From Corynebacterium sp. NML98-0116 (GTDB taxonomy: Bacteria > Actinomycetota > Actinomycetes > Mycobacteriales > Mycobacteriaceae), in assembly GCF_001767255.1 (NCBI RefSeq), contig NZ_CP017639.1, forward strand, positions 828,875 to 892,874: a DNA stretch of 64,000 bases, in the 5' to 3' direction. The stretch's first letter is position 1, and every line of letters starts with the position of its first letter. Position numbers and translations under genes: made by a program. Shown here in pieces: positions 1-64,000 of this stretch. Under the pieces are notes generated by a model. That model was not told the origin of the DNA. It searched no databases and saw only the letters and a program-made list of their open reading frames with translations.

Positions 1-2
1 AG

Positions 3-2552
3 GATCCGACCGTAACCGTAACGATGCCGTTTACGGGTGGGCGTGAAGGATTTGCTGCTGCGGAGACCTGGAAGCAGCACCCTGAGCTGCACGACGCAGC
101 TGCGATCGCCTGGACCACTACGCCATGGACGCTGCCGTCGAACTTGGCGCTTGCGGTCCATCCGGACGTTGAGTATTCGCTGGTCCGTGTTGGTGCGGAC
201 GGTGAAGAGGTGGTCGTCGGCAAGAAGCTGCTGCTGGCGACGGAGCTCATCGGCGCGTACGCGAAGGAGCTTGGCGAGGAGCGCGAGGTTGTCGCCACCT
301 TCAAGGGCTCCGAGCTCGAGGGCTTGGAGTACGAGCCGGTCTTCGACTACTTCCGTGACCAGGAAAAGGCGTTCATGGTGTTGAACGCGGACTACGTGAC
401 CACCGAGGACGGCACGGGCGTTGTTCACCAGGCGCCTGCGTTCGGTGAAGACGATATGTACACCTGCCAGGAGTACGGGATCGACCTAGTCATCCCGGTT
501 GATGCTGATGGTAAGTTCACCTCGCTGGTGCCGGAGTACGCAGGCAAGCTGGTTTTTGACGCGAACCGTGACATCATCCGTGACCTTCGTGCGAAGCACC
601 GCGTGGTCCGTGACCAGACGATTGAACACTCCTACCCGCACTCCTGGCGTTCGGGCGAGCCGCTGATCTACATGGCGCTTCCGGCGTGGTTTGTGAAGGT
701 CACTGAGTTCCGCGACCGCATGGTGGAGCTGAACCAGGAGATCGACTGGATCCCATCGCACATTCGCGACGGCCAGTTCGGTAAGTGGTTGGAAGGCGCG
801 CGTGACTGGAACATTTCGCGTACCCGCTACTGGGGCTCACCGGTGCCGGCGTGGGTGTCGGATAACCCGGAGTACCCGCGTGTGGACGTCTATGGGTCGC
901 TCGAAGAGCTGGAGAAGGACTTCGGCGTTCGCCCGAAGTCGCTGCACCGCCCAGACATTGATGAGCTGGTCCGCCCGAACCCAGACGATCCGACCGGGAA
1001 GTCGATGATGCGTCGCGTGCCGGACGTGTTGGACTGCTGGTTTGATTCTGGTTCGATGCCGTTTGCGCAGTACCACTACCCGTTTGAGAATGTTGAGGAG
1101 CACGACGCTCGTCAGCCTGCGGACTTCATCGTGGAGTACTCGGGCCAGTCGCGTGGTTGGTTCTACGTGCAGCATGTCTTGGCGACGGCACTCTTCGACC
1201 GTCCGGCGTATAAGAAGGTCGTTGCGCACGGCATCGTGCTGGGCAATGACGGTCTGAAGATGTCGAAGTCGAAGGGCAACTACCCGAACGTCAACGAGGT
1301 CTTCGACCGTGATGGTTCCGACGCGATGCGTTGGTTCCTCATGTCTTCGCCAATTCTTCGTGGCGGCAACCTCATCGTGACGGAGCAGGGCATCCGCGAG
1401 GGCGTGCGCCACGCGTTGCTGCCGATCTGGAACGCGTACACCTTCCTGCAGTTGTACTCCTCCGAGGAGGCAAAGTTCAGCGTCGATTCGCAGGATGTGC
1501 TGGACCGCTACATCTTGGCGAAGACGCATGACCTCGTGGCTGCGGTGAAGGAGGCGCTCGACGACACACGCATCGCGGACGCATGTGACGAGGTCCGTCG
1601 CTTCGCTGACTCGCTGACGAACTGGTACGTGCGCCGGTCACGCGACCGTTTCTGGGCGGGTCAGGAGGAGCATCCTGAGGCGTTTGACACGCTGTACACG
1701 GTCCTGGAGATCCTGACCCGTGTGACGGCCCCGTTGCTGCCGTACATCAGTGAGGTCATCTGGCGTGGCCTGACCGGTGGTCGCTCGGTGCACTTGGCGG
1801 ACTTCCCGTCCGCGGATGCGATCCCGGCGGACCCTGCACTGGTCAGTGCGATGGATGCAACGCGCGCGGTGTGCTCCGCTGCTTCGTCTGTGCGTAAGTC
1901 GAAGAAGCTGCGCAACCGCTTGCCACTGCCGAAGCTCACGGTGGCGCTGGCGGGCTCGGACCAGCTGCAGGACTTCGCGTCTGTGATCAAGGATGAGGTC
2001 AACGTGAAGGAAGTCGTGCTGACTGATGACGTCGACTCCGTTGGTTCCTTCGAGGTTGTGGTGAACGCGAAGGTCGCGGGTCCGAAGCTGGGCCGTGACG
2101 TACAGCGCGCTATCAAGAACGTCAAGGCTGGCAACTACGTCCGTGAAGGCGAAAACGTTGTTGTCGACGGCGACATCGTGCTCACCCCGGAGCTCTACAC
2201 CGAGCGCCTGGTGGCTGAGGACCCGACGAGTACCGCTCGGGTTGACGCTACCGATGCCGTCGTTGGCCTGGTCGTGCTTGATACGGAGCTGACCGAGGAG
2301 CTCGAGGCCGAGGGCTGGGCAGCAGACGTGATTCGTGGTCTGCAGGACGCTCGTAAGCAGGAAGGATACGAAGTCTCTGACCGCATCTCGGTACAGCTGT
2401 GCGTACCTTCCGACAAGGTCGAGTGGGCGCAGCGCCACGCTGAGCACATCGCGCATGAGACGCTCGCGACGTCCTTCGAGATCGTCGAGACGCTCAACGG
2501 CGAGGCGCACACGATTCACGAAGGTGTGAGCGCAGCGATTGCTAAGCAGTAA
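3..2552 (+). CDS. ileS: Isoleucine--tRNA ligase, C-terminal part (5' truncated)
   Basis: Cytoplasmic class I aminoacyl-tRNA synthetase that charges tRNA-Ile. The frame is open back to the first full codon, so the gene starts before the window; the ATG at 24 is internal, and the HIGH signature lies outside. The first visible residues belong to the CP1 editing domain ([13 protein letters not shown], then a [15 protein letters not shown] stretch). The KMSKS loop is at 1257-1271. It is followed by the anticodon-binding domain ([12 protein letters not shown] near 1620-1660) and a long C-terminal region without a CxxC zinc finger, as in the long eukaryote-like IleRS type usual in actinobacteria. 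It ends six bases before dinB. Confidence 0.96.
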
Positions 2553-2558
2553 TTTGCG

Positions 2559-3944
2559 ATGAAACGTTGGGTCCTGCACATCGACATGGATGCGTTCTAC
2601 GCATCCTGTGAGCAGCTCACACGCCCAACGTTACGTGGACGCCCCGTCCTCGTTGCTGGTGTCAACGGGCGGGGCGTTGTCGCGGGCGCAAGCTATGAAG
2701 CCCGCAAGTATGGGGCGCGTTCCGCAATGCCGACCCACCAAGCTGCGAAGCTGGTGGGTCCGCGAGCGGTGCTCGTTGCCCCGCGGCGCCCGGTGTACAA
2801 GGTGGCGTCGCAACGCGTGTTTGAAATCATTGAGCGCAGGGTCAGCGTCGTGGAGCAGCTCTCTATCGACGAGGCGTTCATGGAGCCCGAGGAGCTCGCG
2901 GGAGCGAATCCGGAGACCGTGCTTGAGTGGGCCAACGAGCTACGTGGAGACATTAAGGATGAGACAGGCTTGCCAAGCTCGATTGGTGCGGGCAGTGGTA
3001 AGCAATACGCGAAGATCGGCTCGGGCCTGGCAAAACCCGACGGGGTGTACATTTTGCCTCACGAACAGCAGGAAGCGCTGCTGCACCCTCTGAACGTCAA
3101 CGAGCTGTGGGGCGTTGGGCCTGTCACTGAGGCGAAGCTTGCGCAGGCCGGGATTGAAACGATCGGGGACTTCGCGGCGCTGAGCGAGAAGGAAGTCGAT
3201 ATCGCGCTCGGAGGGGTCGTCGCGAAGCAGTTGTGGCAGCTGGCGCGGGGGCACGATGATCGTCCGGTGGCGCCGAGGGCCGTCGCGAAGCAGATTTCTT
3301 CCGAGCACACTTTTCCCCAGGACCTGACCACTGCGGCCGAGGTTGACGCCGCGGTCGAGCGCGCCGCCGAGGAGTCGCACAGGCGCTTGTTGAAAGATGG
3401 GCGCGGTGCGAGGACTGTGACGGTGAAGCTAAGGATGGCGAACTTCCGCATCGAGTCGCGTTCTGCGACGCTGCCTTACGCCACTGACGATGCGGAGACA
3501 CTGCGCGCGACGGCGTTTCGCATCGTGCGCTACCCGGACGAGGTCGGCCCGATCCGGCTCGTGGGCGTGTCCTACTCAGGACTCGAAGATGCGCTCCAGG
3601 ACGTGCTCTTTCCGGAGCTAGACCAGGAAATCATCCGGCCTGTACCCGCTGACAGTGATTACGAATCCGGGGTCAGCGACCACGTGGCCAGCAGCGATGT
3701 TGCAGTCGAGCTATACGACGGGCCTACCAACGGCGTGTGGCGCGCCACCCAGGACATTTACCACGAGGATTTCGGCCACGGCTGGGTCCAAGGCGCGGGC
3801 AAAGGCTGGGTGAGCGTGCGTTTTGAAACGAGGGCCACGGGACCTGGGAAGATGCACACATTGCGTATCGACGACCCCAAGCTCCAGCCAGCGGACCCGG
3901 TGGATTCCCTTGCGTGGCAGGACTGGCTCGACTCAGAACACTGA
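2559..3944 (+). CDS. dinB: DNA polymerase IV (Y-family translesion polymerase)
   Basis: Error-prone polymerase of the Y family that copies past lesions. The palm carboxylates are visible: D9 in HIDMDAFYASCEQ and D104/E105 in SIDEAFME. A helix-hairpin-helix-like stretch follows (ELWGVGPVTEAKLAQAGIE, about residues 180-200), then the little-finger domain. At 461 aa it is longer than the E. coli enzyme (about 350). The extra C-terminal 100 residues or so contain a WRATQDIYHEDFGHGWVQ stretch, a tail I associate with actinobacterial DinB proteins. It starts six bases after ileS. The 3' end overlaps the convergent asparaginase gene by 12 bases. Confidence 0.93.
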   Translation: MKRWVLHIDMDAFYASCEQLTRPTLRGRPVLVAGVNGRGVVAGASYEARKYGARSAMPTHQAAKLVGPRAVLVAPRRPVYKVASQRVFEIIERRVSVVEQLSIDEAFMEPEELAGANPETVLEWANELRGDIKDETGLPSSIGAGSGKQYAKIGSGLAKPDGVYILPHEQQEALLHPLNVNELWGVGPVTEAKLAQAGIETIGDFAALSEKEVDIALGGVVAKQLWQLARGHDDRPVAPRAVAKQISSEHTFPQDLTTAAEVDAAVERAAEESHRRLLKDGRGARTVTVKLRMANFRIESRSATLPYATDDAETLRATAFRIVRYPDEVGPIRLVGVSYSGLEDALQDVLFPELDQEIIRPVPADSDYESGVSDHVASSDVAVELYDGPTNGVWRATQDIYHEDFGHGWVQGAGKGWVSVRFETRATGPGKMHTLRIDDPKLQPADPVDSLAWQDWLDSEH

Positions 3945-4844
3945 CGCCGGATCCACGCCGTTGGCCAGCGCTGTCGCGAGCGCGATGCGCGCCTGACCAG
4001 CGCGTAGGAACCCCGCGGCGATCGCCCCTTGGGAGCCGAGGGTAGCGCCACCACCGGTGCCGCCGTAGGCGAAGGTGACCTCGCCGTAGGGTACGGAACT
4101 GGTGATTACGACGGGGATACCCGAATCGAGTGCGCGGGTGATTGCCTTACCCATGCCGGGGCCAACATTGCCGGATCCGAGCGCCTCGATCACGATGCCA
4201 TCCGGGTTCATACTGGTGACGGCATCCACGATCTCGCCGTCCGCGCCGGGCCATGCGCGCAGGATGGGAATGTGAATGGCTGCCAACGGCTTGCTGGCAA
4301 GTGCTGCGGGGCGGGGAAGTGGGCGTTCGCTGCTCAAGGTGAAGGCTTCGAGGGCGTGTGTGTCGCGCTTCAACAGCCCGCGGGCGGGCAGGGTGGCGCC
4401 GCCGAAGTGGAGGAGTACGCCGTTGTTGCGTCGAAGCGGATCTGCGGCGGCGGCAATTGCGCCCGCGAGGTTCCCGGGGCCGTCGGGGTGTTCGTGGTCG
4501 GCGGCGTGCTGGGCACCGGTAAGCACAATAGGGCGGGGGTCGTCGTGCACGATGTCGAGTGCGAATGCGGTCTCCGCCATGGAGTCGGTGCCGTGGCTAA
4601 TTACGATGCCACTGATCTGCGGGTCTTGCAGTGCTTGTGCAGTGAGGGAGCGAAGCTTGTCGATGTCAGCGAAGGTGATCGCGGACGAGTCGAGACGCAG
4701 CGCGTCATACACGCGGACGGGCTCGGTGGTGCCACTGGAGTGGACGAGGTCTTCAGCGCTAAGGCTTGGAACGAGTGCGCCTTCAGAGTTTGCGGTGCAT
4801 GCGATGGTGCCACCGGTGGCGATGAGCAGTACGAAAGATTCCAT
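3933..4844 (-). CDS. ansA: L-asparaginase
   Basis: Hydrolyses asparagine to aspartate and ammonia. At 303 aa it has the usual length of the bacterial type. Both threonine motifs of the family are present: ATGGTIA near the N-terminus (nucleophile candidate T13) and the SHGTDSMAET box (G85-T86-D87). No signal peptide is seen, so a cytoplasmic enzyme is likely. The start is the ATG at 4844; no strong ribosome binding site was seen. It is convergent with dinB and divergent from the lipoprotein gene at 4975. Confidence 0.92.
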   Translation of the reverse strand: MESFVLLIATGGTIACTANSEGALVPSLSAEDLVHSSGTTEPVRVYDALRLDSSAITFADIDKLRSLTAQALQDPQISGIVISHGTDSMAETAFALDIVHDDPRPIVLTGAQHAADHEHPDGPGNLAGAIAAAADPLRRNNGVLLHFGGATLPARGLLKRDTHALEAFTLSSERPLPRPAALASKPLAAIHIPILRAWPGADGEIVDAVTSMNPDGIVIEALGSGNVGPGMGKAITRALDSGIPVVITSSVPYGEVTFAYGGTGGGATLGSQGAIAAGFLRAGQARIALATALANGVDPASVF

Positions 4845-4974
4845 AACTCACAGCGTGCCAGAGTGGCGTATTGGTGCCAAGGTAAAAACGCCGGTAACGT
4901 TGGCAAGGTTAGAGCGGTGTCGGATCGCTAACTGTGACCGTGAGCCGCTGAAGACAATGCTTCAAGGAGAAATC

Positions 4975-5565
4975 GTGAAAGCAGCACCGATCGTAGCTGT
5001 CGCCGCCGCGCTGGGCCTCGGGCTCGGCGTGAGCGCATGCTCTGGCGACAACAGCCAGGATGATCCCGCGACCACGGCAACGCAGGCCACCAGCGAGTCT
5101 GTCGCGCCCGCCGCGCAGCAGCCAACCGCTGAAGAACTCAACGCAGTGCTCATGCGCGCAACCGATGCAAGCCTGCCGATTGAGGAGCGCGTGAACACGG
5201 TCCAGGGCGGAGAGAACGTCCCTGAACTGTTCGACGTGATGGCGCAGTCCCAGGAGGAGTCCGGCGCGAACTTCCAGGTCGTACCGCCTGTGCTTCCTGG
5301 CTACACCCCGGATACCGTTCTGGCAACGGTCAGCTTCACCCGTCCCGACTCCCAGCCGCAGCTTGCGGAGGACGTGGAATTCGTTTTCGAAGACGGCGTG
5401 TGGAAGCTTTCTCAGGTCTGGGCATGCACCCTGATCAACAACACCCTGCCGCCTGAGCAGGTACCAGAGATGTGCAAGAGCTCTGCTCCGCAGCCGGCAG
5501 CCCCGGCTGAAGAGCAGCCAGGTGAGCAGCCTGCGGAAGGCTACCAGCAGGCACCGAACCTCTAA
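4975..5565 (+). CDS. Lipoprotein with MTB12-like C-terminal domain
   Basis: Predicted 196 aa exported lipoprotein. The GTG at 4975 is chosen because AAGGAGA sits at 4964-4970, four bases upstream; the frame is open much further back but only antisense to asparaginase. The N-terminus has a lysine, a hydrophobic stretch and a lipobox LGVSAC. After a T/A/Q-rich linker, a folded domain of about 100 residues (ELNAVLMRATDASLPIEERV to GVWKLSQVWACTLI) resembles the low-molecular-weight antigen MTB12/CFP-2 domain of mycobacteria. A Pro/Gln/Glu-rich tail ends the protein. Function unknown; convergent with the ABC-F gene, eight bases apart. Confidence 0.8.
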   Translation: MKAAPIVAVAAALGLGLGVSACSGDNSQDDPATTATQATSESVAPAAQQPTAEELNAVLMRATDASLPIEERVNTVQGGENVPELFDVMAQSQEESGANFQVVPPVLPGYTPDTVLATVSFTRPDSQPQLAEDVEFVFEDGVWKLSQVWACTLINNTLPPEQVPEMCKSSAPQPAAPAEEQPGEQPAEGYQQAPNL

Positions 5566-5572
5566 GCAGACA

Positions 5573-7270
5573 CTACTGCTTATCCGCGCGCCAGAGCTCC
5601 TCAGTCCACAACGTGGCGAGAGTCAGAGTTCTGGCGCGTGCGTCTTTCTTGGCCTGGCGCTCGTGCCACTGGCGGCGCACCCAACGGTCATGGCTGGTGA
5701 TGATGACGGTGCCCTCGAACGCGAGCAGGGCGTGTTCCAGCTCTTCGGCCAGTGCGAGCGAGAGGTGGTTTGTCGGCTCGTCGAGCAGCAGCAGGTCAGG
5801 CGGGCACGCCAGGATGATGCCCAGTGAGACGCGGCGACGCTGGCCGAGCGAGAGGTCGTCGAGCTTCTTCGCTGCCTGCTCCTCGGTCATCAGGCCCATT
5901 TCTACGAGGTCTGGCACACCCTCTGGGGTGAGCTCCGCGAACACTTCGGCTGCGGTTTTGTCGAGGTCAGTCCACGAGTCGTCCTGCTCGAGGCGTGCGA
6001 CGGTCATCTCTTCCGGCATGATGATCTCGCCCTCGTAGTCGCGCAGCTGGCCGTCGATAATTTTCAGCAGCGTGGACTTACCGGAGCCATTTGGGCCTTC
6101 AACGAGGAGCTGCTGGCCGGGTTGCACTTTGATACTCAGTGGGGCGAGGCGGTCAGGAACGGAGAGGTTCTGGGTGACCAGCGCCGGGAGCCCAAGCGAG
6201 GTCGCGGTATGCGGCGGGAGGCCACGGAAGCGCAGCCGCGCCGGTGGCTCCGGAATCTCCGTTCGCTCCAGCGCTTCGAGGCGTTGCGACGCCGAGCGCC
6301 TGCGGTTGCCCACCGTCTTCGCCGCGCGGTCCGCCTGGAACTTTGCCGCCATTCGGATGTCAGAAGAGGCTTCTTGGGAGTGGAAGATGTCCTCGCCGGT
6401 TTGCTCAGCGGCCTTCTCAAGCCTGGCGCGCTCGTGCTCTTGCGCTGCGTAGTCGCTTTCCCAACGGCGGCGTCGATCCTCGCGGGCCTTGAGGTAGTCG
6501 CTGAACGCGCCACGGTAGCGGGTGCCCTGGCGAGTCTCCTCGCCGAAGCCGCCCTCGGCGCCCAAGCCAGGGTCGAGGTCGACGATGCCGTCGCACGCGG
6601 TGTCGAGGAAGTAGCGGTCGTGCGACGCGGCGAGTACAGGCCCCTTGAATGCCTCGAGCTCGCCGATGAGGAAGTCGACGGCTTCGTCGTCGAGGTGGTT
6701 GGTCGGCTCGTCGAGGACCATGGCGTCCACCGGGTGTAGCAGCAGCGTGGCCAGTGCAAACCGTCGGCGTTGCCCGCCAGACATCTCGCCCAGTGGGGTG
6801 GCCAGGTCGACGTTCGCAAGGCCGAGGCCAGCCAACACGGTAGCGATGCGAGCATCTAACTCCCACACGCCGGAGTTTTCCGCGCGGGACAACGCCCGGT
6901 CGTACGCGTCGGCCGCCTCCTGGTCGTCTGGGTTGTCGACCATGCGCTGCGCAAAGGTTGAGATGTCTTCCTCGACAGCGCGAAGCTCTTTGACGGCTTC
7001 GTCGATAAGTGATTGGGCGGGCTCGCTGAACGGCAGCGAGGTTTCCTGCGGGATGAAGCCCGTGATCGGGGGCGTGATAAGCACCCCTGCGTCGGGTTTC
7101 AGCTCTCCGGAGATGATGCCGAGCAGCGTCGATTTGCCGGCGCCGTTCTCTCCGATGAGCCCGGTGACAGACCCGGATGGCACCGCGAAAGAAATGTCGG
7201 TGAGGACGCGGTGTCCGCCTGGGTACGAAAACGAAATGCCGTCAAGGCCAATATGCAGTGGGGCAGTCAT
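5573..7270 (-). CDS. ABC-F family ATP-binding protein
   Basis: 565 aa protein with two ABC ATPase domains and no membrane segment. ABC-F proteins act on the ribosome (translation factors or antibiotic ribosome protection), not in transport. Walker A 1 is GENGAGKST (residues 41-48 region) and Walker A 2 is GPNGSGKST. Both Walker B motifs read DEPTNHL; the signatures are MSGGQRRR and LSLGQRRR. A charged interdomain linker rich in R, E and Q lies between the domains. The frame extends to 7378, but the ATG at 7270 has GAGGAAC just upstream and begins at the first ABC strand. Which ABC-F subgroup, and whether it gives resistance, cannot be told from the sequence. Confidence 0.9.
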   Translation of the reverse strand: MTAPLHIGLDGISFSYPGGHRVLTDISFAVPSGSVTGLIGENGAGKSTLLGIISGELKPDAGVLITPPITGFIPQETSLPFSEPAQSLIDEAVKELRAVEEDISTFAQRMVDNPDDQEAADAYDRALSRAENSGVWELDARIATVLAGLGLANVDLATPLGEMSGGQRRRFALATLLLHPVDAMVLDEPTNHLDDEAVDFLIGELEAFKGPVLAASHDRYFLDTACDGIVDLDPGLGAEGGFGEETRQGTRYRGAFSDYLKAREDRRRRWESDYAAQEHERARLEKAAEQTGEDIFHSQEASSDIRMAAKFQADRAAKTVGNRRRSASQRLEALERTEIPEPPARLRFRGLPPHTATSLGLPALVTQNLSVPDRLAPLSIKVQPGQQLLVEGPNGSGKSTLLKIIDGQLRDYEGEIIMPEEMTVARLEQDDSWTDLDKTAAEVFAELTPEGVPDLVEMGLMTEEQAAKKLDDLSLGQRRRVSLGIILACPPDLLLLDEPTNHLSLALAEELEHALLAFEGTVIITSHDRWVRRQWHERQAKKDARARTLTLATLWTEELWRADKQ

Positions 7271-7304
7271 GGGATGTTCCTCGTCATCAAATGTGGGCCG
7301 TCTC

Positions 7305-8267
7305 TTATACGTTATAGTCCACAACGCTCGTGGTGTCTTGGGCCACACGGGTATCGGCTTCGTCACTGCCGTAGACAAGCCGCGTAGCGGTAAGCACAGA
7401 ACCGCCCACCGGAAGTGGCGAATGCAGGTCCACCGTCAGCGAGCCCTCCGAGTGCGAAGTGTTGCTCACCACGTGCAGCGTCGTGCCGTCCAAGGCGCCA
7501 GCGACCTCGTTATCAATCGTGATGGATCGCTTCAGCGGGCGTTCCTGGACATCTACTTTCAGCTCGAGTGTTGCGTCCTGTGCGGATTCCAGCGTGTACG
7601 TGGTGGTCCGTAGCATGTCCGAGGCACCAAGTCCTCGCTGCTCAACTTTCCAGGAGCCGCCTACGCCGACTGGCTCATCCGGGAAGACAACTTGCCACGA
7701 CATCAACTCGAGCAAGTTCTGCTCGGCGATGGCCCGGCCTTCCTCATCGGAATCCGCCGTAGGCATCAGTTGTACCGCCGATACTGTGCCGTTAGGGTCG
7801 CTGTGCCAGCGCATCTGGAAGCCCTCGTTTGACGTCAAGCTGTTCTGCATCGCTAAATCCGAGTGCTCTAACCCTTCTGCGACAAGGTCTACCTGGCGCA
7901 CAGCACCCTCGTTGTTGCTTTCTGAAGTGTGCGTCGAAACGGTCAGCGTGACTGTGTCGCGCTCGTGCTCGCGCGCGATGACCGGCTCCGAGCCCTCCTC
8001 GCCGGGGTACTGCGCAATCGCGTGCGACAGCGCGACCCGCTGCGGCGCCGTAGTTTCGCTGTCTGCTGATGCGCCGTCCTCGTACTTCCACACCTGCGGG
8101 TTTTGTCCTTGTGAAAGTACCTGCACGACTGGTGACTCAACGGCGAACTCGGGAATGTCAGCGAATGGATCCGGCTCCTCGGCGCTGCATGCAGTGAGCG
8201 CAAAAACCGCGGCGGTGATGGTCAGAGGGCCGAACAATGAACTTTTGGGATGAGCGGAGTACAACAC
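7305..8267 (-). CDS. Hypothetical lipoprotein
   Basis: 320 aa predicted lipoprotein starting with GTG at 8267. The signal peptide ends in the lipobox FALTAC, followed by an acidic stretch SAEEPDPF. The mature part is Thr/Ser/Glu-rich with many predicted beta segments (for example DTVTLTVSTHTSES and RLVYGSDEADTRV) and no recognised domain. It ends 34 bases upstream of the ABC-F start on the same strand, so the two may be cotranscribed. It is divergent from lspA, the enzyme expected to cleave its signal peptide. Function unknown. Confidence 0.7.
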   Translation of the reverse strand: MLYSAHPKSSLFGPLTITAAVFALTACSAEEPDPFADIPEFAVESPVVQVLSQGQNPQVWKYEDGASADSETTAPQRVALSHAIAQYPGEEGSEPVIAREHERDTVTLTVSTHTSESNNEGAVRQVDLVAEGLEHSDLAMQNSLTSNEGFQMRWHSDPNGTVSAVQLMPTADSDEEGRAIAEQNLLELMSWQVVFPDEPVGVGGSWKVEQRGLGASDMLRTTTYTLESAQDATLELKVDVQERPLKRSITIDNEVAGALDGTTLHVVSNTSHSEGSLTVDLHSPLPVGGSVLTATRLVYGSDEADTRVAQDTTSVVDYNV

Positions 8268-8333
8268 AACTTCACAAGCTACAGCATTTGCATACTACAG
8301 TTATCTGCGATGGGTAATTCAAAGGAATCACGT

Positions 8334-8822
8334 GTGCGCGACGGAGCGTCAGCGAAGCGTCGCTCGCTCGGTGTCGTCGTCGGCGTTATGCTCGCTGTTG
8401 CTGCTGTGGATCAAGTAGTCAAGCAAATCATGGTGACATCCTTGACACCCGGTGAGCCCGTGCCAGTGATCGGTGATTGGGCTCGACTGTATTTATTGTT
8501 TAACCCTGGCGCGGCCTTTTCGATGGGACAGAACTCGACGTGGCTGTTCACGACGATCCAGCTTGCGTTCGTTATCGGTGCGTTGATCTATGCCCCACGC
8601 CTTGCTGGCAGGTGGGAGACACTTGGGGTGGCGTTGATCGCGGGAGGGGCGCTTGGCAACCTCATCGATAGGCTCGTGCGCGAGCCGGGCTTTTGGTTCG
8701 GCCATGTCGTTGACTACATCTCCATCGGTTCGTTTGCAGTGTTCAACCTTGCCGACGCCGCCATCACCATCGGGGTGGCCGTCGTCGTCATCTCGATGTT
8801 TGCAAAGGAGGCGCGGTCGTGA
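8334..8822 (+). CDS. lspA: Lipoprotein signal peptidase (signal peptidase II)
   Basis: Membrane aspartyl protease that removes the signal peptide of prolipoproteins after Lgt has modified the cysteine. Four hydrophobic segments are visible. The two catalytic-aspartate motifs are GGALGNLIDRL and FAVFNLADAAI, with FNPGAAFS in the middle. Start choice: GTG at 8334 has AAAGGA at 8321-8326 with 7 bases spacing and gives 162 aa; an in-frame ATG at 8310 (170 aa) has no visible ribosome binding site. The stop overlaps the next start by four bases (GTGA), the usual lspA-rluD coupling. Confidence 0.93.
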   Translation: MRDGASAKRRSLGVVVGVMLAVAAVDQVVKQIMVTSLTPGEPVPVIGDWARLYLLFNPGAAFSMGQNSTWLFTTIQLAFVIGALIYAPRLAGRWETLGVALIAGGALGNLIDRLVREPGFWFGHVVDYISIGSFAVFNLADAAITIGVAVVVISMFAKEARS

Positions 8823-9757
8823 GTACGGGGTTTCGCGCGCTTCCGGTGCCTGAGGGGCTGTCGGGGATGCGCGTTGACGCGGCAATTGCAAAGCTCTTTG
8901 GGGTCTCGCGCAGTGTTGCGGCAGAGATGATCGCCGACGGCAGCGTACTTATCGACGCCTCCCCAGTACAGAAATCCGATCGTGTTACTGCGGGCGCCCT
9001 GCTGGAGGCCACGCTGCCACCGCCGAAGCGCGCGCCGGAGCCTGTGGCCGAGCACGTCGACGGACTCGACGTGATCTACCACGACGCGGACGTCATCGCT
9101 GTGGACAAGCCGGTAGGCGTTGCCGCCCACCCAACACTGGGTTGGGAGGGGCCAACCGTGGTCGGTGGGTTGCAGGCGATGGGTTTTACACTGCCAGATG
9201 CTGGCCCCCCGGAGCGCAAGGGGATTGTGCAGCGATTGGACGTCGGCACGTCCGGAGTGATGGTTGTCGCAAATAGTGTGCGTGGCTATTCGGTGCTGAA
9301 GCGTGCGTTCAAGGACCGAACGGTGCACAAGACGTACCACGCGGTGGTGCAGGGGCTGCCTGACCCGATTGTCGGCACGATTGACGCGCCGATCGGGCGC
9401 CATCCGTCGGCGGGGTGGAAGTTTGCTGTCACGGCGGATGGGCGCCAGAGTATTACGCACTACGAGGTGCTCGAGGCGTTTCGCCAGGCAAGCCTGCTTG
9501 AGGTCCATCTGGAAACAGGGCGCACACACCAGATTCGTGTCCACATGTCTTCGGTAGGGCACCCGTGCGTCGGCGACCCAATGTACGGGTGTGACCCGAA
9601 CCTTGCTGCCAAGCTTGCGCTCAACCGACAGTGGCTGCACGCCACCAGCTTGACGTTCGACCACCCAAGTACCGGAAAGCCAATGACGGTGAAATCTTCC
9701 TACCCGGACGACTTGCAGCACGCCTTGGACATGTTGCGATCGGCGAACCGTGGCTAA
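8819..9757 (+). CDS. RluD-type 23S rRNA pseudouridine synthase (RluA family)
   Basis: 312 aa enzyme that isomerises uridine to pseudouridine in RNA. An N-terminal S4 RNA-binding domain (about residues 15-60, MRVDAAIAKLFGVSRSVAAE) is followed by the catalytic domain with QRLDVGTSGVMV, whose catalytic aspartate is D141. The later GRTHQIRVHMSSVGHP motif is typical of the RluA/RluC/RluD group. GTG start at 8819, translationally coupled to lspA. The target uridines cannot be read from the sequence; RluD is the usual name for the lspA-linked copy. Confidence 0.92.
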   Translation: MSTGFRALPVPEGLSGMRVDAAIAKLFGVSRSVAAEMIADGSVLIDASPVQKSDRVTAGALLEATLPPPKRAPEPVAEHVDGLDVIYHDADVIAVDKPVGVAAHPTLGWEGPTVVGGLQAMGFTLPDAGPPERKGIVQRLDVGTSGVMVVANSVRGYSVLKRAFKDRTVHKTYHAVVQGLPDPIVGTIDAPIGRHPSAGWKFAVTADGRQSITHYEVLEAFRQASLLEVHLETGRTHQIRVHMSSVGHPCVGDPMYGCDPNLAAKLALNRQWLHATSLTFDHPSTGKPMTVKSSYPDDLQHALDMLRSANRG

Positions 9758-10286
9758 CCAGGCAAAGGGGTGGCGGGCTGTAATCACGGCATTGCTCGCC
9801 GGTGCTGTGCTTTACGGATGCTGCTACCTTGTTGGCGTCAATAATCCGCCGGAGCAACCTGTGCTGCAAGGGGACGCTCTGGGGGCAGAACAAGACGAGA
9901 CTGCGCCGCAGTACGCGGCGCGCGCGGAGCAAAGCCTCGAAGAGGCATTGCAGGAAGGTGAACAGGCTCACTTCGCGCTTGTATCGTTCGGCCATCCTTT
10001 GAATCCAGAAGAAGCAGACGCAGTACTGCGCCCAGTTGGGCGCGTGAACGCCGTGATCACCGAGTTAGGCGCGAATCCAGTCGGAGAGCCTGCGCCCGGA
10101 GCGTCGCGCGCCGAGATATTCCGAGGAGTCTCTGCACACATTGAAGGCGCAGTCGTCTACGACGCTGTTGCGCATTTGGCTGATGTGAACGATGTGAACG
10201 ATGTGTTTGCTGTGGAAGTTTTACCAGCTGACGCGGTATGGGGCGCGTTCGCAATCCGGCCCGTAAGTTTCGTAGACGCACAGTGA
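9750..10286 (+). CDS. Hypothetical membrane-anchored protein
   Basis: 178 aa protein of unknown function. GTG start at 9750 inside the last codons of the rluD-like gene (8-base overlap). One N-terminal hydrophobic segment (about residues 10-30, VITALLAGAVLYGCCYLVGV) probably anchors it with the rest outside. A weak lipobox reading (LYGC) is possible but the segment is better read as a transmembrane anchor. The extracytoplasmic part is acidic and carries a short DVNDVNDV repeat. It is the last gene of the lspA-rluD run. Confidence 0.65.
   Translation: MANQAKGWRAVITALLAGAVLYGCCYLVGVNNPPEQPVLQGDALGAEQDETAPQYAARAEQSLEEALQEGEQAHFALVSFGHPLNPEEADAVLRPVGRVNAVITELGANPVGEPAPGASRAEIFRGVSAHIEGAVVYDAVAHLADVNDVNDVFAVEVLPADAVWGAFAIRPVSFVDAQ
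10182..10205 (+). repeat. Short tandem repeat, 9-base unit x 2.7
   Basis: The unit GATGTGAAC occurs twice and is followed by a partial copy. It is in frame and encodes DVNDVNDV in the anchored protein above. A likely site of slippage; no function is implied. Confidence 0.8.
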
Positions 10287-10362
10287 AGGCGTGTATAGTT
10301 TTCCGGGATTGCACCTATACGCGCATCCAAAAGGTGCGCGGAAAACAACACGAGGAGAGACA

Positions 10363-12030
10363 TTGGTTTCCGACCCTGGAGTCAACGCCCGAAGCCCGCA
10401 GCGTCAGCGATTTTCGAAGACACGAATTGCGGGGGTAGCGTTGGCTACCACCGCGGCGTTATTCGCTGCCTCGTGTGGCGCTATTGGCGGTGGTGATGAT
10501 GGCGGGCACGATGGTTTGCTCGCCGGAGATTACACGATCGCTGCAGAGGAAAACCTCACCAATAGCATCGTGGTCAATGGCAACATTGCGCCGATTCGCT
10601 CAGTGAGCATCACGACCGCGCTGCAGTCCGAGGTCGAACGGCTCGCAGTGCAGCCAGGCGACCGCGTCGCTAAAGATCAGTTCTTGGTGCAGATGAACAC
10701 CGACGCGCTGCAGCGCCAACTTGCCAAGCAAGAAAAGCAGCAGGCGAGTGCCCAGGCAGAAGCGATGCAGGGCGTCGAGCAGGCCAAGAGTCAGCTCAAC
10801 GCGTACGACCAGGCGATGGCAAACGGCTCCAACCCGGCCGTGGCTCAGGCGCAGGCCCAGGTGGATCAGGCGCAGGCAGCGCTTGATGCTGCGCTTGCCG
10901 CGCAGGGTGGCGCACGGATGATCGCTTCGCCGAAGATCGCAGCCCACGTTCAAAAGATGGCCGGCGATTTGTCCTCCCGTCTGCCAGGCGGTTCCGGCCA
11001 CGGCATCCGCACGGCACCTCCTGCAGCCCCGGCCGCGCCGGGTCAAGTTCCGGGTGGCGGCCAGGGTGCTGTCCCGATGCTGAGCGTGGAGCAGGCTCGA
11101 GCTGCACTTCAGGAGTCGCAAGCCGCGCTGGAGGCCGCCAAGGCGCAGGCCGGGCAGGAGCGGCAGCAGCTCCAGGCACAGGTTGATTCCGCGTGGCGCG
11201 CAGCAGAGAATGCTTCTGCCGCTGACGACGACGGTACGCTGCAGCTCCAAGTGCAGGAAGCAACGATTAACGCTCCAATGGCTGGCGTAGTCACAAACGT
11301 TGACGTGCAGGTAGGCGATATCCCGCAGGGTCGCGTCCTTGGCATCGCAGATGACTCCCGACTGTTGATCCGCGCTAACGTGCGCGAGGCGGACGTCCCG
11401 GCGATCAAGCAGGACAACCGCGTTGAGTTCACCTCGACTGCGACGGGTAAGAAGAAGTTCACTGGGCGCGTCACGCGAGTTTCCCCGGTCGGTTCCACAG
11501 GCGCGAGTGCTGGTAGTGGGGCAGAGGCTGCAGCCGCAATGTCCGCAGGTGGCAGCGGCGGAGGCTCCTCGGTGATGTTCCCCGTTGAGATCGAAGTCAC
11601 CGGTGACAAGGAAGGCCTGCTGCTCGGTGGCAGTGTGCGTGCTGAAATTATCACTGAAGAGGCGAAGAACTCCATCAACATTCCTCGCGACGCCGTCTAC
11701 GACGAGAACAAGATTTTGGTGCTCGCAACGGAGAATCCCGGCGACACCAGCGGCGTCGTAGAAGAGCGCACTGTCAAGACCGGTGCGAAGAATGACGTTG
11801 ACGTCGCTGTCACGGGGGGCGAGCTCAAGCCAGGCGACATCGTGATCAACTGGCCTGAGAACTTCAAGGACAAGGTTGGCTCCACGGTGAAGGTCAACGA
11901 CGAAAACTTTGATCCTGAGCAGGTAAAGAACGCAAAGGACAAGAAGCCGACAGGCAGTGCCGCTGCAACCACTCCGGCGACGTCTTCTGCAGCGCCGAAG
12001 TCTTCCGCGCCAGCGGAAAAGGAGGGGTAG
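10363..12030 (+). CDS. MacA/HlyD-like efflux adaptor lipoprotein
   Basis: 555 aa membrane-fusion-type subunit of a MacAB-like exporter. The TTG at 10363 is chosen because GAGGAGA lies 5 bases upstream; the frame extends to 10291 without a signal. The signal peptide ends with lipobox LFAASC. Order: biotinyl-lipoyl-like strand pair (VQPGDRVAKDQFLVQMN), a Gln/Ala-rich helical hairpin (about residues 125-290) interrupted by a Pro/Gly-rich insert, the second lipoyl half (INAPMAGVVTNVDVQVGD), a beta-barrel part, then a Pro/Ala/Ser tail. A Gly/Ala/Ser-rich loop (about 380-405) is unusual. First of three adjacent genes; the ATPase follows after three bases. Confidence 0.85.
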   Translation: MVSDPGVNARSPQRQRFSKTRIAGVALATTAALFAASCGAIGGGDDGGHDGLLAGDYTIAAEENLTNSIVVNGNIAPIRSVSITTALQSEVERLAVQPGDRVAKDQFLVQMNTDALQRQLAKQEKQQASAQAEAMQGVEQAKSQLNAYDQAMANGSNPAVAQAQAQVDQAQAALDAALAAQGGARMIASPKIAAHVQKMAGDLSSRLPGGSGHGIRTAPPAAPAAPGQVPGGGQGAVPMLSVEQARAALQESQAALEAAKAQAGQERQQLQAQVDSAWRAAENASAADDDGTLQLQVQEATINAPMAGVVTNVDVQVGDIPQGRVLGIADDSRLLIRANVREADVPAIKQDNRVEFTSTATGKKKFTGRVTRVSPVGSTGASAGSGAEAAAAMSAGGSGGGSSVMFPVEIEVTGDKEGLLLGGSVRAEIITEEAKNSINIPRDAVYDENKILVLATENPGDTSGVVEERTVKTGAKNDVDVAVTGGELKPGDIVINWPENFKDKVGSTVKVNDENFDPEQVKNAKDKKPTGSAAATTPATSSAAPKSSAPAEKEG

Positions 12031-12033
12031 GCG

Positions 12034-12930
12034 ATGGCACGGAATCCCTTCCGAAAGCACTCCCGACAACGCGTACAGGACGATGCCACCGACGCAGAGT
12101 TCGACGAGTTGTTTGAGGCCGCCGAGCCTTCGACGGAGGAGCTCGAAGTACCAACGCTGACAGAGCCAGTTGCGCAACCTCAACCAGCACTGCACACACC
12201 TGCAGGGCAAGAGGCGATGTCGAAGAGCGGTCTGCTCATTGACATGCGCAGGATCGTCAAGACGTACAACGTCGGAGAGCCCAGCGAGCTGACCGTGCTG
12301 CATGGCATCGACTTCCATGCAGAGCAGGGCGAATTTGTCTCTATCGTCGGCCCGTCGGGTTGCGGCAAGTCGACGCTGATGAACCTGGTTGGCATGCTCG
12401 ACCGGCCGACAGACGGCGCGTACGCGTTCAACGACGAGCCGGTGTACGCCAAGTCGGACAACGAGCTGGCCGCGTATCGTAGCCAGAACATCGGCTTTAT
12501 CTTCCAGAACTTTAACCTGATCGGTCGAATCGACGCGTTGCAAAATGTGGCGATGCCAATGATGTATGCGGGCGTCGATAAGAAAGAGCGCGAGGAGCGC
12601 GCCGCTGAACTTTTGAACATGATGGGCATGGGCGACCGCTTGCACCATAACCCGAACGAACTGTCGGGTGGGCAGAAGCAGCGCGTGGCAATTGCTCGCA
12701 GCCTTGCGAACGACCCTGACCTGCTGCTCGCGGATGAGCCTACCGGTGCCCTGGACTCCAAGACGGGCCGCATGGTGATGGACCTCTTCCACGAGCTGCA
12801 CGACGACCTTGGTAAAGCCATCGTCTTCATCACGCACAACCCTGAGTTGGCAGAAGAAACTGGCCGCATTGTAGAGATGATGGACGGGCGCATCGCGCAG
12901 GTTCGCGCCCCACTGGGGGCGAGGCCATGA
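12034..12930 (+). CDS. MacB/LolD-type ABC transporter ATP-binding protein
   Basis: 298 aa ATPase energising the permease encoded next. Walker A is GPSGCGKST (residues 106-114). The signature is LSGGQKQRVAIARSLA and Walker B is LLLADEPTGALDS. The EPTGALDS form is typical of the MacB/LolD/FtsE group. The ATG at 12034 has GGAGGGG close upstream. This start adds about 62 acidic, Pro/Glu-rich residues before the ABC fold (DDATDAEFDELFEAAEPS); an internal ATG at residue 62 (MSKSGLL) would give the usual family length. Stop overlaps the permease start by four bases (ATGA). Confidence 0.92.
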   Translation: MARNPFRKHSRQRVQDDATDAEFDELFEAAEPSTEELEVPTLTEPVAQPQPALHTPAGQEAMSKSGLLIDMRRIVKTYNVGEPSELTVLHGIDFHAEQGEFVSIVGPSGCGKSTLMNLVGMLDRPTDGAYAFNDEPVYAKSDNELAAYRSQNIGFIFQNFNLIGRIDALQNVAMPMMYAGVDKKEREERAAELLNMMGMGDRLHHNPNELSGGQKQRVAIARSLANDPDLLLADEPTGALDSKTGRMVMDLFHELHDDLGKAIVFITHNPELAEETGRIVEMMDGRIAQVRAPLGARP

Positions 12931-14207
12931 ACGTAGGAGAGTCAATCAAGCTTGCCTCCTCGTCGCTTCGCAAGAATAAGCTTCGCTCGTTGCTGACGCT
13001 GCTGGGCATCATTATCGGCATTATGGCAGTGGTCATTATTATGACGCTCGGCCGTGGTCTGGAGCGCCAGGTGATGTCGGGGCTTGAAGGCGTCGGCACT
13101 ACGACGCACCCGGTGATGGTGCATGAGCGTCCCGATGACGCGGATGCATCCGAGGATCCCTTCGCGGCGTTTTCTTACGCGCCACCATCCGATGAGCGCA
13201 ACGCAGTCACTCCCGAGCAGCTCGATGAGCTGCGTCAGGCATTTGGGGACCGTATCCAGGGCGTGGACATCGATGTTTCCACGAGTGGGGAAGTGGTCTC
13301 CGATGACACAACTGTGTCCACGAACGTCAAGCCGGTCCTTGCAGACTCGATGAAGGTGCGAAACATCGAAGTGCAGTTCGGCCGCGAGATTTCCCAGGAT
13401 GACATCGATGGGCACCGGCCGCTCGCAGTCGTGAGCCCCTCGCTTATCGACGCCCTCTTCGACGGCAACGCCCAAGCCAGTTTGGGCAAGCGCATCGATG
13501 TGGTTGTAGACGACCAGCCGGCAGTGTTCACTATCGTGGGCGTGCTCGATGGCGAGGAAGATTCCCGAGGCGGCGGAATGTTTGGTGCCGCAGAACAGTT
13601 TGCGGACATCTATATCCCGCTCACCGCTGCAGATCGCGTTGGGCTTGACAGCGACTGGTTCACGTCATTTTCGGTGCAATCGGCGCCGGATGAAGACGCG
13701 AAGACCTTCCAGGCCGACCTGCAACACTACATGGACCGTTGGTACGCCAATAACGAGGATTACACCATTGAGGTGGTGGATCTTTCCTCGAGCTTGGAAG
13801 AGCTGACGAGCGTATTCCGCATCATGTCGACGGTGCTCTCCGCTATTGGCGGAATCTCTTTGCTGGTCGGTGGCATTGGCGTGATGAACATCATGCTGAT
13901 CACCGTCACTGAGCGCACACGGGAAATCGGTGTGCGCAAGGCGCTGGGTGCCAAGCAAAGCGATATTCGTACGCAGTTCATCGTCGAAGCGATGCTGGTG
14001 TGCCTGATTGGCGGCATCATCGGTGTAATTCTGGGCGGGGCGATTGGCATGATCGCGACGGCCGCGTTCGATGCCTTTACTTGGCCGCCGCTCGGCGCAA
14101 TTGTGTTGGCGCTCGGGTTTTCGCTGGCAACCGGTATCTTCTTCGGTGCCTATCCGGCTGCGAAGGCTGCAAAGATGCAGCCTATTGATGCTTTGCGTTA
14201 CGAATAA
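12927..14207 (+). CDS. MacB-type ABC transporter permease
   Basis: 426 aa permease with the MacB layout: TM1 at about residues 20-40 ([20 protein letters not shown]), a large extracytoplasmic domain (about 45-285), then three TM segments in the C-terminal FtsX-like domain. The coupling motif [15 protein letters not shown] lies between TM2 and TM3, as in the family. With the two genes upstream it forms an adaptor-ATPase-permease exporter. No TolC-like gene is adjacent. The substrate (peptide, antibiotic or lipid) is not deducible. Confidence 0.92.
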
Positions 14208-14228
14208 GTTCGCTGGTTGCTGGCTCTT

Positions 14229-14263
14229 TTGGCCGTGTCCGAAGTCTGGATAAGATGAAGCGC
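14229..14263 (+). promoter_or_regulatory. Predicted dnaE1 promoter, leaderless
   Basis: TTGGCC (14229-14234) and TAAGAT (14251-14256) are separated by 16 bases. The -10 box ends 7 bases before the ATG at 14264, so transcription should start at or next to the start codon. No Shine-Dalgarno sequence is present. Confidence 0.6.
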
Positions 14264-17200
14264 ATGGCCAAAAAATCTTCCTTCGTCCACCTGCATAACC
14301 ACACCGAGTTTTCGATGCTCGACGGCATGGCGAAAGTTGACATGCTTGCGGAGGAGGTTGTGCGCCAGGGAATGCCCGCGGTGGGCATGACTGACCACGG
14401 TAATATGTTCGGCTCGAACGCGTTTTACCGCCAGATGGTGGACGCGGGGGTGAAGCCGATCATTGGCATCGAGGCCTACTTGGCGCCGGAGTCGCGCCTG
14501 AATAAGAAGCGCGTGCTGTGGGGCACCCCTGACCAGAAGCGCGACGATGTGTCCGCCTCCGGTGCGTATCTGCACCAGACGATGCTGGCAGAAAACGCGA
14601 CCGGCCTGCGCAATCTGTTCAAGCTCTCGTCGCTGGCTTCGTACGAGGGGCAGCTTGGTAAGTGGCCGCGCATGGATGCGGAGCTCGTCGCCGAACATGC
14701 CGACGGCATCATCGGCACCACGGGGTGTCCGTCGGGTGATGTGCAAACCCGTTTGCGGCTTGGCCAGTACCGTGAGGCCCTTGAGGCCGCGGCGATGTGG
14801 CAGGACATCTACGGCCGTGATAACTACTTCCTCGAGCTCATGGACCACGGTCTGGATATTGAGCAGCGCGTACGTAATGACTTGCTGCGCATCGGCAAGG
14901 AGCTCGATCTTCCGCCACTGGTGACGAACGACTGTCACTACGTCCTGGAGTCCCAGGCGCCGGCGCACGAGGCCATGTTGTGTGTGCAGACCGGCAAGAC
15001 GCTGATGGACCCGGACCGCTTTAAGTTCGACGGCACCGGCTACTACATCAAGTCAGCTGAGCAGATGCGCGACCTGTGGGACTCTACGGTGCCTGACGCC
15101 TGCGATAACACCCTGTGGATTGCGGAGCGTGTCGGTGACTACAGCGAGCTGTGGGAGGAACATCCGCACGACCGGATGCCGGTGGCTGACGTGCCGGAAG
15201 GGGAGACCCCAACAACGTGGCTGCGCAAGGAAGTGATGCGTGGTTTGCAGGCGCGCTTCGAGGGCCGGGAGGTGCCGGAGGAGTACATCGAGCGCGCGAA
15301 CTACGAGATCGACGTCATCGATATGAAGGGCTACCCGTCCTACTTCCTCATCGTTGCCGAGCTGATCAAGCATGCGCGTGAGGTTGGCATTCGCGTCGGG
15401 CCGGGCCGTGGCTCCGCGGCGGGTGCGCTTGTGGCGTACGCGCTGACCATCACGAACATTGACCCGATGGAGCATGGCCTGCTCTTCGAGAGGTTCTTGA
15501 ACCCGGAGAGGCCGTCGGCACCTGATATTGATATCGACTTCGACGACCGCCGCCGCGGGGAAATGATCACGTACGCTGCAGAGCGCTGGGGCGAGGACAA
15601 GATCGCGCAGGTGATTACCTTCGGCACGATTAAGACGAAGCAGGCTATTAAGGACTCGGCCAAGGTGAACTTCGGCCAGCCTGGCTTCCAGATGGCGGAC
15701 CGTATTAACGCGGCGTTGCCTCCTGCGATCATGGCGAAGGACATTCCGCTGGCAGGTATTACGGATCCGGAGCACCCGCGGTATAACGAGGCGACCGAGG
15801 TGCGCTCCATGATTGAGACTGACCCGGATGTAGCCCGCATCTACGAGACTGCGCGTGGCCTTGAAGGTACTGTGCGCCAGGCAGGCGTGCACGCTTGTGC
15901 CGTGATTATGGCGTCGGTACCTTTGATGGACCACATCCCGATGTGGAAGCGGCCTGCCGACGGTGCGATCATTACTGGTTGGGACTACCCAGCGTGTGAG
16001 GCCATCGGCTTGCTGAAGATGGACTTCCTTGGCCTGCGAAACCTCACCGTGCTTGGCGACGCACTGGAAAACGTGAAGAAGAACCGCGGCGAGACCATCG
16101 ACCTTGAGTCGTTGAGTACTGATGACCCGAAGGTATACGAGTTGCTCTCTCGCGGCGATACGCTTGGCGTGTTCCAGCTGGACTCGGGTGGCATGCAAGA
16201 GCTGCTCAAGCGCATGGGCCCGACTGGTTTTAAGGACATCGTCGCTTCGCTCGCGCTGTATCGCCCAGGCCCGATGGGCATGAACGCCCACTGGGACTAC
16301 GCGGACCGCAAGAATGGCCGCAAGCCGATTACGGCCATCCACCCGGAACTTGAGGAGCCACTGAAGGACATCCTGGACGAAACCTACGGTTTGATCGTGT
16401 ACCAGGAGCAGATCATGGAGATCTCCCGAAAGGTTGCGAACTACACCGCTGGTGAGGCAGACGGCTTCCGTAAGGCCATGGGTAAGAAGAAGCCAGAGGT
16501 GCTGGCGCAGCAGTACGAGAAGTTCTGGTCGGGGATGCAGGACAACGGCTATTCCAAGAGCGCGATGGACGCACTGTGGCAGATTATTGAGCCGTTCGCC
16601 TCGTACGCGTTTAACAAGTCTCACGCTGCAGGTTACGCGCTAGTGTCCTACTGGACGGCGTACATGAAGGCGAACTACACCGCTGAGTACATGGCAGCGT
16701 TGTTGACCTCGGTGGGCGATAAGAAGGACAAGTCGGCGATCTACCTTTCCGACTGCCGCCACCTTGGCATTTCCGTGCTCCAGCCAGATATTAATGCTTC
16801 CGAAGAGAACTTTATGGCTGTTGGCGAGGACGTTCGATACGGCCTCGCGGCGGTGCGTAATGTCGGCGTCGAAGTTGTTGAGTCGATTAAGGAGACACGC
16901 CGGACGAAGGGCGAGTTCACGAGCTTCTCTGACTACCTCGACAAGATTGACCTACTGCCATGTAATAAGCGAATTACTGAATCTCTAATTAAGGCCGGTG
17001 CGTTCGACTCGCTTGGTCACCCGCGTAAGGGGTTGATGCTCATCCAGGAGGATGCCGTCGATTCTGTGCTTACCACGAAGAAGGCTGCTGACAAGGGGCA
17101 GTTCGACCTGTTCGCCTCCTTCGGAGGTGACGACGCTGTTGCTGCTGACAACGCGTTTGCGCTGCAGATCCCGGATGAGGAGTGGGACAAGAAACACAAA

Positions 17201-17827
17201 CTTGCTCTCGAGCGTGAGATGCTGGGCTTGTATGTCTCGGGCCACCCGCTTGACGGCTTCGAGGAAGCAATTGACGCACAGACCGATACTCAGTTAACGA
17301 CGATCCTCTCCGGCGAATTGCGAAACGGCGCCGAGGTAACGATTGGCGGTCTGATCTCTTCGGTCGATCGGCGTTTCTCGAAGAAGGACGGTTCCCCTTG
17401 GGCGATCGTCACGATTGAGGATCACCACGGCGCCTCCGTTGACGTGTTGCTGTTTAACAAGGTGTATTCGCTGGTTGCGCCACAAATTGTGGAAGACAAT
17501 ATCATCCTTGTGAAGGCGCACGTCTCGATCCGTGACGAACGCATGAGCCTGTTCGGCGACGACGTCAAAACGCCGGAGCTCGGGCCTGGCAACGGTGCTG
17601 GGCTGCCACTGCGTCTCACGCTTCGCACCGAGCAGTGCACTGTGGATAATATCCAGCGTTTGAAGGGCGTGCTGCAGAACAACCCGGGCGACTCGGATGT
17701 GTACCTGAACCTTGTACATGGCGACGAGACGCAAATGATGGTGTTAGGCGACCATCTGCGGGTGGAGCGTTCGGCGAGCTTAATGGGCGATCTGAAGGCG
17801 ACGATGGGGGTTGGGATCCTCGGCTAG
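14264..17827 (+). CDS. dnaE1: DNA polymerase III alpha subunit (replicative)
   Basis: 1187 aa chromosomal replicase. The N-terminal PHP domain begins [15 protein letters not shown]. The polymerase active site shows [15 protein letters not shown], followed by the thumb/fingers region, a tandem helix-hairpin-helix stretch ([14 protein letters not shown]) and a C-terminal OB fold ([17 protein letters not shown]). The length matches actinobacterial DnaE1. Two in-frame ATGs exist, 14255 and 14264. The second is preferred because the -10 box overlaps the first. Confidence 0.97.
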
Positions 17828-17928
17828 TGGAGGGGAGTGAATATATTCCCCGGTGTGAAAATCAGCTTGGCTACACTCTGTCGTTGGAATCAATACCAGC
17901 TAAGAGGCGAATGAGTGGAGCATAATAT

Positions 17929-19137
17929 ATGTCCGAGCACAAGATTTTGACAACACATGTTGGGTCCCTGCCGCGCACCCCTGAGCTGCTCGAAGCGAAC
18001 CAACTTCGTTCGGAGCAGCAAATCAACGACGAGGACTTTAAGGAGATCCTTGAGCGCGCGATCGACGACGTGGTGCAGCGCCAGGTTGATCTGGGCATCG
18101 ACATCATCAACGAGGGTGAGTACGGTCACATCACCTCTGGCGCGGTCGACTACGGTGCTTGGTGGAACTACTCTTTCTCTCGTCTTGGTGGACTGACCAT
18201 GACCGACGAGGACCGCTGGGCCTCGCAGGAGATCAAGCGTTCCACGCCTGGAAACATTGAGTTGACCAGCTTCGCTGATCGCCGAGACCGCGCACTCTTT
18301 TCCGAGGCGTACTCCGACCCGCACTCCGGCATTTTCACTGGCCGTGCGAAGGTTGGTAACCCGAAGTTCACGGGTCCGATTACCTACATTGGCCAGCAGG
18401 AAGTTGAGACGGACGTTGCACTGCTGAAGCGCTCCATGGATCGCGCCGGTGCCACGCAGGGGTTTGTCGCAGCGCTTTCGCCAGGCTCCGCCGCCCGTCT
18501 GAAGAATGAGTATTACAACACCGACGAAGAAGTCGTACAGGCGTGTGCTGCTGCGATGGCACACGAGTACAAGGCAATTACCGACGCCGGTTTGACCGTG
18601 CAGCTCGACGCACCTGACCTTGCGGAATCCTGGGATCAGATTAATCCCGAGCCGACCCTGGAAGACTACCGTGCGTGGCTGCGTATTCGTATCGACGCCA
18701 TCAATGAGTCCATCCGCGACTTGCCGAAGGAACTGACTCGCCTGCGCATTTGCTGGGGTTCGTGGCACGGCCCGCACGTTACCGACGTACCGTTCGGTGA
18801 CATTATCGAGGAGATCCTGCGGGCAGAGGTTGGCGGCTTTTCCTTCGAGGGGGCATCGCCGCGTCACGCGCATGAGTGGCGCGTTTGGCAGGACCACGCG
18901 TTGCCAGAGGGCAGCGTTATTTACCCGGGTGTCATTTCGCACAGCACGAACGCTGTCGAGCACCCACAATTGGTTGCGGATAGGATCGTTCAGTTCGCCG
19001 AGGTCGTCGGCCCAGAAAACGTTATCGCTTCGGCAGACTGTGGCTTGGGTGGGCGGCTGAACCACCAGATCGCCTGGGCGAAGCTGGAATCACTGGTGAA
19101 GGGCGCAGAGATCGCGACGCGCCATCTGTTTGGCTAA
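17929..19137 (+). CDS. MetE-like (cobalamin-independent methionine synthase family) protein
   Basis: 402 aa single-barrel protein of the MetE C-terminal / epoxyalkane:CoM-transferase-like group, about half the length of true MetE. It begins LTTHVGSLPRTPELLEAN as the group does. Three candidate zinc ligands are visible: C275 in RICWGSWHG, E307 in FSFEGASPRH, and C371 in ADCGLGG. The histidine that precedes the first cysteine in MetE (HxC) is R273 here. ATG at 17929 with GTGGAG eight bases upstream. The substrate is unknown; methyl or thiol transfer is an inference from the family. A long hairpin follows the stop. Confidence 0.82.
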   Translation: MSEHKILTTHVGSLPRTPELLEANQLRSEQQINDEDFKEILERAIDDVVQRQVDLGIDIINEGEYGHITSGAVDYGAWWNYSFSRLGGLTMTDEDRWASQEIKRSTPGNIELTSFADRRDRALFSEAYSDPHSGIFTGRAKVGNPKFTGPITYIGQQEVETDVALLKRSMDRAGATQGFVAALSPGSAARLKNEYYNTDEEVVQACAAAMAHEYKAITDAGLTVQLDAPDLAESWDQINPEPTLEDYRAWLRIRIDAINESIRDLPKELTRLRICWGSWHGPHVTDVPFGDIIEEILRAEVGGFSFEGASPRHAHEWRVWQDHALPEGSVIYPGVISHSTNAVEHPQLVADRIVQFAEVVGPENVIASADCGLGGRLNHQIAWAKLESLVKGAEIATRHLFG

Positions 19138-19155
19138 TCGCAGTAGCCAAATGAG

Positions 19156-19199
19156 CTAAGGCCGGTGCCCACTCTGTGAAAGGAGGGCACCGGCCTTAG
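19156..19199. terminator. Perfect 15-bp hairpin between convergent genes
   Basis: CTAAGGCCGGTGCCC (19156-19170) pairs perfectly with 19185-19199 around a 14-base loop. It lies between the convergent MetE-like gene and the small secreted protein at 19217. Neither side has a clear T-run, so it is either a weak bidirectional terminator or an mRNA 3'-end stabiliser. Confidence 0.65.
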
Positions 19200-19216
19200 C
19201 GTTGTGTGCTACGCAG

Positions 19217-19591
19217 CTACTTAAGCATGGACTTCAGCTTGTCCTGCGCTCCAGGGATCGCCTTGATCGCCGCGGTGATCATCTGAATCAGCCCGACGAA
19301 GAGTGCGATGCCAGCCGAGATATAGCTGAAAATCTCGCGAGTTTCATCGGTCATGATGCCTTTGTTGATCGCTTCGGAGCTTGGGCCTTCAGCTTTTCGT
19401 GGCTCCGTGGTCTTTGGTACTGGCGAAGCGGTAACCGTCACGGTCACAGCAGGTGCTGTTTCTGTGGCAGTAACACGTGATTGCGTGGTCGGCGTGTCTT
19501 GCTTCTCTTGTGCCATCAGTGGGCTTGCCGTGAGGCAAGCACCACCGAGGGCGGTAGTGATTGCAAGCGCGACCAGTGAGCGTGTATTCAC
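19217..19591 (-). CDS. Small secreted protein with C-terminal hydrophobic segment
   Basis: 124 aa protein of unknown function. GTG start at 19591 preceded by GGGAG at good spacing. Signal peptide about residues 1-27 (ending SPLMAQ). Then a Thr/Pro/Val-rich linker (TETAPAVTVTVTASPVPKTT), and a C-terminal helix pair: a hydrophobic stretch (ISAGIALFVGLIQMITAAIKA) followed by a basic tail ending KLKSMLK. Same strand and 36 bases downstream of another small secreted protein of similar plan, so probably one operon. It may anchor in, or insert into, the cell envelope; this is inference only. Confidence 0.7.
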   Translation of the reverse strand: MNTRSLVALAITTALGGACLTASPLMAQEKQDTPTTQSRVTATETAPAVTVTVTASPVPKTTEPRKAEGPSSEAINKGIMTDETREIFSYISAGIALFVGLIQMITAAIKAIPGAQDKLKSMLK

Positions 19592-19627
19592 GTTTAACTC
19601 CCTGTTTGTCTGAAGTAGTGGTGAAGC

Positions 19628-20086
19628 TTAGAACACCTTCGGCACGTGGACGTGGCCGAGACCCAGGTGGAACTGCGCGTTTGCCATGTCGATGAGCTTG
19701 TTGAGGCCAGTCGGGTCGGACAGGACGATCAAGCCGGTGGTCAGGACCGCAGCGAGGATGCCTGCGAAAGCGCCGAGGGCGTGTCCCTTAGAGCTGCCGG
19801 ACGTCTTCGTGTTGTTGTTGGTGCCAGGATTCGTGTTGTTGTCGCCTGGTTTCTCGGTCTCGCCTGACTTTTCGGTCTCGCCTGGCTTCTCCTCGTCCTT
19901 CTTGTCGGACTCCTTGCCGGTGTCAGGGGTTTCCTGGGTGTTCTGATCCTTGGTGTCACCAGGGGTCTGCTCGGCGGTTGGAGCCGTGGTGTCCTTCGCT
20001 GGGGCGTTCTCCTCTGCGAACGCAGGGGCGACGGTCAACGAGATTGCGGTTGCGGCGGCAACGGCAACGGTGGAAATGCGCTTCAT
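19628..20086 (-). CDS. Small secreted protein, Pro/Glu/Lys-rich linker
   Basis: 152 aa protein of unknown function. The ATG at 20086 is chosen for its AGGAGA site and because the signal peptide (MKRISTVAVAAATAIS, cleavage after AFA) begins there. The middle is low complexity, with Thr/Asp/Glu/Lys residues and a short PGETEKSGETEKPGD repeat. The C-terminus has one hydrophobic segment (AFAGILAAVLTTGLIVL) and a His-containing end (LGLGHVHVPKVF). Partner of the gene at 19217. Codon use in the linker is biased by the repeat; no sign of transfer. Confidence 0.7.
   Translation of the reverse strand: MKRISTVAVAAATAISLTVAPAFAEENAPAKDTTAPTAEQTPGDTKDQNTQETPDTGKESDKKDEEKPGETEKSGETEKPGDNNTNPGTNNNTKTSGSSKGHALGAFAGILAAVLTTGLIVLSDPTGLNKLIDMANAQFHLGLGHVHVPKVF
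19851..19886 (-). repeat. 18-base tandem repeat, two imperfect copies
   Basis: Two 18-base units (19851-19868 and 19869-19886) differ at two positions. They encode the GETEKSGETEKPG part of the secreted protein. Likely internal duplication within the linker. Confidence 0.7.
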
Positions 20087-20173
20087 GAAATCTCCTGAAG
20101 TTGTTTGAAAGGATAGGAATTCGAGGCGAAACCACAGCAATGTCAATGAAATGCTACGGTCTCCACGAATTGT

Positions 20174-20190
20174 TGCTAGAAAATCTAGCA
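20174..20190. promoter_or_regulatory. 17-bp inverted repeat, possible operator
   Basis: TGCTAGA (20174-20180) and TCTAGCA (20184-20190) form a perfect 7+7 inverted repeat with a 3-base spacer. It lies in the AT-rich space between the divergent secreted-protein operon (start 20086) and ilvA (start 20281). Size and symmetry fit a dimeric repressor site; the binding protein is unknown. Confidence 0.4.
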
Positions 20191-20266
20191 GATAATTGAC
20201 GCTTTTAATAGTTAGAACGCCTGGACTGGCTACGGCAAAGTATCACCTAGACGTGGTGCAGCGGTA

Positions 20267-20280
20267 TACACTTTGCTGTT
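20267..20280 (+). promoter_or_regulatory. Predicted -10 box of ilvA, leaderless or near-leaderless
   Basis: TACACT (20267-20272) ends 8 bases before the ATG at 20281. No Shine-Dalgarno sequence is present. No convincing -35 box. Confidence 0.5.
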
Positions 20281-21570
20281 ATGAGTGAACAGGAACAGCC
20301 AGCTTTCCACGCGGTACACGCCGCGGACGTTCAAGCAGCGCAGTCGAAGATTTCTGCGGTGATTGAGCCGACCCCATTGCAGTACTGCCCCCGCTTGTCG
20401 CAGCAGTACGGTGCCGAGATTTTCCTCAAGCGGGAAGATTTGCAAGACGTTCGTTCCTACAAGATTCGTGGTGCGTATTACAGCATCTCACGGCTCAGTG
20501 ACGAGGCGCGTGCAGCCGGCGTCGTTGCGGCGTCAGCGGGCAACCACGCTCAGGGTGTGGCCTACGCATGTCGGGCGTTGGGGATCCAGGGCAAGATTTT
20601 TGTGCCGAAGCCAACGCCGAAGCAGAAGCGAGACCGCATCCTGGTGCACGGCGGCGACAATATCGAGTTGGTCGTCGTGGGGGATACGTTTGACGCCGCT
20701 GCGGAGGCCGCCCGCAAGGACGCTGCTGAGCGCGGTGCAACCATGGTTGAGCCTTTTGACGCCCGTGATACCGTCATCGGGCAGGGGACAGTTGCGGCGG
20801 AGATCGTGTCGCAGTTGTCAGTTATGGGCCGCGAGCTGGACACCATCTTCGTGCCAGTCGGCGGGGGAGGCTTGCTGGCTGGCGTGCTTTCCTACGTGTC
20901 CGACATGGTGCCTGGCACTGCGGTCGTAGGCGTTGAGCCCGAGGGTGCACCGTCGCTTGAGGCCGCCCTGGAGGCTGGTCACCCTGTGACGCTCAACGAA
21001 ATTGAGTCCTTCGTGGATGGCGCGGCTGTGAAGCGCACCGGCGATTTCCCGTTCGCTGTTATTGAGGAAAACCTTGCTCGCACGCACCTGCTGCGTTGCA
21101 AAGAAGGCGCGGTGTGCACGTCGATGCTGGAGCTGTACCAAAACGAGGGCATCATCGCGGAGCCTGCGGGCGCGCTGTCTGTGGCGGCACTATCGCAGAT
21201 GAAGCTGCAGCCGGGCAGCACGGTGGTGTGCATCATCTCTGGTGGCAACAACGACGTGTTGCGCTACGCAGAGGTCATGGAGCGTTCGCTTGTGCACCGC
21301 GGACTGAAGCACTACTTTTTGGTGAACTTCCCTCAGGAGCCAGGGCAGCTGCGCACGTTCCTTACCGACATCCTTGGGCCTAATGACGATATCGCCTTGT
21401 TCGAGTACCTGAAGAAGAACAACAAAGAAACCGGTGCCGCACTGGTTGGCCTGGAGCTTTCTTGCGCTAGCGACCTCGAGCCGTTGCTTGAGCGGATGGA
21501 GGCGTCGGTCATTGATTGCCGACGCCTCCTCCCAGGCACACCCGAGTATGACTTTATTGTGTCGGCATAA
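20281..21570 (+). CDS. ilvA: Threonine ammonia-lyase (threonine dehydratase), biosynthetic
   Basis: 429 aa PLP enzyme making 2-oxobutanoate from threonine, the first step to isoleucine. The PLP lysine is K61 in SYKIRGAYYS. The phosphate-binding glycine loop is PVGGGGLLAG. The C-terminal part (about residues 335-429, HYFLVNFPQEPGQLRTFL) is an ACT-like regulatory domain. The length suggests one such domain, as in the short corynebacterial form, instead of the two of E. coli IlvA. It overlaps the convergent treZ 3' end by 17 bases. Confidence 0.95.
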   Translation: MSEQEQPAFHAVHAADVQAAQSKISAVIEPTPLQYCPRLSQQYGAEIFLKREDLQDVRSYKIRGAYYSISRLSDEARAAGVVAASAGNHAQGVAYACRALGIQGKIFVPKPTPKQKRDRILVHGGDNIELVVVGDTFDAAAEAARKDAAERGATMVEPFDARDTVIGQGTVAAEIVSQLSVMGRELDTIFVPVGGGGLLAGVLSYVSDMVPGTAVVGVEPEGAPSLEAALEAGHPVTLNEIESFVDGAAVKRTGDFPFAVIEENLARTHLLRCKEGAVCTSMLELYQNEGIIAEPAGALSVAALSQMKLQPGSTVVCIISGGNNDVLRYAEVMERSLVHRGLKHYFLVNFPQEPGQLRTFLTDILGPNDDIALFEYLKKNNKETGAALVGLELSCASDLEPLLERMEASVIDCRRLLPGTPEYDFIVSA

Positions 21571-23338
21571 CCAGGGCGAATGCCCACGGTTCTAAGCGGG
21601 TTTCGTCGGCGGAGACCTCGGCGCCACCGAAGGTGTACAGCAGTGTTCCGCCCACTGGGGCGACGGTGCCCTCCGACCCAAAGTTTGCCACCAGCACTGC
21701 CTGGTCACCCATGGTTAGCCACGCGTCGTCTGCGCCCTGAGCTGGGCCGTGATCTACGGTCAGCTGGCGAAGGTCGTCGCGTGCCATCGGGTATTGTCGG
21801 CGCAGCTCGATGAGTTTCTTGTACGCGCTGAGGATCTCGCGTTGCTCCTCGTCGAAGTTCCAGTCGAGCTTCGCGGAGGTAAACGTTTCCTCCGCGGCAG
21901 GATCCGGGACGGCTGAGGAGTCCCATCCCATGCGGGCGAACTCGTTCATGCGCCCCTGGCGGGTCATTTCCAGGAGCTGTGGATCGCTGTGCGAGACAAA
22001 GAATGGGAACGGCGTGCGTGCACCGAACTCTTCGCCCATGAAAAGCATCGGGCTGAATGGAGATAGGAGTACGACGGCCGCCTTGAGGACCTGCTTGCGC
22101 GCACTGAGATACTGCGACGGGCGGTCACCCTTCGCGCGGTTTCCGGTCTGGTCGTGGTCGGTGGTGTAGGTGACCATCTGCCACGGTGCGACGCGGTCAA
22201 GGTCGAGCGCCTTGCCGTGGGTACGCTGGCGGTACACGGAGTAGTCCTCGCGGAAGCGGTAACCGTTGCGCAGTGTATCCGCCAGGATTTCGAGCGTGCC
22301 ATAGTCGGCGTAGTACCCGGCACGCTCGCCGGTGACCAGCGTGTGGATCCCGTGGTGGACGTCGTCAAGCCAGTGTGCGTCGAGCCCGTAGCCGCCGCGC
22401 TCCGGGGACTCGAGGAGCCGTGGGTTGTTTTGCTCCGATTCGGCGATGATGGTGCGGGGGATGCCGGTGGAAGCTTCAACTTCGTTGGCGACGTTCTTGA
22501 TTTCCTCCATGATGGAGAAGGCCAGGCGATCGTCGTAGGTCTGCACCGCGTCGAGTCGCAGGCCGTCGACGTGGAACTCGTCGAGCCATTGGAGCACGGC
22601 GTCGAGTACATATGCGCGGACCTCATCCGAGTGGGCACCGGACAGGTTGATCACGTCACCCCAGTCGGTGTGCCCTGCGGTTGTGTACGGACCGAAGTTG
22701 CCGTTGTAGTTACCTTCGGGGCCGAAGTGGTTGTACACCACGTCGAGGATGACGGCGATACCGCGGGCGTGAGCAGCGTCGATAAGGGTCTTGAGGCCCT
22801 CGGGGCCGCCGTACGATTCCTGCACGGCGAACCAGTCCACGCCGTCGTAGCCCCAGTTGCGGGCACCCGCGAAGGGCTGCACCGGCAGCAACTCGATGGA
22901 GTTGACGCCAAGTTCGGCAAGATAATCAAGCTTTTCGACGGCCCCCTCGAACGTCCCCTGTGGCGTGAAGGTGCCCACGTGGAGCTCGTAGAGGACTTGG
23001 TCGCGAAGTGCGATGCCTTCCCACGAATCATCCGTCCAATCGAACGTGCTGCTGGTCACCTCTGATGGGCCGTGGACGCCCTCGGGCTGGAAGCGCGAAC
23101 GAGGGTCGGGTAGTGGCTGTGACCACTCGCCGTCACGAAGCAAGGAGAAGCTGTAGCGCGCACCAATTTCGGGTTGGGCGACTTCGCGCGGAACCACCCA
23201 CCAGTCCCGGCGGGTCTCGTCACGCTGCATCTCGAGCGTGCGGGGCCCTTCGCTGTCGTGGAGGTGCAGGCGCGCGCCGTGCGCGTTCGGAGCCCACACC
23301 CCAAATTGTTGGGGCATCGGAGTGTGCTTGCTAGACAT
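21554..23338 (-). CDS. treZ: Malto-oligosyltrehalose trehalohydrolase
   Basis: 594 aa GH13 enzyme that releases trehalose from maltooligosyl trehalose, the second step of the TreY/TreZ route. An N-terminal carbohydrate-binding-like domain (FGVWAPNAHGARLHL) precedes the barrel. GH13 motifs: VILDVVYNHFGPEGNY, DGLRLDAVQT (nucleophile Asp), ESEQN (acid Glu region) and TTDHDQTGN. The ATG at 23338 is chosen because it starts this domain; the frame runs further upstream, antisense to the YigZ-family gene. Its partner treY is 2.4 kb away on the same strand, separated by the gene at 24677 and three plus-strand genes. Confidence 0.94.
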   Translation of the reverse strand: MSSKHTPMPQQFGVWAPNAHGARLHLHDSEGPRTLEMQRDETRRDWWVVPREVAQPEIGARYSFSLLRDGEWSQPLPDPRSRFQPEGVHGPSEVTSSTFDWTDDSWEGIALRDQVLYELHVGTFTPQGTFEGAVEKLDYLAELGVNSIELLPVQPFAGARNWGYDGVDWFAVQESYGGPEGLKTLIDAAHARGIAVILDVVYNHFGPEGNYNGNFGPYTTAGHTDWGDVINLSGAHSDEVRAYVLDAVLQWLDEFHVDGLRLDAVQTYDDRLAFSIMEEIKNVANEVEASTGIPRTIIAESEQNNPRLLESPERGGYGLDAHWLDDVHHGIHTLVTGERAGYYADYGTLEILADTLRNGYRFREDYSVYRQRTHGKALDLDRVAPWQMVTYTTDHDQTGNRAKGDRPSQYLSARKQVLKAAVVLLSPFSPMLFMGEEFGARTPFPFFVSHSDPQLLEMTRQGRMNEFARMGWDSSAVPDPAAEETFTSAKLDWNFDEEQREILSAYKKLIELRRQYPMARDDLRQLTVDHGPAQGADDAWLTMGDQAVLVANFGSEGTVAPVGGTLLYTFGGAEVSADETRLEPWAFALVMPTQ

Positions 23339-23351
23339 ACCACCAACTGTA
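23339..23351 (-). promoter_or_regulatory. Predicted -10 box of treZ, leaderless
   Basis: On the minus strand TACAGT (23351-23346) ends 7 bases before the ATG at 23338; no ribosome binding site is seen. It is 29 bases from the divergent -10 box at 23381. Confidence 0.5.
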
Positions 23352-23380
23352 TGGAAGTACCATAACCGTCGCAATGGATT

Positions 23381-23395
23381 TAGAGTGGAAGCACT
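23381..23395 (+). promoter_or_regulatory. Predicted -10 box of the YigZ-family gene
   Basis: TAGAGT (23381-23386) ends 9 bases before the ATG at 23396. The leader would be at most two or three bases. Divergent from the treZ promoter. Confidence 0.45.
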
Positions 23396-24040
23396 ATGCG
23401 CACATCGTACGAACTGCCCGCCGCCGGTGACATCACCACTCACGAGATCGAGATCAAACGATCCCGATTCATCACTTGGATTGGCCGCACCCAGTCTGAA
23501 GCCGAGGCGCGGGCCCTGATCCAGCAGGCCCGTGAGACCTACCCCGATGCACGTCACCATTGCTCCGCATATATTCTGCACGTCGACGACGCCCTGCCCG
23601 TCGAACGCTCATCCGACGATGGGGAGCCCTCCGGCACCGCAGGCAAACCGATGCTCGATATGCTGCACGGCTCCGAAATGCTTGACCTCACCGCTGTCGT
23701 GATCCGATATTTCGGTGGTATCAAGCTGGGTGCAGGAGGGCTGGTTCACGCCTACTCTGACTCGGTTGGGCAGACGCTTCCACTGGTACCGCGGGTGCTG
23801 CGTAGTACAAAGGAACTCGTGCGCGTCGATCTGCCGCACGCGGAGGCAGGTCGCATTGAGGCCGAGCTGCGCAACGCAGGCTTTGACATTGTCAACGTCG
23901 AGTACGGTGCCGCCGCCACGTACACGCTGGCGCACGACCCCGGACAACGCGAAGCACTCGACGCGCAACTCGCAGCGAGCACCCAGGGCCGAGCGGAGGC
24001 AGAAGAAGCAGGCCGCCAATGGATTGAATCTGCACGCTAA
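23396..24040 (+). CDS. YigZ/IMPACT family protein
   Basis: 214 aa protein of the UPF0029/IMPACT family. The N-terminal domain carries the family's DDGEPSGTAGKPML and VVIRYFGGIKLGAGGLVHAY motifs (about residues 75-125). A ferredoxin-like C-terminal domain (about 140-210) follows. Members are linked to translation or RNA binding, but the biochemical role in bacteria is unsettled. Its TAA stop forms the first three bases of the predicted -10 box of the next gene. Confidence 0.88.
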   Translation: MRTSYELPAAGDITTHEIEIKRSRFITWIGRTQSEAEARALIQQARETYPDARHHCSAYILHVDDALPVERSSDDGEPSGTAGKPMLDMLHGSEMLDLTAVVIRYFGGIKLGAGGLVHAYSDSVGQTLPLVPRVLRSTKELVRVDLPHAEAGRIEAELRNAGFDIVNVEYGAAATYTLAHDPGQREALDAQLAASTQGRAEAEEAGRQWIESAR

Positions 24041-24050
24041 ACTGTGTGCC
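24038..24050 (+). promoter_or_regulatory. Predicted -10 box overlapping the upstream stop codon
   Basis: TAAACT (24038-24043) ends 7 bases before the ATG at 24051. Its TAA is the stop codon of the YigZ-family gene. No Shine-Dalgarno sequence is present. Confidence 0.5.
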
Positions 24051-24284
24051 ATGACTATGCAGCCTCGTCCATCGAATCCGATTGAATCCCGCAAGCAGGC
24101 GGTACGCCGTTACTCCAAGAACGCAGTCGTGTGGGCCGGCGGTGGCCTCGGCGCTGGTGTAGCGCTCGGCCTGATTGCCGGTTCGTGGCAACTGTTTATC
24201 GTGTGCCTTGTCATTGGCGTGGTTGGTGGCTATATCAACTGGAGCAAGGTGCAAAAGATCGTAAACCATCACGACAACTACTAA
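24051..24284 (+). CDS. Small membrane protein
   Basis: 77 aa. A basic, Arg/Lys-containing N-terminus (MTMQPRPSNPIESRKQAVRR) is followed by two hydrophobic segments (GGGLGAGVALGLIAG and LFIVCLVIGVVGGYI) and a short polar tail (KVQKIVNHHDNY). No recognised domain. The ATG at 24051 is preferred because the longer frame to 23715 runs through the preceding gene. Function unknown. Confidence 0.75.
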   Translation: MTMQPRPSNPIESRKQAVRRYSKNAVVWAGGGLGAGVALGLIAGSWQLFIVCLVIGVVGGYINWSKVQKIVNHHDNY

Positions 24285-24293
24285 ACAAGCACG

Positions 24294-24680
24294 ATGACTA
24301 GCCCAAATACCACCGCGACGAGGATCGACGTCTGGCTCTGGGCTGTCCGCATCTTTAAGACACGCTCGTTGTCCGCGGAGGCGGTTCGGGCCGGACATGC
24401 CAAGCTCAATGGCAAAGCAGTCAAGCCCTCAGCACAGGTCGTGCCAGGGGATCGGCTCAAGGTGTGGAAGGACCACCGCTACCTTGACCTGGAAGTCACC
24501 CAGACGCTGCAGAAGCGCGCCGGGGCGAAAATCGCCACGACCTGCTATGTAGACCACTCCCCACCTCCTGTGGCATCGGAGGTGTTAGGTGCGCTGCCCG
24601 TACGGGATCGTGGGGCAGGTCGGCCGACGAAGAAAGAGCGCAGGCAGCTCGACCGCCTGCGGGGGCGCAACAGCTTCTAG
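24294..24680 (+). CDS. S4-domain RNA-binding protein (Hsp15-like)
   Basis: 128 aa with an N-terminal S4 domain (about residues 5-65): TRIDVWLWAVRIFKTRS, then LNGKAVKPSAQVVPGDRLKV. A basic C-terminus (PTKKERRQLDRLRGRNSF) follows. The closest known family is Hsp15/YrfH, which binds 50S subunits carrying stalled nascent chains; that role here is inferred. ATG at 24294 is nine bases after the upstream stop, which again starts a TAAACA stretch, a poor -10. The 3' end overlaps the convergent gene by four bases. Confidence 0.85.
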   Translation: MTSPNTTATRIDVWLWAVRIFKTRSLSAEAVRAGHAKLNGKAVKPSAQVVPGDRLKVWKDHRYLDLEVTQTLQKRAGAKIATTCYVDHSPPPVASEVLGALPVRDRGAGRPTKKERRQLDRLRGRNSF

Positions 24681-25714
24681 GCGTTCTCGCCCGAGTTTGT
24701 TTGCGGGGCGCCGCCCTCACGGAGTTGGGTGAGCCTGCGTGTAAGTTTGCGTTTGCGTAGTAATGGCCGGTTTCCGCTTTCCCACGTGCGGTTGATGTGC
24801 TCCTGCCCGTACTTGTTCAGCAAGAGATCGTCGACAAGCCTGACTTGGCCTGGGGTGAACCGCGTCTGCAGCGTGTTCTGCACGGCTTCGATGTCTGCCG
24901 GGTTCGCTAACTCCGCGAGAGCAGAGACTGTCTCGATGCCGTCGGCGCTGAGTAGCTCGTGCAAGAATCTGTAATCATCAACGCGGGACAGGGGAAACGA
25001 CGCCCCAAGGATCACGGTGAGCACGCCGGGGAGCGTCTCTGGTGCCAATGCCGCTGCGGTATCGGGAGCGCTCGGGCTCTGTTTTTGCGGGTTGGACAGC
25101 TCTGCGATTTGGTCGAACTGCTGATCCGCAAGTTCGATAAGCCCGGCTGCGAGCGTGAACGCGCGATCAATTTGTGGGTCCAGCTCGCCGTGAGAGCGCT
25201 TGTAGCGCACATCGTGCTCGAACTCCGCCCACGCGTGCTGTAGCACCGTCCGTACTTGCACCTCGAAGACTTGCCCGCGGTAGTGTTCGAGCTCCTCGTT
25301 ATGCTCACCTACCTGGAGCACCAGGTGGTGCGAGCCGTATCCGAACGTGCCCGACACCCTCGTCTCCTGCGCCTTGTCCACGCTTCGGAGCACATCGAAT
25401 TGATCCGCCAGAAGGCGCAGCACCGCCGGTATTTCGGTGGAATGCATCACGGTGATGCGGGCCCCGATGAGGTCACGGATGTCGTTCCACGGGTCCGGGT
25501 ACACAATCTTTCCACCACGACGCTTCTTAGCTTTTTCTTTCAGCGAAGGCCAGCTTTTGATGCGGACATCGACGCGGTCAAAGTTGATACCGGCGTCGAT
25601 CATGAGCTCGTGGAGCGCATGACGAAACTCCTCGGCAACCCCTTCGTGTTGCCGCAGCCACGCGAAGTAGGTGTTGCCGAGTTGCGCGATTGTGTCATTG
25701 TGCTTCGTGTTCAT
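24677..25714 (-). CDS. RelA/SpoT-domain (p)ppGpp synthetase-like protein, no HD domain
   Basis: 345 aa. Residues about 45-175 form a RelA_SpoT synthetase domain: RIKSWPSLKEKAKK, the metal-site region DIRDLIGARITV (D78, D81), GTFGYGSHHLVL, and EVQVRTVLQHAWAEFEHD (E151, Q153). There is no N-terminal HD hydrolase, so it would be synthetase only. About 130 C-terminal residues (215-345) resemble no regulatory domain I recognise and end in a Lys/Arg-rich helix. It resembles the corynebacterial RelS type. Same strand as treY and 25 bases after its stop, with a TACACT box at 25729-25724 that could give its own near-leaderless start. Activity is not proven by sequence. Confidence 0.82.
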   Translation of the reverse strand: MNTKHNDTIAQLGNTYFAWLRQHEGVAEEFRHALHELMIDAGINFDRVDVRIKSWPSLKEKAKKRRGGKIVYPDPWNDIRDLIGARITVMHSTEIPAVLRLLADQFDVLRSVDKAQETRVSGTFGYGSHHLVLQVGEHNEELEHYRGQVFEVQVRTVLQHAWAEFEHDVRYKRSHGELDPQIDRAFTLAAGLIELADQQFDQIAELSNPQKQSPSAPDTAAALAPETLPGVLTVILGASFPLSRVDDYRFLHELLSADGIETVSALAELANPADIEAVQNTLQTRFTPGQVRLVDDLLLNKYGQEHINRTWESGNRPLLRKRKLTRRLTQLREGGAPQTNSGENA

Positions 25715-25739
25715 CGGCACAACAGTGTACCGATTCTTC

Positions 25740-28247
25740 CTAGTCGAGGGCCTCTCGACGCTCCAACAGCGCAGTAGGAAGGTACTCGAGCAGGACACCG
25801 ACCGGGACAGTGCCGTGAAACTGTCTACCGGTGAACCGCTCGAACCAGGAGCCCTGCGGCAACGTCAGTGTGGTGTCCTCCCAGCCACCCCGGCGCGCAA
25901 GTTCAAGGGGCTTTCGGGTTGCAACCGCAATCATGCCAATCTCGGCCGTATCCCGGTGCTCACGAGCGAATCCTACAAAGTGCTGCTGGGATGGGCCGAC
26001 CGCAAACACCGCGCGGTGCTTCCCCTCGGTAAACAAGGTCGGCGTGGTCTTTCGTGCCGTAAGGCATTCACGGATAACCAGCTGCTTGGCGGCGTCAACA
26101 GACTCGGATAGGCCGGGCCAGGACCGGCCCGGCGAACCGTCTTGCTCGCAGCCCAAGAAGTCACCCAGATTGAACTGCGGTTGCTGCCGTGCATCGAGGT
26201 ACTGATGCAGCGTTTGGGTACGCGCTGTGTAGTCGATGAAGCTTCGGTTGTCCGGGTCTACGAGTGTGGGTTCGAAAAACTCCATGCCCTGATAGGTATC
26301 GGGGACACCTGCGCCAGCCAATTGGAGCACCTTGCGTCCCAGTGATACCGCGACGGCCCCCTCGTGGAGAGTCGCCACGAAGTCCGAAATCAGCGAAGTC
26401 GCAGGGCCTGCCAATACCGCATTCACCCAATCCAGTACCTGCTGCTCGTACCCTTCATCGGGGTCGAACCAGCTGGTATGAAGAGCGGCCTCGCGGATCG
26501 CCTTCAGCGCATAGTCACGCAACCGTTGCGAAAGCGTCTCTGTCACAACCCCATCCGCGGGCCAAATCCCCACGATGTTCTGCAGTAAGAAATGCGCCGT
26601 GGCGTGGTCTGGCGGAGGCAACAGCGCTGTCGTCGTGTTCACTAACTCCGCAAACGCGTTTGGTACTTCGGCGATCTCCAGCATCCGCGCGCGGGTATCT
26701 TCGGAGCGCTTCGTATCGTGGGTGCTCAGCGTCGTCATTGTTTGTGGCCACAGCTCAGTACGCTCTTGCTGCAACAAGTGGAACTCTGCCGCACCAACCC
26801 CGAAACGGCCAGGAGCGCCGCCTACTTCCTGCAGCGCCACCAACCGGTTCGCCCTATAGAACAACGTGTCCTCGACGCCCTTTGCCATGACTGCGCCACA
26901 CACCTGCGCAAAGCGGGTGCTTGCCTCACCTTCAGCGAGCAGGGCAGCCGCGATGAGGTCGAGGGCGTCGCGCCGGGAAGGGAAGCGCTGCGCCATATCG
27001 GCAACGACCGTCGCGGTAATCCTGGACAGTGATCGGTAATCGGCGCGGTAGACGGGGATGGCTGCGATTAATGCAATGACGGTGTCAACGAGGATTTCGT
27101 CAGAGACGGCGGAGCCGGCCGTCGAAAAGTTATCGCGCCGAATAGCGCGCGTGAGACGGCGAACCTCCGCCTGAAGCTCGTGCGTTGCCACCTCACGCTT
27201 GAGCTGTAGCGCCGCGGCATCAAGCGCCGCCTGATCCCACGTGGAGCCCGATTGGCGCAGTGCGAGCATACTGAGTGTATCCTCGGCCGTCTGGTTGACG
27301 AAGATGCCGTCGAGCTCGCGAAGCGCGTCGTAGCCAGTTGTGCCGTTGACGCGCAGGCGTGGGTCGAGCGGCTCGTCGGCCTCCAAGATCTTCTCGATGA
27401 CCAGCCATCGATCGGGACCAACAACATCACGAAGCCGTGACAAGTACCCGAAAGGGTCCGTGAGTCCATCCGGGTGGTCGACGCGGACGCCGTCAATCAG
27501 ATCCTCAGCCACAAGCTGGCGGATGATCGCATGCGTGTGTTCAAAGACCGCGGGGTCCTCTTGTCGGATGCCCGCAAGCCCGTTGACAGAGAAGAATCGG
27601 CGATAAGAAATGATGCCGTCGCGCCAAAACATCAGCTTGTAGGACTGACGCTCGTAGACCTCCTTCGGATCGTCGTCGAGGGAAGAGCAGGTGCCTGGCT
27701 TGAGTGGGAATACGTTGTCGTAGTAGGCCAGCACGATGCCGCTTTCGGGGTTGTCCTGATCTAAATAGCGCAGCGTGAGAGCATCTTCGTCGTGTTCCTT
27801 CCCGAAGATCGGCAGGCCGAGCTTCCCGCCCGCCCCGTTGTCAGCGTGCCAATCGATATCGAAGTAGCGCTCGTACTCAGAGTCGCGACCATGCTTGAGA
27901 ACGTCCCACCACCAGTTATTGAGCTGCGGGGAAGCGACACCCAGGTGGTTCGGCACGATATCGATAATCACGCCAAGGTTGAGTTTTCTGGCTGCCTCCA
28001 CGAAGCGCCGGAAGCCTGCTAGTCCACCCAGTTCCGGGTTGACCACAGTCGGGTCAGTGACGTCATAGTTGTGATTCGATGTCGGCAGTGCCTGCAAGAT
28101 AGGAGAGAGGTACACATGGGAAATACCGAGTGACTCCAAATAGGGCAGACACTGCGCGGCCTGGTCGAAGCCGAACGCGCGACTCGACGGATCTGCTTGT
28201 GGGCCGCGCAGCTGGAGACGGTAGGTTGATGTAATTGGGGTTTGCAA
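25740..28247 (-). CDS. treY: Maltooligosyl trehalose synthase
   Basis: 835 aa GH13-family intramolecular transglucosylase that converts the reducing end of maltodextrin to a trehalosyl unit, the first step before TreZ. Motifs: PITSTYRLQL at the N-terminus as in the family, GVIIDIVPNHLGV, DGVRVDHPDGL, and VIEKILEADE. The TTG at 28247 is chosen because AAGGAGG lies 5 bases upstream and the protein then starts exactly at the family's N-terminus; the frame continues to a GTG at 28274. The synthetase-like gene follows after 25 bases. Confidence 0.94.
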   Translation of the reverse strand: MQTPITSTYRLQLRGPQADPSSRAFGFDQAAQCLPYLESLGISHVYLSPILQALPTSNHNYDVTDPTVVNPELGGLAGFRRFVEAARKLNLGVIIDIVPNHLGVASPQLNNWWWDVLKHGRDSEYERYFDIDWHADNGAGGKLGLPIFGKEHDEDALTLRYLDQDNPESGIVLAYYDNVFPLKPGTCSSLDDDPKEVYERQSYKLMFWRDGIISYRRFFSVNGLAGIRQEDPAVFEHTHAIIRQLVAEDLIDGVRVDHPDGLTDPFGYLSRLRDVVGPDRWLVIEKILEADEPLDPRLRVNGTTGYDALRELDGIFVNQTAEDTLSMLALRQSGSTWDQAALDAAALQLKREVATHELQAEVRRLTRAIRRDNFSTAGSAVSDEILVDTVIALIAAIPVYRADYRSLSRITATVVADMAQRFPSRRDALDLIAAALLAEGEASTRFAQVCGAVMAKGVEDTLFYRANRLVALQEVGGAPGRFGVGAAEFHLLQQERTELWPQTMTTLSTHDTKRSEDTRARMLEIAEVPNAFAELVNTTTALLPPPDHATAHFLLQNIVGIWPADGVVTETLSQRLRDYALKAIREAALHTSWFDPDEGYEQQVLDWVNAVLAGPATSLISDFVATLHEGAVAVSLGRKVLQLAGAGVPDTYQGMEFFEPTLVDPDNRSFIDYTARTQTLHQYLDARQQPQFNLGDFLGCEQDGSPGRSWPGLSESVDAAKQLVIRECLTARKTTPTLFTEGKHRAVFAVGPSQQHFVGFAREHRDTAEIGMIAVATRKPLELARRGGWEDTTLTLPQGSWFERFTGRQFHGTVPVGVLLEYLPTALLERREALD

Positions 28248-28294
28248 TACGTCCTCCTTGAAGTTACCAGCCACCCTAGTAGCTCAAGACGCAC

Positions 28295-28891
28295 TTAGCT
28301 GCGGACGCGAGAATCACAAGAGAGGGGGAAGCCAACCGAATAGCGCATGACGTGCTCCGGATTGGCGAACGCCAGAACTTCCTCCAAGGTGGCGTCGAAG
28401 ACGAAGAGTTCTTGCTGATCGCGGGAATAGAACAGCAATTCGTTGTGCGGCATGAGTACGCGATCAACGTGAGCATAGAGCGTCGAGAAGAGTTGCGGGT
28501 GAGCGAGCCAAGACGCCGCATACCCAGCAGAGCTTTGCACCTGCACCCCCTTCGGCACTACCTCCCCCAACGAATCCTCCGCCCGCTCGTAGTCCAGAGT
28601 GACTCGGCCCTCGAGAAGATCGGTGCTCAGCATGCGCGCAGCTGAGTTCCACGCCTGGTGGACCGTCAAGCCCATCGCGCCAATGGACTGGTGCGTCAGG
28701 CCCTCCACCGAATCTGAGTCAAAGACGCACACCAACCCGGGCGCCAAACTGATGTAAGCTGTCGAAGCCCCGAAACCTGGCGTGAGCCACGCACGCGAAG
28801 AACTCGACGTGATTTCACAACGTCGGGCCAGACGGGGGAAAATGGGTACAAGCATTGAAGGGGCGCACGGAGCGGGCATATGAGTAGTCAT
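28295..28891 (-). CDS. Hypothetical protein
   Basis: 198 aa protein that I do not recognise. No signal peptide or TM segment is obvious. The central part reads ISLAPGLVCVFDSDSVEG, then HQAWNSAARML and a C-terminal LLFYSRDQQELFVFDATLEE, suggesting an alpha/beta fold. Start could be ATG 28891 or ATG 28879 (MPAPCAPS); neither has a clear ribosome binding site. It lies 47 bases upstream of treY on the same strand, so it may be cotranscribed with treY and the synthetase-like gene. Confidence 0.65.
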   Translation of the reverse strand: MTTHMPAPCAPSMLVPIFPRLARRCEITSSSSRAWLTPGFGASTAYISLAPGLVCVFDSDSVEGLTHQSIGAMGLTVHQAWNSAARMLSTDLLEGRVTLDYERAEDSLGEVVPKGVQVQSSAGYAASWLAHPQLFSTLYAHVDRVLMPHNELLFYSRDQQELFVFDATLEEVLAFANPEHVMRYSVGFPLSCDSRVRS

Positions 28892-28935
28892 ATGTACTTA
28901 GACCGTTCAAACCCGCCGATGGTTCCCAAAAAGTT

Positions 28936-30339
28936 TTAAAACGGTGGTTGCTCGTTCAATCCTAGGGCATCCAGCAATTGATCGGCCTTCCAGATTGCTA
29001 TGTCTTGGCCCTGCTCAATAAGCTGCCGAGCCCGCTTTTCCTTCGAGGTCATTGACCCCCATTCGCCAACAACGAGGATGGTGGTCTTCTTCGTCACGTT
29101 CTTGCCCACCTGGCCGCCCTGAGCAGCAATGCCTTGCCACAGCGCACCCTTATCAAATGGAGAAAACTCACCGGTCAGCGTGACGTGCTGCCCAAACAAT
29201 GGCGAGGAAGCATCGGCATCGAGCGCCGGTTCTGGCACCGTGTCCGGGGTTGCCACCGCTTGCCACGGAGCTGGCTTGCGATCCTTGCTCTGCTTCGGCG
29301 TGCTCTTTCTAGAGGGGCCCGCTTGGTTGCTTCCAGCAGGTGCAGGAACTGCAGCGGCAGCTGCCTGCATGCCTCCCTTGGCGATGCTTTCTGCTTGCAG
29401 TGCACGGCCCGCGCCGGATCGGTCCCTGAGCACTGGAGTCACCCGATGGGAATCGATCGAGCCCAAAGTGAAGCCAGCGTCATGGACAAACCCAACAAGT
29501 GAACCCTGGTAGTGCGCCCGACGGGCCAGGCCAACCATGATGCCCGCACAGGCTGCAGCATCCGCGCAGGCGTCGTGGTGCTGCTCCAGCGGCACGCCGA
29601 AGTGAGACGCCAAGGTGGGCAACTTGTGGTTCTCAACATCAAGGTCGCACGAGCGTGCCTGCGCCAACGAGCATGCGAAGAGCACCTGTGGCGCATCCAT
29701 CCCGACTGCACCAGCAGCTTGAAACAGCGCAGTGCTATCAAAATGCGCATTGTGAGCCACAAGGGGGAGGGAAGCAGCGAACTCGACAAGTTGCGCAATA
29801 CAGTCAGCCACACTTGGTGCGTCTGCCACGTCCTCCCGACGAATCCCATGAATAGCGACGTTGTGGGGGTCAAACTCGGCCCACTGCTCCGGAGGCATAC
29901 ACAACCAAGAAACGCGGTCAGTTTCTACACCATCAATGACTTTCACCGCACCGATCTGACAGATAGAACCCCACCTCTGGTTGGCGGTTTCCACATCAAA
30001 CGCAACGAAATCAAAGCCAGGCAAACCGCTTGAACCGCCTCGCTGCGCGTCCTGCGTCGGGGCGTCGCCACGCTGTGCAGCAGAAATAGCATCCTCGAGC
30101 TCGCGCATCGCAGCGCCCGCGCCAGGCGCAAAAACAACGTTTACAACGATGTCGCTACACGTGATACTGACGGTGCCCGTGCTCCAGTCATCGCCTTCGG
30201 TCAAGTCAACCTTTGTGATTGCCTCTATCGGAATGCGCGTGGGCTCGCTGGAGCCAGCCAGCGCCGCCTCCAAGGGGGTTGGGGTGACGACCAGCTCCGT
30301 ATTCGAAACACTCAACGTCGCACGGCTAGCAGTAATCAC
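28936..30339 (-). CDS. DEDDh 3'-5' exonuclease with C-terminal BRCT domain (DNA polymerase III epsilon-like)
   Basis: 467 aa. N-terminal domain of about 95 residues of unknown type. The DnaQ-like exonuclease occupies roughly residues 110-275: FDFVAFDVETAN (D, E), LVAHNAHFDS (D), and HHDACADAAA (H, D), which together are the DEDDh set. A Pro/Ala/Lys linker follows, then a BRCT domain (about 390-467, GQHVTLTGEFSPFDKGA). Start: GTG at 30339 has GGAG about nine bases upstream; the TTG at 30354 would sit inside the glgX terminator's T-run. Repair or proofreading is likely; the exact partner is unknown. Confidence 0.87.
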   Translation of the reverse strand: MITASRATLSVSNTELVVTPTPLEAALAGSSEPTRIPIEAITKVDLTEGDDWSTGTVSITCSDIVVNVVFAPGAGAAMRELEDAISAAQRGDAPTQDAQRGGSSGLPGFDFVAFDVETANQRWGSICQIGAVKVIDGVETDRVSWLCMPPEQWAEFDPHNVAIHGIRREDVADAPSVADCIAQLVEFAASLPLVAHNAHFDSTALFQAAGAVGMDAPQVLFACSLAQARSCDLDVENHKLPTLASHFGVPLEQHHDACADAAACAGIMVGLARRAHYQGSLVGFVHDAGFTLGSIDSHRVTPVLRDRSGAGRALQAESIAKGGMQAAAAAVPAPAGSNQAGPSRKSTPKQSKDRKPAPWQAVATPDTVPEPALDADASSPLFGQHVTLTGEFSPFDKGALWQGIAAQGGQVGKNVTKKTTILVVGEWGSMTSKEKRARQLIEQGQDIAIWKADQLLDALGLNEQPPF

Positions 30340-30355
30340 AGCGTATGGCTCCAAT

Positions 30356-30400
30356 CAAAAATCCGGTAGGCGGGTAGCACACATACTACTCACCCACCGG
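30356..30400 (-). terminator. Rho-independent terminator of glgX
   Basis: Inverted repeat 30363-30377 / 30386-30400 pairs at 13 of 15 positions, including one wobble, around an 8-base loop. On the minus strand it is followed by ATTTTTG (30362-30356). It separates glgX from the exonuclease gene. Confidence 0.72.
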
Positions 30401-30432
30401 ACATGAAACTGACGGCGGTCAAGCCCCTGGAG

Positions 30433-32616
30433 TTAGGCGTCCTCGCGAACCGGGGCACCTACCTGCTTCAGCACAACTGTAGAGCGCGCCGGGACGACGG
30501 TGGTCTCCGAGGCGCCGATTGTCAGCGTGCTCGCCGGGTAGCCAAGTTGCTCAGTTGTATCGATGAGCACCTCCCAGCTTGATCCGAACTCCTGTGGCAG
30601 AAGCGTGAATTCGATGTCTTCGTAGTGGGCGTTGAACATCAGAATGAACGAATCATCTCGCACACGCTGACCGCGAGCATCCGGTTCTGCGATGGCGTCG
30701 CCATTGAAGTAAACCATCAGTGCCTTGCCAAACGCGAAGTCCCAGTCGGACTGCGTCATCAGCTCGCCGGACGGCACCAACCAGGCGATTTCGCGGTCGA
30801 CAGCATCCGTGCCCAGCGCGCCGCCTTCCAAGAACCGGCGCCTGCGGAAGACCGGGTGGGCCTTGCGGATAGCGATCAGACGCTTGGTGAACTCGTGCAG
30901 CTGTTCGCTGTCGTCGAGCTGTGTCCAATCCATCCACGCAATCTCGTTGTCCTGGCAATAGACGTTGTTGTTGCCACCCTGGGTACGGGCCAGCTCGTCG
31001 CCGTGGGAGATCATCGGTGTGCCCTGGGAGAGCAGGAGCGTCGTCAAGAAGTTGCGACGCTGCTGCGCACGCAACTGATTCACCTCGGCATCATCCGTCG
31101 GGCCCTCGACGCCACAGTTCCAGGAGCGGTTGTGGCTTTCGCCGTCGCGGTTGTCCTCACCGTTGGCCTCGTTGTGCTTGTGGTTGTAGGAAACCAAGTC
31201 ATTCAACGTGAAACCGTCGTGGGCCGTAATGAAGTTAATCGAGGCAGTAGGGCGACGTCCGTTGTGTTGGTACAAGTCAGAGGAGCCGGTCAGACGGGAT
31301 GCGAACTCACCAAGCGTAGCGGGTTCACCGCGCCAGAAGTCGCGCATCGTGTCGCGGTACTTACCATTCCATTCGCTCCACAGCGCAGGGAAGTTGCCAA
31401 CTTGGTAGCCGCCCTCACCGACATCCCATGGCTCGGCGATCAACTTGACCTGCGAGACTACCGGGTCCTGTTGGACCAGGTCGAAGAACGTTGCCAGACG
31501 ATCGACGTCAGAGAACTCGCGTGCAAGGGTCGAAGCTAGATCGAAACGGAAACCATCGACGTGCATCTCAGTGACCCAGTAACGCAAAGAGTCCATGATG
31601 AGCTGCAGTGAGTGAGGGTCGCGCACATTGAATGAGTTTCCGGTGCCTGTGTAGTCCATGTAGTGGAACTTGTCGTTGTTCACCAGGCGGTAGTAGGCCT
31701 CATTGTCGATGCCGCGGAAAGCAATGGTGGGGCCGAGGTGGTTGCCTTCAGCAGTGTGGTTGTACACGACGTCAAGGATGACCTCCATGCCTGCCTCGTG
31801 GTACGCCCGCACCATGCCCTTGAACTCGGCGACGGCGTCGCTCGGCTGCGCAGCAGCTGCGTAGTTGTTCTCGGGGGCGAAGAATCCAAAGGTGTTGTAG
31901 CCCCAGTAGTTACGCAGACCAAGGTCGCGCAGACGCCCATCCTGCAAGAACTGGTGGACAGGCAGGAGCTCGACAGACGTCACACCCAGATCCTTGAGGT
32001 AATTGACCACTGCTGGGTGTGCCATGCCTGCGTAGGTGCCGCGGAGGTTTTCGGGTACGTCAGGGTGCGTCTGGGTCATGCCTTTGACGTGGCATTCGTA
32101 GATGACGGTTTCCTCATCCGGGATGCGTGGTGCGCGGTCATCGCCCCAGTCGAAGAACGGGTTGATGACGACAGAGAGCATCGTATGGCCCAGCGAGTCT
32201 TCTTCGTTGCGGCCCGTTCCGGGAGCGTCTGCGTTGATGTCATAGGAAAACAGCGAAGAATGCTGTGAGAACTCGCCGTCGAAAGCGCGCGCGTAGGGGT
32301 CGACGAGCAACTTGTTCGCGTCGCAGCGCTTGCCGTTCGCTGGATCCCACGGACCATGGACGCGGTAGCCGTAGCGCTGTCCAGGTGTAATTCCTGGAAG
32401 GTAGGCGTGCCACACGTGGTTGTCTACCTCTTCAAGTTCGATGCGAGTTTCGGCGCCTTCGTCGTCGATAAGGCAAAGTTCAACCTTCTCCGCAGCTCCT
32501 GAAAAGAGCGTGAAGTTTGTTCCGGCACCGTCATAGGTAGAACCTAGCGGGTATGGGGAACCAGGCCACACGACGATATCGTTCGCGGGCTTTGGGGAAG
32601 TAGAGCTTTGAATCAT
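30433..32616 (-). CDS. glgX: Glycogen debranching enzyme (isoamylase type)
   Basis: 727 aa GH13 enzyme that hydrolyses alpha-1,6 branches left after phosphorylase action. The N-terminal CBM48-like part (LGSTYDGAGTNFTLFSGAAEKVEL) precedes the barrel, with EVILDVVYNHTAEGN, DGFRFDLAS (nucleophile Asp), IAEPWDVGEGGYQVG (acid Glu) and TAHDGFTLNDLVSYNHK. Length is normal for GlgX. The ATG at 32616 has no Shine-Dalgarno sequence but a TATGGT box 8 bases upstream. A TetR regulator ends 63 bases upstream, and a 12-bp palindrome lies between. Confidence 0.94.
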   Translation of the reverse strand: MIQSSTSPKPANDIVVWPGSPYPLGSTYDGAGTNFTLFSGAAEKVELCLIDDEGAETRIELEEVDNHVWHAYLPGITPGQRYGYRVHGPWDPANGKRCDANKLLVDPYARAFDGEFSQHSSLFSYDINADAPGTGRNEEDSLGHTMLSVVINPFFDWGDDRAPRIPDEETVIYECHVKGMTQTHPDVPENLRGTYAGMAHPAVVNYLKDLGVTSVELLPVHQFLQDGRLRDLGLRNYWGYNTFGFFAPENNYAAAAQPSDAVAEFKGMVRAYHEAGMEVILDVVYNHTAEGNHLGPTIAFRGIDNEAYYRLVNNDKFHYMDYTGTGNSFNVRDPHSLQLIMDSLRYWVTEMHVDGFRFDLASTLAREFSDVDRLATFFDLVQQDPVVSQVKLIAEPWDVGEGGYQVGNFPALWSEWNGKYRDTMRDFWRGEPATLGEFASRLTGSSDLYQHNGRRPTASINFITAHDGFTLNDLVSYNHKHNEANGEDNRDGESHNRSWNCGVEGPTDDAEVNQLRAQQRRNFLTTLLLSQGTPMISHGDELARTQGGNNNVYCQDNEIAWMDWTQLDDSEQLHEFTKRLIAIRKAHPVFRRRRFLEGGALGTDAVDREIAWLVPSGELMTQSDWDFAFGKALMVYFNGDAIAEPDARGQRVRDDSFILMFNAHYEDIEFTLLPQEFGSSWEVLIDTTEQLGYPASTLTIGASETTVVPARSTVVLKQVGAPVREDA

Positions 32617-32630
32617 AAGGAATCACCATA
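32617..32630 (-). promoter_or_regulatory. Predicted -10 box of glgX, leaderless
   Basis: TATGGT on the minus strand (32630-32625) ends 8 bases before the ATG at 32616. No ribosome binding site is visible. Confidence 0.45.
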
Positions 32631-32634
32631 GTGC

Positions 32635-32646
32635 ACCCCCGGGGGT
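32635..32646. promoter_or_regulatory. 12-bp perfect palindrome, possible glgX operator
   Basis: ACCCCCGGGGGT reads the same on both strands. It begins 4 bases upstream of the predicted glgX -10 box, i.e. in the -10/-35 spacer. A regulator bound here would block glgX transcription; which protein binds is unknown. Confidence 0.35.
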
Positions 32647-32679
32647 TCCCGCATTGCGAAACCCTCACCAGCCTGGCAA

Positions 32680-33249
32680 TCAGCAGCCCGCTTGCAGCCC
32701 CCGAATGATGAGATCGACGGAAAATGCGAACGAGTCGTCCCTCTCAATGGTCTGTGATTGTGGCAATGTTTCGCTTGCATTCGTAGCCGCTACCAGCTGG
32801 GATTCAGTTTGCTGGACGAGGGCACTGCCAAGGATCAGGTGTAGGAGAGCATCGGCGGTTGCGCGGAGCTGAGGTGTCGACGCCCCTTCGACTTCCATAG
32901 CCAATGATGTGATGAAAAAGCGCTGGAGTTGGGAGTGTATCGGAGACTCCGGATTGCCTACCGCTGTGACCGTCACCTCAGCACCATCTCGAATGCTGAG
33001 CAGGCAGTTACGGAGCATTCTGGCTGCTTCACTCGTGGATGTGGCTGGTGAGGAGGAGGTTGTGAGGGGCGCAACGATGTGCTCTGCCAGGCGAGCCACA
33101 AGGTCCTGTTTGCTTGCCACATGCCAATACAGCGCTGACGGTGCGACGTCGAGCTCCTTGGCGATCCTGCGCATTGACACATCGGCTAAGCCATATGACC
33201 TGAGTAAATCCATCGCAGTGATCGTGATCTGATCCACGGACAGGTGCAT
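32680..33249 (-). CDS. TetR family transcriptional regulator
   Basis: 189 aa DNA-binding regulator. The N-terminal helix-turn-helix is clear (VSMRRIAKELDVAPSALYWHVASKQDLV, given here in two parts: VSMRRIAKELDV and APSALYWHVASKQ). The C-terminal ligand domain is unassigned. The ATG at 33249 is preferred over ATG 33273 because a TAACAT box (33263-33258) ends 8 bases upstream; neither has a Shine-Dalgarno sequence. It lies just upstream of glgX on the same strand and is divergent from the lipoprotein gene at 33444, so either may be its target. Confidence 0.9.
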   Translation of the reverse strand: MHLSVDQITITAMDLLRSYGLADVSMRRIAKELDVAPSALYWHVASKQDLVARLAEHIVAPLTTSSSPATSTSEAARMLRNCLLSIRDGAEVTVTAVGNPESPIHSQLQRFFITSLAMEVEGASTPQLRATADALLHLILGSALVQQTESQLVAATNASETLPQSQTIERDDSFAFSVDLIIRGLQAGC

Positions 33250-33363
33250 GTGTGCCCATGTTACCTGTCTCATGGTGGAGAGGGGGTGGACGTTTACAAC
33301 GAGTTCACAGAGAGTGTTCAGATACTTTGTACCGGAGCGTAATTGGGCCAGCAGAAACGAGTG

Positions 33364-33391
33364 GTTAAAATTGGCATCAACGATTTTTAAC
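33364..33391. promoter_or_regulatory. Inverted repeat in the TetR/lipoprotein intergenic region
   Basis: GTTAAAA (33364-33370) and TTTTAAC (33385-33391) form a perfect 7+7 inverted repeat with a 14-base spacer. It lies in the 194-base space between the divergent TetR and lipoprotein genes. A possible regulator site; AT-rich repeats of this size also occur by chance. Confidence 0.3.
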
Positions 33392-33443
33392 GTAACAGGC
33401 CGGGTACAACCGTTGTGCTGGTCGCTGTAAGGAGAGATACGTC

Positions 33444-34133
33444 GTGAGGATTTCCACCACTGGTTCCAAGGTTGCTGCAGCTGCCGTTGTTGCATTGGCA
33501 ATGTCATTGACTGCGTGTGGCTCTGATGACGAGACCGCGGGCGGCGGACTGTCCACCGCTGCCAGCGCTCCGAATTCGGCGGCTTCTGAGAAAGATAAGG
33601 CCGAGAATTCGGCGAAGGAAGAGCCGAAGAAGGACGAAAAGGGCGAGAAGAAGTCCGACGACAAAAAGCAGACGGAGGCACAAGGGGAGCCCGGTGCGAT
33701 CCCAACGATTGCGAACCCGTTTGAGGACGGAGAGTTCGCTGTTCCAACCTTCGAGCCAATCGAGGGCGGTAAAGAAGGCACCGAAGAGCAGCGCAAGGAA
33801 ATGGAGGAAGTGGTTCGCAAGGTGACCAACCCGGAGTCCTTCGAAAAGTGGACGCGCGTCATCTTGGATAACTCCTGTAAGAAGATCACCGAACCCGCAC
33901 TGGAAGAGATGGAGCGCCAAGGCGTTTCCCTCGAGGTGATTGAGCAGGCTGCCCGTATGCAGGAAGAGGCCGGTCAGGCGATTGAGATCCCGAAGACCGA
34001 AATTTCCCTGAGCGACGTCCGCGTTGATGGCAACCATGCTTCGGCGACAGTGAAGTCGAATAACTCCGAGGGCGAAAAGACCCAGACCCAGCTCTTCACG
34101 CACGAAGACGGTCGCTGGAAGCTGTGCAACTAG
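33444..34133 (+). CDS. Hypothetical lipoprotein, Lys/Glu-rich linker
   Basis: 229 aa. GTG start at 33444 with AAGGAGA 8 bases upstream. Signal peptide with lipobox SLTAC, then GSDDET. Residues about 45-75 are a Lys/Glu/Asp-rich low-complexity linker (KDKAENSAKEEPKKDEKGEK). A folded C-terminal domain of about 130 residues follows (EVVRKVTNPESFEKWTRVIL to FTHEDGRWKLC), with a cysteine near each end. The small alpha+beta layout resembles the secreted Ntf2-like lipoproteins of actinobacteria, but the family is not certain. Confidence 0.72.
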   Translation: MRISTTGSKVAAAAVVALAMSLTACGSDDETAGGGLSTAASAPNSAASEKDKAENSAKEEPKKDEKGEKKSDDKKQTEAQGEPGAIPTIANPFEDGEFAVPTFEPIEGGKEGTEEQRKEMEEVVRKVTNPESFEKWTRVILDNSCKKITEPALEEMERQGVSLEVIEQAARMQEEAGQAIEIPKTEISLSDVRVDGNHASATVKSNNSEGEKTQTQLFTHEDGRWKLCN

Positions 34134-34657
34134 CACAGCAGCTCGACTCCAAGCCGCGCGCCACGATCCACGCTGGCGCCGGCCTGCTTTTCGTTGGGCT
34201 TGTCAGCGGTGTAATCGGTGGGGCAGCGTGGGCGTGGTTGCGTCCCCCGATAGTGACCGTTGTGTCGGATGGATCGTTCATGATCGATGAAACGGAAACG
34301 ATCCAGAATGCGCAGTTTGCTGGACTCGGCTGGCTAGCGGTGGTGTTGTTGGTAGTCGGGTTGGTTGTCGGTGCTGCGGGTCGAGCGCGTCGAGGCGGGG
34401 GCCAGCTCGCATGGTTTGTCTGGCAGCTCATCGTTGCCGCGCTCGCCGGATACGTTGTATTGGCGGTTGGCGGAATGGTCTCGGGCTGGCTCACAGCTTT
34501 GCCTGAGCATGCAGACGGCTTCCAGGACGGTCAACGCTTAAGCGTGTTTCCGATAGTTGCCCCGGGAGTGGCGTTGTGCCTCGCTCCATTCGCCACAGGA
34601 CTCGTCGCGTGGTCGAGGATGGTGATCCGCGCAGTCGACACCCCCGAAATAGTGTGA
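34124..34657 (+). CDS. Membrane protein, possibly DUF2567-like
   Basis: 177 aa with four hydrophobic segments: about residues 16-38, 65-85, 93-115 and 145-165. The loop after TM1 contains PPIVTVVSDGSFMIDETETI and faces outside if the N-terminus is inside. GTG start at 34124 overlaps the lipoprotein stop by 10 bases, so the two are coupled. The pattern resembles actinobacterial DUF2567 proteins; function unknown. Confidence 0.7.
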   Translation: MQLAQQLDSKPRATIHAGAGLLFVGLVSGVIGGAAWAWLRPPIVTVVSDGSFMIDETETIQNAQFAGLGWLAVVLLVVGLVVGAAGRARRGGGQLAWFVWQLIVAALAGYVVLAVGGMVSGWLTALPEHADGFQDGQRLSVFPIVAPGVALCLAPFATGLVAWSRMVIRAVDTPEIV

Positions 34658-34735
34658 ACTACCTTATTCCCTTGGTGAAAGCTCTGGGGTGACGCCTTTT
34701 TTGGCCTGAACAGCTTTTTCGCGCCTGTCGGAGAA

Positions 34736-34741
34736 TACAAT
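34736..34741 (+). promoter_or_regulatory. Predicted -10 box of the hisD operon
   Basis: TACAAT (34736-34741) matches the corynebacterial -10 consensus. A T-rich stretch (TTTTTC, 34715-34720) is 15 bases upstream in the -35 position. The leader to the hisD ATG would be about 40 bases. No histidine-rich leader peptide was found. Confidence 0.45.
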
Positions 34742-34789
34742 GGCTGCGGTACGTATTGTGCTCATTTGTTGAATCTGGGAGACACGAAA

Positions 34790-37828
<3,039 letters not shown>

Positions 37829-38005
37829 GTGGGAGGCATTCCAGCAAGTATGGGAGTGCTTGGCCTCTTCGTGTTGGCGGGTGTGCTCGCAGGCGGAGTG
37901 TGGTCAACGTACCAGCGTGGATTGAGGGTGCCGACTGCAGTGTTAGCCTTGGCTACTGCGCTGGCGCTCGCATTCGCGATCATGGCAATGATGGAGGTTA
38001 TGTAG
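37829..38005 (+). CDS. Small membrane protein inside the his cluster
   Basis: 58 aa, too short for most gene lists. The GTG at 37829 follows the hisB stop directly; an in-frame ATG at 37850 would give 51 aa. It has two hydrophobic segments (MGVLGLFVLAGVLAGGVW, and VLALATALALAFAIMAMM) with a short basic turn (STYQRGLRV). GGAGG at its end (37993-37997) serves the next gene's TTG start. Frame, position and hydrophobic pattern support a real gene. Function unknown. Confidence 0.65.
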   Translation: MGGIPASMGVLGLFVLAGVLAGGVWSTYQRGLRVPTAVLALATALALAFAIMAMMEVM

Positions 38006-38006
38006 T

Positions 38007-39308
38007 TTGAAGTTCTTCCCACCAACACCGCTTACTGTTGAGGAAATCAACTCGGTCTCGAGCGTTTGGAAGGCACGCGGCATGAAGCCCGTTCTGCTCG
38101 CGGTGATGGCAGCGTTCGCCGCATGGGCGGTGCTGCTGCCGGTGATTCCTACGGCGGTGCTCGATGCAGGAGGAACCGAAACGCTGGCCGGGCTTACCAC
38201 CGGTGTGTTCATGCTCGCTACAGTGCTTACACAGATGGCGACACCTGCGCTGCTGCGCAAGTTCGGGTTTGGCCTGATTATGGGGCTGTCTTCTTTGCTC
38301 TTGGGTGTTCCGGCGTTCGCCTACGCGTTGGGAATGGAAGCCGGAACAGTGCTGACTGTGAGCGCGATCCGCGGTGTTGGGTTTGGCGCGCTGACGGTAG
38401 CGGAGGCAGCCGTCGTCGCTGAGTTGGTACCGCGTCGCTTGCTGGGGCGGGCGACCGGCACGCTGGGCATCATGGTGGGCTTGTCTCAGATGGTCGGCTT
38501 GCCGACGGGCCTCGCCCTGGTCAACGTCATTGGGTATAACGCGGTGTATTACATTGCAGCGGGCGTAGGCCTCATTTCGTTGGTGGCATGCATGTTCATC
38601 CCAGCTGTGCCACAAGCGGACCGCGACGAGTTGAGCGTGGCGCACGTGCACGTACCGATGTGGCGGCTTGTGTTTGTTCCGGGCATGGCCTTGATGTTCG
38701 TCACCTCAGCGTATGGCGCAATTACTAACTTCCTTCCCGCGGCGATGCGCGATCTCGATCCGGCCAAGGGAGCGGCGCTTGGCGGTGTGATGCTGGGCGT
38801 GATGAACTTCGCTTCTATGTTGTCGCGGTACGCAGCGGGTCAGGTCATGGACCGCAAGGGATACCCAGGCAGCATTCTCATTCCGTGCCAGTTCATTGCT
38901 GCAGGTGGTGTCTTTCTCATCGCGCTCATTCTGCTTCTTGATCTGCCGGTGTGGTGGATGGCGTTGGCAGCGTTGATCTACGGTGTTGGATTCGGCGCGG
39001 TACAGAACGAGGCGCTCACCTTGATGTTCTATCGCTTGCCCCGTTCGAAGAGCTCTGAGGCCTCTGCGATTTGGAATATCGCATTCGACGGAGGAACAGG
39101 TCTGGGGTCGACGATGTACGGCATGTTGCTGACAATGATGATGTTTACCCCGATGTTTGGTCTGGCGGCGGCCGTGATCCTTATTGGCGTAGTTATTACG
39201 TTGCTGGATAGGCAGCTGGGCAAGCACCGCGTCGTCGAAGTTAATAACTTGTCCGTGCGGCTGAAAAATGTTCAGCCCCCGCGCCTTTATCGGCGGAACG
39301 GGCGCTAG
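38007..39308 (+). CDS. MFS transporter
   Basis: 433 aa major facilitator protein with about 12 hydrophobic segments. TTG start at 38007, with GGAGG 9 bases upstream, one base after the small membrane gene. The loop between TM2 and TM3 region ([13 protein letters not shown]) and the second-half loop ([14 protein letters not shown]) fit the MFS loop motif. C-terminal tail is basic. The substrate is unknown; its place in the his cluster does not prove a link to histidine. Its TAG stop forms the start of the hisH -10 box. Confidence 0.88.
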
Positions 39309-39319
39309 AATTAATCTTC
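39306..39319 (+). promoter_or_regulatory. Predicted -10 box of hisH overlapping the upstream stop
   Basis: TAGAAT (39306-39311) ends 8 bases before the ATG at 39320. Its TAG is the stop codon of the MFS gene. No Shine-Dalgarno sequence. Confidence 0.5.
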
Positions 39320-39973
39320 ATGACTGCTAACGACATGCCACAACCCCATGTTGCGCTGCTCGACTACGGGGCAGGAAATATCCGATCCGCTCAGCGTGCG
39401 CTAGAACAAGTTGGCGCGCGCGTCAGCGTTACTGCCGATCCGTCGATCGCGGTGGAGGCTGACGGCCTGTTAGTGCCGGGGGTTGGCGCGTTTGATGCAT
39501 GCATGCGTGGGTTGCAGGCAATGCAAGGGGGGCGCATCATCGGACAGCGCCTTGCAGGTGGTCGTCCTGTGCTGGGTATCTGCGTTGGTATGCAAATCCT
39601 TTTTGAGCATGGAGTCGAGCATGGCATTGATACCGCTGGATTAGCAGAGTGGCCGGGGACCGTTGAAAAGCTCCAGGCTCCTGTGCTTCCACATATGGGG
39701 TGGAACACCGTCGACATAGTTGGCGGCTCGCGCATGTTCGATGGCATTAATGTAGACGAGCGCTTCTACTTCGTGCATTCGTACGGCGTTCGCGAATGGA
39801 CGCTGAAAGCGGATGAGTTCATTGCGCCGCCACTTGTGCACTGGTCGGAGCACGGTGGAGATAAGTTTGTGGCTGCCGTCGAAAATGGCCCGCTCTGGGC
39901 GACGCAGTTCCACCCCGAGAAGTCTGGTGACGCAGGACTTCATCTCTTGGAAAACTGGGTGAAGACTCTGTAG
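39320..39973 (+). CDS. hisH: Imidazole glycerol phosphate synthase, glutamine amidotransferase subunit
   Basis: 217 aa class I glutaminase that supplies ammonia to HisF. Catalytic triad visible: C88 in LGICVGMQ, H198 and E200 in [10 protein letters not shown]-terminal [14 protein letters not shown] is typical. ATG at 39320, predicted leaderless. hisA follows, with its own -10 box. Confidence 0.96.
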
Positions 39974-40004
39974 CGGGCGCCGAACCTGGCTGAGTTAGAT
40001 TGGA

Positions 40005-40017
40005 TAAGATGAGCACC
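40005..40017 (+). promoter_or_regulatory. Predicted -10 box of hisA, leaderless
   Basis: TAAGAT (40005-40010) ends 7 bases before the ATG at 40018. It is the same hexamer and spacing as at dnaE1. Suggests an internal promoter in the his cluster. Confidence 0.5.
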
Positions 40018-40767
40018 ATGACTTTTACCTTGTTGCCTGCTGTTGATGTTGTTGAAGGTCAGGCCGTGCGGCTGGACCAGGGGGAAGCTGGGACGGAGAA
40101 GAGCTACGGGGATCCCCTGGAGGCTGCTCGTCGCTGGGAAGAGCAGGGGGCGCAGTGGCTGCACTTCGTGGATTTGGACGCCGCGTTTGGGCGTGGCTCG
40201 AACCATGAGTTGATGGCGGATATCACTGCGAAGCTGAGTATCGCTGTCGAGCTCACGGGTGGTATTCGTGACGACGCCACGTTGGAGCGGGCCCTTGCCA
40301 CCGGAGCGAAGCGCGTCAATATTGGTACCGCGGCGCTACAGGATCCGGAGTGGACCTGTAAGGCAATTGAGCGCTACGGCGACAAGATCGCGATTGATAT
40401 CGCGGTGCGTGAAACTGATGGTGAGTGGCGTACGAAGGGGAACGGCTGGACGTCCGACGGCGGTGATCTGTGGGAGGTTCTGGAGCGGTTCGATGCCGCT
40501 GGTTGCAGCCGTTTCGTGGTGACCGACGTGAGCAAGGACGGCACGCTAGCGGGGCCGAATGTTGCACTGTTGCGGGAGGTCGCCGCAGCGACGGACGCTC
40601 AGATTACTGCCTCGGGCGGAATCGCGACTCTCGACGACGTCGTAGAAGTGGCCCGGTATACCGATGAAGGGATCGACTCCGTCATTATCGGCAAGGCTCT
40701 CTACGAGAAGCGCTTCACGCTGAGTGAGGCGCTGGAGGCCGTCGCAAAGGTATCGAAGGGCGAGTAA
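40018..40767 (+). CDS. hisA: ProFAR isomerase (phosphoribosyl isomerase A)
   Basis: 249 aa TIM-barrel isomerase of histidine synthesis; in actinobacteria it often doubles as the TrpF activity (PriA). Visible: [18 protein letters not shown] at the N-terminus and [15 protein letters not shown] in the middle; the two half-barrel aspartates lie in these motifs. [11 protein letters not shown] and [11 protein letters not shown] bind phosphate. ATG 40018 is preferred over TTG 40000 and ATG 40009 because of the -10 position. Whether it also serves tryptophan synthesis cannot be decided here. Confidence 0.95.
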
Positions 40768-40772
40768 ACAGC

Positions 40773-41597
40773 GTGCGGGATCTGCAGGCATACCGAGCTA
40801 TTGCGTTAGCGGCGATCGATGAAGCCGCCGAGCTGTTTCGAACACATATCGGTGCAGCTCCAGCGCTCTTTAAGGGCGAAGGTGACTTTGCCACGGAAGC
40901 GGATCTCGCCATTGAAACGTTGCTGAGGAAACGCTTGACGGAAGCGACCGGTATCCCCGTGTTCGGGGAGGAACACGGCGGGGACCTCAACGCTGAGGCG
41001 TGCTGGGTGCTCGATCCTGTCGACGGCACCTCGAACTACTCGTGTGGCAACCCGATGTGCGCGATCTTGGTAGCGCTCCTTATCGACGGCCAACCGGTCG
41101 TCGCGGTGACCGACATGCCTTTGCTGGGGCACCGCATGCATGCGATCTCGGGTGAGCCCGTTGTGCTTGACGGCGACCCATTGCCTGCGCTCCCACAGGG
41201 CGTTGATCCTTCGACGACGGCCGCTCAGGTAGGCGTTGCAACCGTTGGTTCGGATGATCGCGCTGCGTTTCCAGCGGAAGGCCGCTTGGCCTTCGTCGGT
41301 GAATTGGCTGCCACCTCACTGCGACCACGCATGACTGGCTCAGTGGGCGTGGACTTGGCGTTTGTGGCGTCGGGTGTGTTCCAGGCCAGCGTGAGTTTCT
41401 CCCCGCACGTGTGGGATAACGCGGCCGGTGTCTTGTTCGGTCGCTGCGCGGGCGCGACGGTGACTGACGTGTACGGGCAGCCATGGGAGATGTCGTCGAT
41501 GGGGGCTGTCATTGGTACGAATGCTGCCCATGCGACTGCGCTCGCGACGGTCCAACGGTGCTTTGAAAGCCCTGATAGGCAGAGTGCTTCGCGGTAG
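40773..41597 (+). CDS. impA: Inositol monophosphatase family protein
   Basis: 274 aa Mg-dependent phosphatase of the IMPase fold. Metal-site motifs: EGDFATEADLAIE, EEHGG, and LDPVDGTSNYSCGNP. The third site region is WDNAAGVLFGRCAGATVTD. GTG start at 40773, five bases after hisA. In corynebacteria the homologue between hisA and hisF is called ImpA. It could dephosphorylate inositol phosphate or histidinol phosphate; position suggests the latter, but another HisN is usually the main enzyme. Confidence 0.86.
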   Translation: MRDLQAYRAIALAAIDEAAELFRTHIGAAPALFKGEGDFATEADLAIETLLRKRLTEATGIPVFGEEHGGDLNAEACWVLDPVDGTSNYSCGNPMCAILVALLIDGQPVVAVTDMPLLGHRMHAISGEPVVLDGDPLPALPQGVDPSTTAAQVGVATVGSDDRAAFPAEGRLAFVGELAATSLRPRMTGSVGVDLAFVASGVFQASVSFSPHVWDNAAGVLFGRCAGATVTDVYGQPWEMSSMGAVIGTNAAHATALATVQRCFESPDRQSASR

Positions 41598-41667
41598 TAT
41601 GTAGTTTCCGGAACGTATTTGCGGGCTGGAGTAGCGTGGCACAAAACATGTATGGAGGGTAATTACC

Positions 41668-42441
41668 TTGTCTGTTGCAATCCGTGTGATTCCTTGCCTC
41701 GACGTGGACGACGGGCGGGTAGTAAAAGGCGTAAATTTTGAAAACCTGCGGGACGCTGGTGATCCCGTAGAGCTTGCTCAGCGGTACGGTCTGGAAGGCG
41801 CTGATGAGCTTACGTTTTTGGACGTAACCGCGTCGCGTGAGGGCCGTGGAACGATGCTTGAGGTCGTCCGTAAGACCGCAGAGCAGGTATTTATCCCGTT
41901 GACCGTTGGCGGAGGCGTTCGAAGCGTCGAAGACGTCTCTGAGTTGTTGCGTGCTGGCGCGGACAAAGCCAGTGTGAATACAGCGGCGATTCACCGGCCA
42001 GAGCTACTGCGTGAGCTCAGCGAGAAGTTTGGAGCGCAGTGCATTGTCTTGTCTGTCGACGCGCGTCGCGTGCCGAATGGTGGGCTTCCGCAGCCGTCTG
42101 GGTTTGAAGTGACCACGCACGGTGGTACGCGTTCGGCTGGTCTCGACGCGGTGGAGTGGGCTCGCACTGGACAAGACCTGGGTGTGGGGGAAATCTTGCT
42201 GAACTCGATGGACGGAGATGGGACCAAGGAAGGGTTCGATCTCGAGCTGTTGGAAAAGGTTCGAGCAGCGGTAAGCATCCCGGTGATTGCTTCCGGTGGC
42301 GCTGGCAAGGCTGCAGACTTCCCGCCAGCAGTAAAAGCGGGCGCAGACGCCGTACTTGCGGCGTCGATCTTCCACTTCGGCGAAGTGAGCATCGCAGAAG
42401 TAAAGGATGCGCTTCGGAATGAGGGCTTTGAGGTTCGCTGA
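41668..42441 (+). CDS. hisF: Imidazole glycerol phosphate synthase, cyclase subunit
   Basis: 257 aa TIM-barrel cyclase that works with HisH. N-terminal [19 protein letters not shown] holds the first catalytic Asp; the second lies in [20 protein letters not shown]. Length is normal. TTG start at 41668 with GGAGGG 8 bases upstream. The stop TGA shares one base with the hisI ATG. Confidence 0.96.
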
Positions 42442-42809
42442 TGACTGAACTACGACCAGAAGATGCCGTATTGGATCCTGCAATTGCTGCTCGGCTGAAG
42501 AAGAACGACCGCGGCCTGGTTCCCGCCGTGGTGCAGGCTGCTGACACCGGTGAGGTCCTCATGATGGCCTGGATGGATGAGCGGGCGCTGGCGTACACGC
42601 TGGAAACGCGACGTGGGACGTACTTCTCTCGCTCCCGTAACGAATACTGGGTAAAAGGGCTCACCAGTGGCGCTGTGCAAGAGGTCCGCGAGGTGCGCCT
42701 CGACTGCGACGGCGACACCTTGCTGGTGAAGGTGATCCAGACGGATGGTGCCTGCCATACGGGGGACCGTACGTGCTTCGATGCAGATCTGCTGTTGGAG
42801 GATATCTAG
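42441..42809 (+). CDS. hisI: Phosphoribosyl-AMP cyclohydrolase
   Basis: 122 aa zinc enzyme opening the purine ring of PR-AMP. Motifs: [22 protein letters not shown] split over two stretches ([13 protein letters not shown] and [10 protein letters not shown]), [12 protein letters not shown] with the Mg aspartates, and CHTGDRTCF with zinc cysteines. Monofunctional, without the HisE pyrophosphatase domain. One-base overlap with hisF, and it abuts the next gene. Confidence 0.96.
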
Positions 42810-43454
42810 GTGAATACGGCGAACCGCGTCGGCGCACTGCTGGTGGGCGTCGGTGGCGCGCTGGCGTGGGTGGGGTCCAGAATGGACTGGTTTACTGTCG
42901 AAGTTTTCGACGACCGCGCTGGAGCCAGTACCACTACCGTCGATGGTTCAATGTGGTCTACGGAGATCGCGGCAGTGGCGCTCATTCTGATCGTTGCAAT
43001 GATTGCGATATTCGCGCTGCGGCGAGTTGGGCGTCGAATAGTAGGTGTGGTGGCCGCACTAGGCGCCGTGGGCGCCGGCGTATCGGGCTTGCGAACCTTA
43101 TTAGCCGAGCCTGACTTGGAGCGTTTGCACACACTGCTGAGTGCCGGAAGCGGGGAGCAGGGAGGAGCAGCCAGTGACGGGGCGATTGCCGCGTGGGCGG
43201 AGATCACACAGGTGCAGCAGCATAGCGCTGGCATTTACCTGGTCATCTTGGGGGCGCTCCTGGGGCTTATTGGAGCGCTCACGGTTGTAATGCGGCCCGG
43301 TGTAGATTCCGCGAAGCTCAACAAGTATGAGACAGAGGCTGTGCGCCGTGAAAAGCTAGGTGAAGATCTCGAAGCTCGACCGGACTCTGGGCGCGTGATG
43401 TGGGACGCCTTGGACTCCGGAATTGACCCTACGGATGATGAGGCACGCCGATAA
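42810..43454 (+). CDS. TIGR02234-type membrane protein (Trp-associated)
   Basis: 214 aa. GTG start directly after the hisI stop. Four hydrophobic segments: about residues 6-25, 50-72, 78-95 and 143-162. It has an acidic/basic cytoplasmic tail ending DSGIDPTDDEARR. The pattern (MDWFTVEV after TM1, extracellular VDGSMWS) matches the actinobacterial trp-biosynthesis-associated membrane family TIGR02234, usually found between his or trp genes and trpC. Function unknown. The next gene is the TrpC-like one, 103 bases on. Confidence 0.8.
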   Translation: MNTANRVGALLVGVGGALAWVGSRMDWFTVEVFDDRAGASTTTVDGSMWSTEIAAVALILIVAMIAIFALRRVGRRIVGVVAALGAVGAGVSGLRTLLAEPDLERLHTLLSAGSGEQGGAASDGAIAAWAEITQVQQHSAGIYLVILGALLGLIGALTVVMRPGVDSAKLNKYETEAVRREKLGEDLEARPDSGRVMWDALDSGIDPTDDEARR

Positions 43455-43557
43455 ATATTCGGTATACCCCCGTGAAATTTCATGAACTAAATACGCGCGG
43501 GCTACGCTGGCAACTGCAACAATAGGCTTTCACCTCGGAGTCACGCGGGAGGCGAGT

Positions 43558-44352
43558 ATGTGTGCCACGGATGTACACAGCGATCTCTTCGCTGCAGTGC
43601 AGCGGCAGGTCGCGCGCCGTGAGTCCTTGGTGTCGTTCCAAGAGGTGAAGGATCGCTCGCGGGCAGCTGCATCTGCGCGCGACGCATACGCGGCCGTTGA
43701 CTCAGACGGATGCGCAATTATTGCCCAGGTACAGTACAACCAGCACGGCGTCCGGACTACGCAGCAACGGATTCACCGAGCGGCACTTGCCGCAGTGGAG
43801 CTTGAGATGCAGGGGGCGCAGCTGCTCGCGTGTTCGGGTGCGCTGTTTGGCCGTGAGGTCGCGAACATTGAGATGGACGCAGCGAGGGCAGCAGTGCATA
43901 TACCGGTGGTGAGCTTGGATACGATTGTTGATCCGTACCAAGTGCACGAGGCTCGCTGCTATGGAGCCGATGCGCTTGTGCTTCGTGCAGATATTCTTGA
44001 GCAGCCGCGACTGGAGGCGTTGCTAGATAGAGCGGAGACGCTTGGCATGTCGGCCTTCGTACAAGTCGGAGACGCTGAGGAGGCGGCACGTGCGCTTCGG
44101 GCGGGCGCATCGGTGCTGGCTGTTGTGCCACCGAAACGTCCATCGGGGGAGACTGATCACTTCGCGCTGGGTGAGCTTGTTGCGGGCCTTCCGAGCAAGA
44201 TCCGCGTGGTGATGATGGCGGATGTGTTGACTCCGCGTGATCTGTTTAACGTCGCCGCCGCAGGAGCAGACGCCATTTTGGCGAATGCCGAAGCGGCTAT
44301 TCCTTCTCTTGCCACCGCCGGGCGACACCCCGCGTGCGCTTCCCGCCGATAA
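43558..44352 (+). CDS. TrpC-like protein with replaced catalytic residues (probable pseudoenzyme)
   Basis: 264 aa with the length and barrel pattern of indole-3-glycerol-phosphate synthase: IPVVSLDTIVDPYQVHEARC, then GADALVL, and the ending AAAGADAILANAEA. The catalytic positions do not match. The EVK of strand 1 reads QVQ (Q57, Q59). The lysine of RKDF is L120. The EVH glutamate is Q169. The NNRDL loop reads VVPPKRP (P191/P192). The SES motif reads MAD (M220, A221). The frame is intact and ATG 43558 has GGGAGG upstream, so the gene is maintained. Loss of IGPS activity is expected; a binding or regulatory role is speculation. Homologues at this locus are annotated as IGPS in corynebacteria. 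Confidence 0.8.
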   Translation: MCATDVHSDLFAAVQRQVARRESLVSFQEVKDRSRAAASARDAYAAVDSDGCAIIAQVQYNQHGVRTTQQRIHRAALAAVELEMQGAQLLACSGALFGREVANIEMDAARAAVHIPVVSLDTIVDPYQVHEARCYGADALVLRADILEQPRLEALLDRAETLGMSAFVQVGDAEEAARALRAGASVLAVVPPKRPSGETDHFALGELVAGLPSKIRVVMMADVLTPRDLFNVAAAGADAILANAEAAIPSLATAGRHPACASRR

Positions 44353-44370
44353 TCAGGCACACTAGGGGGC

Positions 44371-45261
44371 GTGCAAACTACGATTCTGGCAAACATTCCC
44401 TCGCCACCACAGGGTGTGTGGCACATCGGCTGGTTCCCGGTGAGGGCGTACGCGCTGTGCATCATCACCGGCATTCTGCTTGCAATGTGGGTGGGCACCC
44501 GGCGCTATCGTACGCGTGGTGGTGATCCTGACGTGATTTGGGACGCGGCGATCGTCGCTATCCCAATGGGCATTGTTGGTGGTCGGCTCTACCATGTGCT
44601 GACGGACCACGAGAAGTATTTCGGCCCCGGGAAAGATCCACTGCAGGCGCTGAACATTACTGCGGGTGGTTTGGGCATCTGGGGCGCAGTCGCACTGGGC
44701 GCGGCGAGCGTGTGGTTGCTGCTGCGGTGGAAGAAGATTGCTGTTGGGCCTGTTGCGGATGCGCTGGCGCCAGGCATCGTGTTGGCCCAGGCTGTGGGAC
44801 GCCTTGGGAACTGGTTCAATCAGGAACTCTATGGTGCTGAAACGATGGTACCGTGGGCGTTGGATATCTACTACCGCGTTGACGAGCAAGGGGCGTTCGC
44901 TCCGCTGACAGGGCGTTCTACCGGTGAGGTCATCGCGAGCGTTCACCCGACGTTCCTCTACGAGTTGGTGTGGAATCTGCTTGTGTTTGCTTTCCTGCTT
45001 TGGGCAGATAAGCACTTCAGGCTCGGACACGGCAGGGTATTTTGGCTATACGTTGCTGGCTACACGATGGGCCGATTCGCAATCGAGTTGATGCGTACTG
45101 ACGCCGCAACACTAATTTTGGGGTTGCGTGTGAACACGTGGGTTTCAGGCCTGCTTTTTGTTGTTTCACTTGGGATTTTCTTCCTATTGCCACGTGGGAG
45201 AGAAGCCGAGAAAGAACTCGTTCACAACGATAATGATGATACGAATCGTGATTCGGGGTAG
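44371..45261 (+). CDS. lgt: Prolipoprotein diacylglyceryl transferase
   Basis: 296 aa integral membrane enzyme that adds diacylglycerol to the lipobox cysteine before LspA cleaves. About seven hydrophobic segments. Signature region around [13 protein letters not shown] and [24 protein letters not shown] and an acidic, Asn/Asp-rich C-terminus follow. GTG start at 44371; CACACT (44358-44363) ends 7 bases upstream, a near-match to the leaderless pattern seen elsewhere. Its substrates probably include the lipoproteins in this window. Confidence 0.95.
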
Positions 45262-45358
45262 GGTGGTATCCGAAGTGGAAGATAGGCCACACGATACGGC
45301 AGTGGAGAATTCACACACTATCTGGCCTTGAAACCACCGGTAATTGTTGAATCGCTAC

Positions 45359-45371
45359 TAGGTTGGATCTC
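45359..45371 (+). promoter_or_regulatory. Predicted -10 box of pyk, leaderless GTG
   Basis: TAGGTT (45359-45364) ends 7 bases before the GTG at 45372. No ribosome binding site. This favours the GTG over the TTG at 45363, which lies inside the box. Confidence 0.5.
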
Positions 45372-46787
45372 GTGGATAGAAGAACAAAGATCGTATGTAC
45401 GCTTGGCCCTGCTGTGGCCAGCAAAGAAGCAATCCTCGGACTTGTGCGCGACGGCATGGATGTCGCCCGCCTCAACTTCTCCCACGGCGACTATCCGGAC
45501 CACGAGCAGAACTACCGCTGGGTCCGCGAAGCCACCGATGAAACGGGACACGCAGTTGGCATCCTCGCCGACCTTCAGGGTCCGAAAATCCGTCTTGGGC
45601 GCTTTGAAGAAGGCGCCACCGTCTGGGAGACGGGCGAAACGGTCCGCATCACAGTCGATGACGTGCCAGGCACGCACGACCGAGTCTCGACGACTTACAA
45701 GAACCTCGCCAAGGACGCGAAGCCGGGCGACCGCCTGCTCGTCGACGACGGCAAGGTCGGTCTGGTCTGTGTCGAAGTCGACGGCAACGACGTTGTCTGC
45801 CGCGTGACCGAAGGTGGCCCTGTTTCCAACAACAAGGGTGTTTCCCTGCCGGGGATGGACATCTCCGTCCCGGCGTTGTCCGAGAAGGACAAGGCGGACC
45901 TGCGGTTCGCACTCAAGATGGGTGTCGACGTCGTCGCGCTGTCCTTCGTGCGCTCGCCGGCAGATGTTGACCTGGTTCATGAGATCATGGACGAAGTTGG
46001 CCGTCGTGTCCCAGTCATCGCGAAGCTGGAGAAGCCAGAAGCAGTCGACGCCCTGGAGTCAATCATCCTGGCATTCGACGCCGTGATGGTTGCCCGTGGC
46101 GACCTCGGCGTTGAGATTCCGCTTGAACTTGTTCCAGGTGTGCAGAAGCGCGTCATCCAGATCGCTCGTGAAAACGCGAAGCCGGTCATCGTCGCTACGC
46201 AGATGCTGGATTCGATGATTGATAACTCGCGTCCGACGCGTGCAGAGGCTTCCGACGTTGCGAACGCCGTGCTCGACGGTGCAGACGCCGTCATGCTCTC
46301 CGGTGAGACCTCCGTTGGCGTTGACCCGCACAACGTGGTCCGCACGATGAGCCGCATTGTCCGCTCCGCTGAGGCTATGGACAAGGTGCCGCCTCTGAAC
46401 CACATCCCGCGTACCCGCCGTGGTGTGATCTCCTACTCGGCGAACGATGTGGCAAACCGTCTGCACGCACGCGCAATCGTGGCGTTCACCGCGACCGGCG
46501 ACACCGCTCGACGCGTCGCGCGCCTGCGCCCAGACCTGCCGCTGCTCGTGTTTACTCCGAAGCAGGAGGTTCGCTCGCAGCTCGCACTGACCTGGGGCGT
46601 GGAGACCTTCCTGTGCCCTCCGGTGCACAGCACGGATGACATGATCGCCACCGTCGACAAGTACTTGCTGGCGATGGATGAGTACCAGGAGAATGACACC
46701 ATGGTGATGGTTGCAGGTACCCCTCCAGGAGTTGCAGGCTCGACCAACACGGTCCACGTCCACCAGCTGGGCGAGGAGGCTTACTGA
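45372..46787 (+). CDS. pyk: Pyruvate kinase
   Basis: 471 aa glycolytic enzyme (PEP + ADP to pyruvate + ATP). N-terminus DRRTKIVCTLGPA is typical. Also visible: RLNFSHGDYPDHEQ, LADLQGPKIRLG, AKLEKPEAVD (catalytic Lys), MVARGDLGVEIP and ATQMLDSMI. The C-terminal domain (about 350-471) is the allosteric part. Length normal. A rho-independent terminator follows about 44 bases after the stop. Confidence 0.97.
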   Translation: MDRRTKIVCTLGPAVASKEAILGLVRDGMDVARLNFSHGDYPDHEQNYRWVREATDETGHAVGILADLQGPKIRLGRFEEGATVWETGETVRITVDDVPGTHDRVSTTYKNLAKDAKPGDRLLVDDGKVGLVCVEVDGNDVVCRVTEGGPVSNNKGVSLPGMDISVPALSEKDKADLRFALKMGVDVVALSFVRSPADVDLVHEIMDEVGRRVPVIAKLEKPEAVDALESIILAFDAVMVARGDLGVEIPLELVPGVQKRVIQIARENAKPVIVATQMLDSMIDNSRPTRAEASDVANAVLDGADAVMLSGETSVGVDPHNVVRTMSRIVRSAEAMDKVPPLNHIPRTRRGVISYSANDVANRLHARAIVAFTATGDTARRVARLRPDLPLLVFTPKQEVRSQLALTWGVETFLCPPVHSTDDMIATVDKYLLAMDEYQENDTMVMVAGTPPGVAGSTNTVHVHQLGEEAY

Positions 46788-46830
46788 TCGAAGAAGAAGG
46801 AAGAGGAACAAGACTAAGTTCCAAATCGGA

Positions 46831-46863
46831 GAACACCCCGGGCAGCTGCTCCGGGGTGTTTTT
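46831..46863 (+). terminator. Rho-independent terminator of pyk
   Basis: AACACCCCGG (46831-46840) pairs with CCGGGGTGTT (46850-46859) around a 9-base loop, followed by five T. Classic form, pointing downstream of pyk. Confidence 0.9.
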
Positions 46864-46900
46864 CATCTCGGCTTGTAGCTCGCTAAATACATGGGGACAT

Positions 46901-46937
46901 ATAAAAGGCCTGCCGCGAAACAACAGCGGCAGGCCTT
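46901..46937 (-). terminator. Rho-independent terminator of glgP
   Basis: AAAGGCCTGCCGC (46903-46915) and GCGGCAGGCCTTT (46925-46937) form a perfect 13-bp stem with a 9-base loop. On the minus strand the stem is followed by a short T-run (46905-46902). It lies 20 bases beyond the glgP stop. Confidence 0.85.
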
Positions 46938-46956
46938 TGGTACTAGGCGCTACAGG

Positions 46957-49353
46957 CTAGTTAATCGGCGTCGGCTCGATCTTCCAGACCTCGTTCGCGT
47001 AATCGCGGATCGTGCGGTCAGAGGAGAAACGACCGGACTCGCAGATGTTGATCCAGCACTTGCGTGCCCATGCATCTGGGTCCTCGTAGTACTCCTTGGC
47101 CATGCGGTCGCGGGTCGCGCGGTAGTCCGCGAAGTCACCCAGCACGTAGTAGACGTCGGCTTCGTCGAAGCCGAAGCCCTCGAGCAGGGAAGCACGGATG
47201 TTGTGGAACGCGCCGGTGCCGCAGTCGTCCAGGGTGCCGTCGACCAGTGCGTTGAGCACACGGTGCAGGCCTGGGGTCTGCTCGGCGGTAGCCTTCGGGT
47301 CATAGGAGCGCTGCAGCTCAGGCAGATCCTCCTCGAGAGCGCCGAAGATGTAGGCGTTCTCTTCACCGACAGCGTCAACGATTTCCACGTTTGCGCCGTC
47401 CATCGTGCCCAAGGTCAGCGCACCGTTCATCATGAACTTCATGTTCGAGGTGCCCGACGCCTCCTTGCCGGCCGTCGAGATCTGCTCGGAAACATCCGTT
47501 GCCGGGATGATGTGCTCAGCAGGGGAGACGTTGTAGTTCTCCACGAAGACCACATGCAGGTACTTCGAGACGACTGGGTCGTTGTTCACCAGCTCGCCGA
47601 TGGCGTTGATGAGCTTGATGATCCCCTTTGCCATCGTGTAACCAGGTGCAGCCTTCGCGCCGAAGATAAAGGTGCGCTTCGGTACGTCGGTCTCGCCGTC
47701 TTCCTTGATACGGAAGTACAAGTCGATGATGTACAGCGCGTTCATCAGCTGACGCTTGTACTCGTGCAGACGCTTGATCTGCGTATCGTAGACGGAGTCC
47801 GGGTCGATGACAGAACCCTGACGCTGCTCGATCCAACGAGCGAAGTCTTGCTTGTTAGCAGCCTTGATCTCCCGCAGTTCCTTGAGCACTGCAGGATCAT
47901 CAGCGTACTTGCGCAGCTCCTTCAGCTTGGACAGGTCCGTGGTCCACTCATCAGAACCAGACAGGCGGTCGAGCAGGGATGCGAGACGCGGGTTGCACAT
48001 ACGCAGCCAGCGACGTGGGGTGACACCGTTGGTCTTGTTGTTGAAGCGCTCTGGATACATGGAGTACCAGTAGTTGAGCGTGTCGCGCTTCAGGATCTCG
48101 GTGTGCAGCGCAGCCACGCCGTTCACGGAGTACGAAGCGTAGCAGGCGATCCACGCCATGTGCACCTTGCCGTCGTGGACTGGGGAGTAGTGGTGTGCGT
48201 CCTCCGGGCCAATGCCACGGGACTCCATGTCGAGGCGGTAGCGGCGGTCAATCTCAAGGACAATTTCCCAGATACGCCAGAACAGCTGCTTGAAGATGGA
48301 CTCGTCCCAGGTCTCCAGAGCCTCCTGGAGCACGGTGTGGTTCGTGTACGCGAAGGTCTGGGTGGTGACGTTCCACGCCTCTTCCCAACCAAGACCGTGC
48401 TCGTCCATGAGCAGGCGCATGAGTTCCGGAACCGCCAGCACCGGGTGGGTGTCGTTGAGCTGTACCGAGTTGTACTCGTGGAACTTGCTCAGATCCTCGC
48501 CGTGGTGCTCGATGTAGTTGTCGATCATCTCCTGCAGCGAAGCGGAAACGAAGAAGTACTGCTGGCGGACGCGCAGTACCTTGCCTGCGTACGTGGTGTC
48601 GTTCGGGTAGAGCACGCGGGTGATGTCGTGGACAGCCTCGCGCTCCAGGATGGCGTCGGAGAAACGCTGCGAGTTGAACGCATCGTAGTCGAACTCGTGG
48701 ATTGGGGATGCGTCCCACAGACGAAGGGTACCAACGTTATCGGTGCCGTAGCCGGTAATCGGCATGTCGAACGGTACTGCTCGAACCGTCATGTCGTCGA
48801 ACTTCACGATGCGCTGCTGGGAGGTGCGCTCAACAACGAACGGGTAGAACGATTCCTTCCAGGAATCTGGGTGCTCCTTCTGGAAGCCATCGACGAACTC
48901 CTGGCGGAACAGGCCGTAGCGGTAGAGCAGGCCATAGCCGGTGACCGGGTAGTCCTGCGTCACTGCGGAGTCCAGGAAGCACGCTGCGAGGCGGCCAAGG
49001 CCACCGTTGCCCAGCGCGGCATCGTGCTCTGCCTCGAGGACATCGGTCAGGTTGTGGCCGAGCTCTGCTGCTGCAGCCTCAGCCTCTTCCACCATGCCCA
49101 GGTTCGTGAGGTTGTTCAGCAGTGCACGGCCTTGCAGGAACTCTGCGGAGAAGTACGCCTGCTGACGAGTAGCCGAGTAGGCCTTTTGGGTTGCATCCCA
49201 CTTGTCGGCAATCTGCTCCACAACGGCGGCCGAGAGGCCAGTCCAAAACTTGTTATTGGTGGATGCCTGCGGGCTGCGTCCAGAGAAACCACGAACATGG
49301 CCGGCGACAGTGTCCTGCAGTGCCGGTACCGATGTTCCTACAGTGTTCTTCAT
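46957..49353 (-). CDS. glgP: Glycogen/alpha-glucan phosphorylase
   Basis: 798 aa GT35 enzyme that releases glucose 1-phosphate from alpha-1,4-glucan with PLP as cofactor. Motifs: LGNGGLGRLAACFLDS, NGVTPRRWL, the KRLHEYKRQ stretch, FGAKAAPGYTMAKGIIKL, and the PLP region EASGTSNMKFMMNGALTLG with GTMDGANVEI. Length fits the family. ATG at 49353 with GAGG 5 bases upstream. GlgX (16 kb away) would act on its limit dextrin. Confidence 0.96.
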   Translation of the reverse strand: MKNTVGTSVPALQDTVAGHVRGFSGRSPQASTNNKFWTGLSAAVVEQIADKWDATQKAYSATRQQAYFSAEFLQGRALLNNLTNLGMVEEAEAAAAELGHNLTDVLEAEHDAALGNGGLGRLAACFLDSAVTQDYPVTGYGLLYRYGLFRQEFVDGFQKEHPDSWKESFYPFVVERTSQQRIVKFDDMTVRAVPFDMPITGYGTDNVGTLRLWDASPIHEFDYDAFNSQRFSDAILEREAVHDITRVLYPNDTTYAGKVLRVRQQYFFVSASLQEMIDNYIEHHGEDLSKFHEYNSVQLNDTHPVLAVPELMRLLMDEHGLGWEEAWNVTTQTFAYTNHTVLQEALETWDESIFKQLFWRIWEIVLEIDRRYRLDMESRGIGPEDAHHYSPVHDGKVHMAWIACYASYSVNGVAALHTEILKRDTLNYWYSMYPERFNNKTNGVTPRRWLRMCNPRLASLLDRLSGSDEWTTDLSKLKELRKYADDPAVLKELREIKAANKQDFARWIEQRQGSVIDPDSVYDTQIKRLHEYKRQLMNALYIIDLYFRIKEDGETDVPKRTFIFGAKAAPGYTMAKGIIKLINAIGELVNNDPVVSKYLHVVFVENYNVSPAEHIIPATDVSEQISTAGKEASGTSNMKFMMNGALTLGTMDGANVEIVDAVGEENAYIFGALEEDLPELQRSYDPKATAEQTPGLHRVLNALVDGTLDDCGTGAFHNIRASLLEGFGFDEADVYYVLGDFADYRATRDRMAKEYYEDPDAWARKCWINICESGRFSSDRTIRDYANEVWKIEPTPIN

Positions 49354-49396
49354 AAAAACCTCAGATCTCTTGATGTGTCGAATTGGAATGCGTCGT

Positions 49397-49430
49397 GCTC
49401 AGCCGGAACGGCGTTGCGCTATGGCTGAGC
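49397..49430. repeat. 8-bp inverted repeat at the amidohydrolase 3' end
   Basis: GCTCAGCC (49397-49404) and GGCTGAGC (49423-49430) are a perfect inverted repeat, 18-base loop. It straddles the stop of the amidohydrolase, upstream of glgP. No T-run, so a terminator is doubtful. Confidence 0.3.
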
Positions 49431-50675
49431 AAGATACGTCAGAACTGCCGTGAGTCCGGCATTGGTAGCTGCTTTCACCGTGGGTGCGTAGTCCGGCAAG
49501 AAGGTCGGCATGTGGTTGACTGGAATGTCTTCCGCGACTCTATTTGCCGCAACGGCTTCATCCCACTGTGCCTTCGGGGTGCACCCGATAAGCCAGTAGA
49601 AGTACGGCACGTCAAACGCCAGGGGGATGACTGGGAAGTCCTCAGACACTGTCTTTCGGTCGGCTTCAGCAGACTCATGCTTGAAAACCTCGTCGAAAGA
49701 CTGGCGGACCTTTGCGTACACCTCGGCGTCATTGCTCATAAGTTCTCCGTGAGCGAAGTACTCGAACGTAGGCGCTTCGGTGGCACCCGATGCTTGCACC
49801 TCTGCGCGAACAACCCGCTCGATGGAGGCGTACATCTGCTCTTTTGTCTTGTTTTGATAAAAGCGACAGTTGAGTACGAGTTCCGCGGAGTCGGGGATAA
49901 TGTTGTTCGTCGTTCCAGCGTGCAAACTGGCAACGGTGACGACTGCGAAGTCAGAAGGATCGACTTCCCGGCCCACGAGACCTTGCAGGCGGGCAATGAT
50001 CATCGCTGCCGTAAACGTTGGGTCTATGGCGTTGTGTGGCATAGAGCCGTGCGCACTTCGCCCCGGGATCGTAATCCTGATGGAGTCACATGCCGCGAAC
50101 TGGGGACCCGCTTTTGACATCACGGTTCCCGCAGGTCCGGGCATTACATGCTGGCCAAAGCAGACGTCAGGACGCGGGATGCGTTCCAGAAGTCCGTCAT
50201 TGACCATCGCTTCTGCCCCTACCCCCAGCTCTTCTCCTGGCTGAAACAGCGCAATGAACGTCCCACGCCAGGCGTGGCGGGTGTTGTCCATAAAACTGCA
50301 CATACTGAGAAGTGCCGTGGTGTGCATGTCATGGCCACAAGCATGCATAGTGCCGACGCTCGTGCCGTCCTCAAGACGCACCTTTTTCTTTGAAGCGTAT
50401 GGAACTTCGGTAGATTCCGTAACTGGGAGCCCATCGAAGTCGGCACGGAACAGTACAGTTGGCCCGTCACCGTTGCGGAAGACCGCACAGATTCCGTAGC
50501 CCCCAATCGGTGCAATTACTTCGCAGTCGAACTGGGTAAGTTCGGCGAGGAGCCGTTGGTGCGTCTCCTCTTCTTGCATCGATAGCTCGGGCGTGGTGTG
50601 CATGAATTCGTAGAATGCACGCTGCCACGATTCGTCAACGACGTAACTGTTGAGAATATCGTTGATGTTGATCAT
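49419..50675 (-). CDS. M20D family amidohydrolase/aminoacylase
   Basis: 418 aa metal-dependent hydrolase related to N-acyl-amino-acid amidohydrolases and HipO/AbgB-like enzymes. Metal and catalytic residues: HACGHDMHTTALL (C113, H115), QPGEE (E148/E149), and the dimerisation domain GRSAHGSMPHNAIDP (about 215-330). ATG at 50675 is chosen for GAGGGAC upstream; an upstream ATG gives 7 extra residues. No signal peptide. The acyl substrate is unknown. The gap to the DUF4921 gene holds only a long-spaced weak inverted repeat. Confidence 0.88.
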   Translation of the reverse strand: MININDILNSYVVDESWQRAFYEFMHTTPELSMQEEETHQRLLAELTQFDCEVIAPIGGYGICAVFRNGDGPTVLFRADFDGLPVTESTEVPYASKKKVRLEDGTSVGTMHACGHDMHTTALLSMCSFMDNTRHAWRGTFIALFQPGEELGVGAEAMVNDGLLERIPRPDVCFGQHVMPGPAGTVMSKAGPQFAACDSIRITIPGRSAHGSMPHNAIDPTFTAAMIIARLQGLVGREVDPSDFAVVTVASLHAGTTNNIIPDSAELVLNCRFYQNKTKEQMYASIERVVRAEVQASGATEAPTFEYFAHGELMSNDAEVYAKVRQSFDEVFKHESAEADRKTVSEDFPVIPLAFDVPYFYWLIGCTPKAQWDEAVAANRVAEDIPVNHMPTFLPDYAPTVKAATNAGLTAVLTYLAQP

Positions 50676-50772
50676 GTACGTCCCTCTGTGCGTCACTCCG
50701 CACGTGCTTGCTTAACTACCATCACATTAAGTAATACCAGTCTTTTGGGAGGAAGGTATAAACAACTTTGGT

Positions 50773-52095
50773 CTAAAGGACTGGGTTGTAGAGGAGAGAG
50801 TTGCGTGACGGGGCACATTCTGTGGCAATACGCAGCGACTTTGTCACATTCCCGGCATCGCGGAGTCGGTAGAGTTTGTCCACCATTTTGTCACGAACAT
50901 CAAACGGGGAAAGCGTATTGACGTAGATTTTAGTGCCGCCTTCGAACCCCGCGAGTGTAGAAATACGCCACTTAATGTTCACCCTCCATGGCATCGGAAG
51001 GTCCAGATCCACAGGCCGGTAGTGCCACTCCTCGTTGCACGCGACCTCAGGTCCCATCGCTGCGTGGATCGCGTGCACGAGGTCCGACAGACCGCGCACT
51101 TCCTGCTCCGACTGCTCCCAAGGTGCGCAGGTTGCGGACTTGGAATAGATGGAGACAGTGGGGTAGCGGTGCCCGATGCCTGCGATGGCGATTGCGAAGT
51201 CGTTCTCCGCGATCACCAGGTTGTGGTAGAACGCGTAGTTCACTCCCCATTCGTTGTACATGTTGATGTTCTGGCGCAGCTTTGCAATCTCCATCTCGGC
51301 CTGCACGCCACGCGCGTCGACGGTGACGAGCTGCTTGTGCAGGTGGTCGAAGGAGGCGCCAGCAGGCGCAAGCCAGTTTTGGAAGACCACGACGTACGGG
51401 GAGTAGGGATTCTTTACGACGAGGTCGTGGAGGGAATCAACTGTGAACTTGAAGAAAGCCCCGTGCTCGTCTTCGGTGAGTGTTCCGGAGCTTGCTAGCT
51501 GTGTGTCGTCGGCGGCGCCGTCGACGAAGTGGCGTCGAGCAATAATGACGTCGTGACCGCCGCCGAAATACGCGGGCGCGATCTCCAAGAGTGACGCCTC
51601 GTCGCGGTCGGGATTCTCTCCGGAGGCCTTGAGGCGGGTGCGAACGATGTCGAGGACGTGGGCCTTGCCAGCGGGGTCCGCGAGGTAGCGGTCCATGTGT
51701 TCCTGCTGGGACTGGGGCATGCTGTAGCCGTAGTTCTTTGCCCAGTAGTCGTAGGAGACTATCTCGAAGAGGTTCGGTACACGGCGGAACTCGGCGGTGG
51801 TGGCGTCGAGCTCTTCGGGCATCGCGTTGCGGACGATCTCCCAACCATCCCGGGTGCGAACCATGCGTGACTTCTCTGGTGGGGTGCGAAGCTGGTGGGC
51901 GTCACAGAAGTTGCAGTGCTCGTGAAAGTCGGAATCGCTGAGCGGGTGCGGGGTTCCTGAGGGGTGGGAAAGGGGCCGGTTTCCTCTGCCTGGGACCGTC
52001 CAAACCTCGGTGCCGGAAAATGGGTTGACTTGCTTGATCGTGCCGTCAGCCATGGTCGTCAGGGCGTCACGATACGAGTGCACTGGAAAAGTCAT
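50773..52095 (-). CDS. DUF4921-like protein with GalT/HIT-type motifs
   Basis: 440 aa. The start ATG 52095 is chosen because the longer frame runs through the divergent gene. It resembles the corynebacterial family DUF4921. It has a CxxC pair (C61, C64 in HCNFCDAH) like the zinc site of galactose-1-phosphate uridylyltransferase, and a HxHxQ motif (H251, H253, Q255 in FDHLHKQL), like the GalT nucleophile motif HPHPQ. Thus a nucleotidyl-transferase or hydrolase fold is suggested, but the substrate is unknown. Predicted leaderless start. Neighbours do not form a clear pathway. Confidence 0.75.
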   Translation of the reverse strand: MTFPVHSYRDALTTMADGTIKQVNPFSGTEVWTVPGRGNRPLSHPSGTPHPLSDSDFHEHCNFCDAHQLRTPPEKSRMVRTRDGWEIVRNAMPEELDATTAEFRRVPNLFEIVSYDYWAKNYGYSMPQSQQEHMDRYLADPAGKAHVLDIVRTRLKASGENPDRDEASLLEIAPAYFGGGHDVIIARRHFVDGAADDTQLASSGTLTEDEHGAFFKFTVDSLHDLVVKNPYSPYVVVFQNWLAPAGASFDHLHKQLVTVDARGVQAEMEIAKLRQNINMYNEWGVNYAFYHNLVIAENDFAIAIAGIGHRYPTVSIYSKSATCAPWEQSEQEVRGLSDLVHAIHAAMGPEVACNEEWHYRPVDLDLPMPWRVNIKWRISTLAGFEGGTKIYVNTLSPFDVRDKMVDKLYRLRDAGNVTKSLRIATECAPSRNSLLYNPVL

Positions 52096-52108
52096 ACCTG
52101 CTACGTTA
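52096..52108 (-). promoter_or_regulatory. Predicted -10 box of the DUF4921-like gene, leaderless
   Basis: Minus-strand TAACGT (52108-52103) ends 7 bases before the ATG at 52095. Only 13 bases separate it from the divergent box at 52122. Confidence 0.45.
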
Positions 52109-52121
52109 CTCCCCGGTGTAT

Positions 52122-52134
52122 TAGCCTGTTCGTC
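52122..52134 (+). promoter_or_regulatory. Predicted -10 box, leaderless, divergent
   Basis: TAGCCT (52122-52127) ends 7 bases before the ATG at 52135. Faces away from the DUF4921-like promoter. Confidence 0.45.
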
Positions 52135-52533
52135 ATGGCGATCATTCAGTTCCATGTGCTGGCCCCCGATGCGTCGGCAGAAAAGTTGGCGGAGGCGTAC
52201 CAGCGCGCAATCGATATTTTGGTGCGGCGCGAAAAACTCACTGCCGGAAATGTTGTGTACACCCCGCATGTAGCGTTGCCTAGCGAGGTCACCGAGGAAC
52301 TGGAAGCAACATACGTGCAGGACAGGCAGGTCTCGGCTGAAGAAGAGGGTGCCGCCCTCCAGCGCTACGACATCGAAGTTGAAGGCGCGAGGAGTCTGAA
52401 CAGCCTGGCGATGGGCCTGTCGCGGATTCTGACCCCGCGAGCGCAGCTTCCATCAGACCCCGTCGCGTTGGAGCAGCAAGACCAGTTTGAGACGCCTGCG
52501 CTTTACCCCTGGACCGTCGAGGTGTTCAGGTAG
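52135..52533 (+). CDS. Hypothetical protein
   Basis: 132 aa, not recognised. It starts MAIIQFHVLAPDASAEKL and has a helix-rich N-terminal half, then charged segments (EGAALQRYDIEVEGARSL) and ends PWTVEVFR. No signal peptide or TM. The ATG at 52135 is set by the -10 box; the frame is open further upstream but that part is antisense to the divergent gene. Its end overlaps the convergent glycerate kinase gene by 31 bases. Confidence 0.68.
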   Translation: MAIIQFHVLAPDASAEKLAEAYQRAIDILVRREKLTAGNVVYTPHVALPSEVTEELEATYVQDRQVSAEEEGAALQRYDIEVEGARSLNSLAMGLSRILTPRAQLPSDPVALEQQDQFETPALYPWTVEVFR

Positions 52534-53627
52534 CGAATCGCCGCCTCGCGGCCTGCGCGGCGGAGTTGCTCACTGGTGTCAGCGATGTTTTCAAGGGGGA
52601 CTGCGATTGCTTCACCAGCGGGTTCGGCGTCGAAGCTACCCGCCACAATTACGCAGACAGCACCCGCATCAGCGGCAAGGTCGCTTACCGTGCGGGCAAC
52701 CTTGCCAGCGGCGGTTTGGGCGTCATAGCGTCCCTCGCCGGTGATGACGAGTCCGGACTGTGCGATAAGATCTGCGAGCCCGCTGGCGTTCGCGATGACG
52801 GGCGCACCGGGGGAGATGGAGACGTGGCTGGCATCGCCGTGCAGGAGCGTTGATAACCAGGTGATGCCGATCGCGATTCCGCCCGCAGCCCCGAAGGCCG
52901 CGGTAGTGGGGTCGAGACCTGCTACTTCGCACAGCCTGGCCAGCCCGCGGTCGAGCTTGGCCACGTCTTCTTCGGAAGCGCCCTTCTGAGGTCCAAATAC
53001 AGCGGCGGAGCCTTCCGGTCCCGTGGCGGGCGAATCCACATCGGTGAGTAGTACCCAGTCGAGCGCGCCTGCGGGAATGTTGACCTTTGCGGTATCGAGG
53101 TCCGCGAGGCGCTCGAGGTCGCCGCCGCCAGGCTTGAGTTGATAGCCCTCAGCGTCGACGGGGTTCGCGCCAAAGGCTACGAGAATGCCGGTGCCACCAT
53201 CGGTGGTTGCCGAGCCGCCCAAGCCGAGCACGATCCGTGTTGCGCCACGGGTTTGTGCGTCGGCGATGAGCACTCCGGTGCCGTAGGTATCGCCGGTCAA
53301 CGGAACTGGTGAATCTGCGACGGCGGGTAGCCCAGAGGCGGCAGCGACGTCGATAAACGCTGTGGTTGAAGCGGCATCATAGGTGTAGGTAGCCTCCGTG
53401 AGGCGCCCCGCGGCGTCCGTGGTGGGCAGGGTGATGCGCTCGCCCTTGAACAGTTCGGAGGTGCCTTCGCCGCCGTCGGCCATTGGGGCGAGTTTGATGG
53501 TTGCGTCCTTTAATATCTCGCGGACGCCTTCTCCGATCCACGTTGCGGCCTGCTCAGCCGACGCCGTGCCTTTGAATGCGTCTGGGGCGATGGTGACTGT
53601 GGTTGGGGTACGCAATGCTTCATCCAT
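52503..53627 (-). CDS. glxK: Glycerate kinase
   Basis: 374 aa kinase of the GarK/GlxK family: ATP + glycerate to phosphoglycerate. N-terminal TIAPDAFKGTASAEQAA and APMADGGEGTSEL are family signatures, as are VLGLGGSATTDGGTG and ITGEGRYDAQTAAGK. ATG at 53627 is chosen because TACACT (53641-53636) ends 8 bases upstream and the protein begins close to the first motif; the longer frame is antisense to the SepIVA-like gene. Confidence 0.93.
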   Translation of the reverse strand: MDEALRTPTTVTIAPDAFKGTASAEQAATWIGEGVREILKDATIKLAPMADGGEGTSELFKGERITLPTTDAAGRLTEATYTYDAASTTAFIDVAAASGLPAVADSPVPLTGDTYGTGVLIADAQTRGATRIVLGLGGSATTDGGTGILVAFGANPVDAEGYQLKPGGGDLERLADLDTAKVNIPAGALDWVLLTDVDSPATGPEGSAAVFGPQKGASEEDVAKLDRGLARLCEVAGLDPTTAAFGAAGGIAIGITWLSTLLHGDASHVSISPGAPVIANASGLADLIAQSGLVITGEGRYDAQTAAGKVARTVSDLAADAGAVCVIVAGSFDAEPAGEAIAVPLENIADTSEQLRRAGREAAIRYLNTSTVQG

Positions 53628-53641
53628 GAGGGCAAAGTGTA
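53628..53641 (-). promoter_or_regulatory. Predicted -10 box of glxK, leaderless
   Basis: Minus-strand TACACT (53641-53636) lies 8 bases from the ATG at 53627. No Shine-Dalgarno sequence. Confidence 0.45.
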
Positions 53642-53688
53642 GTGCATACCTTCCGTTGTGTTGCACACTCAGCGCAGTGGTTCTCGGG

Positions 53689-53701
53689 TACGATGACCGA
53701 C
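53689..53701 (+). promoter_or_regulatory. Predicted -10 box of the SepIVA-like gene, leaderless
   Basis: TACGAT (53689-53694) ends 7 bases before the ATG at 53702; an ATG at 53693 lies inside the box and is therefore unlikely to be the start. Confidence 0.5.
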
Positions 53702-54433
53702 ATGTATCGCGTTTTTGAAGCACTTGATGAACTCGTCCAAATCGTCGAGCAGGCCTACGGCGTGCCAATATCAAGCTCTTGCCTCGTGCCGCGCAACGAA
53801 GTGCTTGCGCTGTTAGACGATATTCGTGACGCAATCCCGAATGAGATGGACGACGCTCAAGATGTCCTCGACCGGCAGGACGCTATCTTGCATGGTGCAC
53901 AGGAACGCGCGGACGATTTGGTGGCTCAAGCCAATGCAGACGCGAAGCACATTATGGATGAGGCAAACGAGCAGTCTCAAGAAATGATTGACGACGCCCA
54001 GTCCCACGCGACCATGCTGGTGACCAACGCTGAAGAGGACTCCCGCGATATGGTCAGCCGCGCACGCGAAGACGCGGAAGCCACCGTGGCGCGAGCACAG
54101 GAAGAAGCTCAGCGCCTGGTTGAAAACGGTCAGAAAGAATACCAGCGCTCAATTGATGAGGGCTTGGCGCAGCAGGAACACCTTGTTTCCGAGGCAGAGG
54201 TCATGCGTCGCGCAGACGAGGAGGCGCACCGCCTGGTCGAGCAGGCGCACGCGGAGTCCTCGCGTCTGCGCGGGGAGTGCGACGAGTTTGTGGATTCCAA
54301 GCTTGCGGAGTTTGAGGAGTCACTTTCCGCAGTGCTTCGCACAGTATCTAAGGACCGTTCTGCGCTCCGGCGTGGCGCCGGCGTCTCAGGCGGCAGCCAA
54401 CGCGCGGAGCGTTACGACTACGGCGAGCATTAG
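53702..54433 (+). CDS. sepIVA: DivIVA-like septation protein (SepIVA-like)
   Basis: 243 aa, almost entirely coiled coil (residues about 45-225, Ala/Glu/Arg/Gln heptads such as AREDAEATVARAQEEAQRL). A short N-terminal part MYRVFEALDELVQIVEQAYG is followed by PRNEVLALLDDIRD. Position upstream of yceD-rnc-fpg matches the mycobacterial Rv2927c/SepIVA locus, a DivIVA-like protein needed for septation. The role is inferred from synteny and coiled-coil pattern. The extreme C-terminus is charged (RAERYDYGEH). Confidence 0.78.
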   Translation: MYRVFEALDELVQIVEQAYGVPISSSCLVPRNEVLALLDDIRDAIPNEMDDAQDVLDRQDAILHGAQERADDLVAQANADAKHIMDEANEQSQEMIDDAQSHATMLVTNAEEDSRDMVSRAREDAEATVARAQEEAQRLVENGQKEYQRSIDEGLAQQEHLVSEAEVMRRADEEAHRLVEQAHAESSRLRGECDEFVDSKLAEFEESLSAVLRTVSKDRSALRRGAGVSGGSQRAERYDYGEH

Positions 54434-54480
54434 GAACGCACAAGAGAAAACCAGGTAGCACTTCCGGAAGAAAACCGATG

Positions 54481-54496
54481 TAGAGTTTGGGTTGCT
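54481..54496 (+). promoter_or_regulatory. Predicted -10 box of yceD, short leader
   Basis: TAGAGT (54481-54486) ends 10 bases before the ATG at 54497. The leader would be only a few bases. Confidence 0.35.
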
Positions 54497-55033
54497 ATGG
54501 CTAAAAATCCTTTCATTATTCAAGTAGCTGACGCTCTGCACGGCGACGGCATGCCGGTAGTTGTCCACAACGTGGGCCCAGCTCCTTCCCGCATCGGGCC
54601 GGAGATGATCGCAATTCCGGAAGGCCAGGAGGTGGCCGTTGACGCTACCGTGACCCCGCTTGGTTCTGGCGTGATGGTCGACGCCACCGTGACCGCGGTA
54701 CTGGAAGGGCAGTGCGTACGCTGCCTGCGCACCCTGCAGCCGACGGAAACGCTGCGTGTCTCCCAGGTGTTTTCTAACGGCGACGACTTCATCCAGGGTG
54801 ATGAAGAAGTAGAGGAAGACGCAGGATCCGGGGATGAGATCATGCGCATCGTGGAAGAAACGGTTGATCTCGAGCAGGCCTTCGTCGACGAAGCTGGCCT
54901 CACACTGCCGTTTAACCCGACCTGCCAGCCTGCATGCCCCGAAGACAGCGACGTTCCGGCACCAGACGGCATCAGCGGCGAAGCAACCGACGCGGTGGAT
55001 CCGCGCTGGGCTGGATTGGAGAAGTTCCTATGA
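54497..55033 (+). CDS. yceD: YceD/DUF177 family protein
   Basis: 178 aa. The family usually precedes rpmF and is linked to large-subunit rRNA or ribosome metabolism. Cysteines typical of the family: CVRCLR in the middle and CQPACPED near the C-terminus. An acidic segment (GDEEVEEDAGSGDE) joins them. No rpmF follows; rnc comes directly, with a four-base ATGA overlap. No Shine-Dalgarno sequence before the ATG at 54497. Confidence 0.88.
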   Translation: MAKNPFIIQVADALHGDGMPVVVHNVGPAPSRIGPEMIAIPEGQEVAVDATVTPLGSGVMVDATVTAVLEGQCVRCLRTLQPTETLRVSQVFSNGDDFIQGDEEVEEDAGSGDEIMRIVEETVDLEQAFVDEAGLTLPFNPTCQPACPEDSDVPAPDGISGEATDAVDPRWAGLEKFL

Positions 55034-55815
55034 GCCGGCGTTCAAAGAAGAATCGCGTCAGCGGCGAAGAAGCGTGGAACAGCGCGTTCTCCGAAGTAGA
55101 CCATGCGCCTCTGCTCGAGTGGCTGGGTGTGGATCTGGACGACGAACTGTTGCGACTCGCCTTGACACATCGCTCCTTTGCCAACGAGCACGACTACCTG
55201 CCAAATAACGAGCGGCTTGAGTTTCTCGGAGACGCAGTGCTCGGTCTGACCGTAGCCACGAAGCTCTTCGAGATCTACCCTTCGAGCTCCGAGTCGGTGC
55301 TCTCCCCGATGCGGGCCTCAATTGTGTCACGCTACGGGTTGGCGGATGTCGCCCGTGGCATCGAGCTTGGTAAGTACGTGCTGCTTGGAAAAGGCGAGTT
55401 GCATACCGGTGGCAGGGACAAAGAGTCCATCCTCGCCGATACGACGGAGGCGCTCTTTGGCGCGATCTATCGGCAGCACGGATTCGAAGCAGCCCGCGAC
55501 GTAATTCTTAAGCTCTTCCACGAGAAGCTCCACAACGCGACGGCACACGGCCACAGGCAAGACTGGAAGACTGTGCTGCAGGAACGCCTCGCGGAACGTG
55601 GCATCCCAATGGTCGAGTACGAAACGACGTCTGAAGGCCCCGAGCACGACCTCGAATTTACGTCGTACGCGATCATTCTTGGTGAAAACCGCGGACGTGG
55701 AGTGGCGCACAACAAAAAGCTCGCCGAGCAAGAAGCAGCCAGGGAAGCAGTGGCGTTCCTCCAGAAGCACCCGGAAGCGCTCGTTCTTGAGCAGCAGACC
55801 CAAGACAAGGCGTAG
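55030..55815 (+). CDS. rnc: Ribonuclease III
   Basis: 261 aa double-strand RNA endonuclease for rRNA and mRNA processing. The catalytic motif is NNERLEFLGDAVLGL (E64, D68), with D137 and E140 in ADTTEALFGAIY. The C-terminal dsRNA-binding domain runs about 175-250 (DWKTVLQERLAERG, then KLAEQEAAREAV). The ATG at 55030 overlaps yceD; the frame is open further upstream inside yceD. fpg starts three bases after the stop. Confidence 0.95.
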   Translation: MSRRSKKNRVSGEEAWNSAFSEVDHAPLLEWLGVDLDDELLRLALTHRSFANEHDYLPNNERLEFLGDAVLGLTVATKLFEIYPSSSESVLSPMRASIVSRYGLADVARGIELGKYVLLGKGELHTGGRDKESILADTTEALFGAIYRQHGFEAARDVILKLFHEKLHNATAHGHRQDWKTVLQERLAERGIPMVEYETTSEGPEHDLEFTSYAIILGENRGRGVAHNKKLAEQEAAREAVAFLQKHPEALVLEQQTQDKA

Positions 55816-55818
55816 CTG

Positions 55819-56655
55819 ATGCCCGAACTGCCGGAAGTTGAGGTCGTGCGTCGTGGCCTGAACGAGCACATTGTTGGCAGGACATTCGACAGTATCGAGG
55901 TCGCGCACCCCAGGGCGGTCAGGGAGAACACCGTCGATTTGGCAACAACTCTCCCCGGGCTCCGCGTCACGGGCACCGGACGCCGTGGCAAGTACCTCTG
56001 GCTGACGCTGTCCGACGGAGCCTGCCTCCTGGTGCACCTTAGAATGAGCGGCCAGATGCTCGTCGGCGCGCCGGGCAGCGTAGATAGCCCGCATGCGCGA
56101 ATTCGCGCCAGAATGGGTGCCGTTGAGCTGGTATTCGTTGACCAGCGGACATTCGGCTCGTGGCAGTACTGCGAGCTTGTCGATGGCATCCCAGAACGTG
56201 CAAGCCACATTGCGATGGACCCGTTCGAGGAAGGCTTCGACGTTGATACAACTGCAGAGTTGATGCGGCACAAGCGATCTGCGGTCAAAACGGTGTTGTT
56301 GAATCAGGCCGTAGTCAGCGGTATTGGATCCATCTACGCTGACGAGGCAATGTGGGCGGCACGCGTCGCGCCGTGGCAGCGGGCAGATACGCTCAGCCAG
56401 GAAACTGCGGTTGAACTCCTCAACGCATCGCGTGCTGTCATGGAGCGTGCACTCGCCCAAGGCGGAACGAGCTTCGACTCCTTGTACGTGAACGTCAATG
56501 GTGCCTCGGGGTATTTTGCCCGCTCGCTGAATGCCTACGGGCGCGCGGGTGAACCTTGCGCCCGCTGCGGGGACGCCATTGTGAAGACGGTCGTGAACCA
56601 GCGGTCGAGTTATTACTGCCCAACATGCCAAGATCCTGAGCAAAATCGCGAATAA
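55819..56655 (+). CDS. fpg: Formamidopyrimidine-DNA glycosylase
   Basis: 278 aa bifunctional base-excision enzyme for 8-oxoG and formamidopyrimidine (MutM). The N-terminal catalytic PELPEVEVVRRGL is intact (P2, E3). Also GRRGKYLWL, the helix-two-turn-helix region (NQAVVSGIGSIYADEA) and a zinc finger CARC-x16-CPTC. Length normal. A predicted leaderless promoter for the symporter follows 15 bases later. Confidence 0.96.
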   Translation: MPELPEVEVVRRGLNEHIVGRTFDSIEVAHPRAVRENTVDLATTLPGLRVTGTGRRGKYLWLTLSDGACLLVHLRMSGQMLVGAPGSVDSPHARIRARMGAVELVFVDQRTFGSWQYCELVDGIPERASHIAMDPFEEGFDVDTTAELMRHKRSAVKTVLLNQAVVSGIGSIYADEAMWAARVAPWQRADTLSQETAVELLNASRAVMERALAQGGTSFDSLYVNVNGASGYFARSLNAYGRAGEPCARCGDAIVKTVVNQRSSYYCPTCQDPEQNRE

Positions 56656-56670
56656 TCCTGTCATTGCGAC

Positions 56671-56683
56671 TAGGATTCTCCGC
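56671..56683 (+). promoter_or_regulatory. Predicted -10 box of the AGCS symporter gene, leaderless
   Basis: TAGGAT (56671-56676) ends 7 bases before the ATG at 56684; no Shine-Dalgarno sequence. Confidence 0.5.
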
Positions 56684-58219
56684 ATGGAAAAAGCAACCGA
56701 GTTCATTGACGGAACTCTCAACGGCATCATCTGGGACATTGTCCCGTGGCTCCTTCTTGCTGCGGGTGTCTACTTCGGGCTACGTACCTTGTTCGTACAG
56801 GTCCGACTGCTTCCGGAAATGTTCAAGGCGGTCACTGAGACCCCGAAGGGCAAAGACCGCGACGGGCGCGATTTGGACGAAGAATACGGCGGTATTTCTG
56901 CGTTCAAGGCGTTTACCATTTCCGCTGCTTCCCGCGTGGGCACGGGCAACATCGCTGGTGTCGCTCTCGCGATCTCGGTTGGCGGGCCTGGCGCAGTGTT
57001 CTGGATGTGGATGATCGCCATTGTGGGTGGCGCCACCGCGTTCGTCGAGTCCACGCTGGCACAGCTGTGGAAGACGAAAGACGAAAGCGGCAACTACCAC
57101 GGTGGTCCCGCCTACTACATGACGCGCGGACTCGGGTGGCGCCCGCTCGCCGTGATCTTCGCTGTTGCGCTCTCGTTCACCTATGGCTTTGTGTACAACG
57201 CAATTCAGACGAACTCCATCGTTGAGGCCGTCGGCGGTTCTGTTGGCTCCGACTCGATGACGCTGAAGCTGATTGTGGCAGTGATCCTTGCTGCCCTGAC
57301 TTCTGCCATCATCTTCGGCGGTGTGACCCGTATCGCGAACTTCACGCAGGTCGTCGTTCCTTTCATGGCGGTCGCCTACATCCTGGTTGGCCTGCTGGTA
57401 GTCATTCTGAACATTCAGGAAGTTCCAGGGATGATCGCGCTGATCGTCGGCCACGCCCTGGGGCTGAAGCAGGTTGGTGGTGCGACGCTGGGTATGGCGT
57501 TTGTCTGGGGTATGCGCCGTGGTCTGTTCTCGAACGAGGCCGGCCAGGGGTCCGCTCCGAACGCAGCGGCTACTGCGACGGTATCGCACCCGGTGAAGCA
57601 GGGACTGGTGCAGACGCTCGGCGTGTACTTCGACACCCTCGTTGTGTGCTCGATTACGGCGTTCGTCGTGCTGCTCGGCCCTGAGATCAACTACGGCTTG
57701 GATGATGTACAGGGTGCATCGTTGACGCAGTCCGCCTTGGCGGCAACGGTGGGTGCGTGGGGCACGCACTTCATCACGTTCATTCTCTTCTTCCTCGCCT
57801 TCTCGTCAGTGATCGGTAACTACTACCTTGCGCAGGCGAATATTGAGTACCTCTCGGACTCGAAGACGGTGCTGAACGTTTTCCGCTGCGGTGTCATCGT
57901 CTTTGTGTTCTTCGGAGCGTTCGGCTCGATTCCGCTGGTGTGGTCGCTTGGCGACACAATGGCGGGAACCATGGCCATCATCAACATCATCGCGATCGTC
58001 CCGCTTGCGGGCGTCGCCATCAAGCTGCTGAAGAACTACAACGAGCAGCGCGTCCAGGGCATCGACCCGGTGTTCCACCGCGACATGATGCCTGAGGTCA
58101 AGAACGTAGAGTTCTGGGACGGCTCCGACCCGGTCACGCGCCGCAGCCTGGAGGACCGCATCACGGCTTCCGAGGCCCGCGCCGTAGGTGAAGACAACGA
58201 GCAGGGCGGTTTGAAGTAG
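56684..58219 (+). CDS. Alanine/glycine:cation symporter (AGCS family)
   Basis: 511 aa sodium-coupled amino-acid carrier. About 10-11 hydrophobic segments. Family stretches: SRVGTGNIAGVALAISVGGPG, WMIAIVGGATAFVESTLAQL, GGPAYYMTRGLG and RGLFSNEAGQGSAPNAAA. The C-terminal tail is hydrophilic. Alanine or glycine as substrate is from the family only. acyP follows after three bases. Confidence 0.93.
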   Translation: MEKATEFIDGTLNGIIWDIVPWLLLAAGVYFGLRTLFVQVRLLPEMFKAVTETPKGKDRDGRDLDEEYGGISAFKAFTISAASRVGTGNIAGVALAISVGGPGAVFWMWMIAIVGGATAFVESTLAQLWKTKDESGNYHGGPAYYMTRGLGWRPLAVIFAVALSFTYGFVYNAIQTNSIVEAVGGSVGSDSMTLKLIVAVILAALTSAIIFGGVTRIANFTQVVVPFMAVAYILVGLLVVILNIQEVPGMIALIVGHALGLKQVGGATLGMAFVWGMRRGLFSNEAGQGSAPNAAATATVSHPVKQGLVQTLGVYFDTLVVCSITAFVVLLGPEINYGLDDVQGASLTQSALAATVGAWGTHFITFILFFLAFSSVIGNYYLAQANIEYLSDSKTVLNVFRCGVIVFVFFGAFGSIPLVWSLGDTMAGTMAIINIIAIVPLAGVAIKLLKNYNEQRVQGIDPVFHRDMMPEVKNVEFWDGSDPVTRRSLEDRITASEARAVGEDNEQGGLK

Positions 58220-58222
58220 CCG

Positions 58223-58507
58223 ATGGCCACCATTCGTATGACCGCGTTTGTGCACGGGCACGTTCAAGGCGTCGGGTTCCGCTGGTGGACCCGCTGCCGG
58301 GCCTTGGAGCTCGGCCTACAGGGGTATGCGAAGAATCTTGTCGACGGCCGCGTTGAAGTAGTCGCGGAAGGCGACGAAGGGGACGTCGATACGCTGAAGC
58401 GACTACTGGAAGAACAGCCCTCCTCAACGCAGCGACCGGGCCGCGTGGACATAGTAGTCGCGCAGTACGGTGAGCCTCGTGGGGCGGAAGGCTTCCACGA
58501 ACGGTAA
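58223..58507 (+). CDS. acyP: Acylphosphatase
   Basis: 94 aa, normal length. The catalytic loop GHVQGVGFRWW (with the key Arg) and the Asn of YAKNLVDGRVEVVAEG are both present. Hydrolyses acyl phosphates; physiological role unclear. ATG at 58223. Its TAA stop forms the start of the predicted smc -10 box. Confidence 0.95.
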   Translation: MATIRMTAFVHGHVQGVGFRWWTRCRALELGLQGYAKNLVDGRVEVVAEGDEGDVDTLKRLLEEQPSSTQRPGRVDIVVAQYGEPRGAEGFHER

Positions 58508-58517
58508 ACTCACCACA
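58505..58517 (+). promoter_or_regulatory. Predicted -10 box of smc overlapping the acyP stop
   Basis: TAAACT (58505-58510) ends 7 bases before the ATG at 58518; its TAA is the acyP stop codon. No Shine-Dalgarno sequence. Confidence 0.5.
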
Positions 58518-61500
58518 ATGCATTTGAAATCGTTGACGCTGAAGGGCTTTAAGTCCTTCGCTTCTTCGACGACGATGAAGTTCGAGCCCGGCATCTGCGC
58601 TGTTGTCGGACCGAACGGCTCAGGTAAATCGAACGTCGTCGACGCGCTTGCCTGGGTGATGGGGGAGCAGGGTGCGAAGAATCTACGCGGTGGGAAGATG
58701 CAGGATGTCATCTTCGCGGGAGCGGGGGACCGCAAGCCACTAGGGCGCGCAGAGGTAACACTCACCTTCGACAACAGCGATAAGCACCTTCCAGTGGACT
58801 TCACGGAGGTTGCGATCACGCGACGTATGTTCCGTGATGGAGCCTCCGAGTACGAAATTAACGGCTCGAAAGCCCGGCTGATGGACATTCAGGAGCTGTT
58901 GTCGGACTCAGGTATTGGCCGCGAGATGCACATCATCGTCGGGCAGGGCAAGCTGTCTGAGATTTTGGAGTCGCGCCCTGAGGAGCGCCGAGCGTTCATT
59001 GAGGAAGCCGCGGGTGTGCTGAAGCATCGGCGTCGGAAGGAAAAGGCGCAACGCAAGCTTCAATCGATGCAAGGCAACGTCGACAGGCTGCAGGATCTGA
59101 CAGATGAGCTTGGCAAGCAGCTCAAGCCGCTGGAGCGCCAGGCCGAAGCCGCGAAGCGCGCCGCGACTGTGCAAGCCACGCTTCGCGACGCCCGGCTCCG
59201 CCTCGCCGGCCACCAGATGGTCACGCTGCAGGCAGCGCATGCACAAAGTGACGAGAGTGCGAAGCTGCTCGAAGAACAGGTCGAGACCGTGACCGCGTCG
59301 CTCGAGAGCGCTGAGGAACAGTACGCGCAGCTCGAGGAAGAACAACGGGAGGTACAGCCGCGTGCCCAGGAGTCACAGGAAACTTGGTTTGCACTGTCAT
59401 CTCTCGAGGAACGGGCGAACGCGACGTTGCGCATCGCACAGGAACGCGCGCACAACCTGAACACGCAGACTGAGTACCACGGGCAAGACCCAGAGGAGCT
59501 GCTCGCTCGGGCAGCAGCAGCGGACGAAGAATATGAGGTGGCCATTGAGGCTGCCGAGGAAGCCGCGGAGCGACTTGAGGTTGTTCGGGAAGACGTTGCC
59601 GAATACCAGGCTGCGTTCGATGAAGCTGAACGCGAACACGTGGCGCAGATTCAGGCGGTAGCGGATCGCCGTGAGGGCGTTGTGCGGCTGGTGGCGCAAG
59701 AGGAGGCGCACCAGCAGGCCGTGCTCGGAGGTGAGCAAGAGGCAACCCGGCTTGAAGAGCAGCTTTCACTCAGCAGCGAGCGGGCCCACAGCGCCCGCGG
59801 CGAAGCCGAGGAGGTAGCGGAGAAGATTGCTGAGCTTGAAGCCCGCCGAGGGCCACTCGTCCATGAGTACGAGCAAGCAAGCTCAGAGCTCACTGCCGCC
59901 GAGCAGCGCTTTCAGGAGCTACAGATGCAGCAACGCGAGCATGAGCGGGCGGTGTTTACGCTGCAGTCGAAGATAGAGACGCTGCAGCACCAAATGCCAA
60001 CACGTACCGCGGAGGAGATGCTCGGGGGCTATCCCGCGCTTGCATCACTGGTGAAGGCTCCTGCTGACCTGGCAGGAGCGCTGGCTGCCGCGCTGGGTGG
60101 CTTCAGTGAGGCATTGGTGGGCGAGCGCGACTTGGACGTTGTGGAGCAGCTGCAATCTGCAGATCGTGCCAGCATCGTTGAGGCAGTCGGCGGCGCGCTG
60201 TGGCGTGTTGAAACCGACGGGTGCTATGACTGGCTCCTCGACCACCTCGACGTCGACGTTTCGGTCGCGGGCCCCGTGGCGCGCCTGTTAGCAGACGTTG
60301 TTGTAGTGGAGACGCCGCAGGAGGGCGTGGACGTCGTGAAGGCAGACCCACGACTGCGTGCTGTGACGCGAGAGGGGGCACTATTCGGCGAAGGCTGGAT
60401 GTCGGTAGGCATCGCGAGCGCGTCTACGGTCGAGGTGAGTGCGCAGGTTGAAGCCGCACAGCGAGACCTACGCACCGCAGAGCACGCGTTGGCGGAGCTC
60501 TCGGGCACGTTTGAGGGAGCGCAGCTCGCAGCCGAGGACGCGCGGGTGAATGTTGCGGCGGCGAAGGCAGCGCTGCGCGAGCACGACACCGAGGTTGCTT
60601 CGTGGCAGCGTGAGCATCAGCGCTTGGCTGCGCAATCGGACACGGCCGAGCAAGAGCGCGTCCGTGCCGCGCAGCAGCTTGAGGAGGCAGAGCAGCGGCT
60701 CGCTCAGCGCCGTGAGCAACTGCTGGAAACCCAGGAGCGTCTTTCTCGCATCGACGACACTCCTGCTGCGGAAGGCCCTTCGCCCGAGGCCCGTGATGCT
60801 GCATCCCAGCAACTGACGCAGGCGAAGGCGATCGAACTGGAAGCGGTTCTCGCTGCTCGTGAGACGCAACAGCGCGCTCAGACAATTGCGGGGAAGGGCG
60901 ATGCGTTGCGGCGCCAGGCGGAAAACGAGCGCCAGGCAAAAGCGCGTCATGACGCAGCCGTTGCACGTCGGCGGTCCCAGGCCCTGCTCGCCGGAGCCGT
61001 GAAGGAACACACGGAGGCACTGATCTCGCGAGTCCAGGATGCATTACAACGAGCCACCGCGCAGCGCGATGAGCTGCAGCGCACGCTTGCTGCGCTGCAG
61101 GGCAGGATTCAACAAGAGCGATCGCAGGTCAGCGCTGCTCGTCAGCAGCTGAATCGGTTGAGTGACCGCGCGCACGCCGCAGACATTGCAAGGTCGCAGG
61201 CGAAGGTGCGTCTTGAGGAAGCTCAGCAGAAGATCGTCGAGTCGCTCGGTATTTCGGTCGATGACTTGCTCGCGAACTTCGCGCCGGGAGAAGACTTTGA
61301 CGAGTCCACTGAGACCCAGCGACTGCGCCAGGCCGAAAAAGACTTGCGCTCTTTGGGGAAGGTGAACCCGCTGGCTCTCGAAGAGTTTAAGGCGCTTGAG
61401 GAACGCTATACGTTCCTCTCTACCCAGCTTGCCGATGTGATTCAGGCTCGAAAGGACTTGCTCGACGTCATCGAGGATGTCGACGCCCACATCCTGCAGC

Positions 61501-61982
61501 TCTTCACGGATGCATGGCACGACGTGGAGGAGGAGTTTCCACGTGTGTTCCATACGCTGTTTCCCGGTGGGGAAGCCCGCCTGATACTCACGGAACCAGA
61601 TGACATGCTGCTCACCGGCATCGAGATTGAGGCGCGTCCACCGGGCAAGCGCGTCAAGCGGCTGTCACTGCTTTCAGGTGGGGAGAAGTCGCTGACTGCT
61701 CTGGCGTTTCTGGTGGCGATTTTCCGAGCGCGCCCGAGCCCGTTCTACGTGCTGGACGAGGTGGAGGCAGCGCTCGATGACGTGAATCTGCGCCGATTGA
61801 TCGCGCTGCTCGAGGAGCTGCGGCAGGACTCGCAGCTCATTGTGATCACGCACCAGAAGCCGACCATGAATGTGGCGAACGTGCTCTACGGTGTCACCAT
61901 GCGCGGTGATGGTGTAACGAGGGTGCTCTCACAAAGAATGCGCCCGGCGGGGTCAGCTCCTGACTCCGATCCGGACGCATAA
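58518..61982 (+). CDS. smc: Chromosome segregation protein SMC
   Basis: 1154 aa SMC ATPase of the condensin-like complex. N-terminal HLKSLTLKGFKSFAS and Walker A GPNGSGKSN; Q-loop near WVMGEQ. Two long coiled coils flank a hinge (about residues 490-650, MLGGYPALASLVKAPADLAG). The C-terminal head has LSGGEKSLTALAFL and Walker B FYVLDEVEAALDD. The start ATG 58518 begins the head domain; a longer frame to 58470 overlaps acyP. ftsY, its usual neighbour, is separated here by a minus-strand gene. Confidence 0.96.
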   Translation: MHLKSLTLKGFKSFASSTTMKFEPGICAVVGPNGSGKSNVVDALAWVMGEQGAKNLRGGKMQDVIFAGAGDRKPLGRAEVTLTFDNSDKHLPVDFTEVAITRRMFRDGASEYEINGSKARLMDIQELLSDSGIGREMHIIVGQGKLSEILESRPEERRAFIEEAAGVLKHRRRKEKAQRKLQSMQGNVDRLQDLTDELGKQLKPLERQAEAAKRAATVQATLRDARLRLAGHQMVTLQAAHAQSDESAKLLEEQVETVTASLESAEEQYAQLEEEQREVQPRAQESQETWFALSSLEERANATLRIAQERAHNLNTQTEYHGQDPEELLARAAAADEEYEVAIEAAEEAAERLEVVREDVAEYQAAFDEAEREHVAQIQAVADRREGVVRLVAQEEAHQQAVLGGEQEATRLEEQLSLSSERAHSARGEAEEVAEKIAELEARRGPLVHEYEQASSELTAAEQRFQELQMQQREHERAVFTLQSKIETLQHQMPTRTAEEMLGGYPALASLVKAPADLAGALAAALGGFSEALVGERDLDVVEQLQSADRASIVEAVGGALWRVETDGCYDWLLDHLDVDVSVAGPVARLLADVVVVETPQEGVDVVKADPRLRAVTREGALFGEGWMSVGIASASTVEVSAQVEAAQRDLRTAEHALAELSGTFEGAQLAAEDARVNVAAAKAALREHDTEVASWQREHQRLAAQSDTAEQERVRAAQQLEEAEQRLAQRREQLLETQERLSRIDDTPAAEGPSPEARDAASQQLTQAKAIELEAVLAARETQQRAQTIAGKGDALRRQAENERQAKARHDAAVARRRSQALLAGAVKEHTEALISRVQDALQRATAQRDELQRTLAALQGRIQQERSQVSAARQQLNRLSDRAHAADIARSQAKVRLEEAQQKIVESLGISVDDLLANFAPGEDFDESTETQRLRQAEKDLRSLGKVNPLALEEFKALEERYTFLSTQLADVIQARKDLLDVIEDVDAHILQLFTDAWHDVEEEFPRVFHTLFPGGEARLILTEPDDMLLTGIEIEARPPGKRVKRLSLLSGGEKSLTALAFLVAIFRARPSPFYVLDEVEAALDDVNLRRLIALLEELRQDSQLIVITHQKPTMNVANVLYGVTMRGDGVTRVLSQRMRPAGSAPDSDPDA

Positions 61983-61997
61983 ATAGGGGTGCGGGGC

Positions 61998-62522
61998 TTA
62001 GTTCTTTACAACAAGCTCCAGTGTTCCCTCAGGACCAACTGCGAAGAGTTTATCCTGGCCGAGCACCTTCAGGCTCGTGGTCTGCTTCAGCAAGTCGCTG
62101 GTGGTGTTTTCCCAGATGGTGTCCTCAGACGGGCATGCCTTCCTCGTCGTCGGCGTCTTGAACGTGGAGACCGCACCAGTTGCTTCGTCAATGGTGAAGC
62201 CGACGCCGTAGCCGTTGCATGGACCGCCTACAAGCACGTAGCCCTTATCTTCCTTGACAAATTGGACAGTAGCGCCGTCATACAACGGCAGCGGTGCCCA
62301 GGTGGTGTTCAGTGCGGTGGTGAGCGCCTCACCAGTCGCTGGTACTGCCTCCTTCGGCGCGTCGGTGCCAACGCTCGGCACGTCTACCTTTGAGCTGCCA
62401 AGCTGGCCACTTGAGGCAATGATGCCAAGTCCGACGGCCAGCGAAATCAGTGTTGTGAGGACTGGCAGGATCCATTGGGCAACGTCTTGTGGCAGATTCT
62501 TCAAAAATGGGGGAGTATTCAT
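61998..62522 (-). CDS. Membrane-anchored META-like domain protein
   Basis: 174 aa. One N-terminal hydrophobic segment (about 15-40, ILPVLTTLISLAVGLGIIAS) is followed by a linker and a C-terminal domain (about 75-174). That domain contains GGPCNGYGVGF, FKTPTTRKACPS and IWENTTSDLLKQ, which resemble the META/HslJ pattern (G-N-G-C, ITxxACP). Function of META domains is poorly known. Convergent with smc (15 bases) and divergent from ftsY. Confidence 0.65.
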   Translation of the reverse strand: MNTPPFLKNLPQDVAQWILPVLTTLISLAVGLGIIASSGQLGSSKVDVPSVGTDAPKEAVPATGEALTTALNTTWAPLPLYDGATVQFVKEDKGYVLVGGPCNGYGVGFTIDEATGAVSTFKTPTTRKACPSEDTIWENTTSDLLKQTTSLKVLGQDKLFAVGPEGTLELVVKN

Positions 62523-62600
62523 AAACCTTATTCAACCACGTTGTTGGCATAAATGGGGTATTCCACACAGTTTTTGGGCGCCTTTGGCACTATGGAAGTC

Positions 62601-64000
62601 ATGACTACGTACTCGTTATGGATTGCAATCGCAGCTGTGGTGCTCGTGATTCTCATTGTGGGCATCATCATTGTTGGCAATAAACGGAAATCGGCAAAGT
62701 CTGTTTCCTTTGAAAAGACCGAGGAGCCGAAAGAACTTACCCAGCAGGAGAAGTCTGGAAACTACCAGGCAAAGGGGGGTTTTAATTTCGCTCAAGCAGG
62801 AGTGAAGGAAAAGGAACCTATCCCGCGTGTCGACGCCCCCTCCGATCCGAAGCCCGCTCAGGCTGTGCCAATGCCGGAGCCTGAGCCGCTTGTAGACGAG
62901 GGGTCGACGTCTGAGCCTGCGCCTGAGCCGGAGCCAGTTGAGGAAACCCAGTCCGAAAAGCCTGAGCCGGTGGCTGTACCGGAACCGCAGGCCGACCCTG
63001 AACCTGCAGTAGAACCGAAACCTGAGGTTGAGAAGGAGCCGGAACCGACACTGGTCGCGGAAGAGCCAAAGGCGCCCGCGCCTGCAGAACCCGCCTCCGA
63101 CGAAGCAGACGTCGAACACCAAGACATCGAAGAAGCACAAGAGGCAGCGGACGCAGCCGCAGCAACGGTCGACGGGGCGGAACGTGCCCTGGAAGACGGC
63201 GCCGAACCGACCGAGGACGCAATTGTCAGCGAACCAGTCTCCTCCGAGCCTGTCGAGGCAATCGCGCCAGCCGCAGGCCGGATGGGCAAGCTGCGCGGGC
63301 GCCTGTCGCGCTCGCAGAACGCGATTGGCCAAGGGCTGCTTGGCATTCTTACCGCGGGCGACCTCGACGAGGACGCGTGGGAAGAGATCGAAGACACCCT
63401 CATCATGGCGGATATCGGTGCGGATCTGACCATGCGCATTACCGATGCACTGCGTCAGAAGATTGCCGAGCGAGGCGTGGCATCTGAGGCTGAAGGACGC
63501 GCAATGCTGCGGGAAACCCTGATCGAAGCCGCGAAGCCAGAGCTCGATCGTTCGATTCACGCAATGCCGAACGAAGGCAAGCCCGCTGTGATCCTGGTAG
63601 TCGGCGTCAACGGCACGGGTAAGACCACCACGACGGGCAAGCTTGCACGCGTACTCGTAGCGATGGGCCACTCGGTGGTACTTGGCGCTGCGGATACATT
63701 CCGCGCTGCTGCGGCAGACCAACTGGAGACGTGGGGGCGTCGGGTAGGCGCCTCTACGGTCCGCGGAGCAGAAGGCGCGGACCCTGCCTCTGTCGCGTTC
63801 GACGCCGTGGCGACCGGCGTGCAAGAGGGTGCGGATGTCGTGCTTGTAGACACAGCGGGGCGTCTGCACACCTCGACTGGCTTGATGGATCAGCTGGGTA
63901 AGGTGAAACGGGTCGTCGAAAAGAAATCCACTGTTGATGAGGTGCTCCTGGTACTGGATGCAACGGTTGGACAAAACGGCATTGCGCAGGCGCGAGTGTT
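62601..64000 (+). CDS. ftsY: Signal recognition particle receptor FtsY (3' truncated)
   Basis: Membrane-targeting GTPase for co-translational insertion. The ATG at 62601 follows CACTAT, whose end is 7 bases upstream, a non-standard first base; an ATG at 62592 is an alternative. N-terminal TM segment (about 5-28), then a long Pro/Glu-rich acidic linker (about residues 50-220). The NG domain: four-helix N domain (GILTAGDLDEDAWEEIED), G1 VVGVNGTGKTTTTGKL, ADTFRAAAADQLE, G3 LVDTAGRLH. It runs off the window after DATVGQNGIAQARV, so G4, G5 and the C-terminus are missing. Confidence 0.95.
   Translation, partial: MTTYSLWIAIAAVVLVILIVGIIIVGNKRKSAKSVSFEKTEEPKELTQQEKSGNYQAKGGFNFAQAGVKEKEPIPRVDAPSDPKPAQAVPMPEPEPLVDEGSTSEPAPEPEPVEETQSEKPEPVAVPEPQADPEPAVEPKPEVEKEPEPTLVAEEPKAPAPAEPASDEADVEHQDIEEAQEAADAAAATVDGAERALEDGAEPTEDAIVSEPVSSEPVEAIAPAAGRMGKLRGRLSRSQNAIGQGLLGILTAGDLDEDAWEEIEDTLIMADIGADLTMRITDALRQKIAERGVASEAEGRAMLRETLIEAAKPELDRSIHAMPNEGKPAVILVVGVNGTGKTTTTGKLARVLVAMGHSVVLGAADTFRAAAADQLETWGRRVGASTVRGAEGADPASVAFDAVATGVQEGADVVLVDTAGRLHTSTGLMDQLGKVKRVVEKKSTVDEVLLVLDATVGQNGIAQARV

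Follow-up and report, generated by a model that had tools for sequence, protein, structure and literature searches.

What does a bacterium keep when it retains an intact gene for the barrel of indole-3-glycerol-phosphate synthase (IGPS, TrpC) in which none of the catalytic residues of that enzyme is left? The question is raised by an open reading frame with an ATG start in Corynebacterium sp. NML98-0116, located upstream of lgt in the 64,000-nucleotide stretch of DNA analyzed here (hereafter the window). An initial annotation, made from the letters of the window, proposed that the gene is a former trpC kept for another job after tryptophan synthesis moved to a different locus. Transfer of a trp operon into Corynebacterium has been described, together with the accompanying narrowing of PriA to subHisA, in the accessible portions of PMC5404923 and PMC4462073. 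However, full-text literature searches returned no title or abstract on a retained trpC copy, and within the literature found such a copy is named only in the accessible text of PMC6691914, as cg2293 of C. glutamicum.

We refer to the gene and its relatives as TrpC'. The explanation that we favor, with a probability of roughly 0.6, is a repurposed barrel that is not an IGPS, probably a binding or regulatory pseudoenzyme, which originated in two steps from a displaced trpC. The features on which the analysis draws are collected in Table 1.

Table 1. Features of the TrpC' locus in window coordinates
Feature	Position	Strand	Basis
hisA/priA, Thr before GGIR (subHisA-type marker; PMC4462073, accessible portion)	40009..40767	+	
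hisF-hisI, upstream context	41668..42809	+	hisI by Pfam; hisF from translation
TIGR02234/PF09534 'Trp-associated' membrane protein, upstream neighbor	42810..43454	+	profiles
GGGAGG, Shine-Dalgarno-like run, 5 nt 5' of the TrpC' ATG	43547..43552	+	sequence
TrpC' (IGPS fold, 264 aa, without IGPS catalytic residues)	43558..44352	+	ORF, profiles, model
C52 codon, TrpC' family mark	43711..43713	+	alignment
Codons 57-59 (Q-V-Q), replacing E51/K53 equivalents	43726..43734	+	alignment
L120 codon, K110 equivalent (Arg in 93/109 TrpC' copies)	43915..43917	+	alignment
D125 codon, TrpC' family mark	43930..43932	+	alignment
Q169 codon, E159 equivalent replaced	44062..44064	+	alignment
VVPPKRP (189-195) at the N180 loop site; V190 = N180 equivalent	44122..44142	+	alignment
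M220-A221-D222, replacing E210-S211-G212	44215..44223	+	alignment
lgt, begins 18 nt past the TrpC' stop	44371..45261	+	profiles

Results

An IGPS barrel without the IGPS catalytic residues

The window protein matches the Pfam IGPS profile with an E-value of 1.7e-20 (73.7 bits, cut-off 27) and M. tuberculosis TrpC with one of 6e-34. The expectation that a standard annotation would read TrpC is therefore half right: the Pfam cut-off is passed and cg2293 appears in print as a putative IGPS, but the protein lies under the cut-off of every NCBIfam TrpC model listed (best 146.9 versus 329 bits). An AlphaFold2 model based on 65 aligned sequences (pLDDT 93.0, pTM 0.91) predicts, like the profile, the (beta/alpha)8 fold and N-terminal extension of IGPS. 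Its best match among solved structures is M. tuberculosis TrpC (3qja; Z 32.8, rmsd 2.1, 239 residues aligned).

Alignment with catalytic TrpC placed all seven catalytic replacements named by the initial annotation exactly where it had put them (Q57, Q59, L120, Q169, V190, M220, and A221). In the numbering of S. solfataricus, used here for E51, K53, K110, E159, N180, and E210, this catalytic set is wholly absent and reads Q, Q, L, Q, V, M. Further changes relative to catalytic TrpC are S56 to Q62, F112 to T122, R182 to P192, and G212 to D222, and the equivalents of G233/S234 fall in an alignment gap. We take S56 (here Q62), G212 (here D222), and G233/S234 (here the gap) to be phosphate-binding positions of IGPS. 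Because the same residue pattern occurs in another assembly of the window species (G050, 99.6% protein identity to the window TrpC') and in a related species (G022, 89.8%), the changes are real and sequencing error is ruled out as their source.

The functional cost of such changes can be read from M. tuberculosis IGPS mutants, assayed in PMC10591298 with a numbering that nearly equals that of the window protein; the values below are those in the accessible text of that paper. Relative to wild type, kcat fell to 0.0050 in E57Q, 0.0022 in K59R, 0.00037 in K119R (with KM about unchanged, 5.1 versus 6.9 uM), and 0.00010 in E168Q, so that the mutants matching the changes seen here had lost 99.5-99.99% of turnover. 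Alanine at each of five positions, including K59A and E219A, left no detectable activity. By contrast, E219Q was harmless, with a 10.5-fold increase, and E219N stood at 0.47 of wild type. The window protein carries E57Q and E168Q exactly, plus K59Q, K119L, and E219M, and IGPS activity is therefore very unlikely, as judged from sequence. That it still makes indole-3-glycerol phosphate, with catalytic residues supplied from elsewhere in the chain, would agree with the predicted intact fold. We nevertheless find this scarcely credible: the two exact changes each nearly abolish activity and alanine at K59 or E219 abolishes it wholly in the mutants of PMC10591298, none of the sites carries its catalytic residue in the alignment, and the genome encodes an intact IGPS.

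An intact TrpCF in the same genome

That second enzyme, a TrpCF, is located at C1:4594-5334(-) of the window genome (G000; one contig, 2,365,449 bases), adjoined by trpD and trpA. Its IGPS score is 273 bits, versus 73 for the window gene, and it keeps all sites. The initial annotation had suggested looking for a second, intact trpC; one is thus present, and tryptophan synthesis now presumably runs from that operon. All 31 TrpCF proteins examined read EKSKFENRESGS at E51, K53, S56, K110, F112, E159, N180, R182, E210, S211, G233, and S234, where the window protein reads QQQLTQVPMA followed by a gap at the last two positions. The two kinds of copy have separate ancestries, as seven TrpCF sequences at the root of the tree stand apart from the lgt-type copies. 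In C. glutamicum, transposon hits in trpCF gave tryptophan auxotrophs (PMC1590026, accessible portion), which is in line with the absence of a backup, though TrpF is lost in these mutants too.

As a separate observation, the IGPS part of TrpCF lies in two frames at G022:C14:10382-11665, in the closest relative of the window species, and at G002:C43:43015-43754, through either real decay or assembly error; trpD of G022 likewise matches in two pieces.

The ancestral locus and the TrpC' family

The order of genes around TrpC' is hisH, hisA, impA, hisF, hisI, TIGR02234 membrane protein, TrpC', lgt, and pyk, with hisI, TIGR02234, IGPS, and lgt named by profile and the others by us from their translations. 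No other trp gene adjoins the window gene, in contrast to the ancestral TrpC setting. The gap between TrpC' and lgt has a median of 30 nt over 108 loci, and a promoter scan of 42400-45400 found none, with 1.1 expected.

An IGPS match was obtained in 151/151 Corynebacterium genomes, a sample drawn evenly from a larger group, from which 148 lgt-type copies were extracted, that of G008 being added later. Forty of these genomes have one IGPS, a TrpC that is intact at all sites in every case (40/40), and within the stretch examined their loci hold trpE in 40, TIGR02234 in 40, trpB in 39, trpA in 34, and lgt in 38. Another 109 genomes, namely 106 with two IGPS matches together with G008, G144, and G119 (53% complete), carry a TrpC' copy, none of which is intact (0/109). 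The remaining two (40 + 109 + 2 = 151) have no lgt-type copy: in G058, TIGR02234 is followed directly by lgt, and G131 is 82% complete. TIGR02234, TrpC', and lgt are present at each of the 108 TrpC' loci mapped (all but that of G008), while trpE, trpB, and trpA occur at none of them. Beyond the genus, trpB and trpA stand behind trpC in 18/18 loci that we selected across 17 of the family's other genera, with lgt in 16 of the 18 stretches. The view that the window gene was once the trpC of an ancestral trpE-trpC-trpB-trpA-lgt arrangement at this site is supported.

In the TrpC tree, the 109 TrpC' copies form one clade (SH-like support 0.996). E210 is lost in all of them, being replaced by Leu, Val, Met, Ile, Ala, or Arg, and the K110 position carries Arg in 93 copies and Lys in 5. 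Most other residues of the site are kept, E51 in 100, K53 in 95, E159 in 102, N180 in 96, and G212 in 105 of the 109. The loss of E210 alone is not decisive, because Ala occupies this position in L211, a single-copy TrpC from a different genus, and E219Q raises the activity of the M. tuberculosis enzyme. The family is also marked by two residues, Cys52 and Asp125, each found in 108/109 TrpC' copies versus 0/58 catalytic TrpC (40 from Corynebacterium and 18 from other genera). In the model of the window protein, C52 lies just before strand 53-57, with position 57 at its far end, and D125 just before helix 126-134. Setting aside 10 copies that are degenerate and 4 that are partly changed leaves 95 R110-type copies, in which E51, K53, E159, and G212 are invariant and N180 is present in 92; a structure model of one of these, L062, reached a pLDDT of 95.6. 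Among 23 named loci run of 80, all 17 from Corynebacterium have R110, C52, and D125, including C. glaucum, C. mucifaciens, C. minutissimum, C. lubricantis, and C. pelargi, and all 6 from other actinobacteria have the catalytic pattern.

Several copies vary in other ways. A small clade of three loci, L119, L120, and L126 (genomes G129, G064, and G063), keeps E51, E159, and N180 with K53 changed to Arg or Gln and S211 to Ala, a third kind of partial change. In G008, a 238-residue frame between TIGR02234 and lgt (L185:4056-4730) is a barely recognizable TrpC' on the longest branch of the family. Among 151 genomes from 31 genera of the taxonomic family, no genus other than Corynebacterium and g4 (G153, G184) has two IGPS matches, and one genome, G181, has no match in the same search. 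In g4 (L222, L223; genomes of about 2 Mb), the lgt-linked copy is likewise without trp neighbors; S211A is present in both copies and K53I in one, and C52 and D125 are absent. Judged from these sequences, g4 offers a parallel that ended differently.

TIGR02234/PF09534 itself occurs in 150/151 Corynebacterium genomes (the miss is again G131), including G144, in which TrpCF, trpA, and trpD were not found, and G058. Its 'tryptophan-associated' name misleads, since it is present with or without trp genes beside it. A tight partnership of this membrane protein with TrpC' was considered and is weakened by G058 and G008, which keep TIGR02234 while TrpC' is absent or eroded, as well as by BLAST searches, which found none beside the second IGPS copies of g4.

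Persistence without histidine or tryptophan genes

Four genomes that are at least 99% complete (G016, G038, G070, and G122) keep TrpC' with the pattern EKSRVENWLGA, and G078 (77% complete) keeps an R110-type copy, although neither HisB nor HisD was found in any of the five by searches that each missed 1/14 control genomes (B. subtilis). In G144, HisB and HisD were not found, nor were TrpCF, trpA, and trpD; TrpC' is kept as EKVRIENWVGG and a HisA-type gene is present. A histidine enzyme is ruled out by the R110-type copies that persist in genomes where searches recovered neither HisB nor HisD. Two further genomes, G002 and G049, have no HisB and are not counted against a histidine role, because HisD is still present. 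In the loci L040, L037, L041, and L045 of G016, G038, G070, and G122, which are near the window clade, the 1.5 kb preceding the locus contains no hisF-hisI, and histidine synthesis has apparently been lost in these species.

At the HisA marker residue (taken from PMC4462073, accessible portion), the window has the Thr typical of subHisA, as do 9 of the 11 other TrpCF-type genomes in which HisA was matched; G004 and G097 have Ser, which is also found in 15/15 one-IGPS genomes tested, and G144 has Ala. No HisA was found at E 1e-40 in G002, G016, and G084. The Thr of the window HisA is consistent with an acquired TrpF.

Total loss of the site on the window branch

The window gene has the features of the TrpC' family: it is lgt-linked, without trpE, trpB, or trpA, and it has C52 and D125 but no E210. 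Both the TrpC tree and a neighbor-gene tree place it inside the TrpC' clade. It does not have the majority site E51-K53-R110-E159-N180, reading Q, Q, L, Q, V instead. As most of the clade keeps this different conserved site, the total loss in the window is a second, local step. As for conservation across Corynebacterium, a check advised by the initial annotation, the gene is found in 109 genomes; the full residue loss of the window gene arose on one branch, and similar total losses took place in other parts of the genus.

The neighbor-gene tree (FastTree of hisF-hisI-TIGR02234-lgt-pyk, with gene stretches incomplete in many loci) nests G000, G050, and G022 among EKSRVENWLGA species (support 0.973; next node 0.878). 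It puts five C. glutamicum-like copies with the pattern AD..D..D elsewhere (support 1.0; wider node 0.985), though support at its deep nodes is low (0.23, 0.31). In the TrpC' tree, by contrast, the degenerate lineages are close together, which could mean fewer independent losses. We read this closeness as long-branch attraction, because the neighbor genes give another grouping and the substituted residues are not the same; the C. glutamicum-like clade has thus probably lost its site separately.

On the fixed neighbor topology, which favors lgt and TIGR02234 because both contributed to it, the stem branch of the window lineage is 1.756 for TrpC' (rank 5 of 215), compared with 0.758 for lgt (rank 18) and 0.967 for TIGR02234 (rank 14). 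After the stem, the distance between G000 and G022 is 0.135 for TrpC', 0.252 for lgt, and 0.234 for TIGR02234. For this pair, dN and dS are 0.06 and 1.20 (NG86) or 0.057 and 0.793 (YN00) for TrpC', and 0.05 and 0.86 (NG86) or 0.041 and 0.785 (YN00) for lgt; with dS near 1 and thus partly saturated, dN/dS is about 0.05-0.07 for TrpC', like lgt. A long stem, a small later distance, and a low dN/dS together point to a burst of change followed by constraint. Intact frames in G000, G050, and G022 and the low dN/dS rule out a decaying pseudogene, and the initial annotation's view that the gene is not in decay holds for this species.

The burst fell on the active site. Among 45 columns conserved in catalytic TrpC and the R110-type set, of which 5 were named by us as active-site columns, the window protein keeps 0/5 active-site and 32/40 other columns (Fisher p 0.0011). 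Applied to the window trio, the same test for excess active-site loss returns p values of 0.001-0.002; for the C. glutamicum-like clade they are 0.02-0.11, and neither G084 (0.17) nor G008 (0.25) reaches significance. Five degenerate representatives have C52 in 5/5 and D125 in 4/5 (not G008).

These numbers bear on two other explanations. The first is that the gene is a relic in the course of being lost, retained for no purpose other than to serve as a translated spacer driving translation of lgt. The 18 nt between the two genes in the window and the short gaps elsewhere would suit such a role, as would the absence of the gene in G058, its erosion in G008, and its frameshift in a fast-growing C. 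glutamicum strain. We consider it quite improbable, since a spacer needs no amino-acid constraint, yet the dN/dS is low and the protein retains 32 of 40 structural columns; moreover, G058 has lgt right after TIGR02234.

The second, which we regard as rather unlikely but less so, is that TrpC' is a new enzyme: the R110 form would catalyze a different reaction, with a sugar phosphate as ligand, and the window protein would be a further shifted enzyme whose pocket is polar through Q57, Q59, and Q169. The invariant residues of the 95 R110-type copies speak for it, and so do two pairs of genomes in which TrpC' is better conserved than lgt (identities of 78 versus 75% for G104-G009 and 81 versus 77% for G104-G130). 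Two other pairs point the opposite way (69 versus 77% for G088-G098 and 96 versus 98% for G087-G007). Furthermore, the window lineage kept none of the five active-site residues while the non-catalytic C52 and D125 stayed, no further metabolic neighbor was found at the locus with the known queries used, and the gene persists even in genomes in which histidine or tryptophan genes were not found.

In the C. glutamicum-like clade, TrpC' identity is 72-81% versus 84-86% for lgt, and constraint is therefore weaker there. We infer that cg2293 belongs to this degenerate clade, from its length of 261 aa, shared by 4/5 copies, and from the close match of three TrpCF of the clade to PDB 7etx (854-865 bits). 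It stands next to lgt, and by gene order cg2294 would be the TIGR02234 gene. In strain EVO5, evolved for 1,700 generations in glucose medium, cg2293, annotated as a putative IGPS of 261 aa, has a one-base deletion that leads to a stop at residue 55 (PMC6691914, accessible portion).

Discussion

Our results support a repurposed, probably non-catalytic barrel of two-step origin. Sequence comparison demonstrates the absence of the catalytic residues, a vertical remnant, a site rebuilt across the family, its local total loss, and present constraint. An ancestral actinobacterial trpC in the order trpE-TIGR02234-trpC-trpB-trpA-lgt was inherited vertically down to the window gene. Within Corynebacterium, one clade came to rely on a TrpCF operon, and the original site lost trpE, trpB, and trpA but not trpC. 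In the first step, evident from the sequences, the retained copy became the TrpC' family, losing E210, nearly always exchanging K110 for Arg, and fixing C52 and D125, with E51, K53, E159, N180, and the phosphate glycine G212 mostly retained. Such a protein should hardly be able to make indole-3-glycerol phosphate, but may bind a phosphorylated ligand such as CdRP. In the second step, likewise evident, the window branch lost the remaining catalytic and phosphate residues in a burst and has since evolved under purifying selection, with C52 and D125 kept. The job selected in the window lineage would accordingly be independent of catalysis, with the folded barrel binding a partner or a ligand, and a non-catalytic binding role is what we infer. 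Kept fold, lost catalytic residues, and purifying selection are signs of a pseudoenzyme, which may have a regulatory or scaffold role and is perhaps made together with lgt.

The suggestion that the gene is kept for another job is thus supported, but it missed the two-step history and the fact that the job is not needed everywhere, since G058 lacks the gene at the locus, cg2293 is frameshifted in EVO5, and similar total losses occur elsewhere. The frameshift and G058 mean that the TrpC' role is dispensable in places. A broader reading, which we offer tentatively and hold to be somewhat short of probable, is that a resident enzyme, displaced by an operon gained through horizontal transfer, gave rise at its old site to a new, widespread family, marked by C52 and D125 and serving neither tryptophan nor histidine synthesis, in which a rebuilt site was followed by at least two separate, purely non-catalytic, selected barrels.

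The locus amounts to a replicated natural experiment on the fate of an enzyme superseded by a better-placed copy: the displaced enzyme is retained in about 100 species, and its active sites are rebuilt, emptied, or deleted at different tips of one tree. It also exposes a widely mis-annotated Corynebacterium family, probably including the C. glutamicum gene, whose function is open to a gene-removal test.

Three known systems help to place TrpC'. M. tuberculosis TrpC (PDB 3qja/3t44), the closest solved structure, has the fold, length, and ancestral gene site in common with the window protein, in which the catalytic residues and phosphate loops are replaced or deleted. Corynebacterium TrpCF (PDB 7etx/7ety) has an IGPS domain of the same fold and presumably does the IGPS job now but, unlike TrpC', carries a TrpF domain. 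The fate of TrpC' pairs with the known fate of PriA after the same transfer: in subHisA, narrowed to HisA after the trp operon transfer (PMC4462073 and PMC5404923, accessible portions), the same cause changed a resident barrel. However, whereas subHisA retained one activity, TrpC', as far as its sequence tells, lost its own and fixed new residues.
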